From NCBI RefSeq assembly GCF_029626235.1, contig NZ_JARUBO010000005.1, positions 5,862,001-5,926,000 on the forward strand: 64,000 nt of DNA, written 5' to 3'. The notes under the pieces are model-generated. The model was not told where the DNA came from, did not search any database, and saw only the letters and a list, made by a program, of their open reading frames with translations. The translations under genes were made by a program, and so were the position numbers. Positions 1-64,000 of this stretch are shown here, one piece after another. Positions within the stretch are counted from its first letter, which is position 1; each line of letters opens with the position of its first letter. The DNA comes from Micromonospora sp. WMMD1120 (GTDB lineage Bacteria > Actinomycetota > Actinomycetes > Mycobacteriales > Micromonosporaceae).

Positions 1-743
1 AACGCGCCGCCCAGGGACACCTGCACCGGGCGGTCGCCGTACCAGCTCAGCTCGATGACGGTGCCCTCCGGGGCGAGCAGGTCCAGAGCCTGTTGCAGGC
101 CGGCGCCGGTGGCGCTGGCGTGCACCACCAGGTCCCGGTCGCCGGACGCGTCCCCCGGGCCGGCGAAGTCGACGCCGAGCGCGCCGGCCACCCCGGCGCG
201 GCGGGCGTCGGTGTCGACAAGCTCCACGTGCACGCCGGGGAAACGGGCGAGCAGCGCCGCCACGCAGCACCCCACCATGCCCGCGCCGATGACGGTGACC
301 CGGTCGCCGAGCAGCGGCGCGGCGTCCCACAACGCGTTGACTGCCGTCTCCACGGTGCCCGCGAGCACCGCGCGGGCGGCCGGCACCCCGTCCGGGACCG
401 GCACCACGGCGGTGACCGGCACGACGTACGCGCTCTGGTGCGGGTGCAGGCAGAACACCGTACGCCCGAGCAGGTCGGCGGGGCCCTGCTCGACGACGCC
501 GACGCTGAGGTAGCCGTACTTGACCGGGCCGGGGAAGTCACCCTCCTGGAAGGGCGCGCGCATCGCGGCGTACTGGTCGGTCGGCACCCGGCCGGCGAAG
601 ACCAGCGTCTCGGTGCCCCGGCTGACGCCGGAGTAGCGGGCCTGGACCAGCACCTCGTCCGGTCCCGGGGCGGTCAGGGACACCGGCCGGATCTCCGCCA
701 CGCCGGGCTCCCGAACCCAGCAGGCGTACGCCTCGCGGTTCAC
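1..743 (-). CDS. zinc-type alcohol dehydrogenase-like protein (3' end cut by window)
   Basis: The minus-strand frame reads as a medium-chain dehydrogenase: after an N-terminal stretch beginning VNREAYACWVREPG come the GroES-like core (YSGVSRGTETLVFAG), a conserved GDFPGPVKYGY block and a Rossmann segment VIGAGMVGCCVAALL. The classical catalytic-zinc Cys/His set is not obvious, so this is the quinone-reductase-like or zinc-free branch, or a divergent member. I chose GTG at 743 because AGGGTGAGG lies about nine bases upstream and the protein then starts at the family's conserved N-terminus; an in-frame ATG at 788 would add 15 unlikely residues. The 3' end runs off the window, so substrate and operon partners cannot be read. 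In related actinobacteria similar genes stand next to pterin-related genes; that is recalled, not visible here. Confidence 0.75.
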   Translation of the reverse strand, partial: MNREAYACWVREPGVAEIRPVSLTAPGPDEVLVQARYSGVSRGTETLVFAGRVPTDQYAAMRAPFQEGDFPGPVKYGYLSVGVVEQGPADLLGRTVFCLHPHQSAYVVPVTAVVPVPDGVPAARAVLAGTVETAVNALWDAAPLLGDRVTVIGAGMVGCCVAALLARFPGVHVELVDTDARRAGVAGALGVDFAGPGDASGDRDLVVHASATGAGLQQALDLLAPEGTVIELSWYGDRPVQVSLGGA

Positions 744-870
744 CGTCGCGCACCTCACCCTCTGCTGCGGGCCACACCGTTCGGCCATGTCCGGCTCCCC
801 CGGTCGGGTTGTCGATCATAGACACGGAGGTACGACGTCGGCAGTTCGACGTTCCTCCGAGTCAGCGAGT

Positions 871-904
871 AGGACAAAAGCGACTTAAGGGCTTATATAG
901 CCCT
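871..904 (+). promoter_or_regulatory. promoter with hairpin over the -10 for the LPXTG repeat protein
   Basis: AGGACA at 871-876 and TATATA at 894-899 are spaced 17 bases apart and stand about 45 bases before the start of the large surface protein gene. The -10 is enclosed by a 6-bp inverted repeat, AGGGCT at 888-893 and AGCCCT at 899-904, with a TATAT loop. This is unusually AT-rich for the region. The arrangement suggests an operator or an attenuating hairpin, but only the sequence pattern supports it. Confidence 0.4.
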
Positions 905-942
905 ATAGGCTCCCGTCGCACAGGCGAACCAACGGGGGCGTG

Positions 943-3900
943 ATGAGGATTTCGTGGTGGGATGGCCGCAGGCCACGGGCGACGGCGCTGATCGCGGTCG
1001 GCGGCGTGCTGGCGCTCAACGGTCTGCTGGTGCCGACGCCCGCAGCGCCCACATTGGCCAACCGAACGCTGGCCGCGGTTGACGAGGCCGTCGGGCCGGT
1101 CGACCCGGTCGCCGCGGCGCTGAGCTTCGGGGTGATGACCGAGGGCGACGCCAACGTCGTCAACGACGAGAACGAGGGCACCCTCGCCGTCGGCGGTAAC
1201 CTCACCTTCGGCAACTACCAGCTCGCCGGGGTGACCGCCGGATCGTTCGTCGTGCCCGGCGACGCCAACCCGAGCGCCCTGGTCGTGGGTGGACGGGTGA
1301 ACTTCGCCGGCAGCGTCGGCGGCAGCCGCCTCCAGGTGCTGTCCAACGGCTACGCCAAGGTCGGCGACCTGACCGGGACCTTCGTCCGCGACACCGACAA
1401 CAACGGGGCACAGGTCAACACCCGGATTCTGCCGGCGAACAACTACGACGCCTCCCCCCGGGTCGAGCTGGTCACCCGGCAGCCCGTCGCGAGCGTCGGG
1501 CCCACCTCGCCGATCAACTTCGGGGCCGCCTTCGCCAGCTTCCGGGACACCACCGCCAGCCTCGCGACCTGCGACAACACGGTGGTGCTGCGGACTCCGA
1601 ACGGGGACGTGCTGCCCCGACCGATCCCGCCGGGCAGCAACGCCGTCGTGACGTTGACCCCGGGCGTGACGAACGTGCTCAACCTGAGCGCGGCGGACCT
1701 GGCCAACATCCAGATCCTGACCTTCGCCAGCCAGCCGACCGCCAGCACCCCGCTGCTGGTCAACGTGGACACCAGTGGGGTGGGCAACACGTTCGCCTGG
1801 ACCGCGCCGAACTTCGCCGGAATCGGCGGCGCGCAGGCCCGCTACGTGCTGTTCAACTTTCCGACCGCCACCGCGCTCACCCTCACCCCGAACGCCGCCA
1901 CCGTCGAGGGCAGCATCTACGCCCCCAACGCCAGCCTCACCGACCTGTCCGCCAGCAACACCGAGGGCAGTGTCATCAGCCGTACGCTGGACCACCGCGG
2001 CGGTGAGATCCACTACTTCCCGTTCAGCACCACCCTCGCCTGCGAGGGCGCCACCCCGGCCGACATCGCCCTGATCAAGTCGTCGACGACAGCGCTGATC
2101 ACCAGTGTCGGTCAGCAGGTGCCGTACTCGTTCCACGTGGTCAACACCGGCGGCGTCCCGCTGACCAACATCTCCGTCACCGACACCCAGACCCCGCCGT
2201 CGTCGAACGCCAACCTCGGCCCGATCACCTGCGCCGCCACCACCCTCGCCCCGGGCGCGCAGACCTCCTGCACCGCCACCTACACCGTCACGCAGGCCGA
2301 CCTGGACAACGACGGCGTCACCAACACCGCCACCGCCCGGGGCACCCCACCCACCGGTCCCCCGGTGATCTCCGAGCCGGGCACCCTGACCATCCCGGCC
2401 GAAGGGCTTACCGCCGCCGTCACTGTCGTTAAGTCCTCCACCACCACGTCGATCACGTCGGTCGGGCAGCAGGTCCCGTACCGCTTCCTGGTCGCCAACA
2501 CCGGTCAGCTCACGCTGACCACCGTCACCGTCACCGACACCCAGACCCCGCCGTCCTCCAACGCCAACCTCGGCCCGATCACCTGCCCGGTCACCACCCT
2601 CGCCCCCGGCGCCAGCACCACCTGCACCGCCACCTACACCGTCACCCAGGCCGACCTGGACAACGACGGCGTCACCAACGTCGCCATCGCCCAGGGCACC
2701 CCACCCGGCGGCGGCACCCCGGTCACCTCACCACCCTCGACGCTGACCATCCCGCAGGCCGGCCTGATCGCGTCGATCGCGATCACGAAGACCTCCACCA
2801 CCACGTCCATCACCACCGTCGGACAGCAGGTTCCATACCAGTTCCACGTGCTGAACACCGGCGGGCTCACGCTGACCACCGTCACCGTCACCGACACCCA
2901 GACCCCGCCGTCCTCCAACGCCAACCTCGGCCCGATCACCTGCCCGGTCACCACCCTCGCCCCGGGCGAGAGCACCACCTGCACCGCCACCTACACCGTC
3001 ACCCAGGCCGACCTGGACAACGACGGCGTCACCAACGTCGCCACCGCACGCGGCACCCCGCCGGGCGGCGCCCCTGTCGACTCCGCGCCCGCGACGCTGA
3101 CCATCCCGGAGAGCGGCCTGGTCGCCGCCATCGCGATCATCAAGACCTCCACCACCGCGTCGATCACCACGGTCGGGCAGCAGGTGCCGTACGCGTTCCA
3201 CGTCGTCAACACCGGTGGCTTCACCCTGACCAACGTCAGCGTCACCGACACGCAGACCCCGCCCTCGTCGAACGCCAACCTCGGCCCGATCACCTGCCCG
3301 GTCACCACCCTCGCCCCCGGCGCGAGCACCACCTGCACCGCCACCTACACCGTCACCCAGGCCGACCTGGACTTCGGGTCGGTCCGGGACAGCGCGACCG
3401 CGCAGGGCACCCCGCCCGGCGGTGGGACACCCGTGCAGTCGCCGCCGGCGACGCTGACCATCCCCGCCGACGTCGCCGTCCCCGGCATCTCGGTGGTGAA
3501 GTCGTCGACCACCCCGTCCATCACGTCGGTCGGGCAGCAGGTGCCGTACCGGTTCCTGGTCGCCAACACCGGCGGCGTGACGCTCAACGGGGTGAACGTC
3601 ACCGACGCGCAGACCCCGCCGTCCTCGAACGCCAACCTCGGCCCGATCACCTGCCCGGTCACCACCCTCGCCCCGGGCGAGAGCACCACCTGCACCGCCA
3701 CCTACACCGTCACCCAGGCCGACCTGGACAACGACGGCGTCACCGACGTCGCCACCGCGCACGGCACGCCGGCCGGCGGCGACACACCCATCGACTCGAC
3801 GCCCTCAACGCTGACCATCCCGGCGGCCGACCTGATCCCGTCGATCTCGGTGCTGAAGTCGTCCACCACCGTGTCGATCAGCACCGTCGGGCAGCAGGTG

Positions 3901-5793
3901 CCCTACCGGTTCCTGGTCGCCAACACCGGCACGGTGACGCTGACCTCGGTGAACGTCACCGACACGCAGACCCCGCCGTCCTCGAACGCCAACCTCGGCC
4001 CGATCACCTGCCCGGTCACCACCCTCGCCCCCGGCGCGAGCACCACCTGCACCGCCACCTACAGCGTCACCCAGGCCGACCTGGACAACAACGCGGTCAC
4101 CAACGTCGCCACCGCGCACGGCACCCCGCCGGGCGCCACGACGCCGATCGACTCGACGCCGTCGACGCTGACCATCCCGGACGCGGGGATCGTGGCCGCC
4201 ATCCAGGTCGTGAAGACCTCGCCGACGGTGTCCATCGACATGGTCGGGCAGCAGGTGCCGTACCGGTTCCTGGTGGTGAACACCGGTCAGCTCACGCTGG
4301 CGAACGTGTCCGTCACCGACACCCAGACCCCACCGTCGTCCAACGCCAACCTCGGCCCGATCACCTGCCCGGTCACCACCCTCGCCCCCGGCGCCAGCAC
4401 CACCTGCACCGCCACCTACACCGTCACCCAAACCGACCTGGACAACGACGGCGTCACCAACGTCGCCACCGCCCAGGGCACCCCACCCGGCGGCGGCACC
4501 CCGGTCACCTCACCACCCTCGACGCTGACCATCCCGCAGTCGGGTCTCGTCGCCGCCATCCAGGTGATCAAGTCGACGACCACCGTCGCCGTCACCGCGC
4601 CGGGCCAGCAGGTCCCGTACACCTTCCTGGTCGTCAACAGCGGCGGCTTCACCCTCACCGGGGTGACGGTCACCGACACCGTGCTGCCGCCGGCCGTGCG
4701 GGGCGTGCTCGGGCCGATCACCTGCGGTCCGCAGGACATCCCGAACGGACAGGTGACGCTCGCGCCGGGCGCCTCCATCCAGTGCCGGACGACCTACACG
4801 GTGACGGAGGAGGACTTCGCCGGCTCGTCGCTGCGCAACGTCGCCACGGCCACCGGCACCCCGCCGTTCGGGCCGCCCCCGGTCTCGCCGCCGTCGCCGC
4901 TGGACATCCCGATCCCGCACCCGTCGATCGCCATCACCAAGTCGGTGACGCCCACTGTGGTGTCCGCGGCCGGTGACGTGGTCACCTACCGGTTCGTGGT
5001 GACCAACACCGGCAACACCCCGCTCGGCGCGGTGACCGTCGACGAGACCGACTTCTCCGGCACCGGCACCCCCGGGGAGATCACCTGCGGCACCCCACCG
5101 GTCGTCAACGGCTCCGTCACGCTGCCCGCCGGGGCCAGCACCACCTGCGCCTCGACCTACGCGGTCACCGCCGCCGACATCGAGGCCGGGCGGATCACCA
5201 ACACGGCCGTCGCCGTCGGCACGCCGCCGACCGTCCCCGGGCAGGAACCACCCGCACCGGTACGCTCCGCGCCGGCCACCGCCGAGGTCACCGCGACCCG
5301 GGGCGCGGCGATCACCGTGGTGAAGTCCAGCAGCACCGGGAAGATCAGCCACCCGGGGCAGCGGGTCCCGTTCCAGTTCGTGGTCACCAACACCGGGCAG
5401 GTCCCGCTGACCGCTGTGACGATCACCGACGTCCCGAGCGCCCCCGCCTCGGCGGCCAACCTCGGGCCGATCACCTGCGGGCCGGAGCGGACACCGAACG
5501 GCTCGGTCACGCTCGCGGCGGGTGCCGCGGTGACCTGCACGGCGACGTACACGGTCAGCAAGGCCGACTACCACCACGGCTCGCTGCGCAACACAGCGAC
5601 GGTTACCGGCACCCCACCGGAGGGCCCGGCGCCGGTCTCCCCCGAGTCCACCATCACCATCCCGGTGAAGGGGAAGCTCCCGGTGACCGGCACGGCGTTC
5701 CCGATCGGCGGCTGGATGGCCGCCGGCGTGCTCGCGGTGCTGCTCGGGGCGGCCCTGCTGCTGATCGTGCGGCAGCGCAGGATTCGCGCCTAG
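943..5793 (+). CDS. LPXTG-anchored choice-of-anchor A protein with ten DUF11/DUF7507-type repeats
   Basis: This 1616-residue protein has an Arg-rich signal peptide followed by a hydrophobic core (about residues 10-35), a choice-of-anchor A domain (about 45-370, with the typical LSFGVMTEGDANVVN start and adhesin-like beta structure), then ten tandem Ig-like repeats of about 119 residues (about 373-1575), and a cell-wall sorting signal at the end: LPVTG, a hydrophobic span and the charged tail RQRRIRA. A sortase should link it to peptidoglycan, so it is probably a long stalk or adhesin. ATG at 943 is preferred to GTG at 940 because GGGGG at 934-938 leaves four bases before it. The gene stands alone: its own promoter lies upstream and a strong hairpin follows. 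Repeats 2-7 are nearly identical at DNA level, which points to recent expansion or gene conversion and to length variation between strains. Confidence 0.88.
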   Translation: MRISWWDGRRPRATALIAVGGVLALNGLLVPTPAAPTLANRTLAAVDEAVGPVDPVAAALSFGVMTEGDANVVNDENEGTLAVGGNLTFGNYQLAGVTAGSFVVPGDANPSALVVGGRVNFAGSVGGSRLQVLSNGYAKVGDLTGTFVRDTDNNGAQVNTRILPANNYDASPRVELVTRQPVASVGPTSPINFGAAFASFRDTTASLATCDNTVVLRTPNGDVLPRPIPPGSNAVVTLTPGVTNVLNLSAADLANIQILTFASQPTASTPLLVNVDTSGVGNTFAWTAPNFAGIGGAQARYVLFNFPTATALTLTPNAATVEGSIYAPNASLTDLSASNTEGSVISRTLDHRGGEIHYFPFSTTLACEGATPADIALIKSSTTALITSVGQQVPYSFHVVNTGGVPLTNISVTDTQTPPSSNANLGPITCAATTLAPGAQTSCTATYTVTQADLDNDGVTNTATARGTPPTGPPVISEPGTLTIPAEGLTAAVTVVKSSTTTSITSVGQQVPYRFLVANTGQLTLTTVTVTDTQTPPSSNANLGPITCPVTTLAPGASTTCTATYTVTQADLDNDGVTNVAIAQGTPPGGGTPVTSPPSTLTIPQAGLIASIAITKTSTTTSITTVGQQVPYQFHVLNTGGLTLTTVTVTDTQTPPSSNANLGPITCPVTTLAPGESTTCTATYTVTQADLDNDGVTNVATARGTPPGGAPVDSAPATLTIPESGLVAAIAIIKTSTTASITTVGQQVPYAFHVVNTGGFTLTNVSVTDTQTPPSSNANLGPITCPVTTLAPGASTTCTATYTVTQADLDFGSVRDSATAQGTPPGGGTPVQSPPATLTIPADVAVPGISVVKSSTTPSITSVGQQVPYRFLVANTGGVTLNGVNVTDAQTPPSSNANLGPITCPVTTLAPGESTTCTATYTVTQADLDNDGVTDVATAHGTPAGGDTPIDSTPSTLTIPAADLIPSISVLKSSTTVSISTVGQQVPYRFLVANTGTVTLTSVNVTDTQTPPSSNANLGPITCPVTTLAPGASTTCTATYSVTQADLDNNAVTNVATAHGTPPGATTPIDSTPSTLTIPDAGIVAAIQVVKTSPTVSIDMVGQQVPYRFLVVNTGQLTLANVSVTDTQTPPSSNANLGPITCPVTTLAPGASTTCTATYTVTQTDLDNDGVTNVATAQGTPPGGGTPVTSPPSTLTIPQSGLVAAIQVIKSTTTVAVTAPGQQVPYTFLVVNSGGFTLTGVTVTDTVLPPAVRGVLGPITCGPQDIPNGQVTLAPGASIQCRTTYTVTEEDFAGSSLRNVATATGTPPFGPPPVSPPSPLDIPIPHPSIAITKSVTPTVVSAAGDVVTYRFVVTNTGNTPLGAVTVDETDFSGTGTPGEITCGTPPVVNGSVTLPAGASTTCASTYAVTAADIEAGRITNTAVAVGTPPTVPGQEPPAPVRSAPATAEVTATRGAAITVVKSSSTGKISHPGQRVPFQFVVTNTGQVPLTAVTITDVPSAPASAANLGPITCGPERTPNGSVTLAAGAAVTCTATYTVSKADYHHGSLRNTATVTGTPPEGPAPVSPESTITIPVKGKLPVTGTAFPIGGWMAAGVLAVLLGAALLLIVRQRRIRA
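2062..5670 (+). repeat. ten in-frame tandem repeats, about 357 bp each
   Basis: Units begin at about 2062, 2419, 2776, 3130, 3487, 3844, 4201, 4558, 4930 and 5311, each opening with an I-x-[VI]-[IVL]-K-[ST] motif and containing GQQVPY (GQRVPF in the last unit, absent in the ninth) and the VTNTG/VANTG motif. The first seven units also share long runs such as the segment encoding SSNANLGPITC and CTATYTVTQADLD. The eighth to tenth units are more diverged and slightly longer. The period is a multiple of three, so changes in copy number keep the frame. Confidence 0.9.
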
Positions 5794-5805
5794 CGCGGAT
5801 TGGTC

Positions 5806-5844
5806 GCGAGGGTCGGACCGGAGGGGAACCGGTCCGGCCCTCGC
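5806..5844 (+). terminator. strong intrinsic-type hairpin after the surface protein gene
   Basis: GCGAGGG-TCGGACCGG pairs with CCGGTCCGG-CCCTCGC (16 pairs including one G-T wobble) around the loop AGGGGAA. It begins 13 bases after the TAG stop. There is no T-run, which is usual for high-GC actinobacteria. It lies between two convergent genes and could serve both. Confidence 0.7.
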
Positions 5845-5882
5845 GGCGTGTGCACCCTGTTAGGAGATCCGCACCAACCCGC

Positions 5883-7082
5883 TCAGCCCATCCCGAGCCG
5901 GACGGCGAGCTGAGCGATCGTGGTCGGGGCGCGCGGGTCACGGGCAACCTCGGCGACGACGTCCCGGGCGACAGGCCGACAGCTGATCTCAGCCGGTGCG
6001 GTGCGCTCGACCTCGGTCACCATACGGGCGGCGTTGCCCACGTCTCCGGCGTGCAGGTAGGCGCGGGCAATGTCCAGCAAATGCGCGGCGCGGTGCTCGG
6101 TGGGTAGCCATCGCCAGCCGGAGCGCGCGATGGCCTTCTCATGCCAGGCGATCGCCGCACAAGCGTCACCGAATTCGACGGTCACAGCGGCGCGGGCCAG
6201 GTCGACGGCGGTGGGACCGAAACCGGTGCGGTGATGGTCGTACCCATCGCCAACACGCTCCGCCATGCCGGCGGCCTCGTCGATCAGCTCGTCGGCGGCG
6301 GACTCGTTCCCGTCCTGCGCCGCCGCCAGGCCGGCGTGGATGAGCAGGGTCCCGCACAGGGACAGTTCCGCAGGCGTGCCGGACTCGATCATGGGCGGAG
6401 CGCTCCGGGACGCGGCGGCGCGCATCACCGACCCCGCCTCCCGCGTGCGACCGAGTGCGCGCAACACCTGGCCGAGCTGGACCGCTGCGGCGGCCACCAG
6501 CTCCCGATCATCCGTGGCGACCAGCATCGCCCGATCCACGGCCAGCCAGGCCAGCTCGGCATCACCGAGCTTGACCAGCAGAGCAGCGGTGAGCCGGTAC
6601 GCCTCGACCAGCGCCACGCGACCCGAGCGCTGATCGTGGGCACAGGTGCGCTGCGCGTTGGTGAGCAGGCCCGGCATCAGGTTGACCACCTGTGGGTAGC
6701 GGGCGTGCTGAAACGTCGTCCACGCGTACCCCACGTCGCCCAGCAATCGGTCCACCGGCAATACCGGATTGCCTGCCGGCCTGCCGAACGGGATCTCGTA
6801 GCGGGACAGCGCGGCCCTGATCCGCTCGACGCCGTCGCCGCGACCCATTGCCGGAACCGGCACGACGTCCTGGCCGACGAGGGCGGCGGTGTCGATGCGG
6901 AGCACGCGGGCGATCTCCTGAAGCGTCGACAGCCTGTCCAGCGACCGCACACCCCGCTCGACCTTGTCGACCCAACTTTTCGACTTGCCGAGCCGGTCGG
7001 CGAACACCTGCTGCGACAGCCGCCGCCGACCCCGCCAGTACGCCACCCGCCGCCCCACCGGCAACAGCTCAACGCTGCCCAA
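5883..7082 (-). CDS. XRE-family helix-turn-helix regulator with C-terminal TPR-like sensor region
   Basis: The protein has 399 residues. Residues about 8-65 form a lambda-repressor-like HTH (GRRVAYWRGRRRLSQQVFAD, then KSKSWVDKVERG). The remaining 330 residues are alpha-helical and rich in Ala/Leu/Arg, like the TPR-type ligand-sensing half of large actinobacterial XRE regulators. It is translated after a 56-residue protein with a 14-base overlap (7069-7082), so the two are one operon, and it is divergent from another XRE gene at 7390. Its target and ligand are unknown. The convergent surface protein gene ends 89 bases away and is separated by a hairpin. Confidence 0.8.
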   Translation of the reverse strand: MGSVELLPVGRRVAYWRGRRRLSQQVFADRLGKSKSWVDKVERGVRSLDRLSTLQEIARVLRIDTAALVGQDVVPVPAMGRGDGVERIRAALSRYEIPFGRPAGNPVLPVDRLLGDVGYAWTTFQHARYPQVVNLMPGLLTNAQRTCAHDQRSGRVALVEAYRLTAALLVKLGDAELAWLAVDRAMLVATDDRELVAAAAVQLGQVLRALGRTREAGSVMRAAASRSAPPMIESGTPAELSLCGTLLIHAGLAAAQDGNESAADELIDEAAGMAERVGDGYDHHRTGFGPTAVDLARAAVTVEFGDACAAIAWHEKAIARSGWRWLPTEHRAAHLLDIARAYLHAGDVGNAARMVTEVERTAPAEISCRPVARDVVAEVARDPRAPTTIAQLAVRLGMG

Positions 7083-7239
7083 GACGCCACCGCCGATCCG
7101 GAATCGCCCGCGTCGTCTCCTCGGCTGGTATCCGATCCGCCTCCGCCTCGGCGAGAAGCCGCCGCTTGGCAGCCGCCCGCTCGGCCGCCTGGATCTGCTC
7201 GCCCCGAGTCATCGCGCGCTCGTCGTCCGCACCCGGCAT
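7069..7239 (-). CDS. small Arg/Ala-rich hypothetical protein, partner of the XRE regulator
   Basis: The 56-residue product begins MPGADDERAMTRGEQIQAA and is mostly charged, predicted helical, with no membrane segment or recognisable domain. The start at 7239 is set by GGAGG six bases upstream. The gene overlaps the regulator gene downstream by 14 bases in a different frame, so coupled translation is likely. I recognise no family. It could be an accessory peptide for the regulator or just a conserved small neighbour. Confidence 0.6.
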   Translation of the reverse strand: MPGADDERAMTRGEQIQAAERAAAKRRLLAEAEADRIPAEETTRAIPDRRWRLGQR

Positions 7240-7346
7240 CTCACACCTCCGCCAGTAGAAAGCGGCGGCACGCCGACCGTCGCAGATCCACAGTGACGTC
7301 GGGTTGTCACCTGCTGCGACGGCACAACAGCCGACAATCAGACCAC

Positions 7347-7382
7347 TTGACCGGCGACATTGGGGCGACACATAGCTATGGT
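7347..7382 (+). promoter_or_regulatory. candidate leaderless promoter of the 7390 regulator
   Basis: TATGGT at 7377-7382 is seven bases from ATG at 7390, the spacing of a leaderless transcript, and no ribosome-binding site precedes that ATG. An alternative -10, TAGCTA at 7373-7378, is 20 bases after TTGACC at 7347-7352. Which is used cannot be decided by eye. Confidence 0.35.
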
Positions 7383-7389
7383 GACAGTC

Positions 7390-8139
7390 ATGGCCGCCCC
7401 CAACACCGCCCTCCGCGCCGTCCGCACCGGCATGCGCATGTCTCAGGACGACTTCGCTCGCGCCCTCCAGGCCGCCGGCCACCGCGTCGGCGAGCCCAAT
7501 GACGCCAACAAGAGACTCGTGCAGCGATGGGAGTCCGGCGCGATCGCCGCGCCGCGTCCCGTCTACGCCCGCGCGCTGGAGGTCGTCACCGGCCTACCCA
7601 TCTCACTGCTGGGCTTCGTCGCGGTTCCTGACGGTCATGTCACTGACGACGAACACGGGGGCCATGACCTGACCTCGCCCGTCTCCAGCCTGGCCACGCC
7701 GACACCAACGGCCAAGCCGGCCACGGCCCACCGGTCGTACGAGGGTGTGTGGCTCAGCCGCTACCAGTACTACTCCAGTGGCCGGGACGACTCTTTCGCC
7801 GGGCAACACTTCGTGGTTCTGCTTCAGCACGGCGATCGTCTGACCGCGCGCAGCCTGCCCGGCTCAGCGGCGTCATCTCTCTCACTGGACCTGACGGTGG
7901 ACGGTGCCGTCGTCACCGGCACCTGGGTGGAGCAGACCGATCCAGCCGGTTACTACCGGGGCGCCCGGTACCACGGTGCGATCCAACTCCTCGCCGAGCC
8001 GACGGGTCGACGGATGGCCGGAAAGTGGGTTGGTTTCGGCAAGGACATGGACGTCAACACCGGCCCGTGGGAACTCGTCTTTCAGGACGCCTCGACGTCC
8101 AAGGCGACGCTCGACCGCTACAACACGTCCGCGACGTAG
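7390..8139 (+). CDS. HTH (XRE-like) protein with an unassigned beta-rich C-terminal domain
   Basis: The 249-residue product has an N-terminal helix-turn-helix (TALRAVRTGMRMSQDDFARA ... KRLVQRWESG) that includes the QRWESG recognition-helix signature of Cro/C1-like proteins, a Thr/Pro-rich linker near residues 90-115, and a C-terminal 130-residue domain rich in aromatic and Gly residues (YEGVWLSRYQYYSSGRDDSF, GTWVEQTDPAGYYRGARYHG, GKWVGFGKDMD). That last part looks like a small beta-barrel or lipocalin-like fold and may bind a ligand. ATG at 7390 fits a leaderless promoter; ATG at 7378 would add four residues. It is divergent from the 56-residue protein/XRE pair. Function is unknown beyond probable DNA binding. 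Confidence 0.65.
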   Translation: MAAPNTALRAVRTGMRMSQDDFARALQAAGHRVGEPNDANKRLVQRWESGAIAAPRPVYARALEVVTGLPISLLGFVAVPDGHVTDDEHGGHDLTSPVSSLATPTPTAKPATAHRSYEGVWLSRYQYYSSGRDDSFAGQHFVVLLQHGDRLTARSLPGSAASSLSLDLTVDGAVVTGTWVEQTDPAGYYRGARYHGAIQLLAEPTGRRMAGKWVGFGKDMDVNTGPWELVFQDASTSKATLDRYNTSAT

Positions 8140-8229
8140 CGCGCTGAGGCGCGGCGCGGCCGGCTGCCGGCTCGCCTCAGCGGTTCTGTGTCGTAAGCTG
8201 GCCGACTTTGATTCTTCGGGGAGGTCGGG

Positions 8230-8829
8230 TTGGCTCAGTACCCGCAGGAGGTCGTACACCGCTTTCATGCACCGCCTGAGCAGGCAGATGGCGGCTTGGT
8301 GGGGGAAGCCCCGAAAAGCTGGCAGTCGATCAGCATCCAGGATTACGACCCGGCGTGGACTGCTCGATACGCTGCCACCAACGCCCTGCTGAATGAGGTC
8401 TTGGGCGAGCTGATCCTGCACAGCGAACACGTGGGATCCACATCGGTGCCGGGCCTGGCGGCCAAGCCCATCATCGACATCGACCTCCTCCTCGAAGACA
8501 CGGCGGACGAGTCCCGCTACGTCCCCGCCCTTGAAGGAGTCGGCTACCGACTGGTTCTCCGCCAGCCGTGGTGGCACGGGCACCGGATGTTGGTTGGCCC
8601 CGCGGAGGACATCAATCTTCACGTTTGGCCGCAGGACGCGCCCGAACCGATCAGGCACAGGCTCTTCCGCGACTGGCTGCGCTCGCATCCAGAAGACCGA
8701 GAGCTCTACGCCGCGACCAAGCGGCGCCTGGCGCGGGAGACGGCCCACCGAGCCGATGACTACAGCCTGGCGAAGAACGACGTCATCGACCGGATCCTTG
8801 CCCGCATCTTCGCGGCAGCCAGCGTCTAG
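8230..8829 (+). CDS. GrpB / UPF0157 family protein
   Basis: The 199-residue protein carries the family hallmarks: the DYDPAWTARY entry, HVGSTSVPGLAAKPIIDIDL with the GSTS...DIDL nucleotidyltransferase-like signature, a central HGHRMLVG and the C-terminal HRADDYSLAKNDVIDRIL helix. GrpB proteins belong to the nucleotidyltransferase superfamily and most have no assigned substrate. A TTG start at 8230 is supported by GGGGAGG at 8218-8224; the first 30 residues are poorly conserved, so the effective domain starts near WQSISIQDYD. The last four bases overlap the convergent esterase gene. Confidence 0.8.
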   Translation: MAQYPQEVVHRFHAPPEQADGGLVGEAPKSWQSISIQDYDPAWTARYAATNALLNEVLGELILHSEHVGSTSVPGLAAKPIIDIDLLLEDTADESRYVPALEGVGYRLVLRQPWWHGHRMLVGPAEDINLHVWPQDAPEPIRHRLFRDWLRSHPEDRELYAATKRRLARETAHRADDYSLAKNDVIDRILARIFAAASV

Positions 8830-9665
8830 GCAGCCAGGGTCCGGTTGAAGAACGCCAGAGTGTCGCGGATCAGCGGCTCCAACGGCACTCCGCCGAAGCA
8901 GTGGTCGGCCCCCCGCACCACCGACAACTCGACATCGACTCCCGCCCCGGTCAGCGCCGCGGCGAACTCCTCGCTCTGCCCCACCGGCACGACAAGGTCC
9001 TCATCGCCGTGGATCAGCAGCATGGGTGGGGCCTGGGCGGTGACGTAGGTGATCGGACTGGCCGCCCGACCCAGCCCCGGGTTCTCGGTCAGCGGAGCAC
9101 CGATCAGCAGGGACTCCGGCGAGTCCGCCGCGTCGTGGTCGATCGTCCCGGCCGGATGGGCCTGCGACTGCATGGTCAGCAGGTTCGACGGCGCGTACCA
9201 GCAGACGGCCGCCTGGACAGCGCTGTCGTCCTGGTCGTTGCCCGTCAGCGCGACCAGGGCGGCCAGGTGACCGCCGGCCGACTCGCCCCACACCCCGATC
9301 CGCTCCCGGTCCACGCCGACCGTGTCACCCTGCCGACGCAACCAGCGCACCGCCGCCCTGACGTCGTCGAGCTGCGCGGGGAACGGCGCCTCGCCGCTGA
9401 GCCGGTACTGCGCGGAGGCGACCGCGAACCCGGCGCGGATCGCGGCGGTGAACGGGTCCGCCGCCATCAGCCAGTCCGGCGGCTGCTTGGGCGAGCCGTA
9501 CAGCCACGCGCCGCCGTGGATCCACACGAGGACCGGCACCGGTCGGGGTGCTGCCACCGGCACGACGAGGTCCAGTGTCAGGGGGCGGTAGCCGGGGACC
9601 TCGTGTACGACGATGTCGCGGTGTTCGATCCGGTCGTTCCGGTGGTGGTGCGCCGCATCGGTCAT
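8826..9665 (-). CDS. alpha/beta hydrolase, esterase/lipase of the HSL/BD-FAE type
   Basis: The 279-residue protein has the oxyanion-hole motif HGGAW, the nucleophile elbow GESAGG, an acid residue in HGDEDLVVP and the catalytic His in GADHCFGG, in the order expected of carboxylesterases of the hormone-sensitive-lipase clade. No signal peptide is seen, so it is cytosolic. It is a single gene that converges on and overlaps the GrpB gene by four bases. The natural ester is unknown. Confidence 0.85.
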   Translation of the reverse strand: MTDAAHHHRNDRIEHRDIVVHEVPGYRPLTLDLVVPVAAPRPVPVLVWIHGGAWLYGSPKQPPDWLMAADPFTAAIRAGFAVASAQYRLSGEAPFPAQLDDVRAAVRWLRRQGDTVGVDRERIGVWGESAGGHLAALVALTGNDQDDSAVQAAVCWYAPSNLLTMQSQAHPAGTIDHDAADSPESLLIGAPLTENPGLGRAASPITYVTAQAPPMLLIHGDEDLVVPVGQSEEFAAALTGAGVDVELSVVRGADHCFGGVPLEPLIRDTLAFFNRTLAA

Positions 9666-9782
9666 CGCGCCATCCTCACACCGACGGTTCCACGGTGCCG
9701 CACGCGGCGTGGTCGTCCCGCAGCCAGTCGGTGAAGGAGATTTCCGACGTCGCTGGGTCCCGGCGGCCTGGATGACCCGGGT

Positions 9783-10379
9783 TCACTGCTCACGTGTGGA
9801 CCCGACCGGTCGGGCGCGCACGTGCAGCCGCTCCCCCTGCGGCCCGAACAGGCTGAGTGCCTCGGCGGCGCCGGGGCCGGGGTTGAGGATGAGGTGCGGT
9901 ATCCGGGTGTCGAACTCGGCCACCTCGCCCGGGTGGAGCGTCAGGTCACGGTCACCGAGCAGCAGGCGCAGCCGGCCGGAGAGCACGTAGAGCCACTCGT
10001 ACCCCTCATGGGTCTGCGGGGTTCGCTCCCCGGCGGTCGGGTCCGGCGGAAAGATCTGCTTGAACGCCTGCAATCCACCCGGACGGCGGGTCAGCGGCAG
10101 GAACGTGATGCCGTGCCGGACGATCGGGGTGGGGCGGACCCGGGGGTCGCCGGTGGCCGGGGCGTCGACCAGCTCGTCGAGCGCCACCTGGTAGGCGCGG
10201 GCCAGCGGGAGCAGCAGCTCCAGCGTGGGTCGGCGACTGCCGGATTCGAGCCGGGACAGGGTGCTCACCGAGATGCCGGTCAGGTCGGCGAGCTGGGTCA
10301 GCGTGATCGCGCGTTGCTGCCGCAGGGCACGCAGTCGGGGGCCGACTGCCGCCAGCGCGGCGGCGTCCTCGTTTGCCAT
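9783..10379 (-). CDS. XRE-family regulator with C-terminal cupin domain
   Basis: The 198-residue product has an HTH at about residues 12-66 (LRALRQQRAITLTQLADLTG, SVSTLSRLESGSRRP) and a small cupin barrel at about 110-190 (HEGYEWLYVLSGRLRLLLGD, then LHPGEVAEFDTRIPH). This is the architecture of regulators that sense a small ligand or metal through the cupin. ATG at 10379 follows TATCCT by eight bases, so a leaderless transcript is plausible. It is divergent from the FAD oxidoreductase/methyltransferase gene 79 bases away and is the obvious candidate regulator of it. Confidence 0.85.
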   Translation of the reverse strand: MANEDAAALAAVGPRLRALRQQRAITLTQLADLTGISVSTLSRLESGSRRPTLELLLPLARAYQVALDELVDAPATGDPRVRPTPIVRHGITFLPLTRRPGGLQAFKQIFPPDPTAGERTPQTHEGYEWLYVLSGRLRLLLGDRDLTLHPGEVAEFDTRIPHLILNPGPGAAEALSLFGPQGERLHVRARPVGSTREQ

Positions 10380-10458
10380 AACAGCAAGGATAGTTGCCAC
10401 CCCGCCGAGGGTGACGGATGGTGGGCCCAGTTCCAACGAGCACGAGGGAGACACGACG

Positions 10459-12033
10459 GTGGACGAGACATACGACGTGGTGGTGGTGGGCGGCGGCGCC
10501 GCGGGGCTCAGCGGCGCGCTTGCGCTGTCCCGGGCCCGCCGGTCGGTGCTGGTGGTCGACTCCGGCGAGCCGCGCAACGCGCCGGCCGACCGGGTGCACA
10601 ACTATCTGGGCCGGGAGGGGACCCCGCCGGGTGACCTGCTCGCCGCCGGACGTGCCGAGGTGGCGCAGTACGGCGGGCAGTTGCACACCGGGCGGGTGAA
10701 CCTCGCGGCCCGGGAGGACGAGGGTTTCCGGCTCACCCTCGACGGCGGCGAGTCGGTGCGGGCCCGGCGCCTGTTGGTGACCACCGGGCTGACCGACGAG
10801 CTGCCCGACGTTCCCGGGCTGGCCCAGCGGTGGGGCCGCGACGTGCTGCACTGCCCGTACTGCCACGGCTGGGAGGTCCGGGACCGGCGCATCGGCGTCC
10901 TGGCGACCGGGCCGCTGGCCGTACACCAGGCGGAGATGTGGCGGCAGTGGAGCCCGAACGTGCTGCTCCTGCTGCACGACGCCCCCGCGCCGGACGAGGA
11001 GGCCGCCGAGCGGCTCGCCGCCCGGGGCATCGCCGTGGTGCCCGGTCCGGTCGCCGCCGTCGAGGTCACCGACGACGCCCTGACCGGGGTACGGCTCGCC
11101 GACGGCCGGGTGGTGGCGCTGGACGCGGTGGTCGTGGCGACGCGCCTGACCGCCCGCGCCGACCTGCTCGTCGGGTTGGGTCTGGCCCCGGAGGAGGTGA
11201 CCATGGGCGAGCACGTGATCGGCGCGCAGATCCCCGCCGACGCGACCGGCGCGACGGCGGTGCCGGGCGTCTGGGTGGCGGGCAACGTGGCCGATCTCCG
11301 CGGGCAGGTGATCACGTCGGCCGCGGCCGGCCTGAACGCCGCAGCGGCGATCAACGGCGACCTCATCGCGGAGGACACCCGTGTCGCCGTGCGGGCGTAC
11401 CGGCAGACGATCGCCACGATGTTCGAGGAGCCGGCGTGGGAGGAGCGCTACCGGTCCCGGCAGTCGGTGTGGAGCGGCCGGCCGAACCCGCAACTGGTCG
11501 CCGAGGTCGCGGACCTGACCCCGGGGCGCGCGCTGGACGTGGGCAGCGGCGAGGGCGGCGACGCGGTGTGGCTGGCCACCCGCGGCTGGCGGGTGACCGC
11601 GGTGGACATCTCCGCCACCGCGCTGGAGCGGGCCGCCGCGCACGCCGACGATGCCGGTGTCCGCGACCGCATCGAGTTCACGCACGCCGACCTGCGCGAC
11701 AAGCCGCCCGCCGAGGAGGCGTACGACCTGGTGTCCGCGCAGTTCATGCACCTGCCGCCGGCGCCGCGGCGGGAGTTGTTCGCCCGGCTGGCGGCGGCGG
11801 TGGCACCGGGTGGCGTCCTGCTGATCGTCGGGCACCACCCGTCGGACCTGTGGACCTCGGCGCGCCGGATGCACCTACCGACCATGATGTACACCGCCGA
11901 TGAGGTGGCCGCCGACCTGGACCCGACCCGCTGGGAGGTGCTGGCCGCCGAGGCCCGCCCGCGCACCGCCACCGACCCCGACGGCGGGGACATCACCATC
12001 CACGACGCGGTCCTGCTGGCGCGCCGCCGCTAG
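10459..12033 (+). CDS. bifunctional thioredoxin-reductase-like FAD oxidoreductase / class I SAM methyltransferase
   Basis: The 524-residue product is a fusion. Residues 1-300 are a thioredoxin-reductase-fold flavoprotein: FAD motif VVVVGGGAAGLSGALALSRA, the redox-active CPYCHGWE (CxxC), and a C-terminal GVWVAGNVAD FAD-binding motif. From about residue 325 a class I methyltransferase follows (LDVGSGEGGDAVWLATRGW, then DLRD and LLIVGHHP). The GTG start at 10459 has GAGGGAG eight bases upstream. Such fusions are known in actinobacteria; the substrate is unknown, but pairing of a disulfide-type oxidoreductase with a methyltransferase suggests handling of a thiol or electrophile. It is divergent from the cupin regulator. 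Confidence 0.85.
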   Translation: MDETYDVVVVGGGAAGLSGALALSRARRSVLVVDSGEPRNAPADRVHNYLGREGTPPGDLLAAGRAEVAQYGGQLHTGRVNLAAREDEGFRLTLDGGESVRARRLLVTTGLTDELPDVPGLAQRWGRDVLHCPYCHGWEVRDRRIGVLATGPLAVHQAEMWRQWSPNVLLLLHDAPAPDEEAAERLAARGIAVVPGPVAAVEVTDDALTGVRLADGRVVALDAVVVATRLTARADLLVGLGLAPEEVTMGEHVIGAQIPADATGATAVPGVWVAGNVADLRGQVITSAAAGLNAAAAINGDLIAEDTRVAVRAYRQTIATMFEEPAWEERYRSRQSVWSGRPNPQLVAEVADLTPGRALDVGSGEGGDAVWLATRGWRVTAVDISATALERAAAHADDAGVRDRIEFTHADLRDKPPAEEAYDLVSAQFMHLPPAPRRELFARLAAAVAPGGVLLIVGHHPSDLWTSARRMHLPTMMYTADEVAADLDPTRWEVLAAEARPRTATDPDGGDITIHDAVLLARRR

Positions 12034-12162
12034 GCGGTGGTGGGCGGTGGCCGGGGCAGGACTTCTCGTGCGGTCGGCGCGGCGGTAGCGTTGCGCGACA
12101 CTGACGACCCGCGGGGCAGGCGACCGCCCACCCTGACGCCCCGATCGTACGGAGGATGGTGC

Positions 12163-13836
12163 ATGTCCATCGGCGCTGAGCCGCACGCAGCACGCGACGA
12201 TGCGGCCTCGCGGCCGAGCTTCGAGCTCGCCCTGCGCGGTTACGACAAACGCCAGGTGGACCGGCACCTGGAACAGCTCGACGGTCAGATCGCCATGCTC
12301 AGCGGGGAGCACGGGCGCTCCGCCGCCCGTGTCCGTGAGCTGACCGCCGAGGTCCAACGCCTGCGCGCCGAGCTGGCCGAACTGAAGGAGCAACCGGTGC
12401 AGGTCGACCGCGCGTCGTTCCACGATCTGGGTCCGATGGTCGGCGAGATCATGGCGCTGGCCGAGAAGCAGGCCGGGATCATCACCGAGTCGGCCACCGA
12501 CCGGGCGAACGAGCTGCGCAGCGAGGCGGAGCGGATTCTCGCCGACACCCGGGAGCGGGCCGCCCAGGCACGTCAGGACCTGGCCGAGGAGCTGGCCGCC
12601 CGGCGCGCCGAGCAGGACCAGGCGTACGAGGAGCGCCGTACCCTGGCCGAGGCCGAGTTGACGGCGATCCGGGAGCACGCCGAGCAGTTGCGCGCCGACG
12701 GTGAGGCCGCGCACGAGCGCGCCCAGCACGAGGCGAAGCGGATCACCGAGCAGAGCGCGCAGCAGCTCAACCAGACCCGGGTCGCCGCCGACGCGCTGAT
12801 GAAGTCGGCGCGTACGCAGATCCAGCAGGAACTCCAGTCGGCCCGCGCCAAGAACCAGCAGGAAATGATCCAGTGGCAGGCCACTGTGGAGCGCGAGGTC
12901 AACGAGCGGCGTACCGCCGCCGAGCAGGACATCGCCGAGCAGCAGGCCGCCGCCGAGCAGGAGTTGGCCGAGCAGCGCGCCGACACCGAGCAGCAGATCG
13001 CCGCGCTGCTGGCCGAGGCGCAGCAGCACGTCACCGAGCTGCGCAACCGCGCGGACGAGCAGGCCGCCAGCCACCAGCAGCAGCTCGCCGCCCTGCAACA
13101 GGAGCTGGCGGAGCGCCGGCAGGAGTCCGCCGAGCTGAACGCGGAGCTGGACACCGCCCGCCAGCAGCTCGACGCGATCCGCCAGGAGGGCACGACGCTG
13201 GAGAACGAGCTGTCCCGGATGCAGCAGCGGCTCACCGAGGTCCGCCGGGACCTCACCGCCGAGAGCGCCCGGCTGGACGAGGCACGCCGGGCCGGGGACT
13301 CCGCCGAGCGGCACGCCAAGGAGGTCCGCGCCCGCGTGCAGCGGGAGGCCAAGCGGGTGGCCGACCTGGCCGCCGCCGCGGTGATGGCGGCGGCAGCCGG
13401 CGGTACGGAGACCGCCGAGTACCCGATGGTGGGCGCCCGGTCCCACACCGAGCGGCCCGCCCCCGAGCGGGCGGGTGTCGAGCGGCTCACCGTCGACCGC
13501 ACCGGGGTCGACCGTTCGCCCGCGGAGCAGCCCATCATGGACGACACGGGCGCCGACCCGGCCCCGGCCGACCGCGGCCCCGCCGAGTTCGCCGACCAGC
13601 CGCCGTCCTACGCCCCCGACCAGCTCGCGGCCACCCCCGAGCCCACCGAGCGGACCAGCGGCGAGCCCGCCGATGCGGCGACACCGACGGACGAGCCGGC
13701 CGCCGACCGTCCGGCCGCCCAGGAGGTACGCCCCGAGCCGACCTTCCCCCGGCACATCGGCACGGACGCGCCGACGCCCGTGCCGTTCCTGGCCTTCGGG
13801 CAGCCGGTCAGCGAGAACGGCGCCGCCCGCCACTGA
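12163..13836 (+). CDS. long coiled-coil cytoskeletal protein, DivIVA-N / Scy-FilP type
   Basis: The 557-residue protein starts with a DivIVA-like N-terminal motif (FELALRGYDKRQVDRHLEQL) and continues with an almost uninterrupted coiled coil from about residue 35 to 400, rich in E/A/Q/R with short AEQ repeats, then a disordered acidic Pro-rich tail. In streptomycetes such proteins (often mislabelled cellulose-binding) assemble filaments at the hyphal tip with DivIVA. GGAGG at 12151-12155 sets the ATG at 12163. The gene is monocistronic, followed by a perfect 12-bp hairpin. Confidence 0.8.
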   Translation: MSIGAEPHAARDDAASRPSFELALRGYDKRQVDRHLEQLDGQIAMLSGEHGRSAARVRELTAEVQRLRAELAELKEQPVQVDRASFHDLGPMVGEIMALAEKQAGIITESATDRANELRSEAERILADTRERAAQARQDLAEELAARRAEQDQAYEERRTLAEAELTAIREHAEQLRADGEAAHERAQHEAKRITEQSAQQLNQTRVAADALMKSARTQIQQELQSARAKNQQEMIQWQATVEREVNERRTAAEQDIAEQQAAAEQELAEQRADTEQQIAALLAEAQQHVTELRNRADEQAASHQQQLAALQQELAERRQESAELNAELDTARQQLDAIRQEGTTLENELSRMQQRLTEVRRDLTAESARLDEARRAGDSAERHAKEVRARVQREAKRVADLAAAAVMAAAAGGTETAEYPMVGARSHTERPAPERAGVERLTVDRTGVDRSPAEQPIMDDTGADPAPADRGPAEFADQPPSYAPDQLAATPEPTERTSGEPADAATPTDEPAADRPAAQEVRPEPTFPRHIGTDAPTPVPFLAFGQPVSENGAARH

Positions 13837-13844
13837 CGTCGGCC

Positions 13845-13877
13845 CGCGCCGCCCCGGTGTCCGGTCGGGGCGGCGCG
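13845..13877 (+). terminator. perfect 12-bp GC hairpin after the coiled-coil gene
   Basis: CGCGCCGCCCCG at 13845-13856 pairs perfectly with CGGGGCGGCGCG at 13866-13877 around a nine-base loop. It starts nine bases after the TGA stop. No T-run follows, as is usual for high-GC terminators. Confidence 0.7.
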
Positions 13878-13906
13878 CGGCACGGTGGCGCGGCCGGGCG
13901 CGTGAT

Positions 13907-13981
13907 GATCCACTCGGCTTCCTGGAAGGCGGGGCATCCGGCACCGGCGGATGGCACGGTTTCCAGGAACACGAGTGGATC
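13907..13981. repeat. 75-bp imperfect palindrome, copy A of a dispersed family
   Basis: The element runs from GATCCACTCG to CGAGTGGATC, with inner arms TTCCTGGAA and TTCCAGGAA and a central GGGGCATCC. It is the same length as, and about 72% identical to, the reverse complement of the element at 41525-41599. It sits between two plus-strand genes, after the hairpin at 13845, and is non-coding. Confidence 0.8.
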
Positions 13982-14127
13982 GAGGCCGCGCTGGTCGTAA
14001 TGTGCGCCGAACCGGACCACCACCTGCGGTGGAGCTGGCAGGCTGGGCTGGCCGCCCCGCGCCAGCGACGGCGACCCCGCCCCGGCCGCGCACCGGCGGC
14101 GGGCACCCGCACCGAGAGGAGCGCCCG

Positions 14128-15522
14128 GTGACCGACCGGCCGGAGGAGTTCGACCTGCTGGTCGTGGGCGGCGGCAAGGCCGGCAAGACGCTCGGCATGG
14201 ACGTCGCCCGGTCCGGGCGACGGGTGGCCATGGTCGAACGCGGCATGATCGGCGGTAGCTGCATCAACGTCGCGTGTATCCCGACGAAGGCACTGGTGAC
14301 CAGCGCCCGGGCGGCCCGCCAGCTGCGCGACGCCTCGACGCTCGGGGTGGTGGTGCGGGACGCCCGCGTCGACGTGGACCTGTTGCGCGCGCACAAGCAG
14401 GACGTGGTCGAGGGGATGGTGGCCGCCAACCGGCAGCAGTTCCTCGACTCCGGTCTGCACCTGGTGATCGGCGAGGCCCGGTTCGTGGGTCCCCGCACCG
14501 TACGGGTGACGCTCGCCAACGGCGGTGAGCGGCTGCTGCGCGGCACCGACGTGGTGATCAACACCGGCACCCGCCCACGGTTGCCGTCGGTGCCCGGGAT
14601 GACCGAGGCCGGGGTGCTCACCAGCGACACGCTCCTGCGGCTGGACCGGCTGCCCGGTCGGCTGGTGGTGCTGGGCGGCGGCACGGTCGGGGTGGAGTTC
14701 GCGCAGATGTTCGCGTTCTTCGGCAGCGCGGTGACCCTTGTCGAGGGCGGCCCGCGACTGCTCACCCGGGAGGACCCCGACATCAGCGACGCGGTGCTGC
14801 GGGTCTTCCTCGACGACGGCATCGACGTCCGGGTGGGCGTCTCGGTCGCGCGCGTCGACCGCGACGCCGACGGAACGGTCCGGGTCACGCTCGACGACGG
14901 CAGCCTGGTGACCGGTGACGACGTGCTGGTGGCGGCCGGCCGGGACCCGGTCACCGACGGGCTGGACCTGGACGCGGCCGGCGTACGGCTGGACGACAGG
15001 GGGTTCGTGCGGGTCGACGAGCACCTGCGCACCACCGCCGAGCGGACCTGGGCGGCCGGAGACGTCGCCGGCAGCCCGCAGTTCACGCACGTCTCGCTGG
15101 ACGACTACCGGATCATCCGGGCGAACCTCGCGGGAGGACAGCGCAGCACCGCCGACCGGCTGATCCCGTACACCGTCTTCACCACCCCGGAGCTGGCCCG
15201 GGTCGGTCTCACCGAGACCGAGGCGCGCCGGGCCGGGTACGACGTCCAGGTCGCCCACCTGCCGGTGGCCGCGATCCCCCGGGCGCGCACCCTGCGGCAG
15301 ACCACCGGCAGGTGGAAGGCGGTCGTGGACGCCGGCACCGACCGCATCCTCGGCGCGGCGCTGCTCGGCCCGGAGGCCGGTGAGGTGATCACCTCGGTGC
15401 AGATGGCGATGCTCGCCGGCATGCCGTGGACCGCGCTGCGCGACGCGGTCATCACCCACCCGACCATGACCGAGGGCCTCAACCTGCTGTTCGCCTCGCT
15501 GGAGTCCCGCCCGGTCCGCTGA
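14128..15522 (+). CDS. FAD-dependent pyridine nucleotide-disulfide oxidoreductase (lipoamide dehydrogenase / mercuric reductase-like)
   Basis: The 464-residue flavoprotein has the FAD fingerprint LLVVGGGKAGKTLGMDVA, the redox-active disulfide motif CINVACIPTK, an NAD(P) motif VVLGGGTVGVEFAQMF, the second FAD motif TWAAGDVAG and the C-terminal interface His-Glu pair in HPTMTEG. It lacks the N-terminal HMA domain and the C-terminal Cys pair of true mercuric reductases, so the reductase may act on a small disulfide or quinone. GTG at 14128 is set by AGAGGA seven bases upstream. It is probably transcribed alone. Confidence 0.85.
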   Translation: MTDRPEEFDLLVVGGGKAGKTLGMDVARSGRRVAMVERGMIGGSCINVACIPTKALVTSARAARQLRDASTLGVVVRDARVDVDLLRAHKQDVVEGMVAANRQQFLDSGLHLVIGEARFVGPRTVRVTLANGGERLLRGTDVVINTGTRPRLPSVPGMTEAGVLTSDTLLRLDRLPGRLVVLGGGTVGVEFAQMFAFFGSAVTLVEGGPRLLTREDPDISDAVLRVFLDDGIDVRVGVSVARVDRDADGTVRVTLDDGSLVTGDDVLVAAGRDPVTDGLDLDAAGVRLDDRGFVRVDEHLRTTAERTWAAGDVAGSPQFTHVSLDDYRIIRANLAGGQRSTADRLIPYTVFTTPELARVGLTETEARRAGYDVQVAHLPVAAIPRARTLRQTTGRWKAVVDAGTDRILGAALLGPEAGEVITSVQMAMLAGMPWTALRDAVITHPTMTEGLNLLFASLESRPVR

Positions 15523-15551
15523 CCGCCGCCGTCGGACTGCGGTTGTGCTCA

Positions 15552-15845
15552 TCAGCTTCGCGGGTGGGAGGGGTGCTTCCGCCGGGCCCAGGTCACAAAG
15601 CGGTCGAACAACTCGCGTGGGTTGATCTGGTGGAGATCCTGGCTTGCCTCATGGAACAGGGCGGCGAGATAGGTGGTCAGTCCGGACAGGTCACCCTCGA
15701 ACTCGGTCTTCAGCAGCAGTCTGGCGTCCGGGCAGGGCCACTGCTGGCCGTCAGCCCGGCAACACCAATTCGGGCGCAGTGGAGTGTGCGTCTCGCCGCT
15801 ACCTCCCCGGCCAGCCCGAGATGGTGTTGGCCGCGCCGCGCTCAT
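15552..15845 (-). CDS. small conserved protein of the type often labelled flavin reductase
   Basis: The 97-residue protein has a small Cys pair region (WCCRADGQQWPCPDARLLL) and a helical C-terminal half (YLAALFHEASQDLHQINPRE ... LFDRFVTWA). I recognise it as a family that often accompanies XRE regulators in streptomycetes and micromonosporas, but the flavin-reductase label in databases has no support in this sequence. Its ATG overlaps the stop of the upstream small gene (ATGA), so they are one operon divergent from the XRE regulator at 16275. Confidence 0.65.
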   Translation of the reverse strand: MSAARPTPSRAGRGGSGETHTPLRPNWCCRADGQQWPCPDARLLLKTEFEGDLSGLTTYLAALFHEASQDLHQINPRELFDRFVTWARRKHPSHPRS

Positions 15846-16129
15846 CTCTGACCAGCCAGGTTCAGGCGGATCGCCGAGTCGAGCACCTCGTGCTCGAAAC
15901 AGAACCCTGTTCCGCAGTCTGGGGGATCCTGCCCCCGGCACACATGCCCCCTGACCCACACCCGACCGCTGATCGTGCCTCGGGTGGTGGCCATGACGAT
16001 GACCACCTCATCCCGCCGAGCAGGCACCGTGGGCTCGCAGAACCACTCTCCGGCAAGGAGGAAGAGTTTTGTTCCGGCGGCAACTTCACAATCGGCATTC
16101 ACGGTCACCGGCTTCCCGACCCAACCCAT
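15842..16129 (-). CDS. small cysteine-containing hypothetical protein
   Basis: The 95-residue product begins MGWVGKPVTVNADCEVAAGT and is beta-rich, with four to five Cys (DCEV, FCEP, HVCRGQ, PDCGTGFC). It has no signal peptide or membrane segment. The start at 16129 is set by GGAAGG about nine bases upstream. It is translationally coupled (ATGA) to the next small gene and is divergent from the XRE regulator. I do not recognise the family; the even Cys content could suggest metal binding. Confidence 0.55.
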   Translation of the reverse strand: MGWVGKPVTVNADCEVAAGTKLFLLAGEWFCEPTVPARRDEVVIVMATTRGTISGRVWVRGHVCRGQDPPDCGTGFCFEHEVLDSAIRLNLAGQR

Positions 16130-16274
16130 GACTGCGCACCTTCCTGGCCGTGACCCGCCACGCAGGTCCGGGTCGGCGGCAGATCGATCGATATGGGTAG
16201 CGTGGCCGCTACCCTCGGGGTTGTGGCAGCCGTGAGCAGTGGGCCCACACAGCAACCCACAGGCCGGGGGCGCG

Positions 16275-17489
16275 ATGCGAGATCTCGGAGAAACACTCAG
16301 GCAGCACCGCAGGGCCGCCGGCCTGTCGCTACGGAGACTCGCCGAGTTGACGGCGTACGACTTCGGCTACCTCGGACAGATCGAACGCGGCGACCGCCCC
16401 GCCACCGCCGCGGTGGTGGTCGCCTACGACCGGGCGCTGTCCGCCGGCGGTGCACTGGAGACGGCATTCCAGACCAGGCATGAAGGCGACAGGGACGTGC
16501 GCAGACGGTCCGTGCTCCAGGCGATGGGTACGCTCGCCGCGGCGCCCACTACCGATCGGCTCGTGGATTGGGAGGCACTGCGGCACGGGCTCGGCACCGC
16601 CGTCGGTGTCGGCGTCGACGAGTGGGCCGAGATAGTTACGGACTACGGACGTGGCTACTACCGTCACCCGCGCGATCAACTCATGGCCCAACTCGGACGG
16701 GATCTGCGTCTGCTGCAGCTCCAGATCGCCACCGACGCCGACCGTCGTTCCCTGTTGCTTCGTGCCGCCGCCCGCCTGTCAGTGGTGGTAGCGCTGAGCC
16801 TGAACGCGTGCGGTCAGGTCGTGCTGGCCGGCAGGTGGCGGGCGAGCGCACGGCGGGCCGCCGACGAGTCCGGCGACGCGGAGACACGGGTGCTCACCGG
16901 CGCGTGGGACGTGGTCAACGGTTGCTACGACGGTCGATCACCGGCGGCGGTGATAGCGCGCGCTGACCAACTGTTGCCGCTGGCCAACGGCAAACCCTCG
17001 GCAGCGACGTGTGGGCTGCTGGCAGGCCGAGCGCAGGCACTGTCGCTCGCCGGCCGGCACACCGAGGCGGTGGCGTCGGTGCGCGCTTTGGCGGACAAGG
17101 TGGACGCTCTGTCCGCCTCGGTCACCGCTGATGTGGAGTCGCTGTGGGCCTGGCCAGAGCACCGGCTGCGGCATACGGAGTCATGGGTTTACGCGCACGC
17201 CGGGCAGCGGCGGGCCGCCGAGGCCGCACAGCAGCGCGCCCTCGAGCTGTACCCGCCATCGCAGCAGCGGTTACGCGCACAGGTGCGGCTACACCAGGCT
17301 GCGGCGTTGTGTCGTGATGGGCACATCCCCGAGGGATTGCACCTCGCTGCTGACCTGCTCGACCAGCTACCCGCCGACCAACATAACGAGCTCGTGCGGG
17401 CGGTCGCCCGGCAGGTCGTCGCCGCCGTACCTCCCATCGAGCGATACCGCGCGGTCTACGGTGAGCTGGTGGAACGTGTACGCGAATAG
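16275..17489 (+). CDS. XRE-family helix-turn-helix regulator with TPR-like C-terminal region
   Basis: The 404-residue product has an N-terminal HTH (LGETLRQHRRAAGLSLRRLA, then AYDFGYLGQIERGDRP) and a long helical region of TPR type. The stretch RRRSVLQAMGTLAAAP after the HTH is typical of these regulators. ATG at 16275 follows a G-rich site (GGGGG) by about four bases. It is divergent from the two small genes at 15552-16129, the usual partner arrangement, and is followed nine bases later by a GNAT gene, so the latter may be cotranscribed. Confidence 0.82.
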   Translation: MRDLGETLRQHRRAAGLSLRRLAELTAYDFGYLGQIERGDRPATAAVVVAYDRALSAGGALETAFQTRHEGDRDVRRRSVLQAMGTLAAAPTTDRLVDWEALRHGLGTAVGVGVDEWAEIVTDYGRGYYRHPRDQLMAQLGRDLRLLQLQIATDADRRSLLLRAAARLSVVVALSLNACGQVVLAGRWRASARRAADESGDAETRVLTGAWDVVNGCYDGRSPAAVIARADQLLPLANGKPSAATCGLLAGRAQALSLAGRHTEAVASVRALADKVDALSASVTADVESLWAWPEHRLRHTESWVYAHAGQRRAAEAAQQRALELYPPSQQRLRAQVRLHQAAALCRDGHIPEGLHLAADLLDQLPADQHNELVRAVARQVVAAVPPIERYRAVYGELVERVRE

Positions 17490-17498
17490 CATTCCGGT

Positions 17499-18035
17499 AT
17501 GGAGGTGTTCTACACCGTCAGCCACGGCCACGACGCGGCCAGCTTCTTCGATCCGTTGGTCGACCTCTACGCACGTGTCTACGTCGAACCGCCGTACGAG
17601 GAGCACAGCGACCAATTCTCACGCTTCCGGGACCGCCTGCCCGACGAGGCTGATCGACCCGGGTTCACCCTCGTCACCGCGACAGTGGACTCGACCCTGG
17701 CAGGTGCCGCTTACGGATGGACGATGCCGGCCGGTGACTGGTGGTCCCGGGCGGACGGCGACCCGCCGATCGAAATCCGTGCGGCGGTCAAGCTGGCCGT
17801 GATGGAGTGGATCGTCCATCCGCATCGGCGCGGCGCGGGAGTCGGCGCGGGACTGATGCGCCGGCTGCTCGCCGATCGATCGGAACGGTACGCCACGCTC
17901 GCCTCGGACCCCCGATCCTCCGCGCGGCAGGTGTATGCCCGGAACGGGTGGCGACAGGTCGGCACGTCAGTCCTCCCGTGGGGTCCGCCCATGGACCTCC
18001 TCGTCCTCGACCTCCGGCCGGAACGGGCCCGCTGA
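17499..18035 (+). CDS. GNAT-family N-acetyltransferase
   Basis: The 178-residue protein has the acetyl-CoA motif A, EWIVHPHRRGAGVGAGLMRR, with RRGAGVG as the pyrophosphate-binding loop, and the motif-B-like ASDPRSSARQVYARNGW. The acceptor is not predictable. It starts nine bases after the XRE regulator stop, so the two are probably one transcript, and it is convergent with the nucleotidyltransferase gene. Confidence 0.8.
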   Translation: MEVFYTVSHGHDAASFFDPLVDLYARVYVEPPYEEHSDQFSRFRDRLPDEADRPGFTLVTATVDSTLAGAAYGWTMPAGDWWSRADGDPPIEIRAAVKLAVMEWIVHPHRRGAGVGAGLMRRLLADRSERYATLASDPRSSARQVYARNGWRQVGTSVLPWGPPMDLLVLDLRPERAR

Positions 18036-18066
18036 TCACCGCCGCGACAAGCGTGGGCCTTTTCGG

Positions 18067-18834
18067 CTAGCCGGCGATCTCGTCGCGTACCCGTCGCTGG
18101 AAGGCGCGGGCCTCGGCCCCGCTCGGCGGTGGCCCGCCGTGCCGCGCGGCGACCGCCCGACGGACCACGTCGGTCCGCTCGCCCGCGTCGAGCAGCCGCT
18201 GGCCGGCCGCCACCTTCGCGAGCCACACGCCGTCGCGGTGCCGGACCAGGGACCGGCAGGCGCCGAGCACCGCGTCCTCGGCGCCGGGGGCGGGCTGGTC
18301 GCCCGGCGGGGTCGGCAGGGCCAGCCACCAGGTCAGCGCCTCGACGAGCAGCCGGCGCAGGTCGGCCGGGGCGAGGTCGGCGAAGACCTCCCCGGCCGGG
18401 GGGCCGAGCAGCGACAGCCCGCTCTGGTGCAGGATGCTGCGGTCCAGCCCGTACCAGAAGAGGCCGTCGGCGGCGGGTCGCCCGGCGGGGTCGAGGGTGC
18501 GCCGGAACGGCATCGCGGCCCCGGTGTTCAGCTCCACCTCGAAGCCGGGCTCCGGGGTGCCGGAGGCGGCGACGGCCCGGTCGTAGGCGACCAGCTCCAG
18601 GCCCCGCGCCGGGCAGGGCAGCGCCTCGTGTCGCAGCCGCGCCACCAGCGCCCTCTTGGTGTCCCCGGTGAGCGGCCCGGCGCTGACCAGTGCCACGTCC
18701 ACGTCGCTGCGGCCGGGCTGGTACGCGCCGAGCCCCACCGAGCCGGCCGCGTACGCGCCGACCAGGTCGTCGCCGAGCACGTCCCGGGCGGTGGTGACCA
18801 GGTCGTCGAGGTAACGCTGGAGATCACGATCCAC
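18067..18834 (-). CDS. aminoglycoside adenylyltransferase-like nucleotidyltransferase
   Basis: The 255-residue protein has the polymerase-beta-type nucleotidyltransferase motif AAGSVGLGAYQPGRSDVDVA near residue 30, then an AadA-like C-terminal helical domain. This is the ANT(3'')-like fold. Whether it confers resistance cannot be told from sequence; many chromosomal homologues are of unknown role. I use GTG at 18834 because conserved sequence begins there, though its ribosome-binding site is weak; an ATG at 18930 would add 32 residues of unlike composition. It is convergent with the GNAT gene. Confidence 0.7.
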   Translation of the reverse strand: MDRDLQRYLDDLVTTARDVLGDDLVGAYAAGSVGLGAYQPGRSDVDVALVSAGPLTGDTKRALVARLRHEALPCPARGLELVAYDRAVAASGTPEPGFEVELNTGAAMPFRRTLDPAGRPAADGLFWYGLDRSILHQSGLSLLGPPAGEVFADLAPADLRRLLVEALTWWLALPTPPGDQPAPGAEDAVLGACRSLVRHRDGVWLAKVAAGQRLLDAGERTDVVRRAVAARHGGPPPSGAEARAFQRRVRDEIAG

Positions 18835-18945
18835 AGGCCCATGGTGGCGTGCCGGCGGCGGCGCCCCGACGCGGGGTCGGCCCGGCCGGGCGGTGCAGCG
18901 TCGCCAACCGTGGACCGCCGCAGCCGGCATTCCACGCGTACCGCC

Positions 18946-18957
18946 GCGAACTTTCGC
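18946..18957. promoter_or_regulatory. possible sugar-responsive operator-like near-palindrome
   Basis: GCGAACTTTCGC is palindromic except at one pair and resembles the CGAAASTTTCG-type operator known upstream of actinomycete glycan-degrading genes. It stands 200 bases before the secreted sugar-dehydrogenase gene. A second GAAC-containing half follows in the next 25 bases (TTGAGAACTTTTGATGC). The match is short, so this is a suggestion only. Confidence 0.25.
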
Positions 18958-19155
18958 ACGTTCATTGAGAACTTTTGATGCATCGAGGCGAAGCCATGGA
19001 CAGCGGCATCGAAACGGCTTAATGTCTCGACCCATCCACCCGATGTTTCCGCAACGTCACTCGTCGGCGTCGAGGACGTTACGGGGCCGGGGCCGACGGC
19101 CCGCACCGCCTCACCGCGCCGGCCGTCGGACACTCCACTGCCTCCTGGAGGAACG

Positions 19156-21561
19156 ATGGGCACACGCCTGCAACGCCGACTCCGTCCACCCGCGCTGGGC
19201 GCGTTGGCGCTCGCCCTCACCGCCGGCCTCTGGGCCGCCCCGGCCGCCGCCGCCCCCGCCCAGGAACCGGGCGTCACGCTGCGCGTCTTCGACGTGCAGG
19301 TGCCGCTCTCCGAACTCTGCACGCTCAAGCCCGCGCAGACCCCGAACGTGGACCGGCTGATGTCCACCATCAACTGGACCTCGGCGGCCGACTTCGGCTT
19401 CGAGGACAACTTCGTCTCGCAGGTGCTCGGCAACATCACCACCACCCAGGCCGGCAGCTACACGTTCCGGCTCAGCAGCGACGACGGGTCGAAGCTGACG
19501 ATCGGCAACACCGTGGTGATCAACCACGACGGGCTGCACGGCGCGACCCCGCCCAAGGAGGGCACCGTCACGCTCACCGCCGGCCTGCACCCGCTGCGCA
19601 TCGACCACTTCGAGCGGGGCGGCGAGCAGCAGATCACCCTCGAATGGAAGACGCCCGGCTCGTCGTCCTTCGTTGTCGTCCCCAACTCCGCGCTGAGCAC
19701 CGACGCGGGCGTGGTCCGGGTGACCGCGCCGGGCCGCAAGGAGTGCGAGGGCGTCTCCGACACCCCCGGTGACGGCCTGCCGCTGAACGGTGTGCACCCC
19801 GGCTACACGCTGACCAACCTGCGGCCCAGCGGCTTCCAGCCGAAGGTCACCGGAATGGACTGGCTGGCCGACGGCCGGCTGGTCATCAGCACCTGGGGTG
19901 GCAGCGACCAGTCCGGCACCTCGCAGGACGGCGAGGTGTGGATCCTCGGCAACACCGGCGGCGCGACCAGCCCGGGGACCGTGACCACCAAGAAGATCGC
20001 CGGCGGTCTGAAGGAGCCGATGGGGCTCAAGGTCGTGGACGGGGTGGTCTACGTCTCGGAGAAGCAGCGGTTGACCCGACTGGTCAACACCGGCGGCGAC
20101 GAGGTGGCCGAGCGGCTGGAAACCGTCGCCACCTGGCCGTACGGCGGCAACTTCCACGAGTTCGCGTTCGGCCTGCTCTACGCCGACGGATTCTTCTACC
20201 TGAACCTGTCGGTGTCGATCAACTCCGGCGGCGCGACCACCAACCCGCAGCCCGCCACGAACCGGGGCACCACCCTCAAAATCAACAAGGACACCGGCGC
20301 GGTCACCTACGTCGCCGGTGGCCTGCGCACCCCGCACGGCATCGGCTGGGGCCCGGAGAACGGCATCTTCGTCACCGACAACCAGGGCGGCTGGCTGCCG
20401 TCGTCGAAGTTGCTGCACGTCAAGCAGGGCCGCTTCTTCAACCACTACACCAACCCGGCCGGCCCGTTCGACACCGCCCCGGTCACCCCGCCGGTGCTCT
20501 GGATGCCGCAGAACGAGATCGCCAACTCGCCCAGCACGCCGCTCTACCTGACCAGCGGCCGGTACGCCGGCCAGTTCGTCATCGGCGACGTGACCTACGG
20601 CGGCCTGCAACGGGCCTCGGTGGAGAAGGTCAACGGCGAGTACCAGGGCGCCCTGTTCCGGCTCACCCAGGGCCTGGAGGCGGGCGTCTCGGAGGTCAAC
20701 ATCGGCCCGGACGGCGCGATCTACGTCGGTGGGCTCGGCGCGGGCGGCAACTGGGGGCAGAGCGGCAAGCTGTCGTACGGCCTGCAGAAGCTGGCCCCGA
20801 ACAGCACCACCGCGTTCGAGATGCTCGCGATGCGGGCCACCACCACCGGCTTCGAGGTCGAGTACACCCAGCCCGTCTCGGCGGAGACCGCCGCCGAGCT
20901 GGCCGCGCGCTACAAGATCAAGCAGTGGCGGTACGTGGCCACCTCGGCCTACGGCGGGCCGAAGATCGACGAGGAGACCCTGACCGTCACCTCGGCCACC
21001 CTCTCCTCGGACGGCAAGAAGGTCACCCTCGTGGTGCCCGGTCGCAAGGCCGGCCGGGTGGTCCACCTGCGCTCGCCGCGCCCGTTCAGCTCCACCAGCG
21101 GCCAGTCGCTGTGGAGCACCGAGGCGTGGTACACGCTCAACTCGATCCCGGGCAGCCCTCCGCCCCCGGCCGGCGGCACCATCACCGGCGTCGGCGGCAA
21201 GTGCCTGGACGTCGACAACTCCGGCACCGCCGACGGTACGAAGATCCAGCTCTACACCTGCAACGGGACCGCCGCCCAGTTGTGGACCCGGGTCGGCGAC
21301 ACGTACCGGGTGCTGGGCAAGTGCCTGGACGTGGACAACGGCGGCACCGCCAACGGCACCAAGGTGCAGCTCTGGACGTGCAACGGCACCGGCGCGCAGG
21401 TCTGGCAGCCGCAGAGCGACGGCTCGATCCGTAACCCGCAGTCCGGCAAGATCCTGGAGGCCGCGGGTGGCGCCACCGCCAACGGCACCCAGATCCAACT
21501 CGGCACGTACTCGGGCGGCGCCCACCAGAAGTGGACGGTCAGCGCCGGTGTGACCGGCTGA
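19156..21561 (+). CDS. secreted PA14 / PQQ-type sugar dehydrogenase-like / ricin-B lectin protein
   Basis: The 801-residue protein has a Sec signal peptide (ALGALALALTAGLWAAPAAA), a PA14 carbohydrate-binding domain at about 40-180 (SSDDGSKLTIGNTVVINHDG), a six-bladed GSDH-type sugar dehydrogenase-like propeller at about 215-530 (GMDWLADGRLVISTW; GLRTPHGIGWGPENGIFVTD), a linker of unknown fold, and a ricin-B lectin at about 672-801 with three QxW-type repeats (AAQLW, GAQVW, HQKW). It is therefore an extracellular, carbohydrate-tethered oxidoreductase or binding protein; catalytic PQQ ligands were not checked. GGAGG just upstream sets ATG 19156. It is monocistronic; a shared hairpin follows. 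Confidence 0.82.
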   Translation: MGTRLQRRLRPPALGALALALTAGLWAAPAAAAPAQEPGVTLRVFDVQVPLSELCTLKPAQTPNVDRLMSTINWTSAADFGFEDNFVSQVLGNITTTQAGSYTFRLSSDDGSKLTIGNTVVINHDGLHGATPPKEGTVTLTAGLHPLRIDHFERGGEQQITLEWKTPGSSSFVVVPNSALSTDAGVVRVTAPGRKECEGVSDTPGDGLPLNGVHPGYTLTNLRPSGFQPKVTGMDWLADGRLVISTWGGSDQSGTSQDGEVWILGNTGGATSPGTVTTKKIAGGLKEPMGLKVVDGVVYVSEKQRLTRLVNTGGDEVAERLETVATWPYGGNFHEFAFGLLYADGFFYLNLSVSINSGGATTNPQPATNRGTTLKINKDTGAVTYVAGGLRTPHGIGWGPENGIFVTDNQGGWLPSSKLLHVKQGRFFNHYTNPAGPFDTAPVTPPVLWMPQNEIANSPSTPLYLTSGRYAGQFVIGDVTYGGLQRASVEKVNGEYQGALFRLTQGLEAGVSEVNIGPDGAIYVGGLGAGGNWGQSGKLSYGLQKLAPNSTTAFEMLAMRATTTGFEVEYTQPVSAETAAELAARYKIKQWRYVATSAYGGPKIDEETLTVTSATLSSDGKKVTLVVPGRKAGRVVHLRSPRPFSSTSGQSLWSTEAWYTLNSIPGSPPPPAGGTITGVGGKCLDVDNSGTADGTKIQLYTCNGTAAQLWTRVGDTYRVLGKCLDVDNGGTANGTKVQLWTCNGTGAQVWQPQSDGSIRNPQSGKILEAAGGATANGTQIQLGTYSGGAHQKWTVSAGVTG

Positions 21562-21572
21562 CGTCGACGTGC

Positions 21573-21608
21573 GGGGCGCGGTCCGACGATTCGGTCAGGC
21601 CGCGCCCC
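21573..21608. terminator. bidirectional hairpin overlapping the 3' end of the next gene
   Basis: GGGGCGCGG at 21573-21581 pairs with CCGCGCCCC at 21600-21608 (nine perfect pairs). It lies 11 bases after the sugar-dehydrogenase stop and includes the stop of the convergent minus-strand membrane gene, so one hairpin can end both transcripts. Confidence 0.6.
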
Positions 21609-21996
21609 GACCCGCCCGGCGCAGCTCGCCGGCGAGCACCGCGTAGAACGCCAGCGCCCCGGCGAGCACTCCGGTCACCGCGATGACGAACCCGCGATCG
21701 ACGCCGCTCGGCGCCGACGCGACACCGACCATCAGCGCGACGAGCGCGGCCAGCCCCATCAGCAGGCGCGCCGCGTCCTCCAGCCGGCGGGACCGGCGTC
21801 GGGCCGCGAGCAGGACCGCCGACGTGCCCAGCGCGCCTCCGACGCCGACGATCGCCCAGGTCAGCGCGAATCCGGGGCTCGGCCCGTCGAGGGTGGTCCC
21901 GCCGACGTACGCCAGCAGGCCGAACGCCACGACCAGCAGGCCGCCGCGCAGCAGGGTCCGCCGTCCGGACCCACCATCCGGGGTACGCGTCACCAC
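21595..21996 (-). CDS. small membrane protein, four predicted helices, function unknown
   Basis: The 133-residue protein has four hydrophobic spans, at about residues 15-33, 43-66, 76-93 and 101-122 (for example GLLVVAFGLLAYVG and FVIAVTGVLAGALAFYAVLA), with Arg-rich loops. No domain is recognised. It is a lone gene; the start at 21996 has no strong ribosome-binding site in view and could be leaderless or sit a little further downstream. Confidence 0.55.
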   Translation of the reverse strand: MVTRTPDGGSGRRTLLRGGLLVVAFGLLAYVGGTTLDGPSPGFALTWAIVGVGGALGTSAVLLAARRRSRRLEDAARLLMGLAALVALMVGVASAPSGVDRGFVIAVTGVLAGALAFYAVLAGELRRAGRGAA

Positions 21997-22107
21997 CGTG
22001 GCACCTCCACCGTCGGGCGGCCCTGCTCGCCGTGGCCGCTACCGCCAGTAGACCGACACTCGGGGGCGGCGCGCCAGCGACCGAACGGCCATCGACGGCG
22101 GCGCCGG

Positions 22108-22494
22108 TCAGGGGCCGTGCGGCAGCGGCTGCGCCAGCGCCCGCAGGTCCGCCGGGAGCTGGGCCAGCGCCTCCTCGAACTCCCGGTGCCCGACCACCCG
22201 GTGCAATGTCTGGAGCACCGCGCGAACGCCCCGCTCGGCGGCCGGACGGTCGACGTTGGCGCGGTCGGCCACCCGGCGCAGGAACTCGTCGTACCCGAAC
22301 GCCTCCGGCGGCTCGGCGGCCTTGGTGAGCAGCGGGCTCAGCTCCTCGGCCAGGTGGGGCGCCAGGGCGCTCGCCTCGCCGCCGCTGAGCCGTTCGGTGA
22401 GGGTCCGCAGGACCGCCTCGGCCAGCGGGCGTGCCTGCTCGGGCGGGATGCCCGCCCGTGCCGCAACCTTGTCGACGAACGCCAGCTCGGCCAT
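22108..22494 (-). CDS. DUF2267 domain protein
   Basis: The 128-residue all-helical protein (FVDKVAARAGIPPEQARPLA ... FGYDEFLRRVADRAN ... LQTLHRVVGHREFEEALAQL) matches the DUF2267 fold with its two similar helical halves. Function is unknown; the family is common near stress-related genes. ATG at 22494 follows AAGGGCGGGGGC. It is divergent from the SnoaL-like gene at 22651, so the 156-base gap holds promoters for both. Confidence 0.7.
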   Translation of the reverse strand: MAELAFVDKVAARAGIPPEQARPLAEAVLRTLTERLSGGEASALAPHLAEELSPLLTKAAEPPEAFGYDEFLRRVADRANVDRPAAERGVRAVLQTLHRVVGHREFEEALAQLPADLRALAQPLPHGP

Positions 22495-22650
22495 GCCCCC
22501 GCCCTTCGGTTTCGGAGACGCGTGGCTACCCGGGCCCACCGGCGGCAAACACCGGTGGGCGTTCTGCCTGTTGCGGCGCGCCGTTCCGCCCCCTTCTCGT
22601 ACGGTGGGGTCGGACCGGGAAGCCCTGCCCCGCGCCGCCGAAGGAGCACC

Positions 22651-22983
22651 ATGACGGTCGACCTGCCCGACGTGATCGACAGGTACTTCCGTGCCGTCAA
22701 CGACCGGGACCTGGACGCGTTCGTCGCCTGCTTCGCGGACACCGCGAGCGTGGCCGACGAGGACCGGCTGTACGACGGACGGGCCTCGATCCGGGCGTGG
22801 CGGCAGAAGACGCAGGAGTCGTACGCGTACAGCGCGGAGGCGGTGCAGGTCACCCCGCAGGCGGGCGACTCGTATCTGGTCCGCACCCGGGTGTCCGGCG
22901 ACTTCCCGGGCAGCCCGATCGAGCTGCGGTACCGGTTCACGCTGCGCGACGACCTGATCGGCGCCCTGGACATCCGTCAGTAG
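22651..22983 (+). CDS. SnoaL-like / NTF2-fold small protein
   Basis: The 110-residue protein has the NTF2-fold pattern: VIDRYFRAVNDRDLDAFVAC with a long first helix, then a central beta sheet (RYRFTLRDDLIGALDI). Such domains bind or transform small hydrophobic ligands; none can be named. AAGGAG eight bases upstream fixes the ATG. It is probably in one transcript with the SDR gene 33 bases downstream, which suggests a shared small-molecule substrate. Confidence 0.75.
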   Translation: MTVDLPDVIDRYFRAVNDRDLDAFVACFADTASVADEDRLYDGRASIRAWRQKTQESYAYSAEAVQVTPQAGDSYLVRTRVSGDFPGSPIELRYRFTLRDDLIGALDIRQ

Positions 22984-23016
22984 GGGCGACCGCCGCTACC
23001 ACCCGGGAGGGATCAC

Positions 23017-23853
23017 GTGCCGCGAGTCTGGCTCATCACCGGTTGTTCCCGCGGCCTCGGCCGTGCGCTCGCCGAGGCCGTGCTGGCCGACGGCGACCAG
23101 TTGGTCGCCACCGCCCGCGACCCGGCCCGGCTCGACGACCTGGTGGACAGGCACGGCGAGCAGGTCCGGACGATCGCCCTGGACGTCACCGACCCGGCCG
23201 CCGGTCGGGCGGCGGTGGACATCGCGGTGGACACGTTCGGCAGCCTGGACGTCCTGGTCAACAACGCCGGGTACGCCGACGTCGCCTCGATCGAGGACAT
23301 GCCCGAGGACGTCTTCCGCGCGCAGGTCGAGGCCAACTTCTTCGGGGTGGTCAACCTGTCCCGCGCCGCCCTGCCGGTCATGCGGGAGCAGGGGCGCGGG
23401 CACATCCTCCAGATCTCCAGCGTCGGCAGCCGGGTCGCCAGCGTCGGCCTGGGCGCGTACCAGGCGGCGAAGTGGGCGGTGAGCGGCTTCTCCGGGGTGC
23501 TCGCCCGGGAGGTGGCCGGGTTCGGCATCCGGATCACCAGCGTCGAGCCCGGCGGGCTGCGCACCGACTGGGCCGGCTCGTCGATGAGCATGTTGCCGAT
23601 CAGCGAGCCGTACCAGCCGGTCATCGATCCGGCCGTGCGACGCCTGCGCGAGACCAGCGGGAACCAGCCCGGCGATCCGGCCAGGGCCGCCCAGGCGATC
23701 ATCCGGATCACCCGGGTGGACGACCCGCCGCTGCGCCTGTTGCTCGGCGCCGACGCCGTGGCCGCCGCCTCGGCGGCCGCCGAGACCCTCGCCTCGTCCG
23801 ACGCGCGGTGGCGGGAGCTGAGCGAGTCCATCGTCTTCGACACGTCCTCCTGA
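23017..23853 (+). CDS. short-chain dehydrogenase/reductase
   Basis: The 278-residue classical SDR has TGCSRGLG for cofactor binding, NNAG, the catalytic Ser in ISSVGSR and the YxxxK pair in YQAAK. The TGxSRGxG form with Arg suggests NADP(H) preference. The GTG start follows GGGAGGGATCAC. It probably forms an operon with the SnoaL-like gene 33 bases upstream; substrate unknown. Confidence 0.85.
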   Translation: MPRVWLITGCSRGLGRALAEAVLADGDQLVATARDPARLDDLVDRHGEQVRTIALDVTDPAAGRAAVDIAVDTFGSLDVLVNNAGYADVASIEDMPEDVFRAQVEANFFGVVNLSRAALPVMREQGRGHILQISSVGSRVASVGLGAYQAAKWAVSGFSGVLAREVAGFGIRITSVEPGGLRTDWAGSSMSMLPISEPYQPVIDPAVRRLRETSGNQPGDPARAAQAIIRITRVDDPPLRLLLGADAVAAASAAAETLASSDARWRELSESIVFDTSS

Positions 23854-23971
23854 CCGGCGAGGCGCTGTCGGGCCGGCTCGCCGCCGATCGACCCCGAACG
23901 GACGAGACAGTCGAGGGGCCGGTGGGTGACATGATGGGGCGGCAACAGCGACGAGGAGGTTCCCCGGCCCA

Positions 23972-24394
23972 ATGGCGCACTTCGAGGGACGGGAGGCCGT
24001 GGTCGAGCAGAGTGCGCCCACTCGTGCGACGGACACCATGACGTACCGGGTGGCCACCGACGTGCGGGCGCTGCGCGCGTTCGTCAGCGCCGGGGCGCTG
24101 GAACGGGGCCTGTCGGCCGAACGGGTCGAGCTGCTGACGCTGGCGGTCAGCGAGCTGGCCACCAACACCCTGCAACACACCACCGGCGGCGGCCGGGTGC
24201 GGCTCTGGGCCGAGTCGGGGCAGCTCTACTGCGACGTCGTCGACCAGGGGCCGACGCGGTCGCTGGGCCGGAGCATGCCGTCCGCCGACGCGGTACGCGG
24301 CCGCGGGCTGGCGATCGTCGAGCAGATCTGTGACGACGTCGCCGTGCTGGCCAGCCCCGGCGAGACGGTCGTCCGGATCCGTCTGAGCCTGTGA
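23972..24394 (+). CDS. anti-sigma-factor-type HATPase (RsbW-like) protein
   Basis: The 140-residue protein is a stand-alone GHKL kinase domain: N-box ELATNTLQH, G1 VDQGP, and G2 RGRGLAIV. In actinobacteria such proteins bind an anti-anti-sigma partner or a sigma factor and act as regulators; no partner gene is adjacent here. A strong GAGGAGG lies 14 bases before the ATG, longer than usual. Confidence 0.75.
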   Translation: MAHFEGREAVVEQSAPTRATDTMTYRVATDVRALRAFVSAGALERGLSAERVELLTLAVSELATNTLQHTTGGGRVRLWAESGQLYCDVVDQGPTRSLGRSMPSADAVRGRGLAIVEQICDDVAVLASPGETVVRIRLSL

Positions 24395-24488
24395 CGCGGC
24401 GGCGATCCGCACCCGTGCGGAGCACGACGGCTGCCACAATGTCGACAGGCCGGCCCGCCGGGCGCGACCCGAGCGGGAGGACGGTGCG

Positions 24489-24866
24489 ATGCCGGACAGC
24501 GCACGCGAGGCGGAGCTGCTCGACGCCGAGCGCACCCTCCAGGCGGCACAGCGGGCCGGCGACGTCGACGCCCTCGACCAGTTGCTCGTCGACGAGCTGA
24601 TCGCCGTCGGTCCGGACGGCCGGACGTACACCAAGCAGGACGACCTGGCCGCGTACCGGGACGGCCGCTCGGTGGTGCGGGAGCTGGTCGAGGAGGAGCT
24701 GAGCCTGCTGGTCGCCGGGGAGGCCGGAGTGACCTTCTTCGTGGGCCGGGTGTCCGGCGTGTTCGAGGGCGCGCCGTTCACGGCGCGGCTGCGCTACACC
24801 CGCACCTGGGTGCACGACGACCCGCACGGCTGGCGGGTCCTGGCCGCGCACATCAGTCCGGTCTGA
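24489..24866 (+). CDS. NTF2-fold (DUF4440-type) small protein
   Basis: The 125-residue protein follows the NTF2-like pattern (AERTLQAAQRAGDVDALDQL, then RLRYTRTWVHDDPHGWRVLA). It is a second member of the fold in this stretch, after the gene at 22651, but the two are not closely similar. GGGAGG eight bases upstream sets the ATG. Function unknown. Confidence 0.75.
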   Translation: MPDSAREAELLDAERTLQAAQRAGDVDALDQLLVDELIAVGPDGRTYTKQDDLAAYRDGRSVVRELVEEELSLLVAGEAGVTFFVGRVSGVFEGAPFTARLRYTRTWVHDDPHGWRVLAAHISPV

Positions 24867-24887
24867 CCGCCACCCGCGCGGCCGGCG

Positions 24888-25370
24888 TCAGGCGGACACC
24901 CGTTCGACGCTGACCGCGAGCGGGCCGACCCGCAGGGTGCCGTCGGTGAGCGGCGTGCACCGGATGCCGCCGGTGGTCCGCAGCGCCTTCCAGGCTCCCG
25001 GGCCGACGGTGACGTCCATCCAGGCGCACGGTCGGGCCGCCCGGTTGACCCGCAGGCTGACCGGGCCGTCGCCGGAGTCCAGCACCAGCACCCTGCCGAT
25101 CAGCTCGTCCACGGCGATCCCCTTGGTGAGGATGTTGCGGCGGACCTCCGCCAGGCCGATGCCGGCCGGCAGCGACTCCTGGGCGATCACGGTGACGCTG
25201 GCGTCGCGGTGCGCCTGCTGGCCGAAGTACCGGTCGCCGACGATGCCGAGGCCCGCCCGGACGCGGACCACGTCGACCAGCTCACCCGGCGGAGCGGGCG
25301 CCGGACCGTCGGCGGGCCGGCCCAGGAAACGGTGTACGGGCGAGGCCAGCAGCTCGACGATCTCCGGCAT
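24888..25370 (-). CDS. MOSC domain protein
   Basis: The 160-residue protein has the MOSC pattern: GLGIVGDRYFGQQAHRDASV, the NIL segment and a conserved Cys in ARPCAWMD. MOSC domains bind sulfur or molybdopterin-linked sulfur carriers; without an N-terminal partner, the substrate is unknown. A canonical -10 (TACAAT) ends seven bases before the ATG, so the gene is probably leaderless. It is divergent from the trpB promoter. Confidence 0.8.
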   Translation of the reverse strand: MPEIVELLASPVHRFLGRPADGPAPAPPGELVDVVRVRAGLGIVGDRYFGQQAHRDASVTVIAQESLPAGIGLAEVRRNILTKGIAVDELIGRVLVLDSGDGPVSLRVNRAARPCAWMDVTVGPGAWKALRTTGGIRCTPLTDGTLRVGPLAVSVERVSA

Positions 25371-25377
25371 GGCAGGA

Positions 25378-25383
25378 ATTGTA
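25378..25383 (-). promoter_or_regulatory. leaderless -10 of the MOSC gene
   Basis: On the minus strand TACAAT is followed by seven bases and then ATG at 25370, with no ribosome-binding site between. This is the spacing of a leaderless actinobacterial transcript. Confidence 0.5.
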
Positions 25384-25437
25384 CGAAGTGGGTGGGTGCC
25401 GCGGAGCGGGAAGACGGACGACCCGGCGCGTCCGCTG

Positions 25438-25490
25438 TTGCCATGGCGCACCCCGCTGTTCTATAACAGTGGCATGAGTTCTATAACAGT
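25438..25490 (+). promoter_or_regulatory. trpBA-gntR promoter with duplicated operator
   Basis: TTGCCA at 25438-25443 and TATAAC at 25462-25467 are 18 bases apart; the -10 ends six bases before ATG 25474, so transcription should begin at the start codon. The 13-mer GTTCTATAACAGT occurs at 25458-25470, covering the -10, and again at 25478-25490, inside codons 2-6, exactly 20 bases apart (two helix turns). Each copy contains CTGTT/GTT...AACAG symmetry, which suits a dimeric GntR-family repressor such as the one encoded third in the operon. Confidence 0.6.
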
Positions 25491-26655
25491 ACGACCTGTG
25501 GACACTCCCGGACGGTTCGGCGGCTACGGCGGGCGGTACGTGCCGGAATCCCTGGTCCCCGCCTGCGAGGCGGTCGCCGGGGCCTTCGCCCAGGCGTGGG
25601 CCGATCCCGGGTTCCGCGCCGGCTTCGCCGCGCTGCTGTCGGCGCACGTGGGACGACCGACCCCGCTGACACCGGCCCGGCGACTCTCGGCCGAACTCGG
25701 CGTGACGGTGCTGCTCAAGCGGGAGGACCTGACCCACACCGGCTCACATAAGATCAACAATGTGCTCGGTCAGGCGTTGCTGGCCCGGCGGATGGGGCGT
25801 ACCCGCCTGATCGCCGAGACCGGAGCCGGCATGCACGGCGTCGCGACGGCGACGGCCGGCGCCCTGCTCGGGTTGCCGGTGACGGTGTTCATGGGCGAAC
25901 GCGACATGGAACGCCAGGCGCAGAACGTCTTCCGGATGCGGTTGCTGGGCGCCGAGATCGTCGCGGTGAGCACCGGCAGCCGCACCTTGAAGGACGCCAC
26001 CAGCGAGGCCCTGCGCCACTGGGTGACCGACGTCGACGAGGCGTACTACTGCGTGGGCTCGGTGATCGGCCCGCACCCCTATCCGACGATGGTCCGCGAG
26101 TTCCAGCGGGTCATCGGCGACGAGGCCCGGCGGCAGTGCGCCGCGGAACTGCCCGCCGCCGTCCCCGACCACGTGGTCGCCTGCGTCGGCGGCGGCAGCA
26201 ACGCGGCGGGCACCTTCGCCGGGTTCGTCGACACGCCCGCGCAGCTCGTCGGGGTGGAGGCCGAGGGCGGCTCCGGCGCCGCGAACGGGCAGCTCGGCGT
26301 GCTGCACGGCTTCCAGTCGCTGTTCCTGCAGGACGAGCACGGGCAGGTCAGGGAGGCGCACTCGATCGCGGCCGGGCTGGACTACCCCGGCGTCGGCCCC
26401 GAGCACGCGTACCTGCGCGACCTGGGGCGGGCCCGGTACGTCACCGTCTCCGACGGGGAGGCGATCGCGGCAGCGGTCCGGCTCGCGCGGACGGAGGGCG
26501 TGCTGCCCGCCATCGAGTCGGCCCACGCGCTCGCCTGGGTCGTCCGCGCCGCCGGCACGCCGGAGCTGCCCACCGATTCGACGGTGCTCGTCACCCTCTC
26601 CGGGCGCGGCGACAAGGACGTCACCACCCTGATCGCGGAGGCGGACCTCGGATGA
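25474..26655 (+). CDS. trpB: tryptophan synthase beta chain
   Basis: The 393-residue enzyme condenses indole with serine to form tryptophan using PLP. The PLP lysine is Lys93 in HTGSHKINN, the phosphate-binding loop is GGGSNAAG, and the sequence is of the TrpB1 type that partners TrpA. ATG 25474 is leaderless. It is first of trpB-trpA-gntR; the stop overlaps the trpA start. No other trp gene is nearby, so this is probably a separate or additional copy from the biosynthetic operon. Confidence 0.93.
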   Translation: MSSITVRPVDTPGRFGGYGGRYVPESLVPACEAVAGAFAQAWADPGFRAGFAALLSAHVGRPTPLTPARRLSAELGVTVLLKREDLTHTGSHKINNVLGQALLARRMGRTRLIAETGAGMHGVATATAGALLGLPVTVFMGERDMERQAQNVFRMRLLGAEIVAVSTGSRTLKDATSEALRHWVTDVDEAYYCVGSVIGPHPYPTMVREFQRVIGDEARRQCAAELPAAVPDHVVACVGGGSNAAGTFAGFVDTPAQLVGVEAEGGSGAANGQLGVLHGFQSLFLQDEHGQVREAHSIAAGLDYPGVGPEHAYLRDLGRARYVTVSDGEAIAAAVRLARTEGVLPAIESAHALAWVVRAAGTPELPTDSTVLVTLSGRGDKDVTTLIAEADLG

Positions 26656-27374
26656 AGCTGCTCATGCCCTACCTCACCGGCGGGATCGTGCCCGGCTGGA
26701 CGGCATTTCTCAGCGCCTTCGAGCAGGCCGGAGCCGACCTCGTCGAGATCGGCCTGCCGTTCTCCGACCCGACGGTGGACGGTCCCACCATCCAGCGGTC
26801 CTCGGACGCGGCCCTCGCCCGGGGCACCACGCCCACCTCGGTCCTGGCGGACCTCGCCGACGTGCGCGTCGGCATCCCCCTCGTCGCCAGCACGTACGCC
26901 AACATCGCCCTGCGGCCCGGGTTCGGCGACGCGCTGACGGCGGCCGGGGTGACCGGGCTGATCGTGCCCGACCTGCCTCTGGACGAGCTGGCCGGCCTGG
27001 ACGTGCCGGGCGTCCGGGTGAGCCTGCTCGCCTCGCCCGCCACGCCGGACGACCGGCTCGCCGAGATCGGTCGGCGCAGCCAGGGTTTCGTGTACGCCGT
27101 CTCGATCATGGGCACGACCGGCGAGCGCGACCGGCTCGCGCCCTCGGCAGCCACCCTGGCCGCCCGGCTCAAGCAGGTCACCGACCTACCGGTGCTGGTG
27201 GGCTTCGGCATCTCCACCCCGCGGCAGGCGGCCGAGGCGGCGGCGGTCGCCGACGGCGTCATCGTCGGCGCGGCCGTCATGCGGCGCATCCTCGCCGGGG
27301 CGGGTCCGGCCGAGGTCGGCGCGTTCGTGGCGTCGCTGCGGGCCGCGCTCTGCGCGGTGGCTCCCGTGCGATGA
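26652..27374 (+). CDS. trpA: tryptophan synthase alpha chain
   Basis: The 240-residue TIM-barrel protein cleaves indole-3-glycerol phosphate to indole. Glu32 and Asp43 (VEIGLPFSDPTVDGP) are the catalytic pair, and the phosphate-binding GFGISTP is present. The N-terminus is about 17 residues shorter than in enteric enzymes, so helix H0 is missing. ATG overlaps the trpB stop (ATGA), which indicates coupled translation and 1:1 supply of the alpha-beta complex. Confidence 0.92.
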   Translation: MKLLMPYLTGGIVPGWTAFLSAFEQAGADLVEIGLPFSDPTVDGPTIQRSSDAALARGTTPTSVLADLADVRVGIPLVASTYANIALRPGFGDALTAAGVTGLIVPDLPLDELAGLDVPGVRVSLLASPATPDDRLAEIGRRSQGFVYAVSIMGTTGERDRLAPSAATLAARLKQVTDLPVLVGFGISTPRQAAEAAAVADGVIVGAAVMRRILAGAGPAEVGAFVASLRAALCAVAPVR

Positions 27375-27434
27375 TCGGCGGTGCCCGTCGACGACGGGTG
27401 CGGCAGTCGACGCGTCGGGAGGCGAGGCAGACCA

Positions 27435-28166
27435 GTGGCACGCTACCGGGCCATCGCCGCCGACCTCGCCGCCAAGATCCGCGACGGACACTACGCGCCG
27501 GGCGCGGCGCTGCCCGCGCAACGCGAGCTGAGCACCGCGTACGGCGTCACCCTGATGACGCTGCGGCAGGCCCTGCGCGAGCTGAGCGCCGAGGGGCTGA
27601 TCGTCCAGCGGCCCGGCAAGGGCACCTTCGTCGCGCCGTCCCACGCCGCGTACCAGCTCGGGTCGCTGCGCAGCTTCGACGACGACCTGCGCGAGCAGGG
27701 CCACCAGGTGCACACCACGGTGGTCTCCCGCGCGCAACGCCGGCTGCCCGCGGGTGTCGCGGCCCGGCTGCGGGTCCGCGAGGACGAGACGGGCCTGCGC
27801 CTCGAGCGGGTCCGCACGTTCGCCGGCCGCCGCGCCATCCACCAGATCTCCTGGGTACGCGAGCCGCACGCGCGCCGGCTACACGACGTGGACTTCACCG
27901 GCACCTCGTTGTACGCGGCCCTGGCCGACCTCGGCGTGGTGGTGGCCCGAGCGGCGGAGACGATCCGACCTGAGGTGTTGGGCGCTGACCTGGCCCGGCA
28001 TCTGGACGAGGCCGAGGGAGCGCCGGTGCTGATCAGCGACCGGATCACCTACGCGCCCGACGGGACGGCCCTGGTGACGGACCGGGCGACGATGGTGGGC
28101 AGCCTGCTGCAGATCACCGCCGACCGGGCCGCCACCGGACTGTCCCTGCACTACGCGGCCGTCTAG
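27435..28166 (+). CDS. GntR-family (HutC/FarR-type) transcriptional regulator
   Basis: The 243-residue protein has a winged HTH (LAAKIRDGHYAPGAALPAQR, MTLRQALRELSAEGLIVQR) and a UTRA ligand-binding domain from about residue 80. The GTG start has GGGAGG upstream. It lies 60 bases after trpA, on the same strand, so probably cotranscribed. The duplicated 13-mer at the trpB promoter is its most likely operator, giving autoregulation. The effector would be a compound linked to indole or tryptophan, which is a guess. It is convergent with urtE. Confidence 0.85.
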   Translation: MARYRAIAADLAAKIRDGHYAPGAALPAQRELSTAYGVTLMTLRQALRELSAEGLIVQRPGKGTFVAPSHAAYQLGSLRSFDDDLREQGHQVHTTVVSRAQRRLPAGVAARLRVREDETGLRLERVRTFAGRRAIHQISWVREPHARRLHDVDFTGTSLYAALADLGVVVARAAETIRPEVLGADLARHLDEAEGAPVLISDRITYAPDGTALVTDRATMVGSLLQITADRAATGLSLHYAAV

Positions 28167-28246
28167 CGCGGAACCCGGCCACCTCGACGAGGTCGTCCGG
28201 CTGATCCGTGACCTCCTCGGTCGCGTCCAGCCCTGACCCGCCGGGC

Positions 28247-28939
28247 TCAGACCGCCAGGGCCGCCCGGACCTCCTGCTCGGCGGTCACGCCGCCGTCGCC
28301 GTGCGAGGTGACGCGACCGGACTCCAGCACGTGGTAACGGTCGGCCACCCGCAGCGCGAAGCCCAGGTGCTGCTCCACGAGCAGCACGCTGAAACCGGCC
28401 TGCCGGGTCAGCTCGACGATCCGCTCCTGGATCTCCGCGACCACCGACGGCTGGATGCCCTCGGTGGGCTCGTCGAGCATCAGCAGCCGCGGCCGGGTGA
28501 TCAGCGCGCGGGCGATGGCCAACTGTTGGCGTTGCCCGCCGGACAGCAGGCCGGCCCGCCGCCGCAGCAGCGGGCGCAGCGCCGGGAACAGGTCCAGCGC
28601 CTCCGCCGTGGCCACCGCCCCGTCGCGCCGGCCGTCGGCCACCAGCCGCAGGTTCTCCGCGGCGGTCAGGTGCGGAAAGCACTGCTGGCCCTGCGGCACG
28701 TACGCCATGCCCCGGGCCACCCGCTCGTGCGGCCCGAGCCGGGTGACGTCCTCGCCGTCCAGCTCCACCGTTCCGGCGCTCGGCCGCAGCAGCCCGGCCG
28801 CGACCCGCAGCAGCGTGCTCTTGCCGGCGCCGTTGTGCCCGAGCACCGTGGCCACCCCGTCGGGCGGTACGGCGAGGTCGACCCCGTGCAGCACCCGGGA
28901 GCGCCCGTATCCGGCGTGCACGCCGCGCAGCGTCAGCAT
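28247..28939 (-). CDS. urtE: urea ABC transporter ATP-binding protein UrtE
   Basis: The 230-residue branched-chain-type ABC ATPase has Walker A GHNGAGKST, signature LSGGQRQQLAIARALI and Walker B LLMLDEPTEGI. It is the last gene of urtABCDE and carries the short (230-residue) LivF/UrtE length. I prefer ATG 28939, in TGATG overlap with urtD and four bases after GGAGG; GTG 28942 is one codon earlier. Confidence 0.9.
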   Translation of the reverse strand: MLTLRGVHAGYGRSRVLHGVDLAVPPDGVATVLGHNGAGKSTLLRVAAGLLRPSAGTVELDGEDVTRLGPHERVARGMAYVPQGQQCFPHLTAAENLRLVADGRRDGAVATAEALDLFPALRPLLRRRAGLLSGGQRQQLAIARALITRPRLLMLDEPTEGIQPSVVAEIQERIVELTRQAGFSVLLVEQHLGFALRVADRYHVLESGRVTSHGDGGVTAEQEVRAALAV

Positions 28940-29715
28940 CACGCCTCCGAACCGGTGCGGGCCGACCCGGCGTCGACCGGGTGGCCGAGATAGACCTCCT
29001 GCACGCGCGGGTCCGCCTGGACCTGGGCCACTGTCCCCTCACTGAGCACCCGTCCGGCGTGCAGCACGGTGACGCTGCGCGCGAAGCGGCGCAGGAAGTC
29101 CATGTCGTGCTCGATCACCACCACCGTGCGGTCCCGGCTGACCGTCTCCAGCAGCGCGCCGGTGGCGTCGCGTTCCTCGTGACTCATCCCGGCGACCGGC
29201 TCGTCGAGCAGCAGCAGTCGCGCGTCCTGCACCAGCAACATGCCGATCTCCAACCACTGTTTCTGGCCGTGGGAGAGCGTCCCGGCGAGGTGTTCGGCCC
29301 GCCCGGTCAGCCCGATGGTCTCCAGCGCGGCGGCGACCTCGTCCGGCACGCCGCGCCGGCGTCGGGCCAGGGTGAGCCAGCTCCGCCGGGCGCCCGCCGC
29401 GATGTCGAGGTTCTGCAACACCGACAGCTCCTCGAAGATGGTCGAGGTCTGGAAGGTCCGCCCGACACCCAACCGGCTGATCCGGTGCACCGGTCGGCCC
29501 AGCAGCTCGTGGTCACCGAACCGGACCGAACCGCTGGCCCGGACCAGGCCGGTGATCGCGTCGACGAGGGTGGTCTTGCCGGCCCCGTTCGGCCCGATCA
29601 GGAACCGGATGTCACCGGCGGGCACCTCCAGCGAGACGCCGTCGACGGCGGTGAAGCCGTCGAAGCTGACCCGCACGTCGCGGACGGACAACCCGTCCAG
29701 CCGCTCGTCGCTCAT
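28939..29715 (-). CDS. urtD: urea ABC transporter ATP-binding protein UrtD
   Basis: The 258-residue ATPase has Walker A GPNGAGKTT, the LSHGQKQWLEIGMLL signature characteristic of UrtD/LivG, and Walker B LLLLDEPVAGM. It forms the heterodimeric motor with UrtE for urea import. It overlaps urtC by four bases (ATGA) and has GGGAGGTGACGACGGC upstream of the ATG. Confidence 0.9.
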   Translation of the reverse strand: MSDERLDGLSVRDVRVSFDGFTAVDGVSLEVPAGDIRFLIGPNGAGKTTLVDAITGLVRASGSVRFGDHELLGRPVHRISRLGVGRTFQTSTIFEELSVLQNLDIAAGARRSWLTLARRRRGVPDEVAAALETIGLTGRAEHLAGTLSHGQKQWLEIGMLLVQDARLLLLDEPVAGMSHEERDATGALLETVSRDRTVVVIEHDMDFLRRFARSVTVLHAGRVLSEGTVAQVQADPRVQEVYLGHPVDAGSARTGSEA

Positions 29716-30896
29716 GCCGTCGTCACCTCCCGCTCGGCGCGTCGTCGACGCGGCGGTGACCACCACCGCCGCGCTGGTGCGTCGCTGCCGTCACGGCGGC
29801 GGGCCAGCGCCCACAGCGACGCCAGGCCGCCGGGCAGGAACGCCACCACCACCACGAACAGCAACCCCTGAAGGTACGTCCAGGTGCCCGGGAACCGTTC
29901 GGAGAGCGCGGTACGCGCCCAGGCCACCGCCACCGCGCCGAGCACCGGGCCGAGCAGTGTGGCCCGGCCGCCCACCGCGACCCCGATGACGAACTCGATC
30001 GACGGGACGATGCCGATCAGCGCGGGCGAGATGATGCCCACCGCCGGCACGAACAGCGCCCCGGCCAGCCCGGCCATGCCCGCCGCGACCACGTACGCCA
30101 CCAGCTTGACCGTCGCCGGGTCGTAGCCGAGGAAGCGGACCCGCTCCTCACCGTCGCGGACCGCCACCAGCAGTTCGCCGTAGCGGCTCTGGATGAGCTG
30201 GCGGGTGAGCGCGAGCAACGCCAGCAGGGTGCCGGCGATGATGAAGTACACCATCCGCTGGTTGACCGGGTCGTCCAGGTCGTAGCCGAAGAAGCCCTTG
30301 ATGTCGGTGAGCCCGTTGGTGCCGCCCGTGGTGCCCTGCTGGCCGATCAGCAGGATCACCATCGCGGCGGCGAGCGCCTGACTGAGGATGGCGAAGTACG
30401 CGCCGCGCACCCGGCGACGGAAGACCAACGAGCCGAGCCCGAAGGCGACGGCCATCGGCAGCAACACCGTCGCGGGCAGCGCGAACCAGGGGCTGGCGAA
30501 CGGTCGCCACCACACCGGCAGCTCGTCGAGTTGCCCGTACAGTTGCATGAAGTCGGGCATCCCACCCGGGCCCGCGTCGGCCAGCTTGAGGTGCATGGCC
30601 ATCGCGTAGCCACCGAGACCGAAGAAGACGCCCTGGCCGAGGGTGAGCATCCCGCCCCGCCCCCAGGCGATCCCGATGCCGACGGCGACCATGGCGACGC
30701 AGAGATACTTCGCGAGCAGGGAGAGCCGGAAGTCCGACAGCACCAGCGGGGCGACGGCGAACAGCAGCGCCGCGCCGAACGCGAAGCCGGCGAGCGTCCG
30801 CAGCCGGGAGCGGTCACCGGATCGACGAGGTGGCTCGGCGTCGGCTGTCGTCGCGCTGGCGGCGGCGCGGGGCGGCGCGGGGGTGACGGCGGTCAT
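29712..30896 (-). CDS. urtC: urea ABC transporter permease UrtC
   Basis: The 394-residue permease has about ten hydrophobic spans (for example LCVAMVAVGIGIAWG) and the Leu/Gly-rich GVFFGLGGYAMAMHLKLADA of the UrtC/LivM family. The N-terminal 45 residues are a Pro/Ala-rich cytosolic extension. ATG 30896 overlaps the urtB stop and follows CAGGAGCC; a longer reading from 30941 is unlikely. Confidence 0.9.
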   Translation of the reverse strand: MTAVTPAPPRAAASATTADAEPPRRSGDRSRLRTLAGFAFGAALLFAVAPLVLSDFRLSLLAKYLCVAMVAVGIGIAWGRGGMLTLGQGVFFGLGGYAMAMHLKLADAGPGGMPDFMQLYGQLDELPVWWRPFASPWFALPATVLLPMAVAFGLGSLVFRRRVRGAYFAILSQALAAAMVILLIGQQGTTGGTNGLTDIKGFFGYDLDDPVNQRMVYFIIAGTLLALLALTRQLIQSRYGELLVAVRDGEERVRFLGYDPATVKLVAYVVAAGMAGLAGALFVPAVGIISPALIGIVPSIEFVIGVAVGGRATLLGPVLGAVAVAWARTALSERFPGTWTYLQGLLFVVVVAFLPGGLASLWALARRRDGSDAPARRWWSPPRRRRAEREVTTA

Positions 30897-31780
30897 GCGA
30901 GGCTCCTGGTCCGCAGGGTGAACAGGCCCTGGGGTCGCCACTGGAGGAACGCGACGATCGCCACGAACACGATCACCTTGGCGACGCTGAGGGTGGTCAG
31001 GTACTCCCCGGTGGCCTGGAGCACGCCGAGGGCGAAGGCGACGATCACACTGCCCTTGAGCTGGCCGATCCCGCCGACCACGACGACCAGGAAGGCGTCG
31101 ATGATCAGGTTGGTGCCCATCGTCGGGCCGATCGGTCCGAGCAGGGTGAGCGCCACCCCGGCGAGCCCGGCCAGGCCGGAGCCGATGAAGAAGGTCGTCC
31201 GGTCGACCCGGGCGGTGGCGATGCCGGACACCGCGGCGAGGTCGCGGTTCTGCACCACCGCGCGGATGCGCCGCCCGAGCGGGGTGAGCCGCAACGCCAG
31301 GGTCAGCGCGGCGACGGCGGCCAGCGCCAGGGCCAGAATGAACAGCCGGTTGGTGGCGATGGTCAGCCCGCCGGGCAGCGCCACGTTCCCGGTCAGCACC
31401 TCCGGCGCGCGGGTCTGCACGTTCGGGCTGCCGAAGATGTCCCGGGCCAGTTGCTGGAGCATCAGCGACACGCCCCAGGTGACCAGCAGGGTGTCCAGCG
31501 GCCGGGCGTAGAGCCGGCGGATGAGCAGCATCTCCAGCAGCACGCCCATCGTGCCGGCGACCACGAACGCCACCGGCAACGCCACCAGCAGTGACACGCC
31601 GGCCCCGGTGATGCCCTGTTGCAGGACGTAGGTGGTGTACGCGCCGGCCATGATGAACTCACCGTGCGCCATGTTGATCACGTTCATCTGGCCGAAGGTC
31701 AGCGCGAGGCCGAGCGCGATGAGCAGCAGCACCGCGCCGATGCTGATGCCGGTGAAGAGTTGACCGAAGAGGACTGTCAC
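30893..31780 (-). CDS. urtB: urea ABC transporter permease UrtB
   Basis: The 295-residue integral membrane protein has the UrtB/LivH pattern (LLIALGLALTFGQMNVINMA, then GEFIMAGAYTTYVLQQ) and about eight spans. It pairs with UrtC to form the urea channel. The intergenic distance to urtA is 76 bases, so it remains in the same transcript. Confidence 0.9.
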   Translation of the reverse strand: MTVLFGQLFTGISIGAVLLLIALGLALTFGQMNVINMAHGEFIMAGAYTTYVLQQGITGAGVSLLVALPVAFVVAGTMGVLLEMLLIRRLYARPLDTLLVTWGVSLMLQQLARDIFGSPNVQTRAPEVLTGNVALPGGLTIATNRLFILALALAAVAALTLALRLTPLGRRIRAVVQNRDLAAVSGIATARVDRTTFFIGSGLAGLAGVALTLLGPIGPTMGTNLIIDAFLVVVVGGIGQLKGSVIVAFALGVLQATGEYLTTLSVAKVIVFVAIVAFLQWRPQGLFTLRTRSLA

Positions 31781-31856
31781 TGTGGGTACTCCGAACTGCT
31801 GGTCGGGTGGCCCGGGCGGGGGCGCGTCGTCGCGCTGACCGCCCGGGCCGGCGTCG

Positions 31857-33101
31857 TCAGCTCAGGCCGCTCGCCCACGGGTAGGTCTTGAGGAACGGGT
31901 CCGGCGCGACCGGCTGGCCGGAGTTCCAGACCTCGGTGATCAGGCCGTCCGCGCCGATCTTGCCGATCCGGGCGGTCTTGGCGATGTGCTGGGTCTTGCC
32001 GTCCACGGTGACCAGGCCCTCCGGCGCTTCGAAGGTGATCCCGTCCGAGGCGGCGCGGACCTTCTCCACGTCGAAGGCGCCGGCCTTCTCGACCATCGCC
32101 TTCCACAGGTAGACACCGACGTACGCGGCCTCCATCGGGTCGCTCGTCGGCTTGTCCGCGCCGTACTTCGCCTTGTACGCGGCCACGAACTTCGAGTTCG
32201 CCGCGCCCGGCGTGGTCTGGTAGTAGTTCCAGGCGGTCAGCTGGCCCTCCAGGTACTGGGTGCCGATGCCCTTGACCTCCTCCTCGGCGATCGACACCGA
32301 CACCACCGGCATCGCGGCGGCGGTCAGGCCGGCGGACTTGTACTCCTTGAAGAAGGCCACGTTGCTGTCCCCGTTGAGGGTGTTGAACACCGCGGCGGCG
32401 CCGGACGACTTGACCTTGTTGACGATCGTGCCGAACTCGGTGGAGCCGAGCGGGGCGTAGTCCTCCCCCGAAACGGTCATCCCGTTCGCCGCCGCGTACG
32501 CCTTGATGATTTTGTTGGCCGTGCGCGGGAAGACATAGTCGCTGCCGACCAGGTAGACCGACTTCACGCCCTTGGACTTGAGGTAGTCGAGACCGGGAAC
32601 GATCTGCTGGTTCGTCGTCGCCCCGGTGTAGAAGATGTAGGGCGACTGCTCCAGACCCTCGTACTGCACCGGGTAGAACAGCAGCGCCTTGTTCTTCTCG
32701 AACACCGGCTTGACCGCCTTGCGGCTGGCCGACGTCCAGCAGCCGAAGACGGCGGCGACCCGGTCCTCGGAGATGAGCTTCTCGGCCTTCTCGGCGAAGG
32801 TGGGCCAGTCCGAGGCGCCGTCCTCACCCACCGGCTGGATCTTCTTGCCGAGGACGCCGCCCGCGGCGTTGATCTCCTCGACGGCGAGCATGATGGCGTC
32901 GCGGACGGTGACCTCGCTGATCGCCATGGTGCCGGAGAGCGAGTTGAGCAGGCCGATCTTGACGGTGTCGCCGGAGACGTCAGCGGTGACGCCGGACGCG
33001 TTCGACGCGTCGGTGGTCTTGCTGCCGCACGCGGTCATCGCGGCCACGGCGACCACTGTCATGGCACCCGCCAGGATGCGGCGGCCCCGGAATAGTGACA
33101 T
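31857..33101 (-). CDS. urtA: urea ABC transporter substrate-binding lipoprotein UrtA
   Basis: The 414-residue protein has a lipoprotein signal peptide with lipobox AMTACGS and a periplasmic-binding type I fold ([20 protein letters not shown] ... [20 protein letters not shown]). It captures urea outside the cell and hands it to UrtBC. GGGAGATTAG precedes the ATG. A 397-base upstream gap carries its promoter, a GlnR-like half-site and several hairpins. Confidence 0.92.
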
Positions 33102-33498
33102 CTAATCTCCCTGCGATGCGCTCAAGTGGCGAGAGGACGGTCGGTGCGGTCCGGTGGAGCTGAGGTGACGGTGCCGCAGTCGACGGGTGGACGCCGACCG
33201 CGGCACCGGAACTGTTCTGGGCAGGGAAAGCGTTGACCGACATGATTGCGCGCGTGTTTCCCGGCCCTTAATTGACTGTTTCCCGCGCCGCCCAATGGAC
33301 ACCCGCCACAATGGCCGGCAACGTCCACCCATGACGTTGCCGGCCAGCGCAAACTCGGGGATAAAAATGGCACCACAATGGTCGGCGAGCAGATTCCGCC
33401 GTCGGTGGGCGCAGATTCGCGGCATCCGACTCCCGGTCAGATGCTTCACGCAGGAAGCATCTTAGGCTCGGCGCGGGCGGGGCTGTCAAGCTCCCGCG
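33102..33498 (-). promoter_or_regulatory. urtA upstream region: three hairpins and a GlnR-like half-site
   Basis: This 397-base gap holds no convincing gene. Reading towards urtA there is a 9-bp hairpin 33439-33462 (AGATGCTTC/GAAGCATCT), which probably ends the upstream gene; a perfect 14-bp hairpin 33312-33346 (TGGCCGGCAACGTC arm); a GlnR-like pair of GAAAC boxes on the minus strand at 33256-33282, 22 bases apart, which is the spacing of GlnR a/b sites, though the intervening GTnAC box is degenerate; and a leader hairpin 33169-33208. The composition is locally AT-rich around 33268-33281. Confidence 0.4.
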
Positions 33499-34581
33499 TC
33501 AGAGTTGGGCGAGCACGTGGAAGTCGAGCCCGTCGGCCTCGGCCAGATAGATGCGCTGCCGTACGTGCCGCTGCCGCAACCCCAACCGCCCGCGCGGCCC
33601 GTGGTAGGCCACCGTGTCCGCTGCCGTCTCGATCGCCCGCACGTCGAGGGTGCGGGCCCGACCGATCAGGGCGGCGAGCAGCATGACGCCCTCGTAGCAG
33701 GACTCCCCCAGGCTGCCCAACGGCGGCGCCTCCACCCCGAAGCGCCCCGCGAACTCACCGTGGAAGTCGAGATTCTCCTGGGTCACCAGGCCGGCGAAGA
33801 AACCCGCCGTGCTGTAGAGCCGCCCTGTCGCGCCGGCACCGCTGGCCAGCAGCATGTTCTCGTCCATCAGGGTGCTCAGCCGCAGACACCGCACGTCCAG
33901 ACCGGACCGGGCGAACGCCCTGTTGAACCGGACCGCGTCCGCCCCGACGAGCAGCATCAGCACCGCGTCGGCGTCGCTGTGCTCGATGCGGCGCAGCACC
34001 TCCCGGAAGTCGTGCGCGTCCAACGGCAGGAAGTGCCGGCCCACCACCTGACCGCCCGCGCGCAGCGCGTACCGCTGGGCCGCGCGCGCCGTCCGCCTCG
34101 GCCAGACGTAGTCGTTGCCGACCACGAACCAGCGGCGCACCCCCTGCTCCCCGGCGAGCAGCCGCATCGCGGGCCACAACTGGGCGTCCGGGGTCTCGCT
34201 GGTCAGGAACACCCCCTCGGTACGCTCACCGCCCTCGTAGAGCGCGGTGTAGACGTACGGCACCCGGTGCGCGACGCGGGGTGCGAGCGCCTGGCGCACC
34301 GAGGAGATGTGCCACCCCGTCACCCCCTGCACGGCCCCCACCGACACCAACGCCTCGACCTCGGCGGCCACCTCGGCCGGCGGCGCGCCACCGTCGACCG
34401 GCACCAACCGCACCTCCCGGCCCAGCACGCCGCCACCGCGGTTGATCTCCTCGACCGCGAGTTGGGCACACAGCTCGCAGGTGGGGCCGAACATGCCGGC
34501 CGGCCCCCGCATCGGGTAGACCAGCGCGACGCTGACCACATCGGGGTCGACGGTCAGCCACGGCGATGCCGGCGCGGACAT
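33499..34581 (-). CDS. cytosolic UrtA/AmiC-like ligand-binding protein (Periplasmic_binding type I fold without signal)
   Basis: The 360-residue protein has the type I periplasmic-binding fold of UrtA and AmiC (VALVYPMRGPAGMFGPTCEL, VEEINRGGGVLGREVRLVP, WFVVGNDYVWPRRTARAAQR) but no signal peptide or lipobox; the mature fold begins within the first 20 residues. That makes it an intracellular sensor of urea or amides, like AmiC, rather than a transporter component. It is divergent from the MarR gene, with a 96-base shared promoter gap, and lies between the urtABCDE and urease operons. ATG 34581 has weak ribosome-binding support; the longer reading from 34650 is less likely. Confidence 0.75.
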   Translation of the reverse strand: MSAPASPWLTVDPDVVSVALVYPMRGPAGMFGPTCELCAQLAVEEINRGGGVLGREVRLVPVDGGAPPAEVAAEVEALVSVGAVQGVTGWHISSVRQALAPRVAHRVPYVYTALYEGGERTEGVFLTSETPDAQLWPAMRLLAGEQGVRRWFVVGNDYVWPRRTARAAQRYALRAGGQVVGRHFLPLDAHDFREVLRRIEHSDADAVLMLLVGADAVRFNRAFARSGLDVRCLRLSTLMDENMLLASGAGATGRLYSTAGFFAGLVTQENLDFHGEFAGRFGVEAPPLGSLGESCYEGVMLLAALIGRARTLDVRAIETAADTVAYHGPRGRLGLRQRHVRQRIYLAEADGLDFHVLAQL

Positions 34582-34677
34582 GAGCACATGATTGCCGGGC
34601 CCCGGGCGGAAGACCAGCACTCCCCACGGACCGGGACGACTCGGTACCATGACCGGGCCACCGGCCCAGGGAGTCCC

Positions 34678-35142
34678 ATGTCAGACGTGCCCGGGGCGTC
34701 AGCCGACCTGCTGCGCTCGCTCACCCGCGCCGAACGGCTGCTCTCCCGCCGGGTGGGCGCCGTCCTCGCCGAGGACGCGCTGACCGTCGAGGCGTGGCGG
34801 GTGCTCTGCCTGCTCGCCGACGGTCAGGGTCACCCGATGAGCGAGGTGTCCACGGAGGCGTCCCTGCCGCCGGGCACCCTCACCAAACTGGTCGACCAGC
34901 TCGTCGACCGCAATCTCGTCTACCGTCGGATCGACCCGGTGGACCGGCGCCGGATCCGGGCGTACCTGACCGCCCGGGGCCGCCGCGAGCACGCCCGTCT
35001 CGACGAGCGGGTCCGGGCCAGCCTCGCCGAGTGGGGCGCGCTGCCGGTGGCCGAGCTGATCGACCAGCTCGACGACCTGACGGGCCGCCTCGACCCGACC
35101 CGCCAGCGGCAGCAACCCGCCTCGACCGCCCCACACCGCTGA
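34678..35142 (+). CDS. MarR-family transcriptional regulator
   Basis: The 154-residue winged-helix protein has the MarR pattern (EAWRVLCLLADGQGHPMSEV, LTKLVDQLVDRNLVYRRIDP, DRRRIRAYLT). It is divergent from the cytosolic AmiC-like protein and converges on ureD. Its position between the two urea operons suggests that it regulates one or both, perhaps with the AmiC-like protein supplying ligand information; direct evidence is absent. Confidence 0.85.
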   Translation: MSDVPGASADLLRSLTRAERLLSRRVGAVLAEDALTVEAWRVLCLLADGQGHPMSEVSTEASLPPGTLTKLVDQLVDRNLVYRRIDPVDRRRIRAYLTARGRREHARLDERVRASLAEWGALPVAELIDQLDDLTGRLDPTRQRQQPASTAPHR

Positions 35143-35241
35143 CCGCCCAGCCGGCGACGGCGGTCGGCGCAGAGGGACCGGCCTCGGACGAACCCGTCAG
35201 CCGGAGGCTGTCGAAACTGCCGGCAGGACCAGGGCACACCC

Positions 35242-35964
35242 CTAGACCGTGAGGTGGGTGCGCAGGGTGTGGCCGTCCGGGGCGGTGGCGGTCCAGAGCG
35301 TCGCTGGGCCACCGGCGAGCGGCAGCCCGGCGACCGCGCCGTCGGCCCGCACCACCGCCGGTCGCACCGGTCGGGACGGGTCCACCACCAGCAGCGAGCC
35401 GGTGGCCGTGGCGCCCCCGAGCACCGCCGGGCCGGCCCAGCCGGGCGCCCGCGGTCCGACCGCCAACGACTGGCGCAGCAGCGGCCGGTCCGCGTAGTCG
35501 ACCTGGGTGTGCACCACGGCCCCGCCCGGCGCCTCGCCGTACCGGCCGCAGACCAGCTCGTCGCGCCAGCGCAGGCTGGCCCCGGCCGCCAAATCGATCC
35601 GGGACTCGGCGAGGTGCGCGCAGCCGGCCGCCGCCACCAGCTGTTCGGGCTGCCAGTCCAGCCTGGCCTCGGCGTGCACCACGGCCCGCACCGCCATCCG
35701 GGACACCGCGCCCGGCCGGCCTGGCAGGGCGATCGAGGCGGCGACGCTGCGCACCCGCACCGCCGCGCCGGGGCCCACCTCGATCTCCAGCCGCAGGTCG
35801 TCCCCGGCGAGCGGGCCGGCCGCCCCGCCGACGAGGTGCACGGTGGCGACACCGTCCTCGACGGGGGTCTGCCGCAGCAGGAGCGGCGTCTCGCCGGACA
35901 ACTCGACCAGCGTGGTGCCGCCCCGGCCGTCGCTGCGGGCGACCAGCCGGGCGCGTGCCCGCAT
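35242..35964 (-). CDS. ureD: urease accessory protein UreD (UreH)
   Basis: The 240-residue protein matches UreD by its beta-rich fold and segments such as LLLRQTPVEDGVATVHLVGG and ARLDWQPEQLVAAAGCAHLA. It acts as the platform on which UreF and UreG dock to load nickel into apo-urease. It is the last gene of the operon and starts in ATGA overlap with ureG. Confidence 0.9.
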   Translation of the reverse strand: MRARARLVARSDGRGGTTLVELSGETPLLLRQTPVEDGVATVHLVGGAAGPLAGDDLRLEIEVGPGAAVRVRSVAASIALPGRPGAVSRMAVRAVVHAEARLDWQPEQLVAAAGCAHLAESRIDLAAGASLRWRDELVCGRYGEAPGGAVVHTQVDYADRPLLRQSLAVGPRAPGWAGPAVLGGATATGSLLVVDPSRPVRPAVVRADGAVAGLPLAGGPATLWTATAPDGHTLRTHLTV

Positions 35965-36734
35965 CAGGCGGAGCCGGCCGGGGCGGCGAGCGGGTGCCGG
36001 GCGGCGTGGTGGGCCAACTCGTGCCGGACCCAGTCGGCGACCCGGCTCGCCAACGGGTCGCCCACGATGGACAGGAACAGCGTCGGGAGGTCGCCCCGGC
36101 GGGCCCGCGCGTCCCGCTCCATCACGGAGAGGTCGGCGCCCACCAGCGGGGCGAGGTCGGTCTTGTTGATGACGAGCAGGTCGGCGGAGGTCACCCCGGG
36201 CCCACCCTTGCGCGGCACCTTGTCCCCGCCCGCCACGTCGACGACGAAGATCTGCCGGTCGACGAGCCCTCGACTGAAGGTCGCGGTCAGGTTGTCCCCA
36301 CCGCTCTCCACGAGGACCAGGTCCAACGGGCCGACCGCCTCGGCCAGCTCGTCGACGGCGTCCAGGTTGGCGCCGATGTCGTCGCGGATCGCGGTGTGCG
36401 GGCAGCAGCCGGTCTCCACCGCGCGGATCCGGGCCGGGTCCAGCACCCCGGCCCGGCGGAGGAAGTCGGCGTCCTCGGTCGTGTAGATGTCGTTCGTCAC
36501 CACGCCGAGCCGCAGCTCGTCGGCGAAGGCCCGGCAGAGCGCGGCCACCAGGGCGGTCTTGCCGGAGCCGACCGGGCCGCCGATGCCGACCCGCAGGGCA
36601 CGACCGGCGGGCGCCAACGGGGGATGTGGGTCCACCCCCGGCTCCGGGTGGGTGTGCGGAACCGTCTCGTCGTGCGGTGGGGCGATCGGGTCGACGGCGG
36701 GCACAGCGCTCGGCACAACGGTGTCAGGACGCAA
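35964..36734 (-). CDS. ureG: urease accessory GTPase UreG
   Basis: The 256-residue SIMIBI GTPase has Walker [13 protein letters not shown], the conserved [13 protein letters not shown], the metal-site CPH in [13 protein letters not shown] and VINKTDLA for guanine recognition. An N-terminal His-rich stretch ([14 protein letters not shown]) can store nickel. TTG at 36734 is the best start because GGGAGG lies eight bases upstream; it overlaps the ureF end by 11 bases. An ATG at 36770 would lengthen the overlap, and a GTG at 36716 lacks a ribosome-binding site. Confidence 0.88.
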
Positions 36735-37407
36735 AGAGACGCACCTCCCAGGTGGCATGGACTTCGGCATGGATGTCGGCGAGCGGAGCGGCGGCGGCCG
36801 GCAGCCGCTCCGGTGGGTCGTCGGCGGCCCGCGCCGCGTCGGCGGCGGTGCCGTCGCAGGCGTCGGCGAGGCCGACCAGCAGGGCCTGGACCCGGTACGG
36901 GTCGAGGCCGAGCAGACGTACTCCGGCGCTGGCCGCCCCGGTCACCGTCCCGTACGCGGCGACCGTCGCGGTCTCGACGCGGGACAGCCCGGCGGCGGCG
37001 CAGAGCAACCCGAGCACCAGGGGCTGGTGTGGACCGGCGGTGTTCGCGGGCAGATCACCGAACGGGGCGACCGGCCAGATGCTCCGGCCGGCGCGCAGCA
37101 GCGCCCGCCCCTGCCGACGGGAGACCGTCCGCAGGGCGGGTGCCGCGGTACGCGCGTCCAGCTCCGCGTCGAGCCGGGCGAGCACGTCCGCGCGGGCGCT
37201 GGACCCGGCCGCCCGGTGCGCGGCCGCCGCGAACGCCGCGCCGACCAGACCGGCGGTGGCCAAACGCCCGGTCAGGAACGCCTCCAACGAGGCGAGGTCG
37301 GTGACCCTGCCGGCGGCGACGGCCGCTTCCAGACCTCCGGAGTGCGCGTGCGCCCCGGCCGGGAAGCGTCCGTCGGCCACCAGCAGCAACAGGCTCGGCG
37401 TGACCAT
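36724..37407 (-). CDS. ureF: urease accessory protein UreF
   Basis: The 227-residue all-helical protein has the UreF pattern ([33 protein letters not shown]). It recruits UreG and acts as its GTPase-activating partner. The start ATG overlaps the ureC stop (ATGA), the end overlaps ureG. Confidence 0.88.
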
Positions 37408-39110
37408 CAGAACAGGAAGTACCGCTGGGCCATCGGCAGCCGGGTCACCGGGTCCGGCTCGACCACCACACCGTCGATCCGCACGGTGAAGGTGTCCGGG
37501 TCCACCTCGATGCGGGGCATGGCGTTGTTCTCCGGCAGGTCGGCCTTACCCCGGGAGCGCACGTCACGCACCGGCACCACCTGGCGGCGTACGTCCAGGC
37601 GGAGCCCGGCGTCCAGGGCCGCCGGGGCCACGAAGGCCAGGCTGGTGGCGGCCGCGGCGACGCCGTACGCCCCGAACATCGGTCGCGGCAGCATCGGCTG
37701 CGGCGTCGGGATGGACGCGTTGGCGTCACCCATCTGGGCGTACGCGATCATGCCGCCCTTGAGCACCAGATGCGGCCGTACGCCGAAGAACGCCGGGTCC
37801 CAGAGCACCAGGTCGGCGAGCTTGCCCGGCTCGACCGAGCCGATGTGGTGCTCCAACCCGTTGGCCATGGCCGCGCAGATGGTGTACTTCGCCACGTACC
37901 GTCGGGCCCGGTGGTTGTCGGCGGCCCCGTCACCCGGCAGCGCGCCGACCCGGTCCTTCATCACGTGCGCGCTCTGCCAGGTGCGCAGGATGACCTCACC
38001 GACCCGGCCCATCGCCTGCGCGTCCGAGCCGATGATGGAGATCGCGCCGAGGTCGTGCAGCAGGTCCTCGGCGGCCATCGTGGACGGTCGGATGCGGCTC
38101 TCGGCGAAGGCGAGGTCCTCCGGCACGGACGGGTTGAGGTGGTGGCAGACCATCAGCATGTCCAGGTGCTCGGCGAGCGTGTTCGCCGTGTACGGCCGGG
38201 TCGGGTTGGTCGACGACGGCAGCACGTTCGGCTCGCCGGCGACGGTGATGATGTCCGGCGCGTGCCCGCCGCCGGCCCCCTCGGTGTGGTACGAGTGGAT
38301 CGCCCGACCACCGATCGCGCGCAGCGTGTCGGCCACGAAACCGGCCTCGTTGAGGGTGTCGGTGTGGATCGACACCTGCACCCCGGACTCGTCGGCCACC
38401 CGCAGGCAGGCGTCGATCGCCGCCGGCGTGGTGCCCCAGTCCTCGTGCAGCTTGAAGCCACCCGCGCCGGCCCGCAACTGCTCCCAGAGCGCCTCGGTGG
38501 AGACGGTGTTGCCCTTGCCGAGCAGCAGCACGTTGACCGGCATGGTGTCCAGCGCCTCGTGCATCCGGGCCAGGTGCCAGGCGTTCGGGGTGACAGTGGT
38601 CGCCCGGGTGCCCTCGGCCGGCCCGGTGCCGCCGCCCACCAGCGTGGTGATGCCGCTGGCCAGCGCCTCGGTGACGATCTCGGGGCAGATGAAGTGCACG
38701 TGGGTGTCCACCGCGCCGGCGGTGAGGATCCGCCCGTTGCCCGCGATCACCTCGGTCGCCGGGCCGATGACCAGGTCGGGATGGACGCCGGGCATGGTGT
38801 CCGGGTTGCCGGCCCGGCCCAGCGCCACGATCCGGCCGTCGCGCAACCCCACGTCGGCCTTGATGACACCCCAGTGGTCCAGCACCACGGCGCCGGTGAT
38901 GACGGTGTCCAGCGCGCCCTCGGCGCGGGTGGTACGGGCCTGGCCCATCGACTCGCGGATCACCTTGCCGCCGCCGAAGACCGCCTCGTCGCCGCCCACG
39001 CAGTGGTCGGTCTCCACCTCGATCAGCAGGTTGGTGTCGGCCAGTCTGATCCGGTCGCCGGTGGTGGGGCCGTACAGGTCGATGTAGCGGTCCCGCCGCA
39101 CCGCGCTCAC
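37407..39110 (-). CDS. ureC: urease alpha subunit UreC
   Basis: The 567-residue catalytic subunit carries the carbamylated lysine at Lys220 ([10 protein letters not shown]), the nickel ligands in THVHFICPE and the second His pair, and the mobile flap MVCHHLNPS with Cys-His-His. The short GTG start at 39110 overlaps the ureB stop. It hydrolyses urea to ammonia and carbamate. An extension to 39155 is less likely because the overlap already couples the start. Confidence 0.95.
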
Positions 39111-39442
39111 CGTGGCGGCCCGTCGGTCGTCGGGGTGTCCAGCGGCCCGGCGCACTCGCCGCGCAGACCGGGGACGACGCGCGCGCCGCCCAGCGGGACG
39201 AGGTCGACGCTGCGGCTGATGCCCGGCTCGAAACGGACCGAGGTGCCCGCCGGTACGGCGAGGCGCTGCCCCCAGGCGGCACCCCGGTCGAAGGAGAGCG
39301 CCGGGTTGGACTCGGCGAAGTGGTAGTGCGAGCCCACCTGGACCGGGCGGTCGGCGGTGTTGACCACGAGCAGCGTGGTCACCGGACGCCCCACGTTGAT
39401 CTCGACCGGCCCGGCCGCCGGCAGGATCTCCCCCGGGATCAC
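39107..39442 (-). CDS. ureB: urease beta subunit UreB
   Basis: The 111-residue subunit begins [18 protein letters not shown] and has [20 protein letters not shown], both characteristic of UreB. The GTG start overlaps the ureA stop (GTGA), and its stop overlaps the ureC start. It is a separate gene and not fused to ureA. Confidence 0.93.
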
Positions 39443-39741
39443 GGGATCGGGTGGTGCACAGTCACCAGCTTGGTGCCGTCCGGGAACGTCGCCTCCACCT
39501 GCACCTCCCTCAGCAGCTCGGGAATGCCGTCCTGGACGTCGTCGCGGCCGAGGACCGTCCGGCCGGCCGACATCAGGTCGACCACCGACCGGCCGTCGCG
39601 GGCCCCTTCGAGCAGGAACGCGGTGAGCACCGCCACGGCTTCGGGATAGTTGAGACGCAGGCCGCGTTGGCGGCGGGCGCGGGCGACATCGGCCGCGACG
39701 TGGATGAGCAGGCGGTCCTGCTCGTGCGGGCTGAGGAACAC
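39439..39741 (-). CDS. ureA: urease gamma subunit UreA
   Basis: The 100-residue gamma subunit has [20 protein letters not shown] and [20 protein letters not shown], then [20 protein letters not shown] and the C-terminal [17 protein letters not shown] 39741 follows GGGAGAGCCC. It is the first gene of ureABCFGD; its promoter and leader hairpins lie in the 264-base gap before the divergent membrane gene. Confidence 0.93.
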
Positions 39742-39780
39742 GGGCTCTCCCGGTGGGGGTCGGCGTGGCCGGCTCGCCGT

Positions 39781-39818
39781 CGGCTCCGCGCGGAGCCGCA
39801 CCGGGCGGCAACGCCCGG
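39781..39818 (-). promoter_or_regulatory. ureA leader hairpins
   Basis: CGGCTCCGCGCGGAGCCG at 39781-39798 is an 18-bp perfect palindrome and CCGGGCG-GCAA-CGCCCGG at 39801-39818 is a second 7-bp hairpin, both 40-75 bases upstream of the ureA start. Such tandem stems in a leader may act as an attenuator or simply reflect GC content; I see no terminator-like T-run. The rest of the gap shows no gene. Confidence 0.3.
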
Positions 39819-40005
39819 GGACGAGCTGGAGGTCACACGACCGCCGGGACGCCGCCGACGGGGCGACCCGGGACTCCACCATCCCGGCCCGCGCAACGGG
39901 CAACCGGCGGTGTCGGGTCGGATGCGGACCGCACCGCCCACCGCTGAGCAGACCGTAGAGGATCGTGACCGGCCGGGGCAACCGTGCTGATGCGACGATC
40001 ACGTC

Positions 40006-40410
40006 ATGACGGCGACGACTGGTACGCGCGCACTGCCCGGTGTCCTGTTCCTGGCGGCGGCCACGGTCGGGGCGTGGGTGCTCTGGCTGGGCTGGGACAC
40101 CGAGTACACGGTCGACGCGGAGACCGGCGCGAGCAGTGGCCCGTACCAGGCGTGGCAGGTGATCGGCTGTGTGCTGACGCTGGTGGCGCTGGCCGCCCTC
40201 GCCGGAACCCGGCTGAGCCCCTGGCTGGTCGCGCCGGTGATGACAGTGGCGTTCACGGCGGCGTGGTCCTGGCGGGCCGCGTCGACCGACGACAGCGGGC
40301 TGTGGGTGATCGGCGGGATTCTGGTGCTGGTCGGGATGGCGGCCGGCAGCTTCCTGGTCAGCCTCGCGGGGCGGCGGCTCGGTCGACGGGTGGCCGACCG
40401 AGCCGCCTGA
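40006..40410 (+). CDS. small membrane protein, four predicted helices
   Basis: The 134-residue product has hydrophobic spans at about residues 10-27, 49-66, 70-88 and 100-122 ([35 protein letters not shown]), with small loops. It is divergent from ureA, but there is no sign that it takes part in urea use. No domain is recognised. Confidence 0.65.
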
Positions 40411-40560
40411 CCGACGCCGGCGACCTCGGTGTGTCTGCCCACGAGCGCGGTGCCGTCCCGCTGGGCGTGACCGACGCTGACACCCGGCCCCGGTGCGAAC
40501 CGTGGGCCGGGTGCCGCTGCGCCCTCGCGGCGCTGGTGTCCGATCGGCTACCGGGCAGGG

Positions 40561-41412
40561 TCAGGCGCGAGCCTTCGCCGGCTGCTTCATGAAGTCCATG
40601 ATCGCCTTGTTGATGTCGTTGGCGTTGGTCCACGGCAGACCGTGCGGCGCGCCCTTGAGCGTGATGAGCTGCGAGGTCGGCATCATCGGCGCGAGCCGCT
40701 GGCCGGTCACCGGGTAGGGCAGCACGTTGTCCTTGTCGCCCTGCACGATCAGGATCGGCACGTCGACCTTCGGCAGGTCCGGGCGGAAGTCCTCGAGCCA
40801 GGCGTCCACGGAGTCGTGGGTGGCCTTGGCGGAGGCCATCGCGCCGATCTGCCAGTGCGCCCGGTACGCCTCCTCGCTGACCAGCTTGCCCTTGTTCTCG
40901 CTGTAGTTGAAGAACGCGTCGCAGAACTGGGTCAGGTAGGCGAACCGGTCCTTGATGATGGCGTCCTGGAACCCCTTGAACAGGCTGAGGTCGACGCCCT
41001 CCGGGTTGTCCTTGGCCTTGCCCAGCATCGGCTCCAGCGGGCTCAGCAGCACACCCCGGCTCACCCGCCGCGAGCCGTAGTTGGCCAGGTAACGCACGAC
41101 CTCACCGGTGCCCATCGAGTGACCGACAAGGGTCACGTCGGTCAGGTCCAGCTCCGTCATCAGCACGTCCAGATCGGCGGCGAACGTGTTGTAGTCGTAC
41201 CCGAACGCCGGCTGGGCGGAGTTGCCGTATCCGCGCCGGTCGTAGGTGATCGTCCGGTATCCGGCGTTGAGCAGCGCGGTGGTCGTCTTCTCCCAGGTCG
41301 CCCCGTTGAACGGGAAGCCGTGGATCAGCACCACCGGCTTACCGGAACCGTGATCCTCGTAGTACAGGTCGATGGGCGCGGAGTTCTCCGTCCCCACGGT
41401 GATGAAAGGCAT
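40561..41412 (-). CDS. alpha/beta-fold hydrolase, non-heme haloperoxidase-like
   Basis: The 283-residue enzyme has HGFPFNGATW, nucleophile elbow GHSMG, an acid in QGDKDN and catalytic His in APHGLPW, in the expected order. Proteins of this type are often called chloroperoxidases because of a side activity with organic acids; the natural role is a hydrolase. No signal peptide is seen. It is monocistronic; palindrome copy B lies behind its 5' end. Confidence 0.85.
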   Translation of the reverse strand: MPFITVGTENSAPIDLYYEDHGSGKPVVLIHGFPFNGATWEKTTTALLNAGYRTITYDRRGYGNSAQPAFGYDYNTFAADLDVLMTELDLTDVTLVGHSMGTGEVVRYLANYGSRRVSRGVLLSPLEPMLGKAKDNPEGVDLSLFKGFQDAIIKDRFAYLTQFCDAFFNYSENKGKLVSEEAYRAHWQIGAMASAKATHDSVDAWLEDFRPDLPKVDVPILIVQGDKDNVLPYPVTGQRLAPMMPTSQLITLKGAPHGLPWTNANDINKAIMDFMKQPAKARA

Positions 41413-41524
41413 GTTTGTCTCCCTGCTCCGCTCTCGGGCTGTCGGACGTCAGCGCTTTCCCACCCGCCCGCCGGATATGCGGACCACCGCAGGCCCGCGA
41501 CCGCCCGGCCCGCCCGGCCGCCGA

Positions 41525-41599
41525 GATCAACACGAGTTCACGGAAGTCGGGGCATCAATCGCGCTCGGATGCCCCGGCTTCCATGAAAGCGAGTTGATC
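41525..41599. repeat. 75-bp imperfect palindrome, copy B of a dispersed family
   Basis: Bounded by GATC at both ends, it reads GATCAACACGAG...CGAGTTGATC with inner GGGGCATC/GATGCCCC and TTCATGGAA/TTCCGTGAA arms. It is homologous in inverse orientation to 13907-13981. It sits between the hydrolase promoter side and the 3' end of the glycoside hydrolase gene. Confidence 0.8.
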
Positions 41600-41619
41600 A
41601 TGTGACGGTGAGCGGCGGG

Positions 41620-44007
41620 TCAGCTCTGGTAGACCTCCAGTGCGGACATTTGGCCGGCGGGCCAGCCGGTGTTGCCGGTGACCGTGACGCGCACGTAGCG
41701 CGCCTGCGCGGCGGTGAGCGCGAGGCTCACCTGGTTGCCGGTGGCCGGGTCGAACGTCCGCCCCGCCGAGCCGACGAGGGTGCCGAAGCTCGACCCGTCG
41801 GTGCTGCCCAGCACCGACAGCGTCTGCGTGCGAGCGCCCCAGGCGCTGGACGGCGGCAGCTTCAGCACCACCCGGCCGACAGCGCGCGAGGACCCCAGGT
41901 CGACCTGGACCCACTGCGGGAACGCGTTGTTGGCGCTCTCCCAGTAGCTGTTCGCGTCACCGTCGACCACGTTGCCGGAGGCGTAGCTCTGCACATGGCT
42001 GCTCGCGCTGGTCGACCGCCCCCGGGCCAGGTCGGTGTTGGCCGCCGCGTCGGTGGTGGCGGTGACCGCGTTGGACGCGCCGGAGGTGTTGCCGGCGGCG
42101 TCGCGGGCGACGACCGTGAAGGTGTACGCGGTGGACGGGTTCAGCCCGCCCACCGTCGCCGTGGTGCCGGTGACGGTGGCGACCACGGTGCCACCCTGGC
42201 GCACCTGGTAGCCGGTGACCCCGGTGTCGTCGGTGGACGCCGTCCAGGACAGGGACACACTCGTCGACGTCCTACCGGTCACGGTGAGGCCGCTCGGCGC
42301 GGTCGGCGGGTTGTCCGGGACGGTGCTTCCCGCGTACACCTCGACCTTGGCGAGCTGGCCCGCCGGCCAGCCGGTGTTGCCGGCGATGCTCAGCCGGATG
42401 TGGCGGGCCGTGCTGGTCGTCAGCGTGCGGGTCACGGTGTTGCCGGTCGCCGGGTCGAAGACGAACGGCGAGGCCCCGGCGATTGTCGAGAAGGAGCTGC
42501 CGTCGACGCTGCCCAGCACGGTGATGGTCTGGGTACGCGCGCCCCAGCCGGCGGGCAGCCGCAGCACGAGCTTGTTGACCAGGTGGCTGGCGCCGAGGTC
42601 GACCTGCCACCAGTGCGGGAACGCGCCGCCGCCGCTCTCCCAGTAGCTGCCGGCGTCGGAGTCCACCGCGTTCGAGGCCGCGAACGGGCCGTTCTGGCTG
42701 CTGGCCGAGGTGGACCGGCCGGCCGCGAGGTCGCCGCCGGTCGGGGGTGGGGTGCCGAGGGTGGGCGGGGTGGGTCGTGTCGCGGTGAGGGCGAGCTGGC
42801 CCTTGAGCATCCGGCCGCCGTCGGCGGTGATCCGCAGGTAGTAGTCGGCGGAGCAGGCCACGCCGTCCTCGTCGAGCGCCCGGATGTTCGCCCCGGCCGG
42901 GGTGGTGGCCTGCGTCTCGGAGGTCTTGGCGATCTGGTTGCCCTCGTTGTACTCGTCGAACATGGACACGTAGAGGCCCTGCGAGCCGAGCCTGACCATG
43001 TTGTAGATGTGCCGCCAGTAGAAGTCACCGTGCCTGCGGTGCCCGCCGGCCAGGTCGCCGGGCATCACGCAGGGCAGGTAGTCGATGCCGCGCGCCGCGC
43101 AGTCGGCCATGTCGCCGACGTTGACGTTCGTGTAGTACGAGTCCAACTCCTCGACGGTCCGGGCCCGGTAGACCATCCACGGCGAGATCGCGTGGAACGC
43201 GTGGTAGACGTCGAGGAAGCCGGGGCGGGAGTCCTCGATGCCCTGCCGCCACCAGGTGGGCACGCCGCCGATGACGTAGCAGCCCTGCGCCTTGAACCAG
43301 TTGATGACCTCCAGGCACGGCCCGGGGGTGAAGGGCCGGCTCGGCTCGCTGAAGCCGAACCCCCAGATGCAGACGACCGGCTTGCCGTTCTGCCGGGCGT
43401 ACGCGGACGACGCCACGTGCGCGGACATCTTCGTCGTCCAGTCGGTCTTGATCTCCGACTGGAAGCTCAACCAGTCGGTGACGTCGTACATGATGTAGAA
43501 CTTGCGGTTGAAGCGCTCGGCGGCGGAGCGCACCTTCTGGGCCATCGCGTCGCGGGTCGGGCCCTCGTCGCCCATCGGGTTGAACCGTTGCAGGGCTGCG
43601 GTGTCGCACCCATACTCCTGCATCCACCGGAAGTGGGTGTCGACCGTCTGCTGGTCGTAGGAGGAGAAGAGGGTGGCCGGCTGGCCGTTGCCGAGGTTGG
43701 GGTACGCGGTGGGGTAGCTGCGGGTGTACTCGCGCATGTCCGGCCAGGACACGATGGTGGTGTTGGCCGGCGACGGGGGCTGGAACCGGTCCCGGCTCCA
43801 GTGCCACCACCCGCCGATCGGCGCCCCGTCGCCGGGCGCGCTGAACCAGCCCTGGTAGCCCACCGTCACCTTGCCGACCACATCCCCGGGAGGGCTGGCG
43901 GCGTGCGCGGGGCTGCCCAGCGTGGTGAGCAGTTCGGTGGTGGAGGCGGTGGCGAGGGCGGACCCGGCCAGCACCGACGTGACGAACCTGCGGCGGGAGA
44001 CCGCCAT
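41620..44007 (-). CDS. Tat-secreted GH71/99-like glycoside hydrolase with two discoidin domains and a fibronectin III domain
   Basis: The 795-residue protein starts with a Tat signal (SRRRFVTSVLAGSALA). Residues about 40-400 resemble the GH71/GH99-like alpha-glycan hydrolase fold (GYQGWFSAPGDG, WGFGFSEPSRPF, MFDEYNEGNQIAK). There follow an F5/8C (discoidin/CBM32-like) domain at about 424-570, an FnIII domain at about 570-655, and a second discoidin at about 656-795, both having the AGRSTSASS / ARGRSTSASS start. ATG 44007 has AAGGAG eight bases upstream. The natural substrate may be a mannan or fungal alpha-glucan, a guess from the fold. Confidence 0.82.
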   Translation of the reverse strand: MAVSRRRFVTSVLAGSALATASTTELLTTLGSPAHAASPPGDVVGKVTVGYQGWFSAPGDGAPIGGWWHWSRDRFQPPSPANTTIVSWPDMREYTRSYPTAYPNLGNGQPATLFSSYDQQTVDTHFRWMQEYGCDTAALQRFNPMGDEGPTRDAMAQKVRSAAERFNRKFYIMYDVTDWLSFQSEIKTDWTTKMSAHVASSAYARQNGKPVVCIWGFGFSEPSRPFTPGPCLEVINWFKAQGCYVIGGVPTWWRQGIEDSRPGFLDVYHAFHAISPWMVYRARTVEELDSYYTNVNVGDMADCAARGIDYLPCVMPGDLAGGHRRHGDFYWRHIYNMVRLGSQGLYVSMFDEYNEGNQIAKTSETQATTPAGANIRALDEDGVACSADYYLRITADGGRMLKGQLALTATRPTPPTLGTPPPTGGDLAAGRSTSASSQNGPFAASNAVDSDAGSYWESGGGAFPHWWQVDLGASHLVNKLVLRLPAGWGARTQTITVLGSVDGSSFSTIAGASPFVFDPATGNTVTRTLTTSTARHIRLSIAGNTGWPAGQLAKVEVYAGSTVPDNPPTAPSGLTVTGRTSTSVSLSWTASTDDTGVTGYQVRQGGTVVATVTGTTATVGGLNPSTAYTFTVVARDAAGNTSGASNAVTATTDAAANTDLARGRSTSASSHVQSYASGNVVDGDANSYWESANNAFPQWVQVDLGSSRAVGRVVLKLPPSSAWGARTQTLSVLGSTDGSSFGTLVGSAGRTFDPATGNQVSLALTAAQARYVRVTVTGNTGWPAGQMSALEVYQS

Positions 44008-44082
44008 GACGACCACTCCTTCGGGACGGAAGGCATTGACGGTCATCGTGGCAGCAGTGGATAGCGGACCGCAAGAGTCGGA

Positions 44083-44106
44083 CTGATCGATGAAATCTGC
44101 GATCAG
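44083..44106. promoter_or_regulatory. inverted repeat upstream of the glycoside hydrolase gene
   Basis: CTGATCG and CGATCAG flank ten bases (ATGAAATCTG) at 44083-44106, about 75 bases before the start of the secreted hydrolase and 28 bases after the epimerase stop. It could be a LacI-type operator or the epimerase terminator. Confidence 0.3.
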
Positions 44107-44133
44107 ATGACGGGAATTACGCGCGGAAGGGCG

Positions 44134-45186
44134 TCAACGACTCAGCGCGCCCTCCAGCGCCCGCGCCGGCGACAGGATCTGGCCACCGGCCCGGCGGCGG
44201 CGGGCGTCGCGCACCGTCATCCGTACGCCCTCGGTGAAGCCCACCTTCGGATACCAGCCGAGCAGCTCCCGCGCCTTGCGGATGTCCAGCGCCATGTGCC
44301 GGATCTCGCCGGGCCAGGGCAGCGGCTCGTACCGCGCCGCGGTGCCGACGCCGGACGCCTCCCGGACGGTGTCGTACACCTCGTTGACGCTCGTCTGCCG
44401 ACCGGAGCCGATGTTGACCATTCCCACCCCGTTGTGGTGGCAGGCCACCGCCACCGCCTCGGCGACGTCGCTGACGTGAACGAAGTCGCGGGTCTGCGTG
44501 CCGTCGTCGTGAATGACCACCTGGCGACCGGCGAGCAGCGCGTCGGCCATCAGGGACACCACGCCACAGTCGCCACCCTCCTGCCGCGGCCCATAGACGT
44601 TGCCGAACACCATCGAGGTGTACGACAGACCGTGCTGGCGGCCGTACCAGTCCAGGTAGTGCACGCCGACGGCCTTGCTGATGCCGTACGGGCTCACCGG
44701 GGAGATCGGGTGGTCCTCGCGCACCGGCAGCTCGTGGGCGGCGACACCGCCGAAGATGGCGCTGCTGGCCGCGTTGAGCACCAGCCGCACACCGCTGCGG
44801 ACGCAGGCGTCCAACACGTTGACGGTGCCGAAGACGTTGACGTCGGCGTCGTACAGGGGTGACCGGCGGGCCGCGGGCACGCTCGGCTGCGCGGCGAGGT
44901 GCACCACCACGTCCGGCTGCCACTGGTGGATGACCTCGACACCCTCCGGCGTACGGATGTCGCCCGAGACGACGTCCGCCTCGGTCAGGCCGCCGTACGC
45001 CGCGTCGGCCAGGTTCTCGATCCGGCCGGTGGAGAAGTTGTCGAGCACCCGCACCTGGGTGCCCATCAGCATCAGTCGGGCGACCACGTGGCTGCCGACG
45101 AAACCGGCGCCTCCGGTCACCAGGACGCGCCGGGGCATGAGGTCTGTCGGCGGCGCCGCGCCGGCGGCAGGTACTGGCAGGTCCAT
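44134..45186 (-). CDS. NAD-dependent epimerase/dehydratase (nucleotide-sugar)
   Basis: The 350-residue extended SDR has VTGGAGFVGSHVV for NAD and the YxxxK catalytic pair in YGISK with a preceding Ser/Ala-rich motif (LNAASSAIFGG). It belongs to the UDP-glucose/GDP-mannose epimerase/dehydratase clade and would supply an activated sugar for the polysaccharide genes transcribed divergently. A canonical AAGGAGG lies just before ATG 45186. Substrate cannot be fixed from motifs. Confidence 0.85.
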   Translation of the reverse strand: MDLPVPAAGAAPPTDLMPRRVLVTGGAGFVGSHVVARLMLMGTQVRVLDNFSTGRIENLADAAYGGLTEADVVSGDIRTPEGVEVIHQWQPDVVVHLAAQPSVPAARRSPLYDADVNVFGTVNVLDACVRSGVRLVLNAASSAIFGGVAAHELPVREDHPISPVSPYGISKAVGVHYLDWYGRQHGLSYTSMVFGNVYGPRQEGGDCGVVSLMADALLAGRQVVIHDDGTQTRDFVHVSDVAEAVAVACHHNGVGMVNIGSGRQTSVNEVYDTVREASGVGTAARYEPLPWPGEIRHMALDIRKARELLGWYPKVGFTEGVRMTVRDARRRRAGGQILSPARALEGALSR

Positions 45187-45330
45187 GTGGCCTCCTTGGA
45201 ACGACCGGACTGTCGGCCCGCCGTGGCATCCAGACGGCCGGGCCCGACGGTAACCCACCAAACGCCACCTAATTGGACTTTTCGCTCAACGCGACGTGGA
45301 GTTACGAGAGGTTCGCTGCCTTAAGTCCCA

Positions 45331-45348
45331 TTTTAACCGATATGGGGC
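45331..45348 (+). promoter_or_regulatory. AT-rich motif shared with the exosortase operon
   Basis: TTTTAACCGATATGGGGC agrees at 14 of 18 positions with TTTTGACCGATTTGGCGG at 59863-59880. Both stand upstream of an exopolysaccharide operon, in otherwise GC-rich DNA. The pattern could be a regulator binding site or an alternative sigma-factor promoter. Confidence 0.35.
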
Positions 45349-45430
45349 TGTTGGGGTGTTTGGGGTGATTAACGTACTCCCGGGCTGCTCGCCCGCATGC
45401 CCGCACCTGACGGAGGAGGAGGTCCGCGCG

Positions 45431-46498
45431 TTGCGAGAGACACCGGGTCCCATCACCGCGGGCGCGGTTCCCCCACCGGACCCCGCCAGCGCCGCCGACG
45501 TCAACACGACGCCGAGGCAGGCGCGACCGGTGCCGGACATCCCGCCGGGGCTACCGGACTTCCTCGCCGTACGCCAACGGCCCAGCCGGTCGCACCCGCA
45601 GGGCCGGCGGGCACGTGTCGTCGTGCTCGAACCGAACGACACCGGCACCGTGCCGGATCGGCTCGCGGAAGAGTTCGAGGTGGTCGCCCGGCTCCCGGTG
45701 CCGGCCTGCGCGGAGGACTTCACCCGGCTGCTGGCCCGCGTCCGCCCCCGGCTGCTGCTGCTCAAGCACTCGCTGGAGAGCGTCGACGACCGCATCATCA
45801 CCGGCTGCCTCAGCGCCGGCGTCGAGATCCTGGTGCTGGCGCGGCCCGTCTACGGCCTGCTGCGGGCGCCCGCCATGGCCCGCTTCGGTGGGCTGCCCTG
45901 GATCCGGCTCCGGTCCGCCGCCCGACCACGGGGCGAGCGGCTGAAGAGGCTCTTCGACCTCAGCATGATCCTGCTCAGCGCGGCGGTGGTGATCCCGCTG
46001 ATCGCGGTGATCGCCGCCGTCGTGTCGTTCACCGGTCCACCGTTCTACCTCCAGGACCGGGTCGGGGCGGGCGGCCGGCTGTTCCGGGTGGTCAAGTTCC
46101 GGACCATGCGGGTCGGCGCCGAACAGGCCACCGGTCCGGTCCTGGCCCGTCCGGACGATGTCCGGATCACCCGCGTCGGGCGCTGGCTGCGACGCTCCCG
46201 GTTGGACGAGCTGCCCCAGTTGTGGAACGTGGTGCGCGGCGACATGAGCCTGGTCGGCCCCCGCCCGGAGCGCCCCGAGTTCATCGCCGGCTTCGACCGG
46301 CTGCCGCACTACGACCTGCGGCACCTGATCCGGCCCGGACTGACCGGCATCGCCCAGCTCACCGGCGGTTACGCCGCCACCGTCGAGGACAAGCTCCGCT
46401 GCGACCTGCTCTACCTCAACTGCCGCTCGATGCGGGTCGACCTGGCCCTGCTGCTGCTCACCGTCGTCGAGCTGTTCCGAGGTTTCCCCCGTGGGTAG
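45431..46498 (+). CDS. exopolysaccharide polyprenyl-phosphate sugar-1-phosphate transferase
   Basis: The 355-residue product has an N-terminal Rossmann-like region, without the five membrane spans usual in this family, one hydrophobic span (ILLSAAVVIPLIAVIAAVV) and the WbaP-type catalytic domain: KFRTM, DELPQLWNVVRGDMSLVGPR and RPGLTGIAQLTGGY. It should place the first sugar phosphate on undecaprenyl phosphate. TTG at 45431 is chosen because GGAGGAGGAGG stands eight bases upstream and a promoter-like motif lies before it; GTG at 45296, in frame but without a ribosome-binding site, would give 400 residues. It starts an eleven-gene operon. Confidence 0.83.
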   Translation: MRETPGPITAGAVPPPDPASAADVNTTPRQARPVPDIPPGLPDFLAVRQRPSRSHPQGRRARVVVLEPNDTGTVPDRLAEEFEVVARLPVPACAEDFTRLLARVRPRLLLLKHSLESVDDRIITGCLSAGVEILVLARPVYGLLRAPAMARFGGLPWIRLRSAARPRGERLKRLFDLSMILLSAAVVIPLIAVIAAVVSFTGPPFYLQDRVGAGGRLFRVVKFRTMRVGAEQATGPVLARPDDVRITRVGRWLRRSRLDELPQLWNVVRGDMSLVGPRPERPEFIAGFDRLPHYDLRHLIRPGLTGIAQLTGGYAATVEDKLRCDLLYLNCRSMRVDLALLLLTVVELFRGFPRG

Positions 46499-48056
46499 TG
46501 CCGCCACCGCTGTCGAGACCCGGGTCACCCGCAACACCGCCAGCATGCTCGCCGCACGGGTGATCATGGCGGTGGCCGGGTTGGTCTCGGTGCCTGTCGT
46601 CTACCAGGGTCTGGGGCCCCGGGAGTTCGGCATCTGGGTCGTGCTGACCGGCCTGCTGGCGATGGCCGCACTGATCGACCTCGGGCTCGGCTCCGCGCTG
46701 GTCCGCGAGGTGGCCCGGGCCGAGAACGCGGCCGACCGGGATCTGGTGCGGCGCCTGCTCGGGCTCGGGCTCGGCTGGGCCGGACTGCTGGGCCTGCTCA
46801 CGGTCTCGGCGCTCGGCGCGTGCTGGCCGTGGCTCGCCGGGCTGCTACGCCTCGGCGACCGGGCCGACGAGGCATGGCACGCCACCCTATGGCTGGTCGT
46901 CGGGCTGGTGGCCGGCGGCGTCGAGTTGCCGTGGCGGGCCGTGCTCGAAGGCGGTCAGCGGTACGGCTCACTCGCCGCGATCAGCGCCGGCACCGCGATT
47001 CTCGGGGCCGCGCTGGCCATCGTGGTGGTACGCCTCGGCGGCGGCCTGGTGGCGCTGGCCGCCTGCGCCGCGGCCACCGGGGCGATCCGTACGCTGCTGC
47101 TTGCCGCGACCACCCACCGCCGGTGCCCGGACCTCTCCCCCCGCTGGGGCCGGACGGACCTGGGCGACATCCGCCGGATCGGCGGCTACGGCCTGCGGGT
47201 GCAGGTCTCCAGTGGCGCCGGCATGGTCAACGTGGAGCTGGACAGGCTGGTCCTCGGTGGGGCCTTCGGGCCCGCCGTCGCCGGCGGCTTCGACCTCGGC
47301 ACCCGCCTGCTCAACCTGCTCCGCCTCCCCCCGGGCTTCGCGCTCATCGTGCTGTTCCCCGCCGCCGTCGCCCGCACCGTGGCCCGGGGCAACGGTTGGC
47401 TGGACCGGTTCTACCTGACCACCACCCGCTACCTGGCGCTGTTCCTCGCCCCGGCCACCGCTGCCCTGATGGTCAGCGCCGACCCGCTGGTCCGACTCTG
47501 GCTGGGTCACCAGGTGCCGTGGGCCGCGGCGAACATCGTGATCCTCGCGCCCGCGTACGCCCTCAACCTGATCACCGGGGCGGCGACGATCGTGGCGCGC
47601 GCCGAGGGCCGCCCCGGGCTGGAGACGCGCTACGTGCTGCTCTCCGTCGTGCTCAACCTGGCCCTCACCGTGCCGATGCTGCTGCTCTGCGGGCCGCTCG
47701 GCGTACCACTCTCGACAGCGCTGGCGGTGGTGCTCAGCACCGGCTACTTCCTGGCGTACTTCCACACCGCCACGGCCCGGCCGCTGACCCCGCTGGTCCG
47801 GGCGAGCTGGCCGCCGCTCGCGGCGGCGGTCGCGGCCGGGGTGGTCACGGCGGCGGCCAGCCGGTACCTGCCGGACGGGCCGGGACGGCTGGATGCCGCC
47901 CTCGCCGTGACCAGCCGGGCCGGCCTGACGGTGCTCGTGGCCGGCACGCTGCTGGCTGTCGGCGGGCATCTGGGGGCGAGCGACCGGATGCGGCTGCACC
48001 GGTTGCTGCGCGCGCCGGCGACGGTGCTCTCACCGACCGGAGGTGCCCGGCGATGA
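46491..48056 (+). CDS. polysaccharide flippase, Wzx/MATE-like
   Basis: The 521-residue integral membrane protein has about twelve to fourteen hydrophobic spans, with the start TASMLAARVIMAVAGLVSVP and repeated Gly/Ala/Leu-rich helices. It should move lipid-linked repeat units across the membrane. GTG 46491 overlaps the sugar transferase by eight bases. Confidence 0.83.
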   Translation: MGSAATAVETRVTRNTASMLAARVIMAVAGLVSVPVVYQGLGPREFGIWVVLTGLLAMAALIDLGLGSALVREVARAENAADRDLVRRLLGLGLGWAGLLGLLTVSALGACWPWLAGLLRLGDRADEAWHATLWLVVGLVAGGVELPWRAVLEGGQRYGSLAAISAGTAILGAALAIVVVRLGGGLVALAACAAATGAIRTLLLAATTHRRCPDLSPRWGRTDLGDIRRIGGYGLRVQVSSGAGMVNVELDRLVLGGAFGPAVAGGFDLGTRLLNLLRLPPGFALIVLFPAAVARTVARGNGWLDRFYLTTTRYLALFLAPATAALMVSADPLVRLWLGHQVPWAAANIVILAPAYALNLITGAATIVARAEGRPGLETRYVLLSVVLNLALTVPMLLLCGPLGVPLSTALAVVLSTGYFLAYFHTATARPLTPLVRASWPPLAAAVAAGVVTAAASRYLPDGPGRLDAALAVTSRAGLTVLVAGTLLAVGGHLGASDRMRLHRLLRAPATVLSPTGGARR

Positions 48057-48901
48057 GCGTCGATCACCGCACCACGCACTGCCTCGTGTGCGGGCCCCGG
48101 CCGGCCCACCGGCCGCGACTCGGCGGGCTGCTGCGCCGCTGCGACGGCTGCGGTTTCACCTGGACGACCCAGGAACAGGCAGAGGAGGACGGTCGCTACG
48201 ACGAGGACTACTTCGCCGCCGGTGGCTACGACGACTACTTCCGGTCCGCGCCCCGCCGGTTCGAGGCCGGGCGGCGGTTGCGGTGGCTGCTGTCCACCGT
48301 CCGCCCCACCACACTGCTCGAAGCCGGCTGCGCCGGCGGCTACTTCCTCGAAGCCGCCCACCACGCCGGCATCACCGCCACCGGCATCGAAGTCAGCCAC
48401 GCCGCCGCCACCTTCGCCCGCGACCACCTCAACATGCCCGTGCACCAGGGCTACTTCGAAACCGTCGCACCCACCCTCACCGCCGACACCATCTGCGCCT
48501 TCCACGTCCTCGAACACGTCGAAGACCCCCGCGCCTTCCTGCACGCCGCCCACACCACCCTCACCCCCGGCGGCTGGCTCGCCCTCGAAGTCCCCAACAT
48601 CGCCTCCGCCGCCGCCCACCGACTCGGCGTCACCTGGCCGGGTCTGCAACCGCGCTACCACCGTTGGCACTTCACCCCCGGCAGCCTGGCCCGGCTGGTG
48701 ACCGACGCCGGCTTCGAGGTGGTCCGGCAGGACACCGCCGTCTTCCGCTACTACATGCCGCTCGGCTACCGACTGCGGCACGCCCGACACCTCCTGCCCG
48801 CCGACCTGATCGGGCTCCGCTCACCGCGGTTGACCCACCCACGGCGCGGCGACCTACTCCGGGTGATCGCCCGGGTAGCCCGAACCGGACGGAGCACCTG
48901 A
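48053..48901 (+). CDS. zinc-ribbon class I SAM methyltransferase, paralogue 1
   Basis: The 282-residue protein begins with a CxxC...CxxC zinc ribbon (CLVCG / CDGCGF), followed by the methyltransferase domain LLEAGCAGGYFLEAAHHAGI, DTICAFHVLEHVEDP and GGWLALEVPN. It probably methylates a sugar or lipid-linked intermediate of the polysaccharide. It overlaps the flippase (ATGA). A central 371-bp block is identical to the next gene, whereas the zinc ribbon and C-terminus differ. Confidence 0.85.
   Translation: MSVDHRTTHCLVCGPRPAHRPRLGGLLRRCDGCGFTWTTQEQAEEDGRYDEDYFAAGGYDDYFRSAPRRFEAGRRLRWLLSTVRPTTLLEAGCAGGYFLEAAHHAGITATGIEVSHAAATFARDHLNMPVHQGYFETVAPTLTADTICAFHVLEHVEDPRAFLHAAHTTLTPGGWLALEVPNIASAAAHRLGVTWPGLQPRYHRWHFTPGSLARLVTDAGFEVVRQDTAVFRYYMPLGYRLRHARHLLPADLIGLRSPRLTHPRRGDLLRVIARVARTGRST
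48271..48641 (+). repeat. 371-bp perfect repeat, copy 1 (in methyltransferase 1)
   Basis: Every base of 48271-48641 matches 49125-49495, an offset of 854. All seven Glu codons in the block are GAA, whereas neighbouring coding sequence uses almost only GAG; Leu is CTC-rich. The edges are sharp: the flanks are only moderately similar. Confidence 0.95.
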
Positions 48902-49752
48902 TGAAACTCGACGAGATCGAGCTGGTCCGCTGCCAGCTCTGCGGTCGTGCCGGCGGGCACTCGCCGACCCTCGGCGACCTGCTGTGGAGCTGCCCGGACT
49001 GTGGCTTCGTCTGGACCGCCGGCAGCGCCCCGGCACCGGAGGAGCTGTACGACGAGGCGTACTACACCACCGACGGCTACCAGGACTACTTCGCCTCGGC
49101 GGGGCAACGCCGGTTCGAGGCCAAGCGGCGGTTGCGGTGGCTGCTGTCCACCGTCCGCCCCACCACACTGCTCGAAGCCGGCTGCGCCGGCGGCTACTTC
49201 CTCGAAGCCGCCCACCACGCCGGCATCACCGCCACCGGCATCGAAGTCAGCCACGCCGCCGCCACCTTCGCCCGCGACCACCTCAACATGCCCGTGCACC
49301 AGGGCTACTTCGAAACCGTCGCACCCACCCTCACCGCCGACACCATCTGCGCCTTCCACGTCCTCGAACACGTCGAAGACCCCCGCGCCTTCCTGCACGC
49401 CGCCCACACCACCCTCACCCCCGGCGGCTGGCTCGCCCTCGAAGTCCCCAACATCGCCTCCGCCGCCGCCCACCGACTCGGCGTCACCTGGCCGGCGATC
49501 GCCCCCGAATACCACCGCTGGCACTTCACCCCGCAGACGCTCAGCCGCATGCTCGTCGAGTCCGGCTTCCGGGTGATCTCGCACGACACGGTCTTCTCCC
49601 GGTTCTACTGGCGTCCGGCGGCGCGGCTGCGCAACGCGCGCGACCTGCTGGTGGCCGACCTGGCCGCCAGCGGCTCACCCCGGATGACCCACCCCCGGCT
49701 CGGCGACCTGCTGCGGGTCTTCGCCCGCCGCGACGACCGGGCCGTGTCGTGA
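48901..49752 (+). CDS. zinc-ribbon class I SAM methyltransferase, paralogue 2
   Basis: The 283-residue protein has the same plan: CQLCG / CPDCGF zinc ribbon and the identical central methyltransferase segment from LLSTVRPTTLLEAG to RLGVTWP, then a diverged C-terminal region (FYWRPAARLRNARDLLV). It shares one base with the upstream gene and the downstream GT2. The two paralogues may act on different sugar positions. Confidence 0.85.
   Translation: MKLDEIELVRCQLCGRAGGHSPTLGDLLWSCPDCGFVWTAGSAPAPEELYDEAYYTTDGYQDYFASAGQRRFEAKRRLRWLLSTVRPTTLLEAGCAGGYFLEAAHHAGITATGIEVSHAAATFARDHLNMPVHQGYFETVAPTLTADTICAFHVLEHVEDPRAFLHAAHTTLTPGGWLALEVPNIASAAAHRLGVTWPAIAPEYHRWHFTPQTLSRMLVESGFRVISHDTVFSRFYWRPAARLRNARDLLVADLAASGSPRMTHPRLGDLLRVFARRDDRAVS
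49125..49495 (+). repeat. 371-bp perfect repeat, copy 2 (in methyltransferase 2)
   Basis: This is the second copy of the block described at 48271-48641, in the same orientation and frame. It encodes the SAM-binding core and the post-core loop, so the copies have the same catalytic centre but different substrate-facing ends. Confidence 0.95.
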
Positions 49753-51059
49753 TGGGCGCTCCGCTGCTGTCGGTGCTGCTGGTCAGCTGGAACACCCGCG
49801 AGCAGACCCGGCAGTGCCTGGAGTCGCTCGCCGCGACCGCCGACCCGGACCTGGAGTACGAGGTGGTGGCCGTGGACAACGGCTCGTCCGACGGTTCGGC
49901 CGACATGCTCGCCGACCAACCCCGGGTCCGGCTGATCCGCAACCACCACAACACCGGCTTCGCCGCCGCGGTGAACCAGGCGTACCGCCGGGCGAACGGG
50001 GAGCTGATCCTCCTGCTCAACAGCGACGTCCGGTTCCACCCGGGCGCGCTGAACCGGATGGTCGGCCACCTGCGGGAGCGGCCGGACGTCGCCGGGGTCA
50101 GCCCGCTCTACCTGAACCCGGACGGCACCTTCCAGCAGCACTACGTGCAACAGCCGAACTTCGCCGCCACCATCGCGCTGGTCACCGCGCTGCGCCGGCT
50201 GCCCGTGTTCCGCCAGGCGCTGCACCGGTTCCAGATGCGCGGCGCGGACTTCAGCCGCCCCCGCCGGCTCGCCTCCGGCAGCTGCATGCTGCTGCGGCGC
50301 AGCGTGCTCGGCCAGCAGACCATCTTCGACGAGACCTTCCCCGTCTACTGGAACGACGCGATCCTCGCCCGCCAGCTCGACCAGGCCGGGCACGAGCTGT
50401 GGATGATCCCGGACGCGGTGGTGACGCACAGTCGGGGCGCGTCCTGCCGGCTGCTCGGGCCGACCATCCGCTACCGACACCTGCTGGGCAGCCTGGTGGG
50501 CTACCTGCGGGTCACCCAACCCCGGCACCGGTTGGCGCTGTTCCGGGCCGCCCTGCTCGGTGACCACCTGGTCAAGCGGCTCTTCGGCCGATCCGTACAG
50601 CTGGGTCTGGGCGACCTGCTCGCCGCGCTGCGCGGCGACGTCGGCCCGCTGCCCGACGGCGACACCCGCGACTGGGTGGTGCTGTTCAGCCGCACCCGGT
50701 GGTCGGTCGACGCGCACTCGGCGGTGCTCGGGCAGTTGACGCCCCGGCAGCGGTTGCTCTTCGTCGACCCGCCGGGGCGGCGGCCCCGGTGGCGGTGCGC
50801 GCTGACCCCGATCGGCTCCACCGCCTGGCACGCCGTCGTGCCGACCGCGCTGCCCCTGGGCGACATCGTGCCGCTGGTCAACTGGATCAACCGGCGGATC
50901 GCGGCCGGTGTCCTGCGCGGCTGGCTGGACCGGCACGCCGGCGCCCGTCTGCTGCGCCTCGACGACGAGCGCGCCCGCCCGGTGCTCGGCCGCCTCGGCG
51001 AGGACGAGGTGCTGCCCGCCGCGGCGACGCGGCCGATGGAACGGTCCGGCCGTGGCTGA
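49752..51059 (+). CDS. GT2 glycosyltransferase fused to a truncated GT4 N-domain
   Basis: The 435-residue protein starts with a typical rhamnosyltransferase-like GT2 domain (LSVLLVSWNTREQTRQCLES, VVAVDNGSSDG, NTGFAAAVNQAYRRANGELI, LLLNSDV). From about residue 306, DWVVLFSRTRW...FVDPPGRRPRWR to LLRLDDERARPVLGRLG resembles the N-terminal half of the next gene's product, then stops where the GT4 donor domain should follow. It overlaps paralogue 2 and the GT4 gene. The extra part is probably a relic of a duplication. Confidence 0.85.
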   Translation: MGAPLLSVLLVSWNTREQTRQCLESLAATADPDLEYEVVAVDNGSSDGSADMLADQPRVRLIRNHHNTGFAAAVNQAYRRANGELILLLNSDVRFHPGALNRMVGHLRERPDVAGVSPLYLNPDGTFQQHYVQQPNFAATIALVTALRRLPVFRQALHRFQMRGADFSRPRRLASGSCMLLRRSVLGQQTIFDETFPVYWNDAILARQLDQAGHELWMIPDAVVTHSRGASCRLLGPTIRYRHLLGSLVGYLRVTQPRHRLALFRAALLGDHLVKRLFGRSVQLGLGDLLAALRGDVGPLPDGDTRDWVVLFSRTRWSVDAHSAVLGQLTPRQRLLFVDPPGRRPRWRCALTPIGSTAWHAVVPTALPLGDIVPLVNWINRRIAAGVLRGWLDRHAGARLLRLDDERARPVLGRLGEDEVLPAAATRPMERSGRG

Positions 51060-52212
51060 GCGCGGCGCTCTCGTCGAGGTGGCGCCCACGCCCGTCGCGT
51101 CCACCGACGACCGGCAGTGGGTGGTCGTCCTCAGCGGCACCCCGTGGGCGGGCGGGGCGCACCGGCAGCACGCGCTGGCCCGTGAACTGACAGTCGATCA
51201 CCGGGTGCTCTTCGTCGACCCGCCCGGACACCGCCCCCGTTGGCGGGTCCGGGTCCGGCAGGTCGCCGACGGCCTGTGGCAGTGCTCCGGACCGGCGCTG
51301 CTGCCGTTCGGCAGGCACCTGCCGCCGGCCAACCGGGCCAACCGCTGGTTCGCGGCGCTCCTGCTGCGCCGCTGGTTGCGGCGGCAGGCCGCCACGGTAC
51401 GACTGCTGTGGCTGGACGAGGACCTGGCCGCGCCGGTCGCCGGCCGGCTGGGCGCGTCCGCCGTCGTCTACGACGCGACCGACCTGGACTGGACGTTCAC
51501 CCGGCGGTGGAACCGTTGGCACCTGCGCGCGGCGCTGCGCCGCGCGGTCGGCGCCGCCGATCTGGTGCTCGCCTCCTCCGCCGCGCTGCCGGAACGGATG
51601 CCCGCCTGCGACCCGGCCCCGGTGGTGCTGCCCAACGGCTGCGACCCGGAGCGTTTCGCCCCGGACGGTCCGGTCGCGCCCTGGCTGCTCGGGCAGCGCC
51701 GGCCGGTGATCGGCTACAGCGGGGCGATCGACACCCGGGCCTTCGACGCGGACCTGGTCGCCGAGGTGGCGCGGGCGCACCCCGGATGGACGTTCCTGCT
51801 GATCGGCCCGTCCACCCGGACCGGCCGCGCTCCGCTGGCCGGCCTGTCCAACGTGACGGTGCTCGACGCCGTGGCGTTCGCGGACGTGCCGGGCATCCTG
51901 CGGGCCTGCGACGTCACCATCATCCCGTACCGGGTCGGCGGTCTGGTCGACTACGTGCACCCGAAGAAGTGCTACGAGTACCTGGCCCTCGGAAAGCCCG
52001 TCGTCGCGACGCCGCTGCCGGCGCTGCGGCCGCTGGCCGGCACCATCGCCCTCGCTGGCGACCCGCAGGCGTTCGGCGCGGCGCTGGCCGACGCGCTGGA
52101 CCGTGCCGACGCGCCCGAGGAGGCGGCCCGCCGCCGGGAGCTGGCCAGCCGCAACAGCTGGTCGGCCCGGGGCGTCCAGCTCCGCACCCTGTTGGCGGGG
52201 TTGCCGCGATGA
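51052..52212 (+). CDS. GT4-type glycosyltransferase
   Basis: The 386-residue GT-B enzyme has the N-domain (WVVVLSGTPWAGGAHRQHAL, FVDPPGHRPRWR) and a C-terminal donor-binding domain with GYSGAIDTRAFD, FLLIGPST, DVTIIPYR and PKKCYEYLALGKPVV, where the glutamate in the last segment is the usual nucleotide-sugar contact. It starts eight bases before the end of the GT2 gene (GTG 51052). It adds one sugar to the lipid-linked repeat. Confidence 0.85.
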   Translation: MAERGALVEVAPTPVASTDDRQWVVVLSGTPWAGGAHRQHALARELTVDHRVLFVDPPGHRPRWRVRVRQVADGLWQCSGPALLPFGRHLPPANRANRWFAALLLRRWLRRQAATVRLLWLDEDLAAPVAGRLGASAVVYDATDLDWTFTRRWNRWHLRAALRRAVGAADLVLASSAALPERMPACDPAPVVLPNGCDPERFAPDGPVAPWLLGQRRPVIGYSGAIDTRAFDADLVAEVARAHPGWTFLLIGPSTRTGRAPLAGLSNVTVLDAVAFADVPGILRACDVTIIPYRVGGLVDYVHPKKCYEYLALGKPVVATPLPALRPLAGTIALAGDPQAFGAALADALDRADAPEEAARRRELASRNSWSARGVQLRTLLAGLPR

Positions 52213-53522
52213 GAGTGCCGATCGTCGCGCCCACGGTGCTGCTCACCGGCGGCGGCCTGGGGGCCGTGGTCACAGTGGTCACCCTGCTGCCCGGACCGGT
52301 CGGCCTGGCCGCCAGCGTCGGGGTGCTGAGTTGGGGCGTGTTCCTGCTCTGGCCGTGGACCGTGCTGCCGGTGGGCATCATCGGCGGGGCCGTCGTCGGG
52401 GTCCTGCTCAGCGGCGGCGACGTGCGCGGATACATCGCGGTGAAGGTGCTGCTGCTGGCCGCCGGCGGCGCCGCGCTCGCCGTACGGCACTGGTTGCGGG
52501 TGGAGACGCCGGGCCGACGTACCGCCGCCGACCTGGGGATGCTCAGCCTGATCGGGGTGACGGTGGTGGCGGCGGCCTACGGCCTGGCCGTCGGGAACCT
52601 TCCGGCGGAGGTGCTGGTCGCCGCGTACCAGGTGGCCACGATCCCGGTGTACTTCTTCGTCGCCACCCACACCCTGACCACGCCCCGCCGGATCATCTCC
52701 GCCGGCATTCTCTACGTGGCCCTGGCCGGCGTCTTCAGCGCCATCTCGGTGGCCGCGCCGGGGCGGCACGGCGGGCTGATCACCCTCATGGCGATTCCGG
52801 CGCTGATCTGGCTCGCCGGGAGGCTGGCGGGGTGGCGGCGGGTCGGCGTCCTGCTGCTCGGTGGGTTCTTCGCCGTCGACGTGCTCCTCGCGTCGTACCG
52901 GGGAATCTGGCTCGCGGCGGCGCTCACCGTGCTGATCATGCTGGTCCGCGGCGGCCGCACGGTCCGCGCCGGCCTGGCCGCCACCGCCGCGGCGGCGGTC
53001 GCGGTGGCGGCGGTGCTGGCCCTGCAACCGGGGGTACGCGAGCGCGCCGGCGAGGTCACCAAGGGGTTCGAGCAGTCCGCCGGCTACCGGGGGGTCGAGT
53101 CCGCCGTCGGCCTGAGCGTCTTCGCCGACCAACCACTCGTCGGCGCCGGGCTCGGGCAGACCACCAGGGACATCTACCTGTCCGGCTTCACGTTCACCGA
53201 CGTCGGTCCGGTGTACCACGCCTTCTACGTCACGGTGCTCGCCAACCTCGGTCTGGTCGGTCTGCTGTTCGTCCTCTGGCCGATAGTGCGCAGTGTCCGC
53301 GTCGGCCTGGGCGACCGGGACGGGATCGCGCTGCCGCTCGCGGCGCTGTCCTGCGGGTTCCTGGCCGCCGCCCTCTTCGCGGCGCCCACCGACGGGCACT
53401 GGGAGCTGGGCCTCCTGCCGGCGCTGACACTGCTCACCGCGCACCACGGACGGGCCCGGCGGCGGCGACTCGCGCGGTCCGCGCCGCCGCTCGCCCCGGT
53501 CGCGTCGGGAGTCACCGCGTGA
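52209..53522 (+). CDS. O-antigen ligase/polymerase-like membrane protein (Wzy/WaaL type)
   Basis: The 437-residue protein has ten or more membrane spans, a periplasmic loop with the conserved type (SYRGIWLAAALTVLIMLVRG and SVFADQPLVGAGLGQTTRDI), the pattern of the Wzy_C/O-antigen ligase family. It should polymerise the repeat units or ligate them. ATG overlaps the GT4 stop; GTG of the next gene overlaps its stop. Confidence 0.78.
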   Translation: MRVPIVAPTVLLTGGGLGAVVTVVTLLPGPVGLAASVGVLSWGVFLLWPWTVLPVGIIGGAVVGVLLSGGDVRGYIAVKVLLLAAGGAALAVRHWLRVETPGRRTAADLGMLSLIGVTVVAAAYGLAVGNLPAEVLVAAYQVATIPVYFFVATHTLTTPRRIISAGILYVALAGVFSAISVAAPGRHGGLITLMAIPALIWLAGRLAGWRRVGVLLLGGFFAVDVLLASYRGIWLAAALTVLIMLVRGGRTVRAGLAATAAAAVAVAAVLALQPGVRERAGEVTKGFEQSAGYRGVESAVGLSVFADQPLVGAGLGQTTRDIYLSGFTFTDVGPVYHAFYVTVLANLGLVGLLFVLWPIVRSVRVGLGDRDGIALPLAALSCGFLAAALFAAPTDGHWELGLLPALTLLTAHHGRARRRRLARSAPPLAPVASGVTA

Positions 53523-54466
53523 GCCCCGCCGACGCCACCGCCATCGTGGTCACGCACAACTCGGCGGGACAGATAGTGGCCAACCTGCACGCGCTGCGCC
53601 GGGCGGGGGTACCGGTGCGGCTGGTGGACAACGCCTCCACCGACGGCACCGTCGCGCTCGTGCGGCGCTACTTCCCGGAGGTGACGGTCCTCGCCAGCGC
53701 GACGAACAGCGGGTTCGCCAGCGCGGTGAACCGGGCCGCGGCCGGCGTCGACACCGACGTCGTCCTGCTGGTCAACCCGGACTGCGTGGTCGCCCCCGGC
53801 ACCGTGGCGGAGCTGGTCCGGGTGCTGCGCAGCCGCGACTCGGTGGGCATCGTCGGCCCGCGCCTGATCGACGCGCACGGCCGGGTCGCGATCAGCGCCC
53901 ACCGGTTCGAGTCGCTGGCGACCGTGCTGGCCAGTCGGTTCGGTGGGGCGTTGGTGCCGGTCGCGCTCCGCCGGCTGTTCGGCGGACGGCAGCGCCGGGC
54001 GGCGTACGACGCCTGTGTGCGGGGCGCGCGGCCGGTGACTGTGGACTGGGTGTCCGGCGCCTGCCTGGCGGTACGCCGGGAGGTGCTCGAGGCCGTCGGC
54101 GGCCTCGACGAGGGCTACTTCCTGTACTACGAGGACGAGGAGCTGTGCCTCCAGGCCACCCGGCGGGGGGCCGGGGTGCTGTACGTGCCGACCGTGACCG
54201 CGGTGCACACCGGCGGCGCGAGCAGCTCCGACCCGACCTGGATCTGGCCCCACCTGTACCGCAGCATGCTGCGGTTCTTCGCCCGCCACCGCGCCGGCAC
54301 CCTGCGGGCCGTACGCGGAGCGGTGCTGCTGCGCGCGCTGATCGGTATCGGACTGGCCGGGGTGCGGATGCCACTGCAACCCCGGGCCGGGACGGCACGG
54401 TTGCGGGCCTGGACCCGCGTCGGCCGGATCGCCGTCAACCCCATCGAGACGAGAGGAGAAGCGTGA
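53519..54466 (+). CDS. GT2 rhamnosyltransferase-like glycosyltransferase
   Basis: The 315-residue GT-A enzyme has AIVVTHNSAGQIVANLHALR, RLVDNASTDGT, NSGFASAVNRAAAGVDTDVV, LLVNPDCVV (the DxD-equivalent) and GACLAVRREVLEAVGGLDEG with DEELC. It resembles rhamnosyltransferases of exopolysaccharide operons. GTG overlaps the polymerase stop. Confidence 0.87.
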   Translation: MSPADATAIVVTHNSAGQIVANLHALRRAGVPVRLVDNASTDGTVALVRRYFPEVTVLASATNSGFASAVNRAAAGVDTDVVLLVNPDCVVAPGTVAELVRVLRSRDSVGIVGPRLIDAHGRVAISAHRFESLATVLASRFGGALVPVALRRLFGGRQRRAAYDACVRGARPVTVDWVSGACLAVRREVLEAVGGLDEGYFLYYEDEELCLQATRRGAGVLYVPTVTAVHTGGASSSDPTWIWPHLYRSMLRFFARHRAGTLRAVRGAVLLRALIGIGLAGVRMPLQPRAGTARLRAWTRVGRIAVNPIETRGEA

Positions 54467-55665
54467 TGCACGTCCTGACCACTGTCGTCGGCAAGCGCAC
54501 CGAACACTGGACCGACCTGTTCGACGTCCTGTGTGAGCAGCCCGACGTCACGCTCAGCGTGCTCGCCGCGGACGTGTCCCCGGGAACGCGACGCGAGTTG
54601 GCCCGGCTGGCCCGACGGCACCCCCGGCTGCGGTACCACATCGTCGGGCACCTGCTCGGTGAGTCGCTGACCGGGCACATGGCCTCGGTGCTGTTCCGGT
54701 TGCCCGGCAACCACGACGTGACCACCGCCCGACCCGACATCCTGCACGTCATCGGGGAGGCGGCGTACCTCACCACCTGGCAGGCCCTGCGGCTGCGGCA
54801 GCGGTGCTGGGCCGGGGTGCCCACCACGTTGTACGCCGCGCAGAACGTGGTCACCCGGTTCCCGGTGCCGTTCCCCCGGATCGAGCGGCAGTCGTACCTG
54901 TCCGTCAACCACGCCTTCCCGATCACGCCCGCGGCGCTGAACGTGCTGCGGATCAAGGGCTACCGGGGTCCGGCGACGATAGTGCCGCTCGGCGTCGACA
55001 CCCGGATCTTCCGCCCGCTGCCCACCGAGCCGGCCGCCCACCCCTTCACCGTCGGCTTCGTCGGCCGGTTCGAGCCGCACAAGGGCGTCGTCGACCTGCT
55101 GCGCGCGGCCGAGTTGATCGACTGTGACGTGGCGCTGGTCGGCGACGGCAGCCTGACCGGTGAGATCGAGCGCGCCGCCGCGCGCCGGCCCGGCCGGGTG
55201 CACCGGCACGGCTGGGCCGGGCACGACGAGTTGCCCGCGCTGCTCAACGCGATGGACGTGCTGGCGATGCCGTCGGTCGAGGTGGTGCAGCGCAACACGG
55301 TGCCGTGGATCGGCATCCCGCTGCGCGAGCAGTTCGGCCGGGTGCTGGTGGAGGCGATGGCGTGCGGCGTACCCGTCGTGGGCAGCGACGTCGGCGAGAT
55401 CCCGTACGTGGTGGGCGAGGCCGGTCTGGTCTTCCCGGCCGGCGACGTCTCCGCGCTGGCCGACCGCCTGGCGCGGCTGCGCGACGATCCCGCTCTCGCC
55501 GGTGAGCTGGCCAACCGGGGGCTGCGCCGGGCCGGCGCCGAGTTCGGCTGGGACCGCGTCGCCGACACCCTCTGCACGACCTGGCGTGGGCTGCTGTCCC
55601 CGACCGGGTCCACCCGCACACCGCCCGTCGACACCGGGCAACCAACCAGAGAGGCGATCACCTGA
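54466..55665 (+). CDS. GT4-type glycosyltransferase
   Basis: The 399-residue GT-B enzyme has PLGVDTRIFRPLP, FVGRFEPHKGVVDLLRAAEL, LVGDGSL, AMPSVEVV and the donor-binding motif EQFGRVLVEAMACGVPVVGS with the EX7E pattern. ATG 54466 has GAGGAGA upstream (GTG 54463 is an in-frame alternative). It adds a sugar to the repeat. Confidence 0.88.
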   Translation: MHVLTTVVGKRTEHWTDLFDVLCEQPDVTLSVLAADVSPGTRRELARLARRHPRLRYHIVGHLLGESLTGHMASVLFRLPGNHDVTTARPDILHVIGEAAYLTTWQALRLRQRCWAGVPTTLYAAQNVVTRFPVPFPRIERQSYLSVNHAFPITPAALNVLRIKGYRGPATIVPLGVDTRIFRPLPTEPAAHPFTVGFVGRFEPHKGVVDLLRAAELIDCDVALVGDGSLTGEIERAAARRPGRVHRHGWAGHDELPALLNAMDVLAMPSVEVVQRNTVPWIGIPLREQFGRVLVEAMACGVPVVGSDVGEIPYVVGEAGLVFPAGDVSALADRLARLRDDPALAGELANRGLRRAGAEFGWDRVADTLCTTWRGLLSPTGSTRTPPVDTGQPTREAIT

Positions 55666-57611
55666 TGAGCGCGTCGATAGATGTCAAAGGGCTGCTCGGT
55701 GTCTCGTGGCGCCGGGTGGGCGTACCACTGCTCGGCCTGTGCGCGGGCCTGGCCGCCGCCCAGGGGGTGACCCAGCTGCTACCGGCCCGGTACGAGGCGG
55801 AGGCCTCCGTGCTGGTCAGCGCGGAGCAGACGGCCGACGACCGGCCGGCGGACCTGGCTCTCGCCCAGAACCTCACGCCGACGATCGCCCGGCTGGTCGG
55901 GTCCCGGGAGGTCGCGCTCGACGCGGCGCGGGCCCTGGGCCTGCCGGAGAGGGCGGTGCTCGGTCACGTCAGCGGCGAGTACGAGCTCGGTCTCCAGATC
56001 ATCACCGTGCACGCCAGCGCCGCCACCGGCACGCAGGCCGCCGCGATAGCGAACGCGGCCTCGCGCGCGGTCAGCCAGCAGCTCGGCCGGCTGGACATGG
56101 GTGGTTCGACGAGCATCAACGCCCGGGTGCTCGACACCGCCAGCCCACCGGCCCTGCCGGCCTTCCCGAAGCCGCTGCTGAACGGCGTGCTCGGCGCGCT
56201 GGCCGGGCTCCTGGCCGGCTGGGGCGCGACGATGCTGCGCGATCGGTTCGACAGTCGCCTGCGCGCCGTCGGCCAGATCGAGGCGCGCCTGGGCCTGCCG
56301 GTCGTCGGTGTGCTGCCGAAGTTGCCGCGCCGCTTCGCCCGCCACCACGCCGCCGCGCTGTACGCCCGCACCGACGTCGCCGACGCCGTCCGCGCCGCGA
56401 TCTCGACGCTCAGTGTGCTCACCGCCCCGCTGCCGCGTCGACGGCTGCTGGTCACCAGCGCCCACGACGACGACGGCAAGGCGTTGGTGACCGCCCTGCT
56501 CGGTCTCGGCCTGGCCGACGAGCACTGCCGGGCCACGCTCGTCGACGGGGCGGTGCGCGACCCGGTGCTGTCCGGCCACTTCCCGGAGGCGCCGCACACC
56601 TGGCAGCAGGTGTTGACCCAGCAGTGCCCGCCGGTGCGCCTGGCCGACTTCCCCACCCTGACCGTGTTGCCGGCAGAGCCGCGCGAGGGCGCCGACACGG
56701 AGGCCCTGCACGAGCTGGGTGGGCTGCTCAACGCCCTCGGCGAGGACGAGGACTGCGTGCTGGTGCACGCGCCGCCGATCCTGGCGGGACGGGAGATCGC
56801 GGCGTTCGCGCAGCACGCGGACGGTGTGCTGCTGGTCGTCCGGGCCGGTCGGACGGACCTCGACGACAGCACCCGGGCGGCCCGGCTCGTGCAACGGCTC
56901 GGGTTGCCGCTGGCCGGTGTCGTGGTGATCGGCGCGGTGTCCCGGACCGACCACCGGCCGGACGGCGGGCACCCGGCCCCGACGCCGGGCCTGGCCGCTG
57001 ACACAGTGGTGCTGCCGACCAAGGCGAGCGCCCAGGGCGCGGTCATCCGGGAGCTGGTCAGCGCCCTGATCGAGGACAACTCCGGGACGCCGGGCCGGCA
57101 CCGCCGGCAGGGTTCCGGCGAGCCGGCCGGAAGGGGCAGGACCGTCGAGGGTACGGCGGTGGAGCGCAAGCCGGTCACGCAGGAGCCGACGGCGCAGCGG
57201 CAGGCGGTCCCGGAGCCGGTCGGCGTCGTGCCCGCCGCCGAGGCGCCGGCGCAGCCGACCCGGCTCGAGGACGCGATCACCGAGCAGAACCCGGCGGTGC
57301 GGGACGTACCGGAGCCATCCGAGCAGGCGCCGACGCCCGGTGAACCGTCCGCTCCCGCCGCGCCGGTCTGGGGCGCCCCCGCCGTGGTGGGCGCGCTCGG
57401 AAGACCGTTGGCCCGACCCGAGCGGACACCGTCGGCGGCCGCCGTACCGGAGCCGTCGCCGGACGCCCCGGCGGCCCCGCTGGCGGACCGCTGGCCGGTA
57501 TTCGGCCAGGAACTCCTGGCCGCCGGACGCCCGAGCGTGGAACGACCGTCCACCGGATCCATCGTCCTGCGCCGGGCGGTGGCCGTCGGTGACACCGACC
57601 GCTGGGCCTGA
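55665..57611 (+). CDS. Wzc-like polysaccharide co-polymerase with degenerate kinase motifs
   Basis: The 648-residue protein has two membrane spans (about 18-40 and 167-188) that enclose a Wzz-type domain and a cytosolic BY-kinase-like domain. The usual Walker A has decayed to SAHDDDGKALVT at about 263-274, with Ala for the Ser/Thr, and the Walker A' Asp has become His in VLVHAPPI at about 363. The tail (residues 460-648) is Pro/Glu-rich and disordered, without a Tyr cluster. It probably controls chain length without kinase activity. ATG overlaps the GT4 stop. Confidence 0.83.
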   Translation: MSASIDVKGLLGVSWRRVGVPLLGLCAGLAAAQGVTQLLPARYEAEASVLVSAEQTADDRPADLALAQNLTPTIARLVGSREVALDAARALGLPERAVLGHVSGEYELGLQIITVHASAATGTQAAAIANAASRAVSQQLGRLDMGGSTSINARVLDTASPPALPAFPKPLLNGVLGALAGLLAGWGATMLRDRFDSRLRAVGQIEARLGLPVVGVLPKLPRRFARHHAAALYARTDVADAVRAAISTLSVLTAPLPRRRLLVTSAHDDDGKALVTALLGLGLADEHCRATLVDGAVRDPVLSGHFPEAPHTWQQVLTQQCPPVRLADFPTLTVLPAEPREGADTEALHELGGLLNALGEDEDCVLVHAPPILAGREIAAFAQHADGVLLVVRAGRTDLDDSTRAARLVQRLGLPLAGVVVIGAVSRTDHRPDGGHPAPTPGLAADTVVLPTKASAQGAVIRELVSALIEDNSGTPGRHRRQGSGEPAGRGRTVEGTAVERKPVTQEPTAQRQAVPEPVGVVPAAEAPAQPTRLEDAITEQNPAVRDVPEPSEQAPTPGEPSAPAAPVWGAPAVVGALGRPLARPERTPSAAAVPEPSPDAPAAPLADRWPVFGQELLAAGRPSVERPSTGSIVLRRAVAVGDTDRWA

Positions 57612-57665
57612 CGGGCCGGCCGGCGCCCCCTGACCACACCCGACACTGACAAGGAGAAACTGCCG

Positions 57666-58529
57666 ATGAGTGAGATGTTGGTGCCCGCGCAGGCGTCGAA
57701 GCCGACGCTCGACGACCCTCGCGCGCTCTACTGCGACCTGCTGAAGAAGGCGCTGACCAGGTACGTCTTCCGCGAGACGTGGATGCCCTACCAGCCCCGC
57801 CAGGGGTCCCTGCACGGCCGGCTCTACCAGCGCGGCCGGCACCTGCTGCAACGCAGGGGACTGGAGCTGGTGCTCCGGTTCCCGTTCGACGCGGAGGCAC
57901 GGGCCACCGGCCGGGACTGGCCGCCGGAGGCGGAGACCATGATCGGCCTACGCCGGCTGGACAACCTGGAGCGGTGCATCGCCGACGTGCTGGACCGGGG
58001 CGTGCCCGGCGACCTGATCGAAACCGGTGTCTGGCGGGGTGGCGCGACGATCTTCATGCGCGGGATGCTGCGCGCGTACGGCGACCGGGACCGCACCGTG
58101 TGGGTCGCCGACTCGTTCCGCGGCCTGCCGAAGCCGGACCCGCGGCGGGTCGAGGATGTCGAGGACGCGCTCTGGCAGCAGCCCTTCCTGGCGGTGTCGT
58201 TGGAGCAGGTGAGGGCGAACTTCGAGCGGTACGGGCTGCTCGACGACCGGGTGCGTTTCCTCAAGGGTTGGTTCGAGGACACCCTGCCGGACGCTCCGGT
58301 GGAGCGGGTCGCGGTGATGCGTCTCGACGGCGACCTCTACGACTCCACGATGGTCGCGCTGCGCTCGCTCTACCCGAAGCTGTCCGTCGGCGGGTACGTC
58401 ATCATCGACGACTACCACGCGGTGCGCGGCTGCAAGCAGGCCGTCGACGACTTCCGTGCGGAGCACGGCATCGTCGACGAGTTGCACCAGGTGGACTGGA
58501 CGTGCCGGTACTGGCGGCGGTCGCGCTAG
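57666..58529 (+). CDS. TylF/MycF-family O-methyltransferase
   Basis: The 287-residue protein matches TylF/MycF-like sugar O-methyltransferases: LIETGVWRGGATIFMRGMLR for SAM binding, ADSFRGLPKPD, VAVMRLDGDLYDSTMVALRS with the metal-binding Asp, and VIIDDYHAVRGCKQAVDDFR. It should methylate a sugar hydroxyl of the polysaccharide or a small glycoside. The ATG has AAGGAG upstream. It closes the operon and faces the LCP gene. Confidence 0.87.
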   Translation: MSEMLVPAQASKPTLDDPRALYCDLLKKALTRYVFRETWMPYQPRQGSLHGRLYQRGRHLLQRRGLELVLRFPFDAEARATGRDWPPEAETMIGLRRLDNLERCIADVLDRGVPGDLIETGVWRGGATIFMRGMLRAYGDRDRTVWVADSFRGLPKPDPRRVEDVEDALWQQPFLAVSLEQVRANFERYGLLDDRVRFLKGWFEDTLPDAPVERVAVMRLDGDLYDSTMVALRSLYPKLSVGGYVIIDDYHAVRGCKQAVDDFRAEHGIVDELHQVDWTCRYWRRSR

Positions 58530-58571
58530 CCGGGAGTCCTCGGCCCCGATCGGGGCGGCCGTGCTCCGTGA

Positions 58572-58617
58572 AGCGGTATACCTCAGAGGCATGTTCATGC
58601 CTCTGAGGTATACCGCT
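58572..58617. repeat. 46-bp perfect palindrome between convergent genes
   Basis: A 22-bp arm, starting AGCGGTATACC and containing CCTCAGAGGCATG, is followed after TT by its exact reverse complement. Each arm itself contains the palindrome GGTATACC. It lies 42 bases after the TylF-like gene and 70 before the end of the LCP gene. It could act as a bidirectional terminator or be a dispersed element. Confidence 0.85.
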
Positions 58618-58687
58618 CACTATCGTCTCCGCCCCGGGTGCGGTGACCGTCGGCCACCGCCGCCGCGACGGCGGGCGGGGTGGCCGG

Positions 58688-59737
58688 CTAGTTGGCCGGT
58701 GGCGTCTGCGGGTTCGCGGCGAGCCACTGCGCCACGCGGTCCTCGCGCAGCGCGGCGAAGAGCGCCGGGGCCCGCGCCTCGTCCAGTCGCACCGCCGACC
58801 CGGCCGGGGTCTGCAGGTTGGGGTCGCTGAACGGGACGGTGACGAACTGCACCGACTCGGGCTTCACCCGTCGCAGCGCGAGGGCGAGGTCGGTCAGGTT
58901 CAGGTCGCGGTCGACGATCAGCGACTCGGCCGCCGTGGTGAGCACCCGGTCGAGCCGGGTCGGGCTGGTGAGCAGGCTCGTCGCGGTGACCCGCTCGGCG
59001 ATGGCGCGCACCACCAACTGCTGGTCGTGGATCCGCCCGAAGTCACCGCCGGGCACGCCGTGCCGCTGCCGCATCAGGTCGTCGGCCGCCTTGCCGTCCA
59101 GGTTGTGGCATCCGACCGGCCAGGTCACGCCGGTGTCCGAGGACGTGACGGTGTACGGCAGGCAGACGGTGACGCCCTCCACGGCGTCCACGAGCTTGCG
59201 TACGGCGGCGAAGTTCGCCACCAGCACGCCGTCGAGGGGCAGGCCGGTGAGCTTGGCGACCGTCTCGGCGGCCAACGCGGGGCCGCCGAACGCGAACGCC
59301 GCGTTGATCTTGTTCGGTCCGCCGGCCCAGGCCTCCCCCGCCGCCGGCACGTCGACGTAGCTGTCCCGGGGGATGGAGACGACAGTGGCGCCGTCGCGCG
59401 CGGCGTTCACGTGCACCAGCATGATCGTGTCCGACCGTTGCCCCGGGTAGCGGCCCTGGTCCGGCTCGCCGTCGCGGGAGTCCGACCCCAGCAACAGGAG
59501 GTTGAGCGGGCCCGACTCCCACCGCCGCTCGTCGCGCGGGCCGGTGCCCGGTCCGAGGATGTCCTGGCGCTGCACCCGGCTCTCGTACCGGTGCTTGAGG
59601 CCGAAGCCGGCCGCGACCAGGCCCGCGCAGAGCACGGCGAGCAGGACGAGCAGGGCGATGCCCGCCTTCTTCCAGCCCGCCATCGACCGCCACCGGGACG
59701 TCGGCGGGACCACCCGGCTGGGGGTACCGACCACCAT
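58688..59737 (-). CDS. LytR-CpsA-Psr family glycopolymer ligase
   Basis: The 349-residue protein has a cytosolic N-terminus, one membrane span (KKAGIALLVLLAVLCAGLVA) and an extracellular LCP domain: LLLGSDSRDG, RSDTIMLVHVN, VVSIPRDSYV with the catalytic Arg, and DDLMRQRHGVPGGDFGRI. It transfers undecaprenyl-linked glycopolymers to peptidoglycan, so it is the likely attachment enzyme for the cluster's product. GGAGG nine bases upstream fixes ATG 59737. It is divergent from the exosortase operon. Confidence 0.88.
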   Translation of the reverse strand: MVVGTPSRVVPPTSRWRSMAGWKKAGIALLVLLAVLCAGLVAAGFGLKHRYESRVQRQDILGPGTGPRDERRWESGPLNLLLLGSDSRDGEPDQGRYPGQRSDTIMLVHVNAARDGATVVSIPRDSYVDVPAAGEAWAGGPNKINAAFAFGGPALAAETVAKLTGLPLDGVLVANFAAVRKLVDAVEGVTVCLPYTVTSSDTGVTWPVGCHNLDGKAADDLMRQRHGVPGGDFGRIHDQQLVVRAIAERVTATSLLTSPTRLDRVLTTAAESLIVDRDLNLTDLALALRRVKPESVQFVTVPFSDPNLQTPAGSAVRLDEARAPALFAALREDRVAQWLAANPQTPPAN

Positions 59738-59862
59738 CTCGACCACCTCCGCACCACTGTCGGAAACGCCGGAACCTGTTGTGGGGCAAGGGAAACCGCG
59801 CCGGCCTTCCCACCCTCGGGGGCATTTAATCACTCTTTAGGGTCTCTATGCTCTTTTATCCT

Positions 59863-59880
59863 TTTTGACCGATTTGGCGG
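59863..59880 (+). promoter_or_regulatory. AT-rich motif before the exosortase operon
   Basis: TTTTGACCGATTTGGCGG is 36 bases before ATG 59917 and agrees at 14 of 18 positions with 45331-45348 upstream of the sugar transferase. The 179-base gap that contains it is strongly AT-rich (TTTAATCACTCTTTAGG) and separates two divergent genes. Confidence 0.35.
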
Positions 59881-59916
59881 TGCCATCCTGACCTTCGAGT
59901 TGACGAGGGAGTGGGC

Positions 59917-60066
59917 ATGTACGGAGTACCTACCAAGGGGCCACACATCGGCGGCGGCCTCGCCGCCACCGGGGTCGCCATCCAGTCCTGGCTGCTGGTC
60001 GGCGTCGGACTGGTCGTGCTGGGCGTGGCGTTGTGGCTCGTCGCCATGCTGGGTCGCGAGCGATGA
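59917..60066 (+). CDS. 49-residue membrane peptide with LAATG-type sorting-like signal
   Basis: This very small gene encodes a hydrophilic 14-residue start (MYGVPTKGPHIGGG), then LAATG at residues 15-19, a single hydrophobic helix (about 20-43) and a positive tail (GRER). That is the order of an LPXTG-type or exosortase-type C-terminal sorting signal, but with hardly any protein in front of it. GAGGGA six bases upstream and the ATGA overlap with the exosortase gene support that it is real and cotranscribed. It may be a processed substrate, an accessory subunit of the exosortase, or a simple membrane peptide. Confidence 0.72.
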   Translation: MYGVPTKGPHIGGGLAATGVAIQSWLLVGVGLVVLGVALWLVAMLGRER

Positions 60067-60605
60067 CCGGATCCCGCCGTGGGTCCTGGCTGCGCGCCTG
60101 CGCGGGCGGCCTGATCGGCGTCGCCGTCGCCGTGGTGACACTGTGGCGCTGGCACGACATCGCCAGCGGCGAGGCGTGGCTGAACGCCCAGCTCGTCAGG
60201 GCCGCCGGCCTGGCGGACACGAAGTCGATCGGCGCCGCCGTCATCTTCCCGCTCGACGAGCGCTGGGTCGGCTTCATGGTCTCCAGCGGCTGCTCGGTCG
60301 CCCTGCTGCTGATCCCGCCGATCGTGCTCGCGTCGACCCTGATCGGGTTCCGGCGCATTTCGATGTCCCGGGGACTGAACGCCCTGGCGCTGGCCGTCGT
60401 GCTGCTGGTCACCGTGAACCAGATCCGCCTCGCGGCGGTGGTGGTGTCGATGCAGACCTGGGGCTTCCAGCTCGGCTACGAACGCAGTCACGTGCTGATC
60501 GGCTCGGTGATCACCACCGCCGGCCTGATCGCCGTGACCATCCTGTTCGTCGTCCTGGTCGGTCGGACCAAGCGGATCCGTGGGGCGGTCGCCGGTGTCC
60601 ACTGA
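60063..60605 (+). CDS. exosortase/archaeosortase family protein
   Basis: The 180-residue membrane protein has five to six hydrophobic spans and the catalytic set of the family: Cys77 (SSGCSV), Arg122 (NQIRLAAVVV) and His143 (RSHVLIGS). It should cleave a C-terminal sorting signal in the membrane and join it to a lipid or glycan. It is preceded by the 49-residue peptide (ATGA overlap) and overlaps the GT2 gene by 11 bases, so all are one operon. Length fits the short actinobacterial members. Confidence 0.8.
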   Translation: MTGSRRGSWLRACAGGLIGVAVAVVTLWRWHDIASGEAWLNAQLVRAAGLADTKSIGAAVIFPLDERWVGFMVSSGCSVALLLIPPIVLASTLIGFRRISMSRGLNALALAVVLLVTVNQIRLAAVVVSMQTWGFQLGYERSHVLIGSVITTAGLIAVTILFVVLVGRTKRIRGAVAGVH

Positions 60606-62181
60606 GACGCAGTCGCTCGCGCTGCTCAACACGGCGGCGTTCCTGCTGTGCGTCAGCTTCTGCGCGTACGTGCTGAGCATCCTGGTGTTCCACCTGAAGA
60701 GCGGGCGTAGTCGGGGTGGCAGCCCGGACGGCTTCGACTGGCACGTCATCGTGCCCTGCCGCAACGAGGCGTCGGTCATCGGCGAGACCGTGCGGCGGCT
60801 GCTCTGCGACTTCCCGCAGGTGACCGTCTGGTGCGTCGACGACGCGTCCGACGACGGCACGCTGGCCGAGCTGGAGGCCTTCGCCGACCAGCCACGGGTG
60901 CACGTGGTCCGGCGTCAACTGCCGGACGCGCGCCAGGGCAAGGGCGCCGCGCTCAACGCCGCCTGGCGGCGTATCGAGCAGTGGCTGCCCGCCGACGCGG
61001 ACCGCACCCGGGTGATCGTCGGCGTGCTGGACGCGGACAGCCGACTCGACCCGCAGGGCCCCGTCGCCCTGGCCGGCCGGCAGTACTTCGGCACTCCGGA
61101 CGTCGGCGCCGTACAGGTCGAGGTGCGGATGCTCCAGTGCGCGCCGCGCCGCTACGCCCAGGCGACAGCCACCAGCCGGTGGGGACGACTGCTGGTCCGG
61201 CTGCAGGACATGGAGTTCCGCGCGCCGATCGCGGCCATGCAGTCGCTGCGCCGGCGTACCGGCAGCGTCGCCATGGGCGGCAACGGGCAGTTCACCAGGC
61301 TGTCGCTGCTCGACGAGATCGCCGAGCAGCACGGCACGCCGTGGCACGGGGCGCTGTTGGAGGATTTCGAGCTGGGACTGCACATCCTGCTGGCCGGCGG
61401 GCGCACCGAGTACTGCGCGGAGAGCTGGGTGGCCCAGGAGGCGCTGACCCGGATCCGCCCGCTGGTCCGCCAGCGCACCCGCTGGGCCCAGGGATCGATG
61501 CAGTGTGGCCGCTACCTCGGCCGGGTGCTGCGCTCCTCGCGCATCCGCAACTCCGCGACGCTGGAGATCGCGCACTTCCTGGCCGCGCCGTGGACCCAAC
61601 TGCTGGGCACGCCTGTCTACCTCGCCTGCCTGGTGGTGTTGACCTACTACATCGACAACACCGCCGGCGGCCTGCGGGGCTGGTGGAACAGTGGCGGCTG
61701 GGGCGTACCCCCGTTGGTGCTCGTCTTCGGCATCGGACCGTTCGCCCTCTGGGGCATCGTCTACCGGGCCCGGTGCGAACCGCAGCTGTCGGTGTCCAAG
61801 GCCCTGCTGCTCGGCATCTGCCACTGGCTCTACAGCTACGCCCAGTCGCTGGCGGTCTGGCTGGCCTTCGCCCGCATGCTGACCGCCCGTACCGACTGGC
61901 AGAAGACAGCGCGTGCCGCCGACCCGCAGCCACCGTCGGCCCCGGTCCGGGCCGTCGGCCGGGCGTCCGTGACCGCGACGCCGGCACCCCGGTCAGCCTC
62001 CGTCGGCACGGCGACCGTGCCGCCCCAGCCGCCCCAGCCGCGCCGGCTGCTCCCGGCGCGGCGGCCCCGCCGAGGCGGCGACGGGCCACGGTCCATCCGG
62101 CCACCCCGGCACCTGAGCCACCTCACCCACCCGACCACCCCCACCACAGACCGCCCCACCATCGCCCACGTCAGAAAGTAG
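60595..62181 (+). CDS. processive GT2 glycosyltransferase (cellulose/hyaluronan synthase-like)
   Basis: The 528-residue enzyme has an N-terminal membrane span, the GT-A catalytic site with VDDASDDGT (about 81-89), DADS (146-149), LLEDFELGL (about 253-261) and QRTRW (about 291-295), and three or four further spans, as in processive synthases. A Pro/Arg-rich tail of about 90 residues follows. It makes a polymer and probably exports it at the same time. GTG 60595 lies 11 bases before the exosortase stop. Confidence 0.87.
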   Translation: MSTETQSLALLNTAAFLLCVSFCAYVLSILVFHLKSGRSRGGSPDGFDWHVIVPCRNEASVIGETVRRLLCDFPQVTVWCVDDASDDGTLAELEAFADQPRVHVVRRQLPDARQGKGAALNAAWRRIEQWLPADADRTRVIVGVLDADSRLDPQGPVALAGRQYFGTPDVGAVQVEVRMLQCAPRRYAQATATSRWGRLLVRLQDMEFRAPIAAMQSLRRRTGSVAMGGNGQFTRLSLLDEIAEQHGTPWHGALLEDFELGLHILLAGGRTEYCAESWVAQEALTRIRPLVRQRTRWAQGSMQCGRYLGRVLRSSRIRNSATLEIAHFLAAPWTQLLGTPVYLACLVVLTYYIDNTAGGLRGWWNSGGWGVPPLVLVFGIGPFALWGIVYRARCEPQLSVSKALLLGICHWLYSYAQSLAVWLAFARMLTARTDWQKTARAADPQPPSAPVRAVGRASVTATPAPRSASVGTATVPPQPPQPRRLLPARRPRRGGDGPRSIRPPRHLSHLTHPTTPTTDRPTIAHVRK

Positions 62182-62187
62182 ACATCT

Positions 62188-63051
62188 ATGCCACGAGTTA
62201 GATCCGGCCTCGCCCGCACCGCGGCGGTGCTGGCCGGCGGCCTCGCCCTGGCCGTCCTGGCGGCCTCCCCGGCCATGGCGGACACGTCCCAGTCCTCGGC
62301 GTCCGCGCTCCAGATCAGCCTGCTCGGTGGTGGTGTCGCCAGCTCCGGCACCGCGTCGGCCAGCAACGACGGCACCACCGAGTCGATCTCCGGCAACCAG
62401 AATCCCCCACTGGCCGTGCTCGGCGGCCAGACCGTCATCACCGCCGGGGTACTGGCCCAGAACGTCCGGGCCTTCAACGACGGCACCTCGGCGGCCTGCG
62501 CCGGCGTGCTCGGCGTGGGCGGCACGGTGACCATCGGCCCTGGCGGATCGTGCCTGGTCACGCCCGGCGCCGCGGTGACCCTCAACCTCGGCACCAACGG
62601 TCTGGCCACCATCGCCCTGGTCGCCGATGCCATCTACTCGTCGTGCACGGCCACCAGCAGCCCATCGGCGACCGGCACGACCTCGCTGGTCAACGCCCGG
62701 ATCACCTCGACCCTGCTGGGCATCGAGACGACGCTGCTGAACCTGCCGGCGAACCCGGCGCCGAACACCGGACTGAGCGTGCCGGGGCTCATCGACCTGA
62801 CGCTCAACGACCAGACCAGCTCGGACGTCGGCCAGCTCACCGTCACCGCGCTGAACCTCACGGCGCTCGGCGGCGCGCTGGCCGGGGTGACCATCGGCAC
62901 GTCGAGCTGCGGCGTCAACGCTGTCGCGCCGCCCATCCCGGTGATCCCGCTCGCCGGGGCGCCGCTCGCGCTCGGCATCGGCGCGCTCGTGGCCGGCACC
63001 ACCGGCGGGTTCTCGCTCTACCGGCGTCGCCGCGCGGCACCCGGGAGCTGA
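62188..63051 (+). CDS. predicted surface-anchored (choice-of-anchor P-like) protein
   Basis: The 287-residue protein has a Sec signal (VLAGGLALAVLAASPAMADT), a Ser/Thr/Gly/Ala-rich beta domain with four Cys, and a C-terminal hydrophobic span followed by Arg cluster (LGIGALVAGTTGGFSLYRRR). It is a candidate substrate for the exosortase upstream, six bases after the GT2 gene. The name of the anchor family is recalled and not confirmed by search. No LPXTG motif is present. Confidence 0.72.
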   Translation: MPRVRSGLARTAAVLAGGLALAVLAASPAMADTSQSSASALQISLLGGGVASSGTASASNDGTTESISGNQNPPLAVLGGQTVITAGVLAQNVRAFNDGTSAACAGVLGVGGTVTIGPGGSCLVTPGAAVTLNLGTNGLATIALVADAIYSSCTATSSPSATGTTSLVNARITSTLLGIETTLLNLPANPAPNTGLSVPGLIDLTLNDQTSSDVGQLTVTALNLTALGGALAGVTIGTSSCGVNAVAPPIPVIPLAGAPLALGIGALVAGTTGGFSLYRRRRAAPGS

Positions 63052-63057
63052 CCCGAC

Positions 63058-64000
63058 ATGTGTGCGAGCAGGTCGACCACGCGAGAGGTCCTGATCCTGG
63101 CCGGCACCAGGCCGGAGGGCGTCAAGACCGCGCCTCTGATCCGCCGTCTCCTCGACGATCCGAGGTTCACGGTACGGGTGGCGGACACCGGCCAACAGCC
63201 GGGACGCGTCGCCGAGGCACTCGACCCGTTCGACCTCCGTCCGGAGGTGAGCCTGCGCCCGCAACGGCGCACCGGCTCGCTCGCCGAGCTGGCGGCGGCC
63301 CTGATCACGGGGATCGACGACCTGCTCACACACCACCGTCCAGCGGCGGTCGTGGTGCAGGGGGACACCACGACCGCCCTGGCCGGCGGGACCGCCGCGT
63401 TCTGGCGGCGCGTACCCATCGTCCACCTGGAGGCCGGCCTGCGGACCAACGACCTGGACCGGCCGTTCCCGGAGGAGGCCAACCGGGCGATGCTCGCCCG
63501 GATCGCGGCGCTGCACCTGGCGCCCACCGAGGCGGCCCGGGTGAACCTCCTCGGCGAGGGCATCCCCGCCTCCGCCATCGCGGTGACCGGCAACACCGTC
63601 GTGGACGCGCTCGCGGACCTCGTCGACAGGGGCGTGGCCCGGCCGCCGGACTGGATCGATCCGGCCCGAAGGCTGGTGGTGGCCACCGCGCACCGGCGGG
63701 AGCACTGGGGGCACGGGGTGGCGGCCACCATCGACGGGCTCCGCCGTCTGGCACGACGGCGCCCCGACCTCCAGATCGTGATGGTCGCGCACCCGAACCC
63801 ACGCCTGAGCGCGGAGGTCACCGCGGGCCTCGCGGGCGTCGCCAACGCCCGCGTCACCCCGCCGCTGGCGTACCCGCAGATGGTCGGGCTGCTCCGGGTG
63901 GCCGACCTGGTCGTCACCGACTCCGGTGGGCTCCAGGAGGAGGCCGCCACCCTGGGGGTTCCGTTGCTGGTCACCAGGGACACCACGGAACGTCCGGAGG
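63058..64000 (+). CDS. wecB: UDP-N-acetylglucosamine 2-epimerase (non-hydrolysing), 3' end cut
   Basis: The partial protein (more than 314 residues) has GTRPEGVKTAPL, QGDTTTAL, HLEAGLRTNDLDRPFPEEAN, GNTVVD, HRREHWG and TDSGGLQEEA, the signatures of WecB-type epimerases. It converts UDP-GlcNAc to UDP-ManNAc, supplying the polysaccharide genes. ATG 63058 follows GGGAG by eleven bases. It runs off the window. Confidence 0.9.
   Translation, partial: MCASRSTTREVLILAGTRPEGVKTAPLIRRLLDDPRFTVRVADTGQQPGRVAEALDPFDLRPEVSLRPQRRTGSLAELAAALITGIDDLLTHHRPAAVVVQGDTTTALAGGTAAFWRRVPIVHLEAGLRTNDLDRPFPEEANRAMLARIAALHLAPTEAARVNLLGEGIPASAIAVTGNTVVDALADLVDRGVARPPDWIDPARRLVVATAHRREHWGHGVAATIDGLRRLARRRPDLQIVMVAHPNPRLSAEVTAGLAGVANARVTPPLAYPQMVGLLRVADLVVTDSGGLQEEAATLGVPLLVTRDTTERPE

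Follow-up and report, generated by a model that had tools for sequence, protein, structure and literature searches.

PgaC/IcaA synthases are processive GT2s whose small membrane partner, PgaD/IcaD, is not known to have a sortase motif. LAxTG and LPxTG are sortase signals. LAXTG has been described as the signal of class E sortases (PMC5148588). In Actinoplanes missouriensis the signal of the class E enzyme SrtE seems to be LPVTG, and the CwpA-G proteins of that species are 219-762 aa in size (PMC13251363). EpsH-type exosortases are described by the motifs CxG, NxxR and HxxxG (PMC1569441).

Operon organization and gene products

The sequence analysed was a 64,000-nt window of Micromonospora sp. 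WMMD1120 (contig NZ_JARUBO010000005.1, positions 5,862,001-5,926,000, forward strand). Genes on the plus strand were arranged in the order LAATG peptide, exosortase, GT2, choice-of-anchor P protein and epimerase, followed by an acyltransferase gene. The original prediction described a translationally coupled unit of four genes opened by a 49-residue LAATG membrane peptide. The opening peptide, the coupling and the four genes were all found as described, while the limit of four genes was not, as the operon continues into a WecB-like UDP-GlcNAc 2-epimerase gene (63058..64000, plus strand). This gene extends beyond the window end (386 aa in locus L021), and in that locus it is followed, beyond the window, by a gene for an Acyl_transf_3 protein. 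The stop codon of the peptide gene and the start codon of the exosortase gene overlap by 4 nt (ATGA, 60063-60066), and the GTG start codon of the GT2 gene overlaps the exosortase stop. A promoter scan found 0, a terminator scan found 1 against 0.7 in shuffles, and no sortase gene was noticed within the operon. PMC6381275 describes an LCP enzyme by which a wall-anchored protein is glycosylated. An LCP gene lies upstream of the operon (58688-59833, minus strand), but it was rejected as a part of it, being without a relative in 11 other clustered neighbourhoods, 2 of which surround weak exosortase matches.

The peptide gene (59917..60066, plus strand) encodes the 49 aa sequence MYGVPTKGPHIGGGLAATGVAIQSWLLVGVGLVVLGVALWLVAMLGRER. 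The product comprises a predicted exported tail, LAATG at residues 15-19 (59959..59973, plus strand; placed by counting, with column conservation in an alignment), one helix at residues 26-44 and a basic GRER end. The only hydrophobic segment comes after the motif, and an N-terminal signal peptide is absent. GC3 of the gene is 0.84 and GAGGGAG stands 5' of its ATG. Five other database proteins, four of them named as Micromonospora, matched it at 76-92% identity, each likewise with 49 residues. The DNA around 19 exosortases (87,414 bases) contained 14 microproteins of the form MY...L[AP]xTG, plus one locus with a fused form. The control DNA (471,047 bases) contained 30 L[AP]xTG-plus-helix tails, of which two were in short frames, neither with an MY start, and the one that had an MY start was inside a long frame (L077). 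These counts rule out a chance frame and, at the level of sequence, confirm the peptide as a real, conserved gene product. The last L..TG was LAxTG or LPxTG in 75 of 78 homologues, a count that is inflated because the search profiles include the motif. The basic end was more positive than the tail in 71/77 homologues. The predicted exported tail had a median length of 14 residues (range 4-33) and varied freely in content; Tyr was among the first four residues in 67/78 homologues, and no tail residue was universal.

The exosortase (60063..60605, plus strand; 180 aa) carries C77, N119-QI-R122 and H143-VLI-G147. When 22 exosortases were aligned, C77, N119, R122, G134, H143 and G147 were invariant, so that the three residues predicted originally (Cys77, Arg122 and His143) were all present and conserved. 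With respect to the EpsH motifs, NQIR and HVLIG were found and CSV replaces CxG. The protein scored 24.5 bits with the exosortase/archaeosortase superfamily model TIGR04178, above the curated cut-off of 23, and 19.9 with Pfam PF09721, below the cut-off of 25.7. It was below the cut-offs of the XrtP, XrtR and XrtS models (54.9/200, 73.5/150 and 63.1/145), and a search of PDB sequences with the exosortase profile gave nothing below E 0.55.

The synthase (60595..62181, plus strand) agreed with its description as a processive GT2, with 91.9 bits for the GT2 domain PF13641 and QRTRW at residue 293; it reached 516.3 bits with NF053846 (XrtP-associated glycosyltransferase), just under the cut-off of 520. 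The secreted protein (62188..63051, plus strand) passed the choice-of-anchor P model NF040603 with 39.5 bits (cut-off 27). It has a hydrophobic front end and, as had been described, a C-terminal helix followed by an Arg cluster, in a tail of the form PPIPVIPLAGAP-helix-RRRR (62929..63048, plus strand) that we propose as the exosortase signal. When the host was searched with a tail profile, only this likely cargo matched well (80.8 bits); the next place scored 22.0 (E 0.0013), and no surface protein was present there among the plus-strand frames inspected. Further exosortase targets in the host were thus rejected. It is possible that the exosortase is an add-on which acts on the C-terminal tail of the choice-of-anchor P protein to process it and to bring it into the surface layer that the polymer forms part of. 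The WecB-like epimerase probably supplies UDP-ManNAc and the acyltransferase probably O-acylates the polymer.

Distribution of the peptide and its GT2 partner

Peptide profiles were run against genomes of the family (150) and of the class (394), and 26 neighbourhoods were examined. In the 150 family genomes, profile A2 gave seven full-length matches (53.7-95.3 bits; next score 37 bits), all of which adjoin an exosortase. Conservation of the peptide beside exosortases was thus found, in 16 of the 22 retained exosortase loci. A further 20 loci from 11 genera encode the same kind of peptide without an exosortase, which rules out a peptide specific to exosortases. The loci are not independent, with 5 of the 20 from one genus. 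The exosortase and the GT2 also occur together without the peptide, in four loci (L027-L029 and L034). The counts leave out weak exosortase matches (L011, L012, L094 and L095), a match at a contig edge (G455) and short-frame peptide matches that were regarded as longer or truncated proteins or as proteins of another kind (L149, L150, L155, L156, L159 and L160); none of these short-frame matches had a detected GT2, and the exclusion of L156 is arguable.

In every locus examined the conserved peptide lies beside a QxxRW GT2, with or without an exosortase. The synthase was within about 0.8 kb in 36/36 peptide loci (20 without and 16 with an exosortase) and in 0/67 control loci, and chance adjacency is ruled out by this difference. 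Seven of the 20 exosortase-free loci have the peptide start 3-25 nt past the GT2 stop, and in L152, without an exosortase, the order is peptide, GT2 and WecB-like epimerase. The best matches of ten scanned GT2s fell into three groups, namely XrtP-associated, PgaC/IcaA and NodC.

Within the PgaC-like GT2 subfamily, a small one-helix partner stood behind the GT2 in 26 of 30 loci, 13 of them without a sortase motif. The sorting motif was kept in 13 of the 30 loci, once as LAMSG, although 8 of these 13 were already in the set of peptide loci; five partners had drifted motifs (LTAPFVG, LTYAG), eight loci had motif-less coupled small membrane proteins, one was without a partner and three were not assessed. 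Because PgaC-like loci often have a motif-less partner, the partnership with the GT2 does not require a sortase. An alignment of 14 motif-bearing and motif-less partners showed a common helix with Pro at its inner end. The peptide thus belongs to a family of small proteins that accompany GT2s, and a sortase signal is present in many of them.

Candidate roles of the peptide

The original likening of the peptide to a sortase sorting signal that lacks cargo was supported. LA alternates with LP among the peptide motifs, as in sortase signals. Seven relatives passed the NCBI LPXTG_anchor model, which the window peptide did not, and with TIGR01167 the window peptide scored 12.4, under the cut-off of 15.9. 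Among the host sortases, one is of class E and seven best match class F, five of the seven over the class F cut-off, as classed from domain pieces only. Of the three roles suggested originally (glycan anchor, modified lipopeptide and exosortase cofactor), the glycan anchor was the best. We suggest, with a probability of roughly 0.45, that the GT2 has in the peptide a small single-pass membrane partner which bears a sortase signal, and that the sortase cut ties the product of the synthase to the wall. In the membrane, the short glycine-rich tail of the peptide would face outwards and the basic end inwards; a host sortase, class E by motif, would cut LAATG between T and G and attach the tail to an amine, either in the wall or in the nascent polymer, and the product would thereby be held on the wall. 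The sorting signal would stand in the peptide without the surface protein that usually comes before it.

The same adjacency (36/36), the 26 small one-helix partners and the shared helix with its inner-end Pro would also be expected if the peptide were an accessory GT2 subunit, by analogy with PgaD/IcaD. Its helix would pack on the synthase and aid synthesis or export, and LAxTG would be a side feature of some family members, serving turnover, regulation or nothing. This is quite possible, if short of an even chance. However, L[AP]xTG (one LAMSG) was kept in all 36 peptide loci across three GT2 groups, in sets found with motif-bearing profiles, and in 29/29 proteins in which the peptide is fused to an exosortase; such a fusion in place of the GT2 is unexpected for a pure GT2 subunit. 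The fusion (29 of 34 aligned proteins, in one lineage of relatives of L049) and the 4-nt overlap are points against the anchor and favour a role with the exosortase, as does the presence of the peptide in most retained exosortase loci. The motif-less PgaC-like partners, the four exosortase-GT2 loci without a peptide, the operon in which no sortase gene was noticed and the variability of every tail residue also count against the anchor. The peptide might hold or feed the exosortase as its cofactor, regulator or substrate, or be the amine acceptor for the cargo. We regard this as unlikely, given the exosortase-free peptide loci and the four exosortase-GT2 operons without a peptide, and the motif alternates between two sortase signals, unlike the cargo tail. 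The original assignment of the peptide to the exosortase was therefore not supported, as all 20 exosortase-free loci have a GT2 and the cargo has a different tail of its own. Least probable by far is a role of the cut peptide itself as a signal, either released or bound to the wall, or as a modified lipopeptide. The short exported tail and the frequent Tyr near its start fit such a product, but the tail is free to vary in length and content, and the GT2 is the only enzyme constantly beside the peptide, with no constant modifying enzyme.

In the fusion lineage, the peptide and the exosortase do work side by side, which counts against the shift towards the GT2. The AlphaFold model of the fusion had a mean pLDDT of 78, and no fold in the PDB matched at E 0.001 or below. 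Residues 1-25, which hold LPYTG, were of low confidence, and the model therefore does not give the position of the motif.

If the peptide is a sortase-cut glycan anchor, the proposal might be extended, tentatively and with some doubt, to actinobacteria at large. They would fasten synthase-made polysaccharides to the wall via a sortase substrate of ~50 residues, made up of a stub, the motif and a helix, the sortase making the membrane partner of the synthase a covalent anchor for the glycan. Where a lineage also has an exosortase, as some do, this enzyme would add a surface protein to the same structure, and two unrelated transpeptidases would then act in one assembly line. A sortase-tagged tiny protein that lies beside three GT2 groups, and that one lineage fuses to an exosortase, is a small, testable handle on how Gram-positive cells retain synthase-made polysaccharides and on the role of exosortases in such cells. 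Such substrates escape notice with ~50 codons and no signal peptide and, where named, are often called 'hypothetical protein'.

Comparison with known systems

The exosortase-GT2 operon is real in this actinobacterium. Like PEP-CTERM/EpsH systems (PMC1569441), it has NxxR and HxxxG and a link to polysaccharide genes; it differs in that the EpsH CxG is C-S-V here and the cargo tail is without a PEP motif. In XrtP, XrtR and XrtS systems and the families NF053846 and NF040603, matching kinds of genes stand side by side as they do here, although the window exosortase is under all three cut-offs and the GT2 just under that of NF053846; the cargo passes NF040603. Class E sortase substrates, namely Streptomyces chaplins and SspA, CwpA and CwpB of A. 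missouriensis, have LAXTG or LPVTG, a helix and a basic end as in the peptide (PMC5148588, PMC13251363), whereas the window peptide is without a signal peptide and without cargo. The pair of a processive GT2 and a small membrane partner resembles PgaC/IcaA with PgaD/IcaD by analogy rather than by sequence.

The peptide is less novel than first proposed, since NCBIfam already holds models for an 'LAXTG motif-containing small protein' and an 'XrtP-associated glycosyltransferase'. NF058583 (LAXTG_small_WW) is like the window peptide in its small size, LAxTG ahead of one helix and basic end. The alignment of the peptide covers model positions 1-50 of 54 and scores 28.6 bits, below the cut-off of 65, and all the scanned relatives were below it too (best 40.8). 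In this comparison by score and description, the name and description of NF058583 mention no link to a GT2 or to an exosortase. No paper was recognised as describing a GT2-linked LAXTG microprotein among the matches listed in mostly non-subscription literature. The new point with respect to these systems is the partner of the peptide, which is a GT2 synthase with or without an exosortase, and through which the peptide may tie polysaccharide to the wall.

The operon and its exosortase

The operon at the right end of the window is tightly packed on the forward strand. The gene of the 49-aa LAATG peptide (59917-60066) comes first and shares an ATGA overlap with the exosortase gene (60063-60605), followed by the genes of the GT2 glycosyltransferase (60595-62181), a secreted protein (62188-63051) and a WecB-like epimerase (from 63058), the last gene inside the window. 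An Acyl_transf_3 gene comes next, outside the window. Near the operon, between the TylF and LCP genes, lies an inverted repeat (58572-58617, AGCGGTATACCTCAGAGGCATG; folding energy -44.7 kcal/mol, z -9.4) whose 22-nt arms match perfectly and are separated by 2 nt. Its arm was found at 17 places in the genome at up to 2 mismatches, five of which are facing pairs, and at none in the backward control; the repeat belongs to a dispersed palindromic family.

Genome search found one exosortase in the host, whose C77, R122 and H143 are unchanged across 22 aligned relatives. The enzyme is rare and patchy, occurring in 12/150 family, 9/394 class and 6/396 phylum genomes, the host included each time, and only in the host among the 16 same-genus genomes listed. 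The nearest named relatives of the peptide are from Micromonospora. From 26 distinct exosortase loci, including L034 from a named collection, four weak matches (L011, L012, L094, L095) were left out. The peptide was present at 16 of the 22 retained loci. It starts with MYG or VYG and carries LAxTG in L021-L026, and reads MYGNPFVS-LPVTG in L030. L046 encodes a 112-aa version (3051-3389) with a long, glycine-rich predicted exported tail. The gene lies on the opposite strand between GT2 and epimerase in L047, between exosortase and GT2 in L050, and is fused to the exosortase in L049; L045, L048, L051, L052 and L091 complete the set. Adjoining the L048 locus is an ice-binding domain protein (5658-6830; PF11999, 166 bits) that ends in a helix followed by RRR, perhaps another exosortase cargo. 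No peptide was found at the remaining six loci. Four of these (L027-L029, L034) are exosortase-GT2 loci with a related upstream gene in its place, which has a GAF domain in L027, the one scanned; L092 and L093, by eye, are arranged differently. Control DNA away from exosortases (471,047 bases) contained 30 motif-plus-helix tails, none of which combined a short frame and an MY start.

In L049 (6614-7315), MYKPP...LPYTG-helix-RR continues into the exosortase within one uninterrupted reading frame. Protein search gave 34 relatives, and the alignment comprised 34 rows, L049 and 33 matches, the identical P0008 being omitted. The fused front part was present in 29 rows, always with L[PA]xTG (29/29), and began with MY (24), VY (3), ML (1) or MS (1); five rows were exosortases lacking it. 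The fusion in 29 of 34 aligned proteins provides good evidence for a common membrane site of the two elements in the L049 lineage. One source labels a fused exosortase 'LPXTG-motif cell wall-anchored protein'.

GT2 as the constant partner

A profile built from 14 peptides retrieved 78 small proteins, with an MY start in 63, Tyr among the first four residues in 67, and LAxTG or LPxTG as the last L..TG in 75. Among the matches listed for the 394 class genomes, the best seven were full length and all adjoined exosortases; weaker short-frame matches were not beside them. We chose 26 neighbourhoods among the listed family- and class-genome matches, mainly for a short open frame. Twenty, from 11 genera and with five loci from one genus, encode such a peptide without an exosortase (L136-L148, L151-L154, L157, L158, L161; the motif is LAMSG in L143). 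The other six (L149, L150, L155, L156, L159, L160) had no peptide of this kind and were dropped; GT2 was found in 0/6.

A QxxRW GT2 lay within about 0.8 kb at all 36 peptide loci, 20 without and 16 with exosortase, the distance being measured to the GT2 nucleotide-site motif wherever the peptide is upstream. Both genes are on the same strand except in L047. The same detector found GT2 in none of 67 control loci (about 3 kb each, 208,358 bases in all), taken from host LPXTG-like matches, sortase loci, and weak matches of the peptide and cargo-tail profile searches. GT2 is the constant partner at the peptide loci examined. Ten GT2s scanned best matched the XrtP-associated model (L152, 306 bits; L045, 285 bits), PgaC/IcaA (L137, L138, L139, L141, L146, L148) or NodC (L145, L147). 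The order in L152 is peptide, GT2, WecB-like epimerase, the module of the window minus the exosortase. Five other loci are similar, the epimerase having been looked for in L152.

Proposed roles: wall tether or synthase subunit

The basic end was more positive than the tail in 71/77 peptides, a charge difference that would put the tail on the outer side. Across the set LAxTG and LPxTG interchange, a pattern expected for a sortase. Class E sortases recognise LAXTG (PMC5148588) and Actinoplanes missouriensis SrtE seems to use LPVTG (PMC13251363); one of the eight host sortases is class E and seven are best matched by class F. From the motif interchange, class E specificity and the class E sortase of the host, a sortase would be expected to cut the peptide. 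The exosortase would cut the choice-of-anchor P tail of the secreted protein, a tail with one strong match in the host genome. For archaeosortase ArtA, a Cys acyl-enzyme has been proposed, with a lipid amine as the acceptor of the transfer (PMC7157517). We favour the reading that the peptide tail would tether the GT2 polymer to the wall.

Alternatively, the peptide may be an accessory subunit of the synthase. The reverse search started from one PgaC-like GT2, that of the peptide locus L137, and matched 47/394 genomes at E <= 1e-30; 30 loci were taken. Partner counts cover 27, as the script did not locate the GT2 frame in L176, L178 and L186. A motif-bearing peptide lay behind GT2 in 13 loci (12 L[AP]xTG, one LAMSG; eight overlap the earlier set), an MY peptide with a drifted motif in five (L169-L171, L177, L185), and a motif-less one-helix protein of 72-92 aa, whose start lies between -4 and +3 nt relative to the GT2 stop, in eight (L174, L179, L180, L182, L187, L188, L190, L191); no small partner was found in L181. 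The motif-less partners have a longer cytosolic end, and several are alike there (RAETRSIHPD-like), an end that might contact the synthase. An alignment of 14 selected partners, some bearing the motif and others lacking it, showed M1, G21, A40 and P46 to be invariant; P46 sits where the helix ends on the inner side. Since partners of PgaC-like GT2s are often motif-less or motif-drifted, which speaks against a pure anchor, we hold the subunit reading possible, at odds clearly below even; the wall tether remains our preferred inference.

Relation to named families

Our literature search, thin in subscription journals, found no paper describing that the peptide pairs with three GT2 groups, occurs without an exosortase, is fused to the exosortase, or resembles motif-less GT2 partners. 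NCBI already has models for these kinds of parts. The peptide scored 28.6 bits against LAXTG_small_WW (cut-off 65) and GT2 516.3 against the XrtP-associated model (520). The exosortase scored 73.5 against XrtR (150), 63.1 against XrtS (145) and 54.9 against XrtP (200), and passed exo_archaeo (24.5, cut-off 23); the secreted protein passed choice_anch_P (39.5, cut-off 27). As judged from these NCBIfam profiles, the system at the right end of the window is thus close to what NCBI has named, most scores falling slightly short of the cut-offs.
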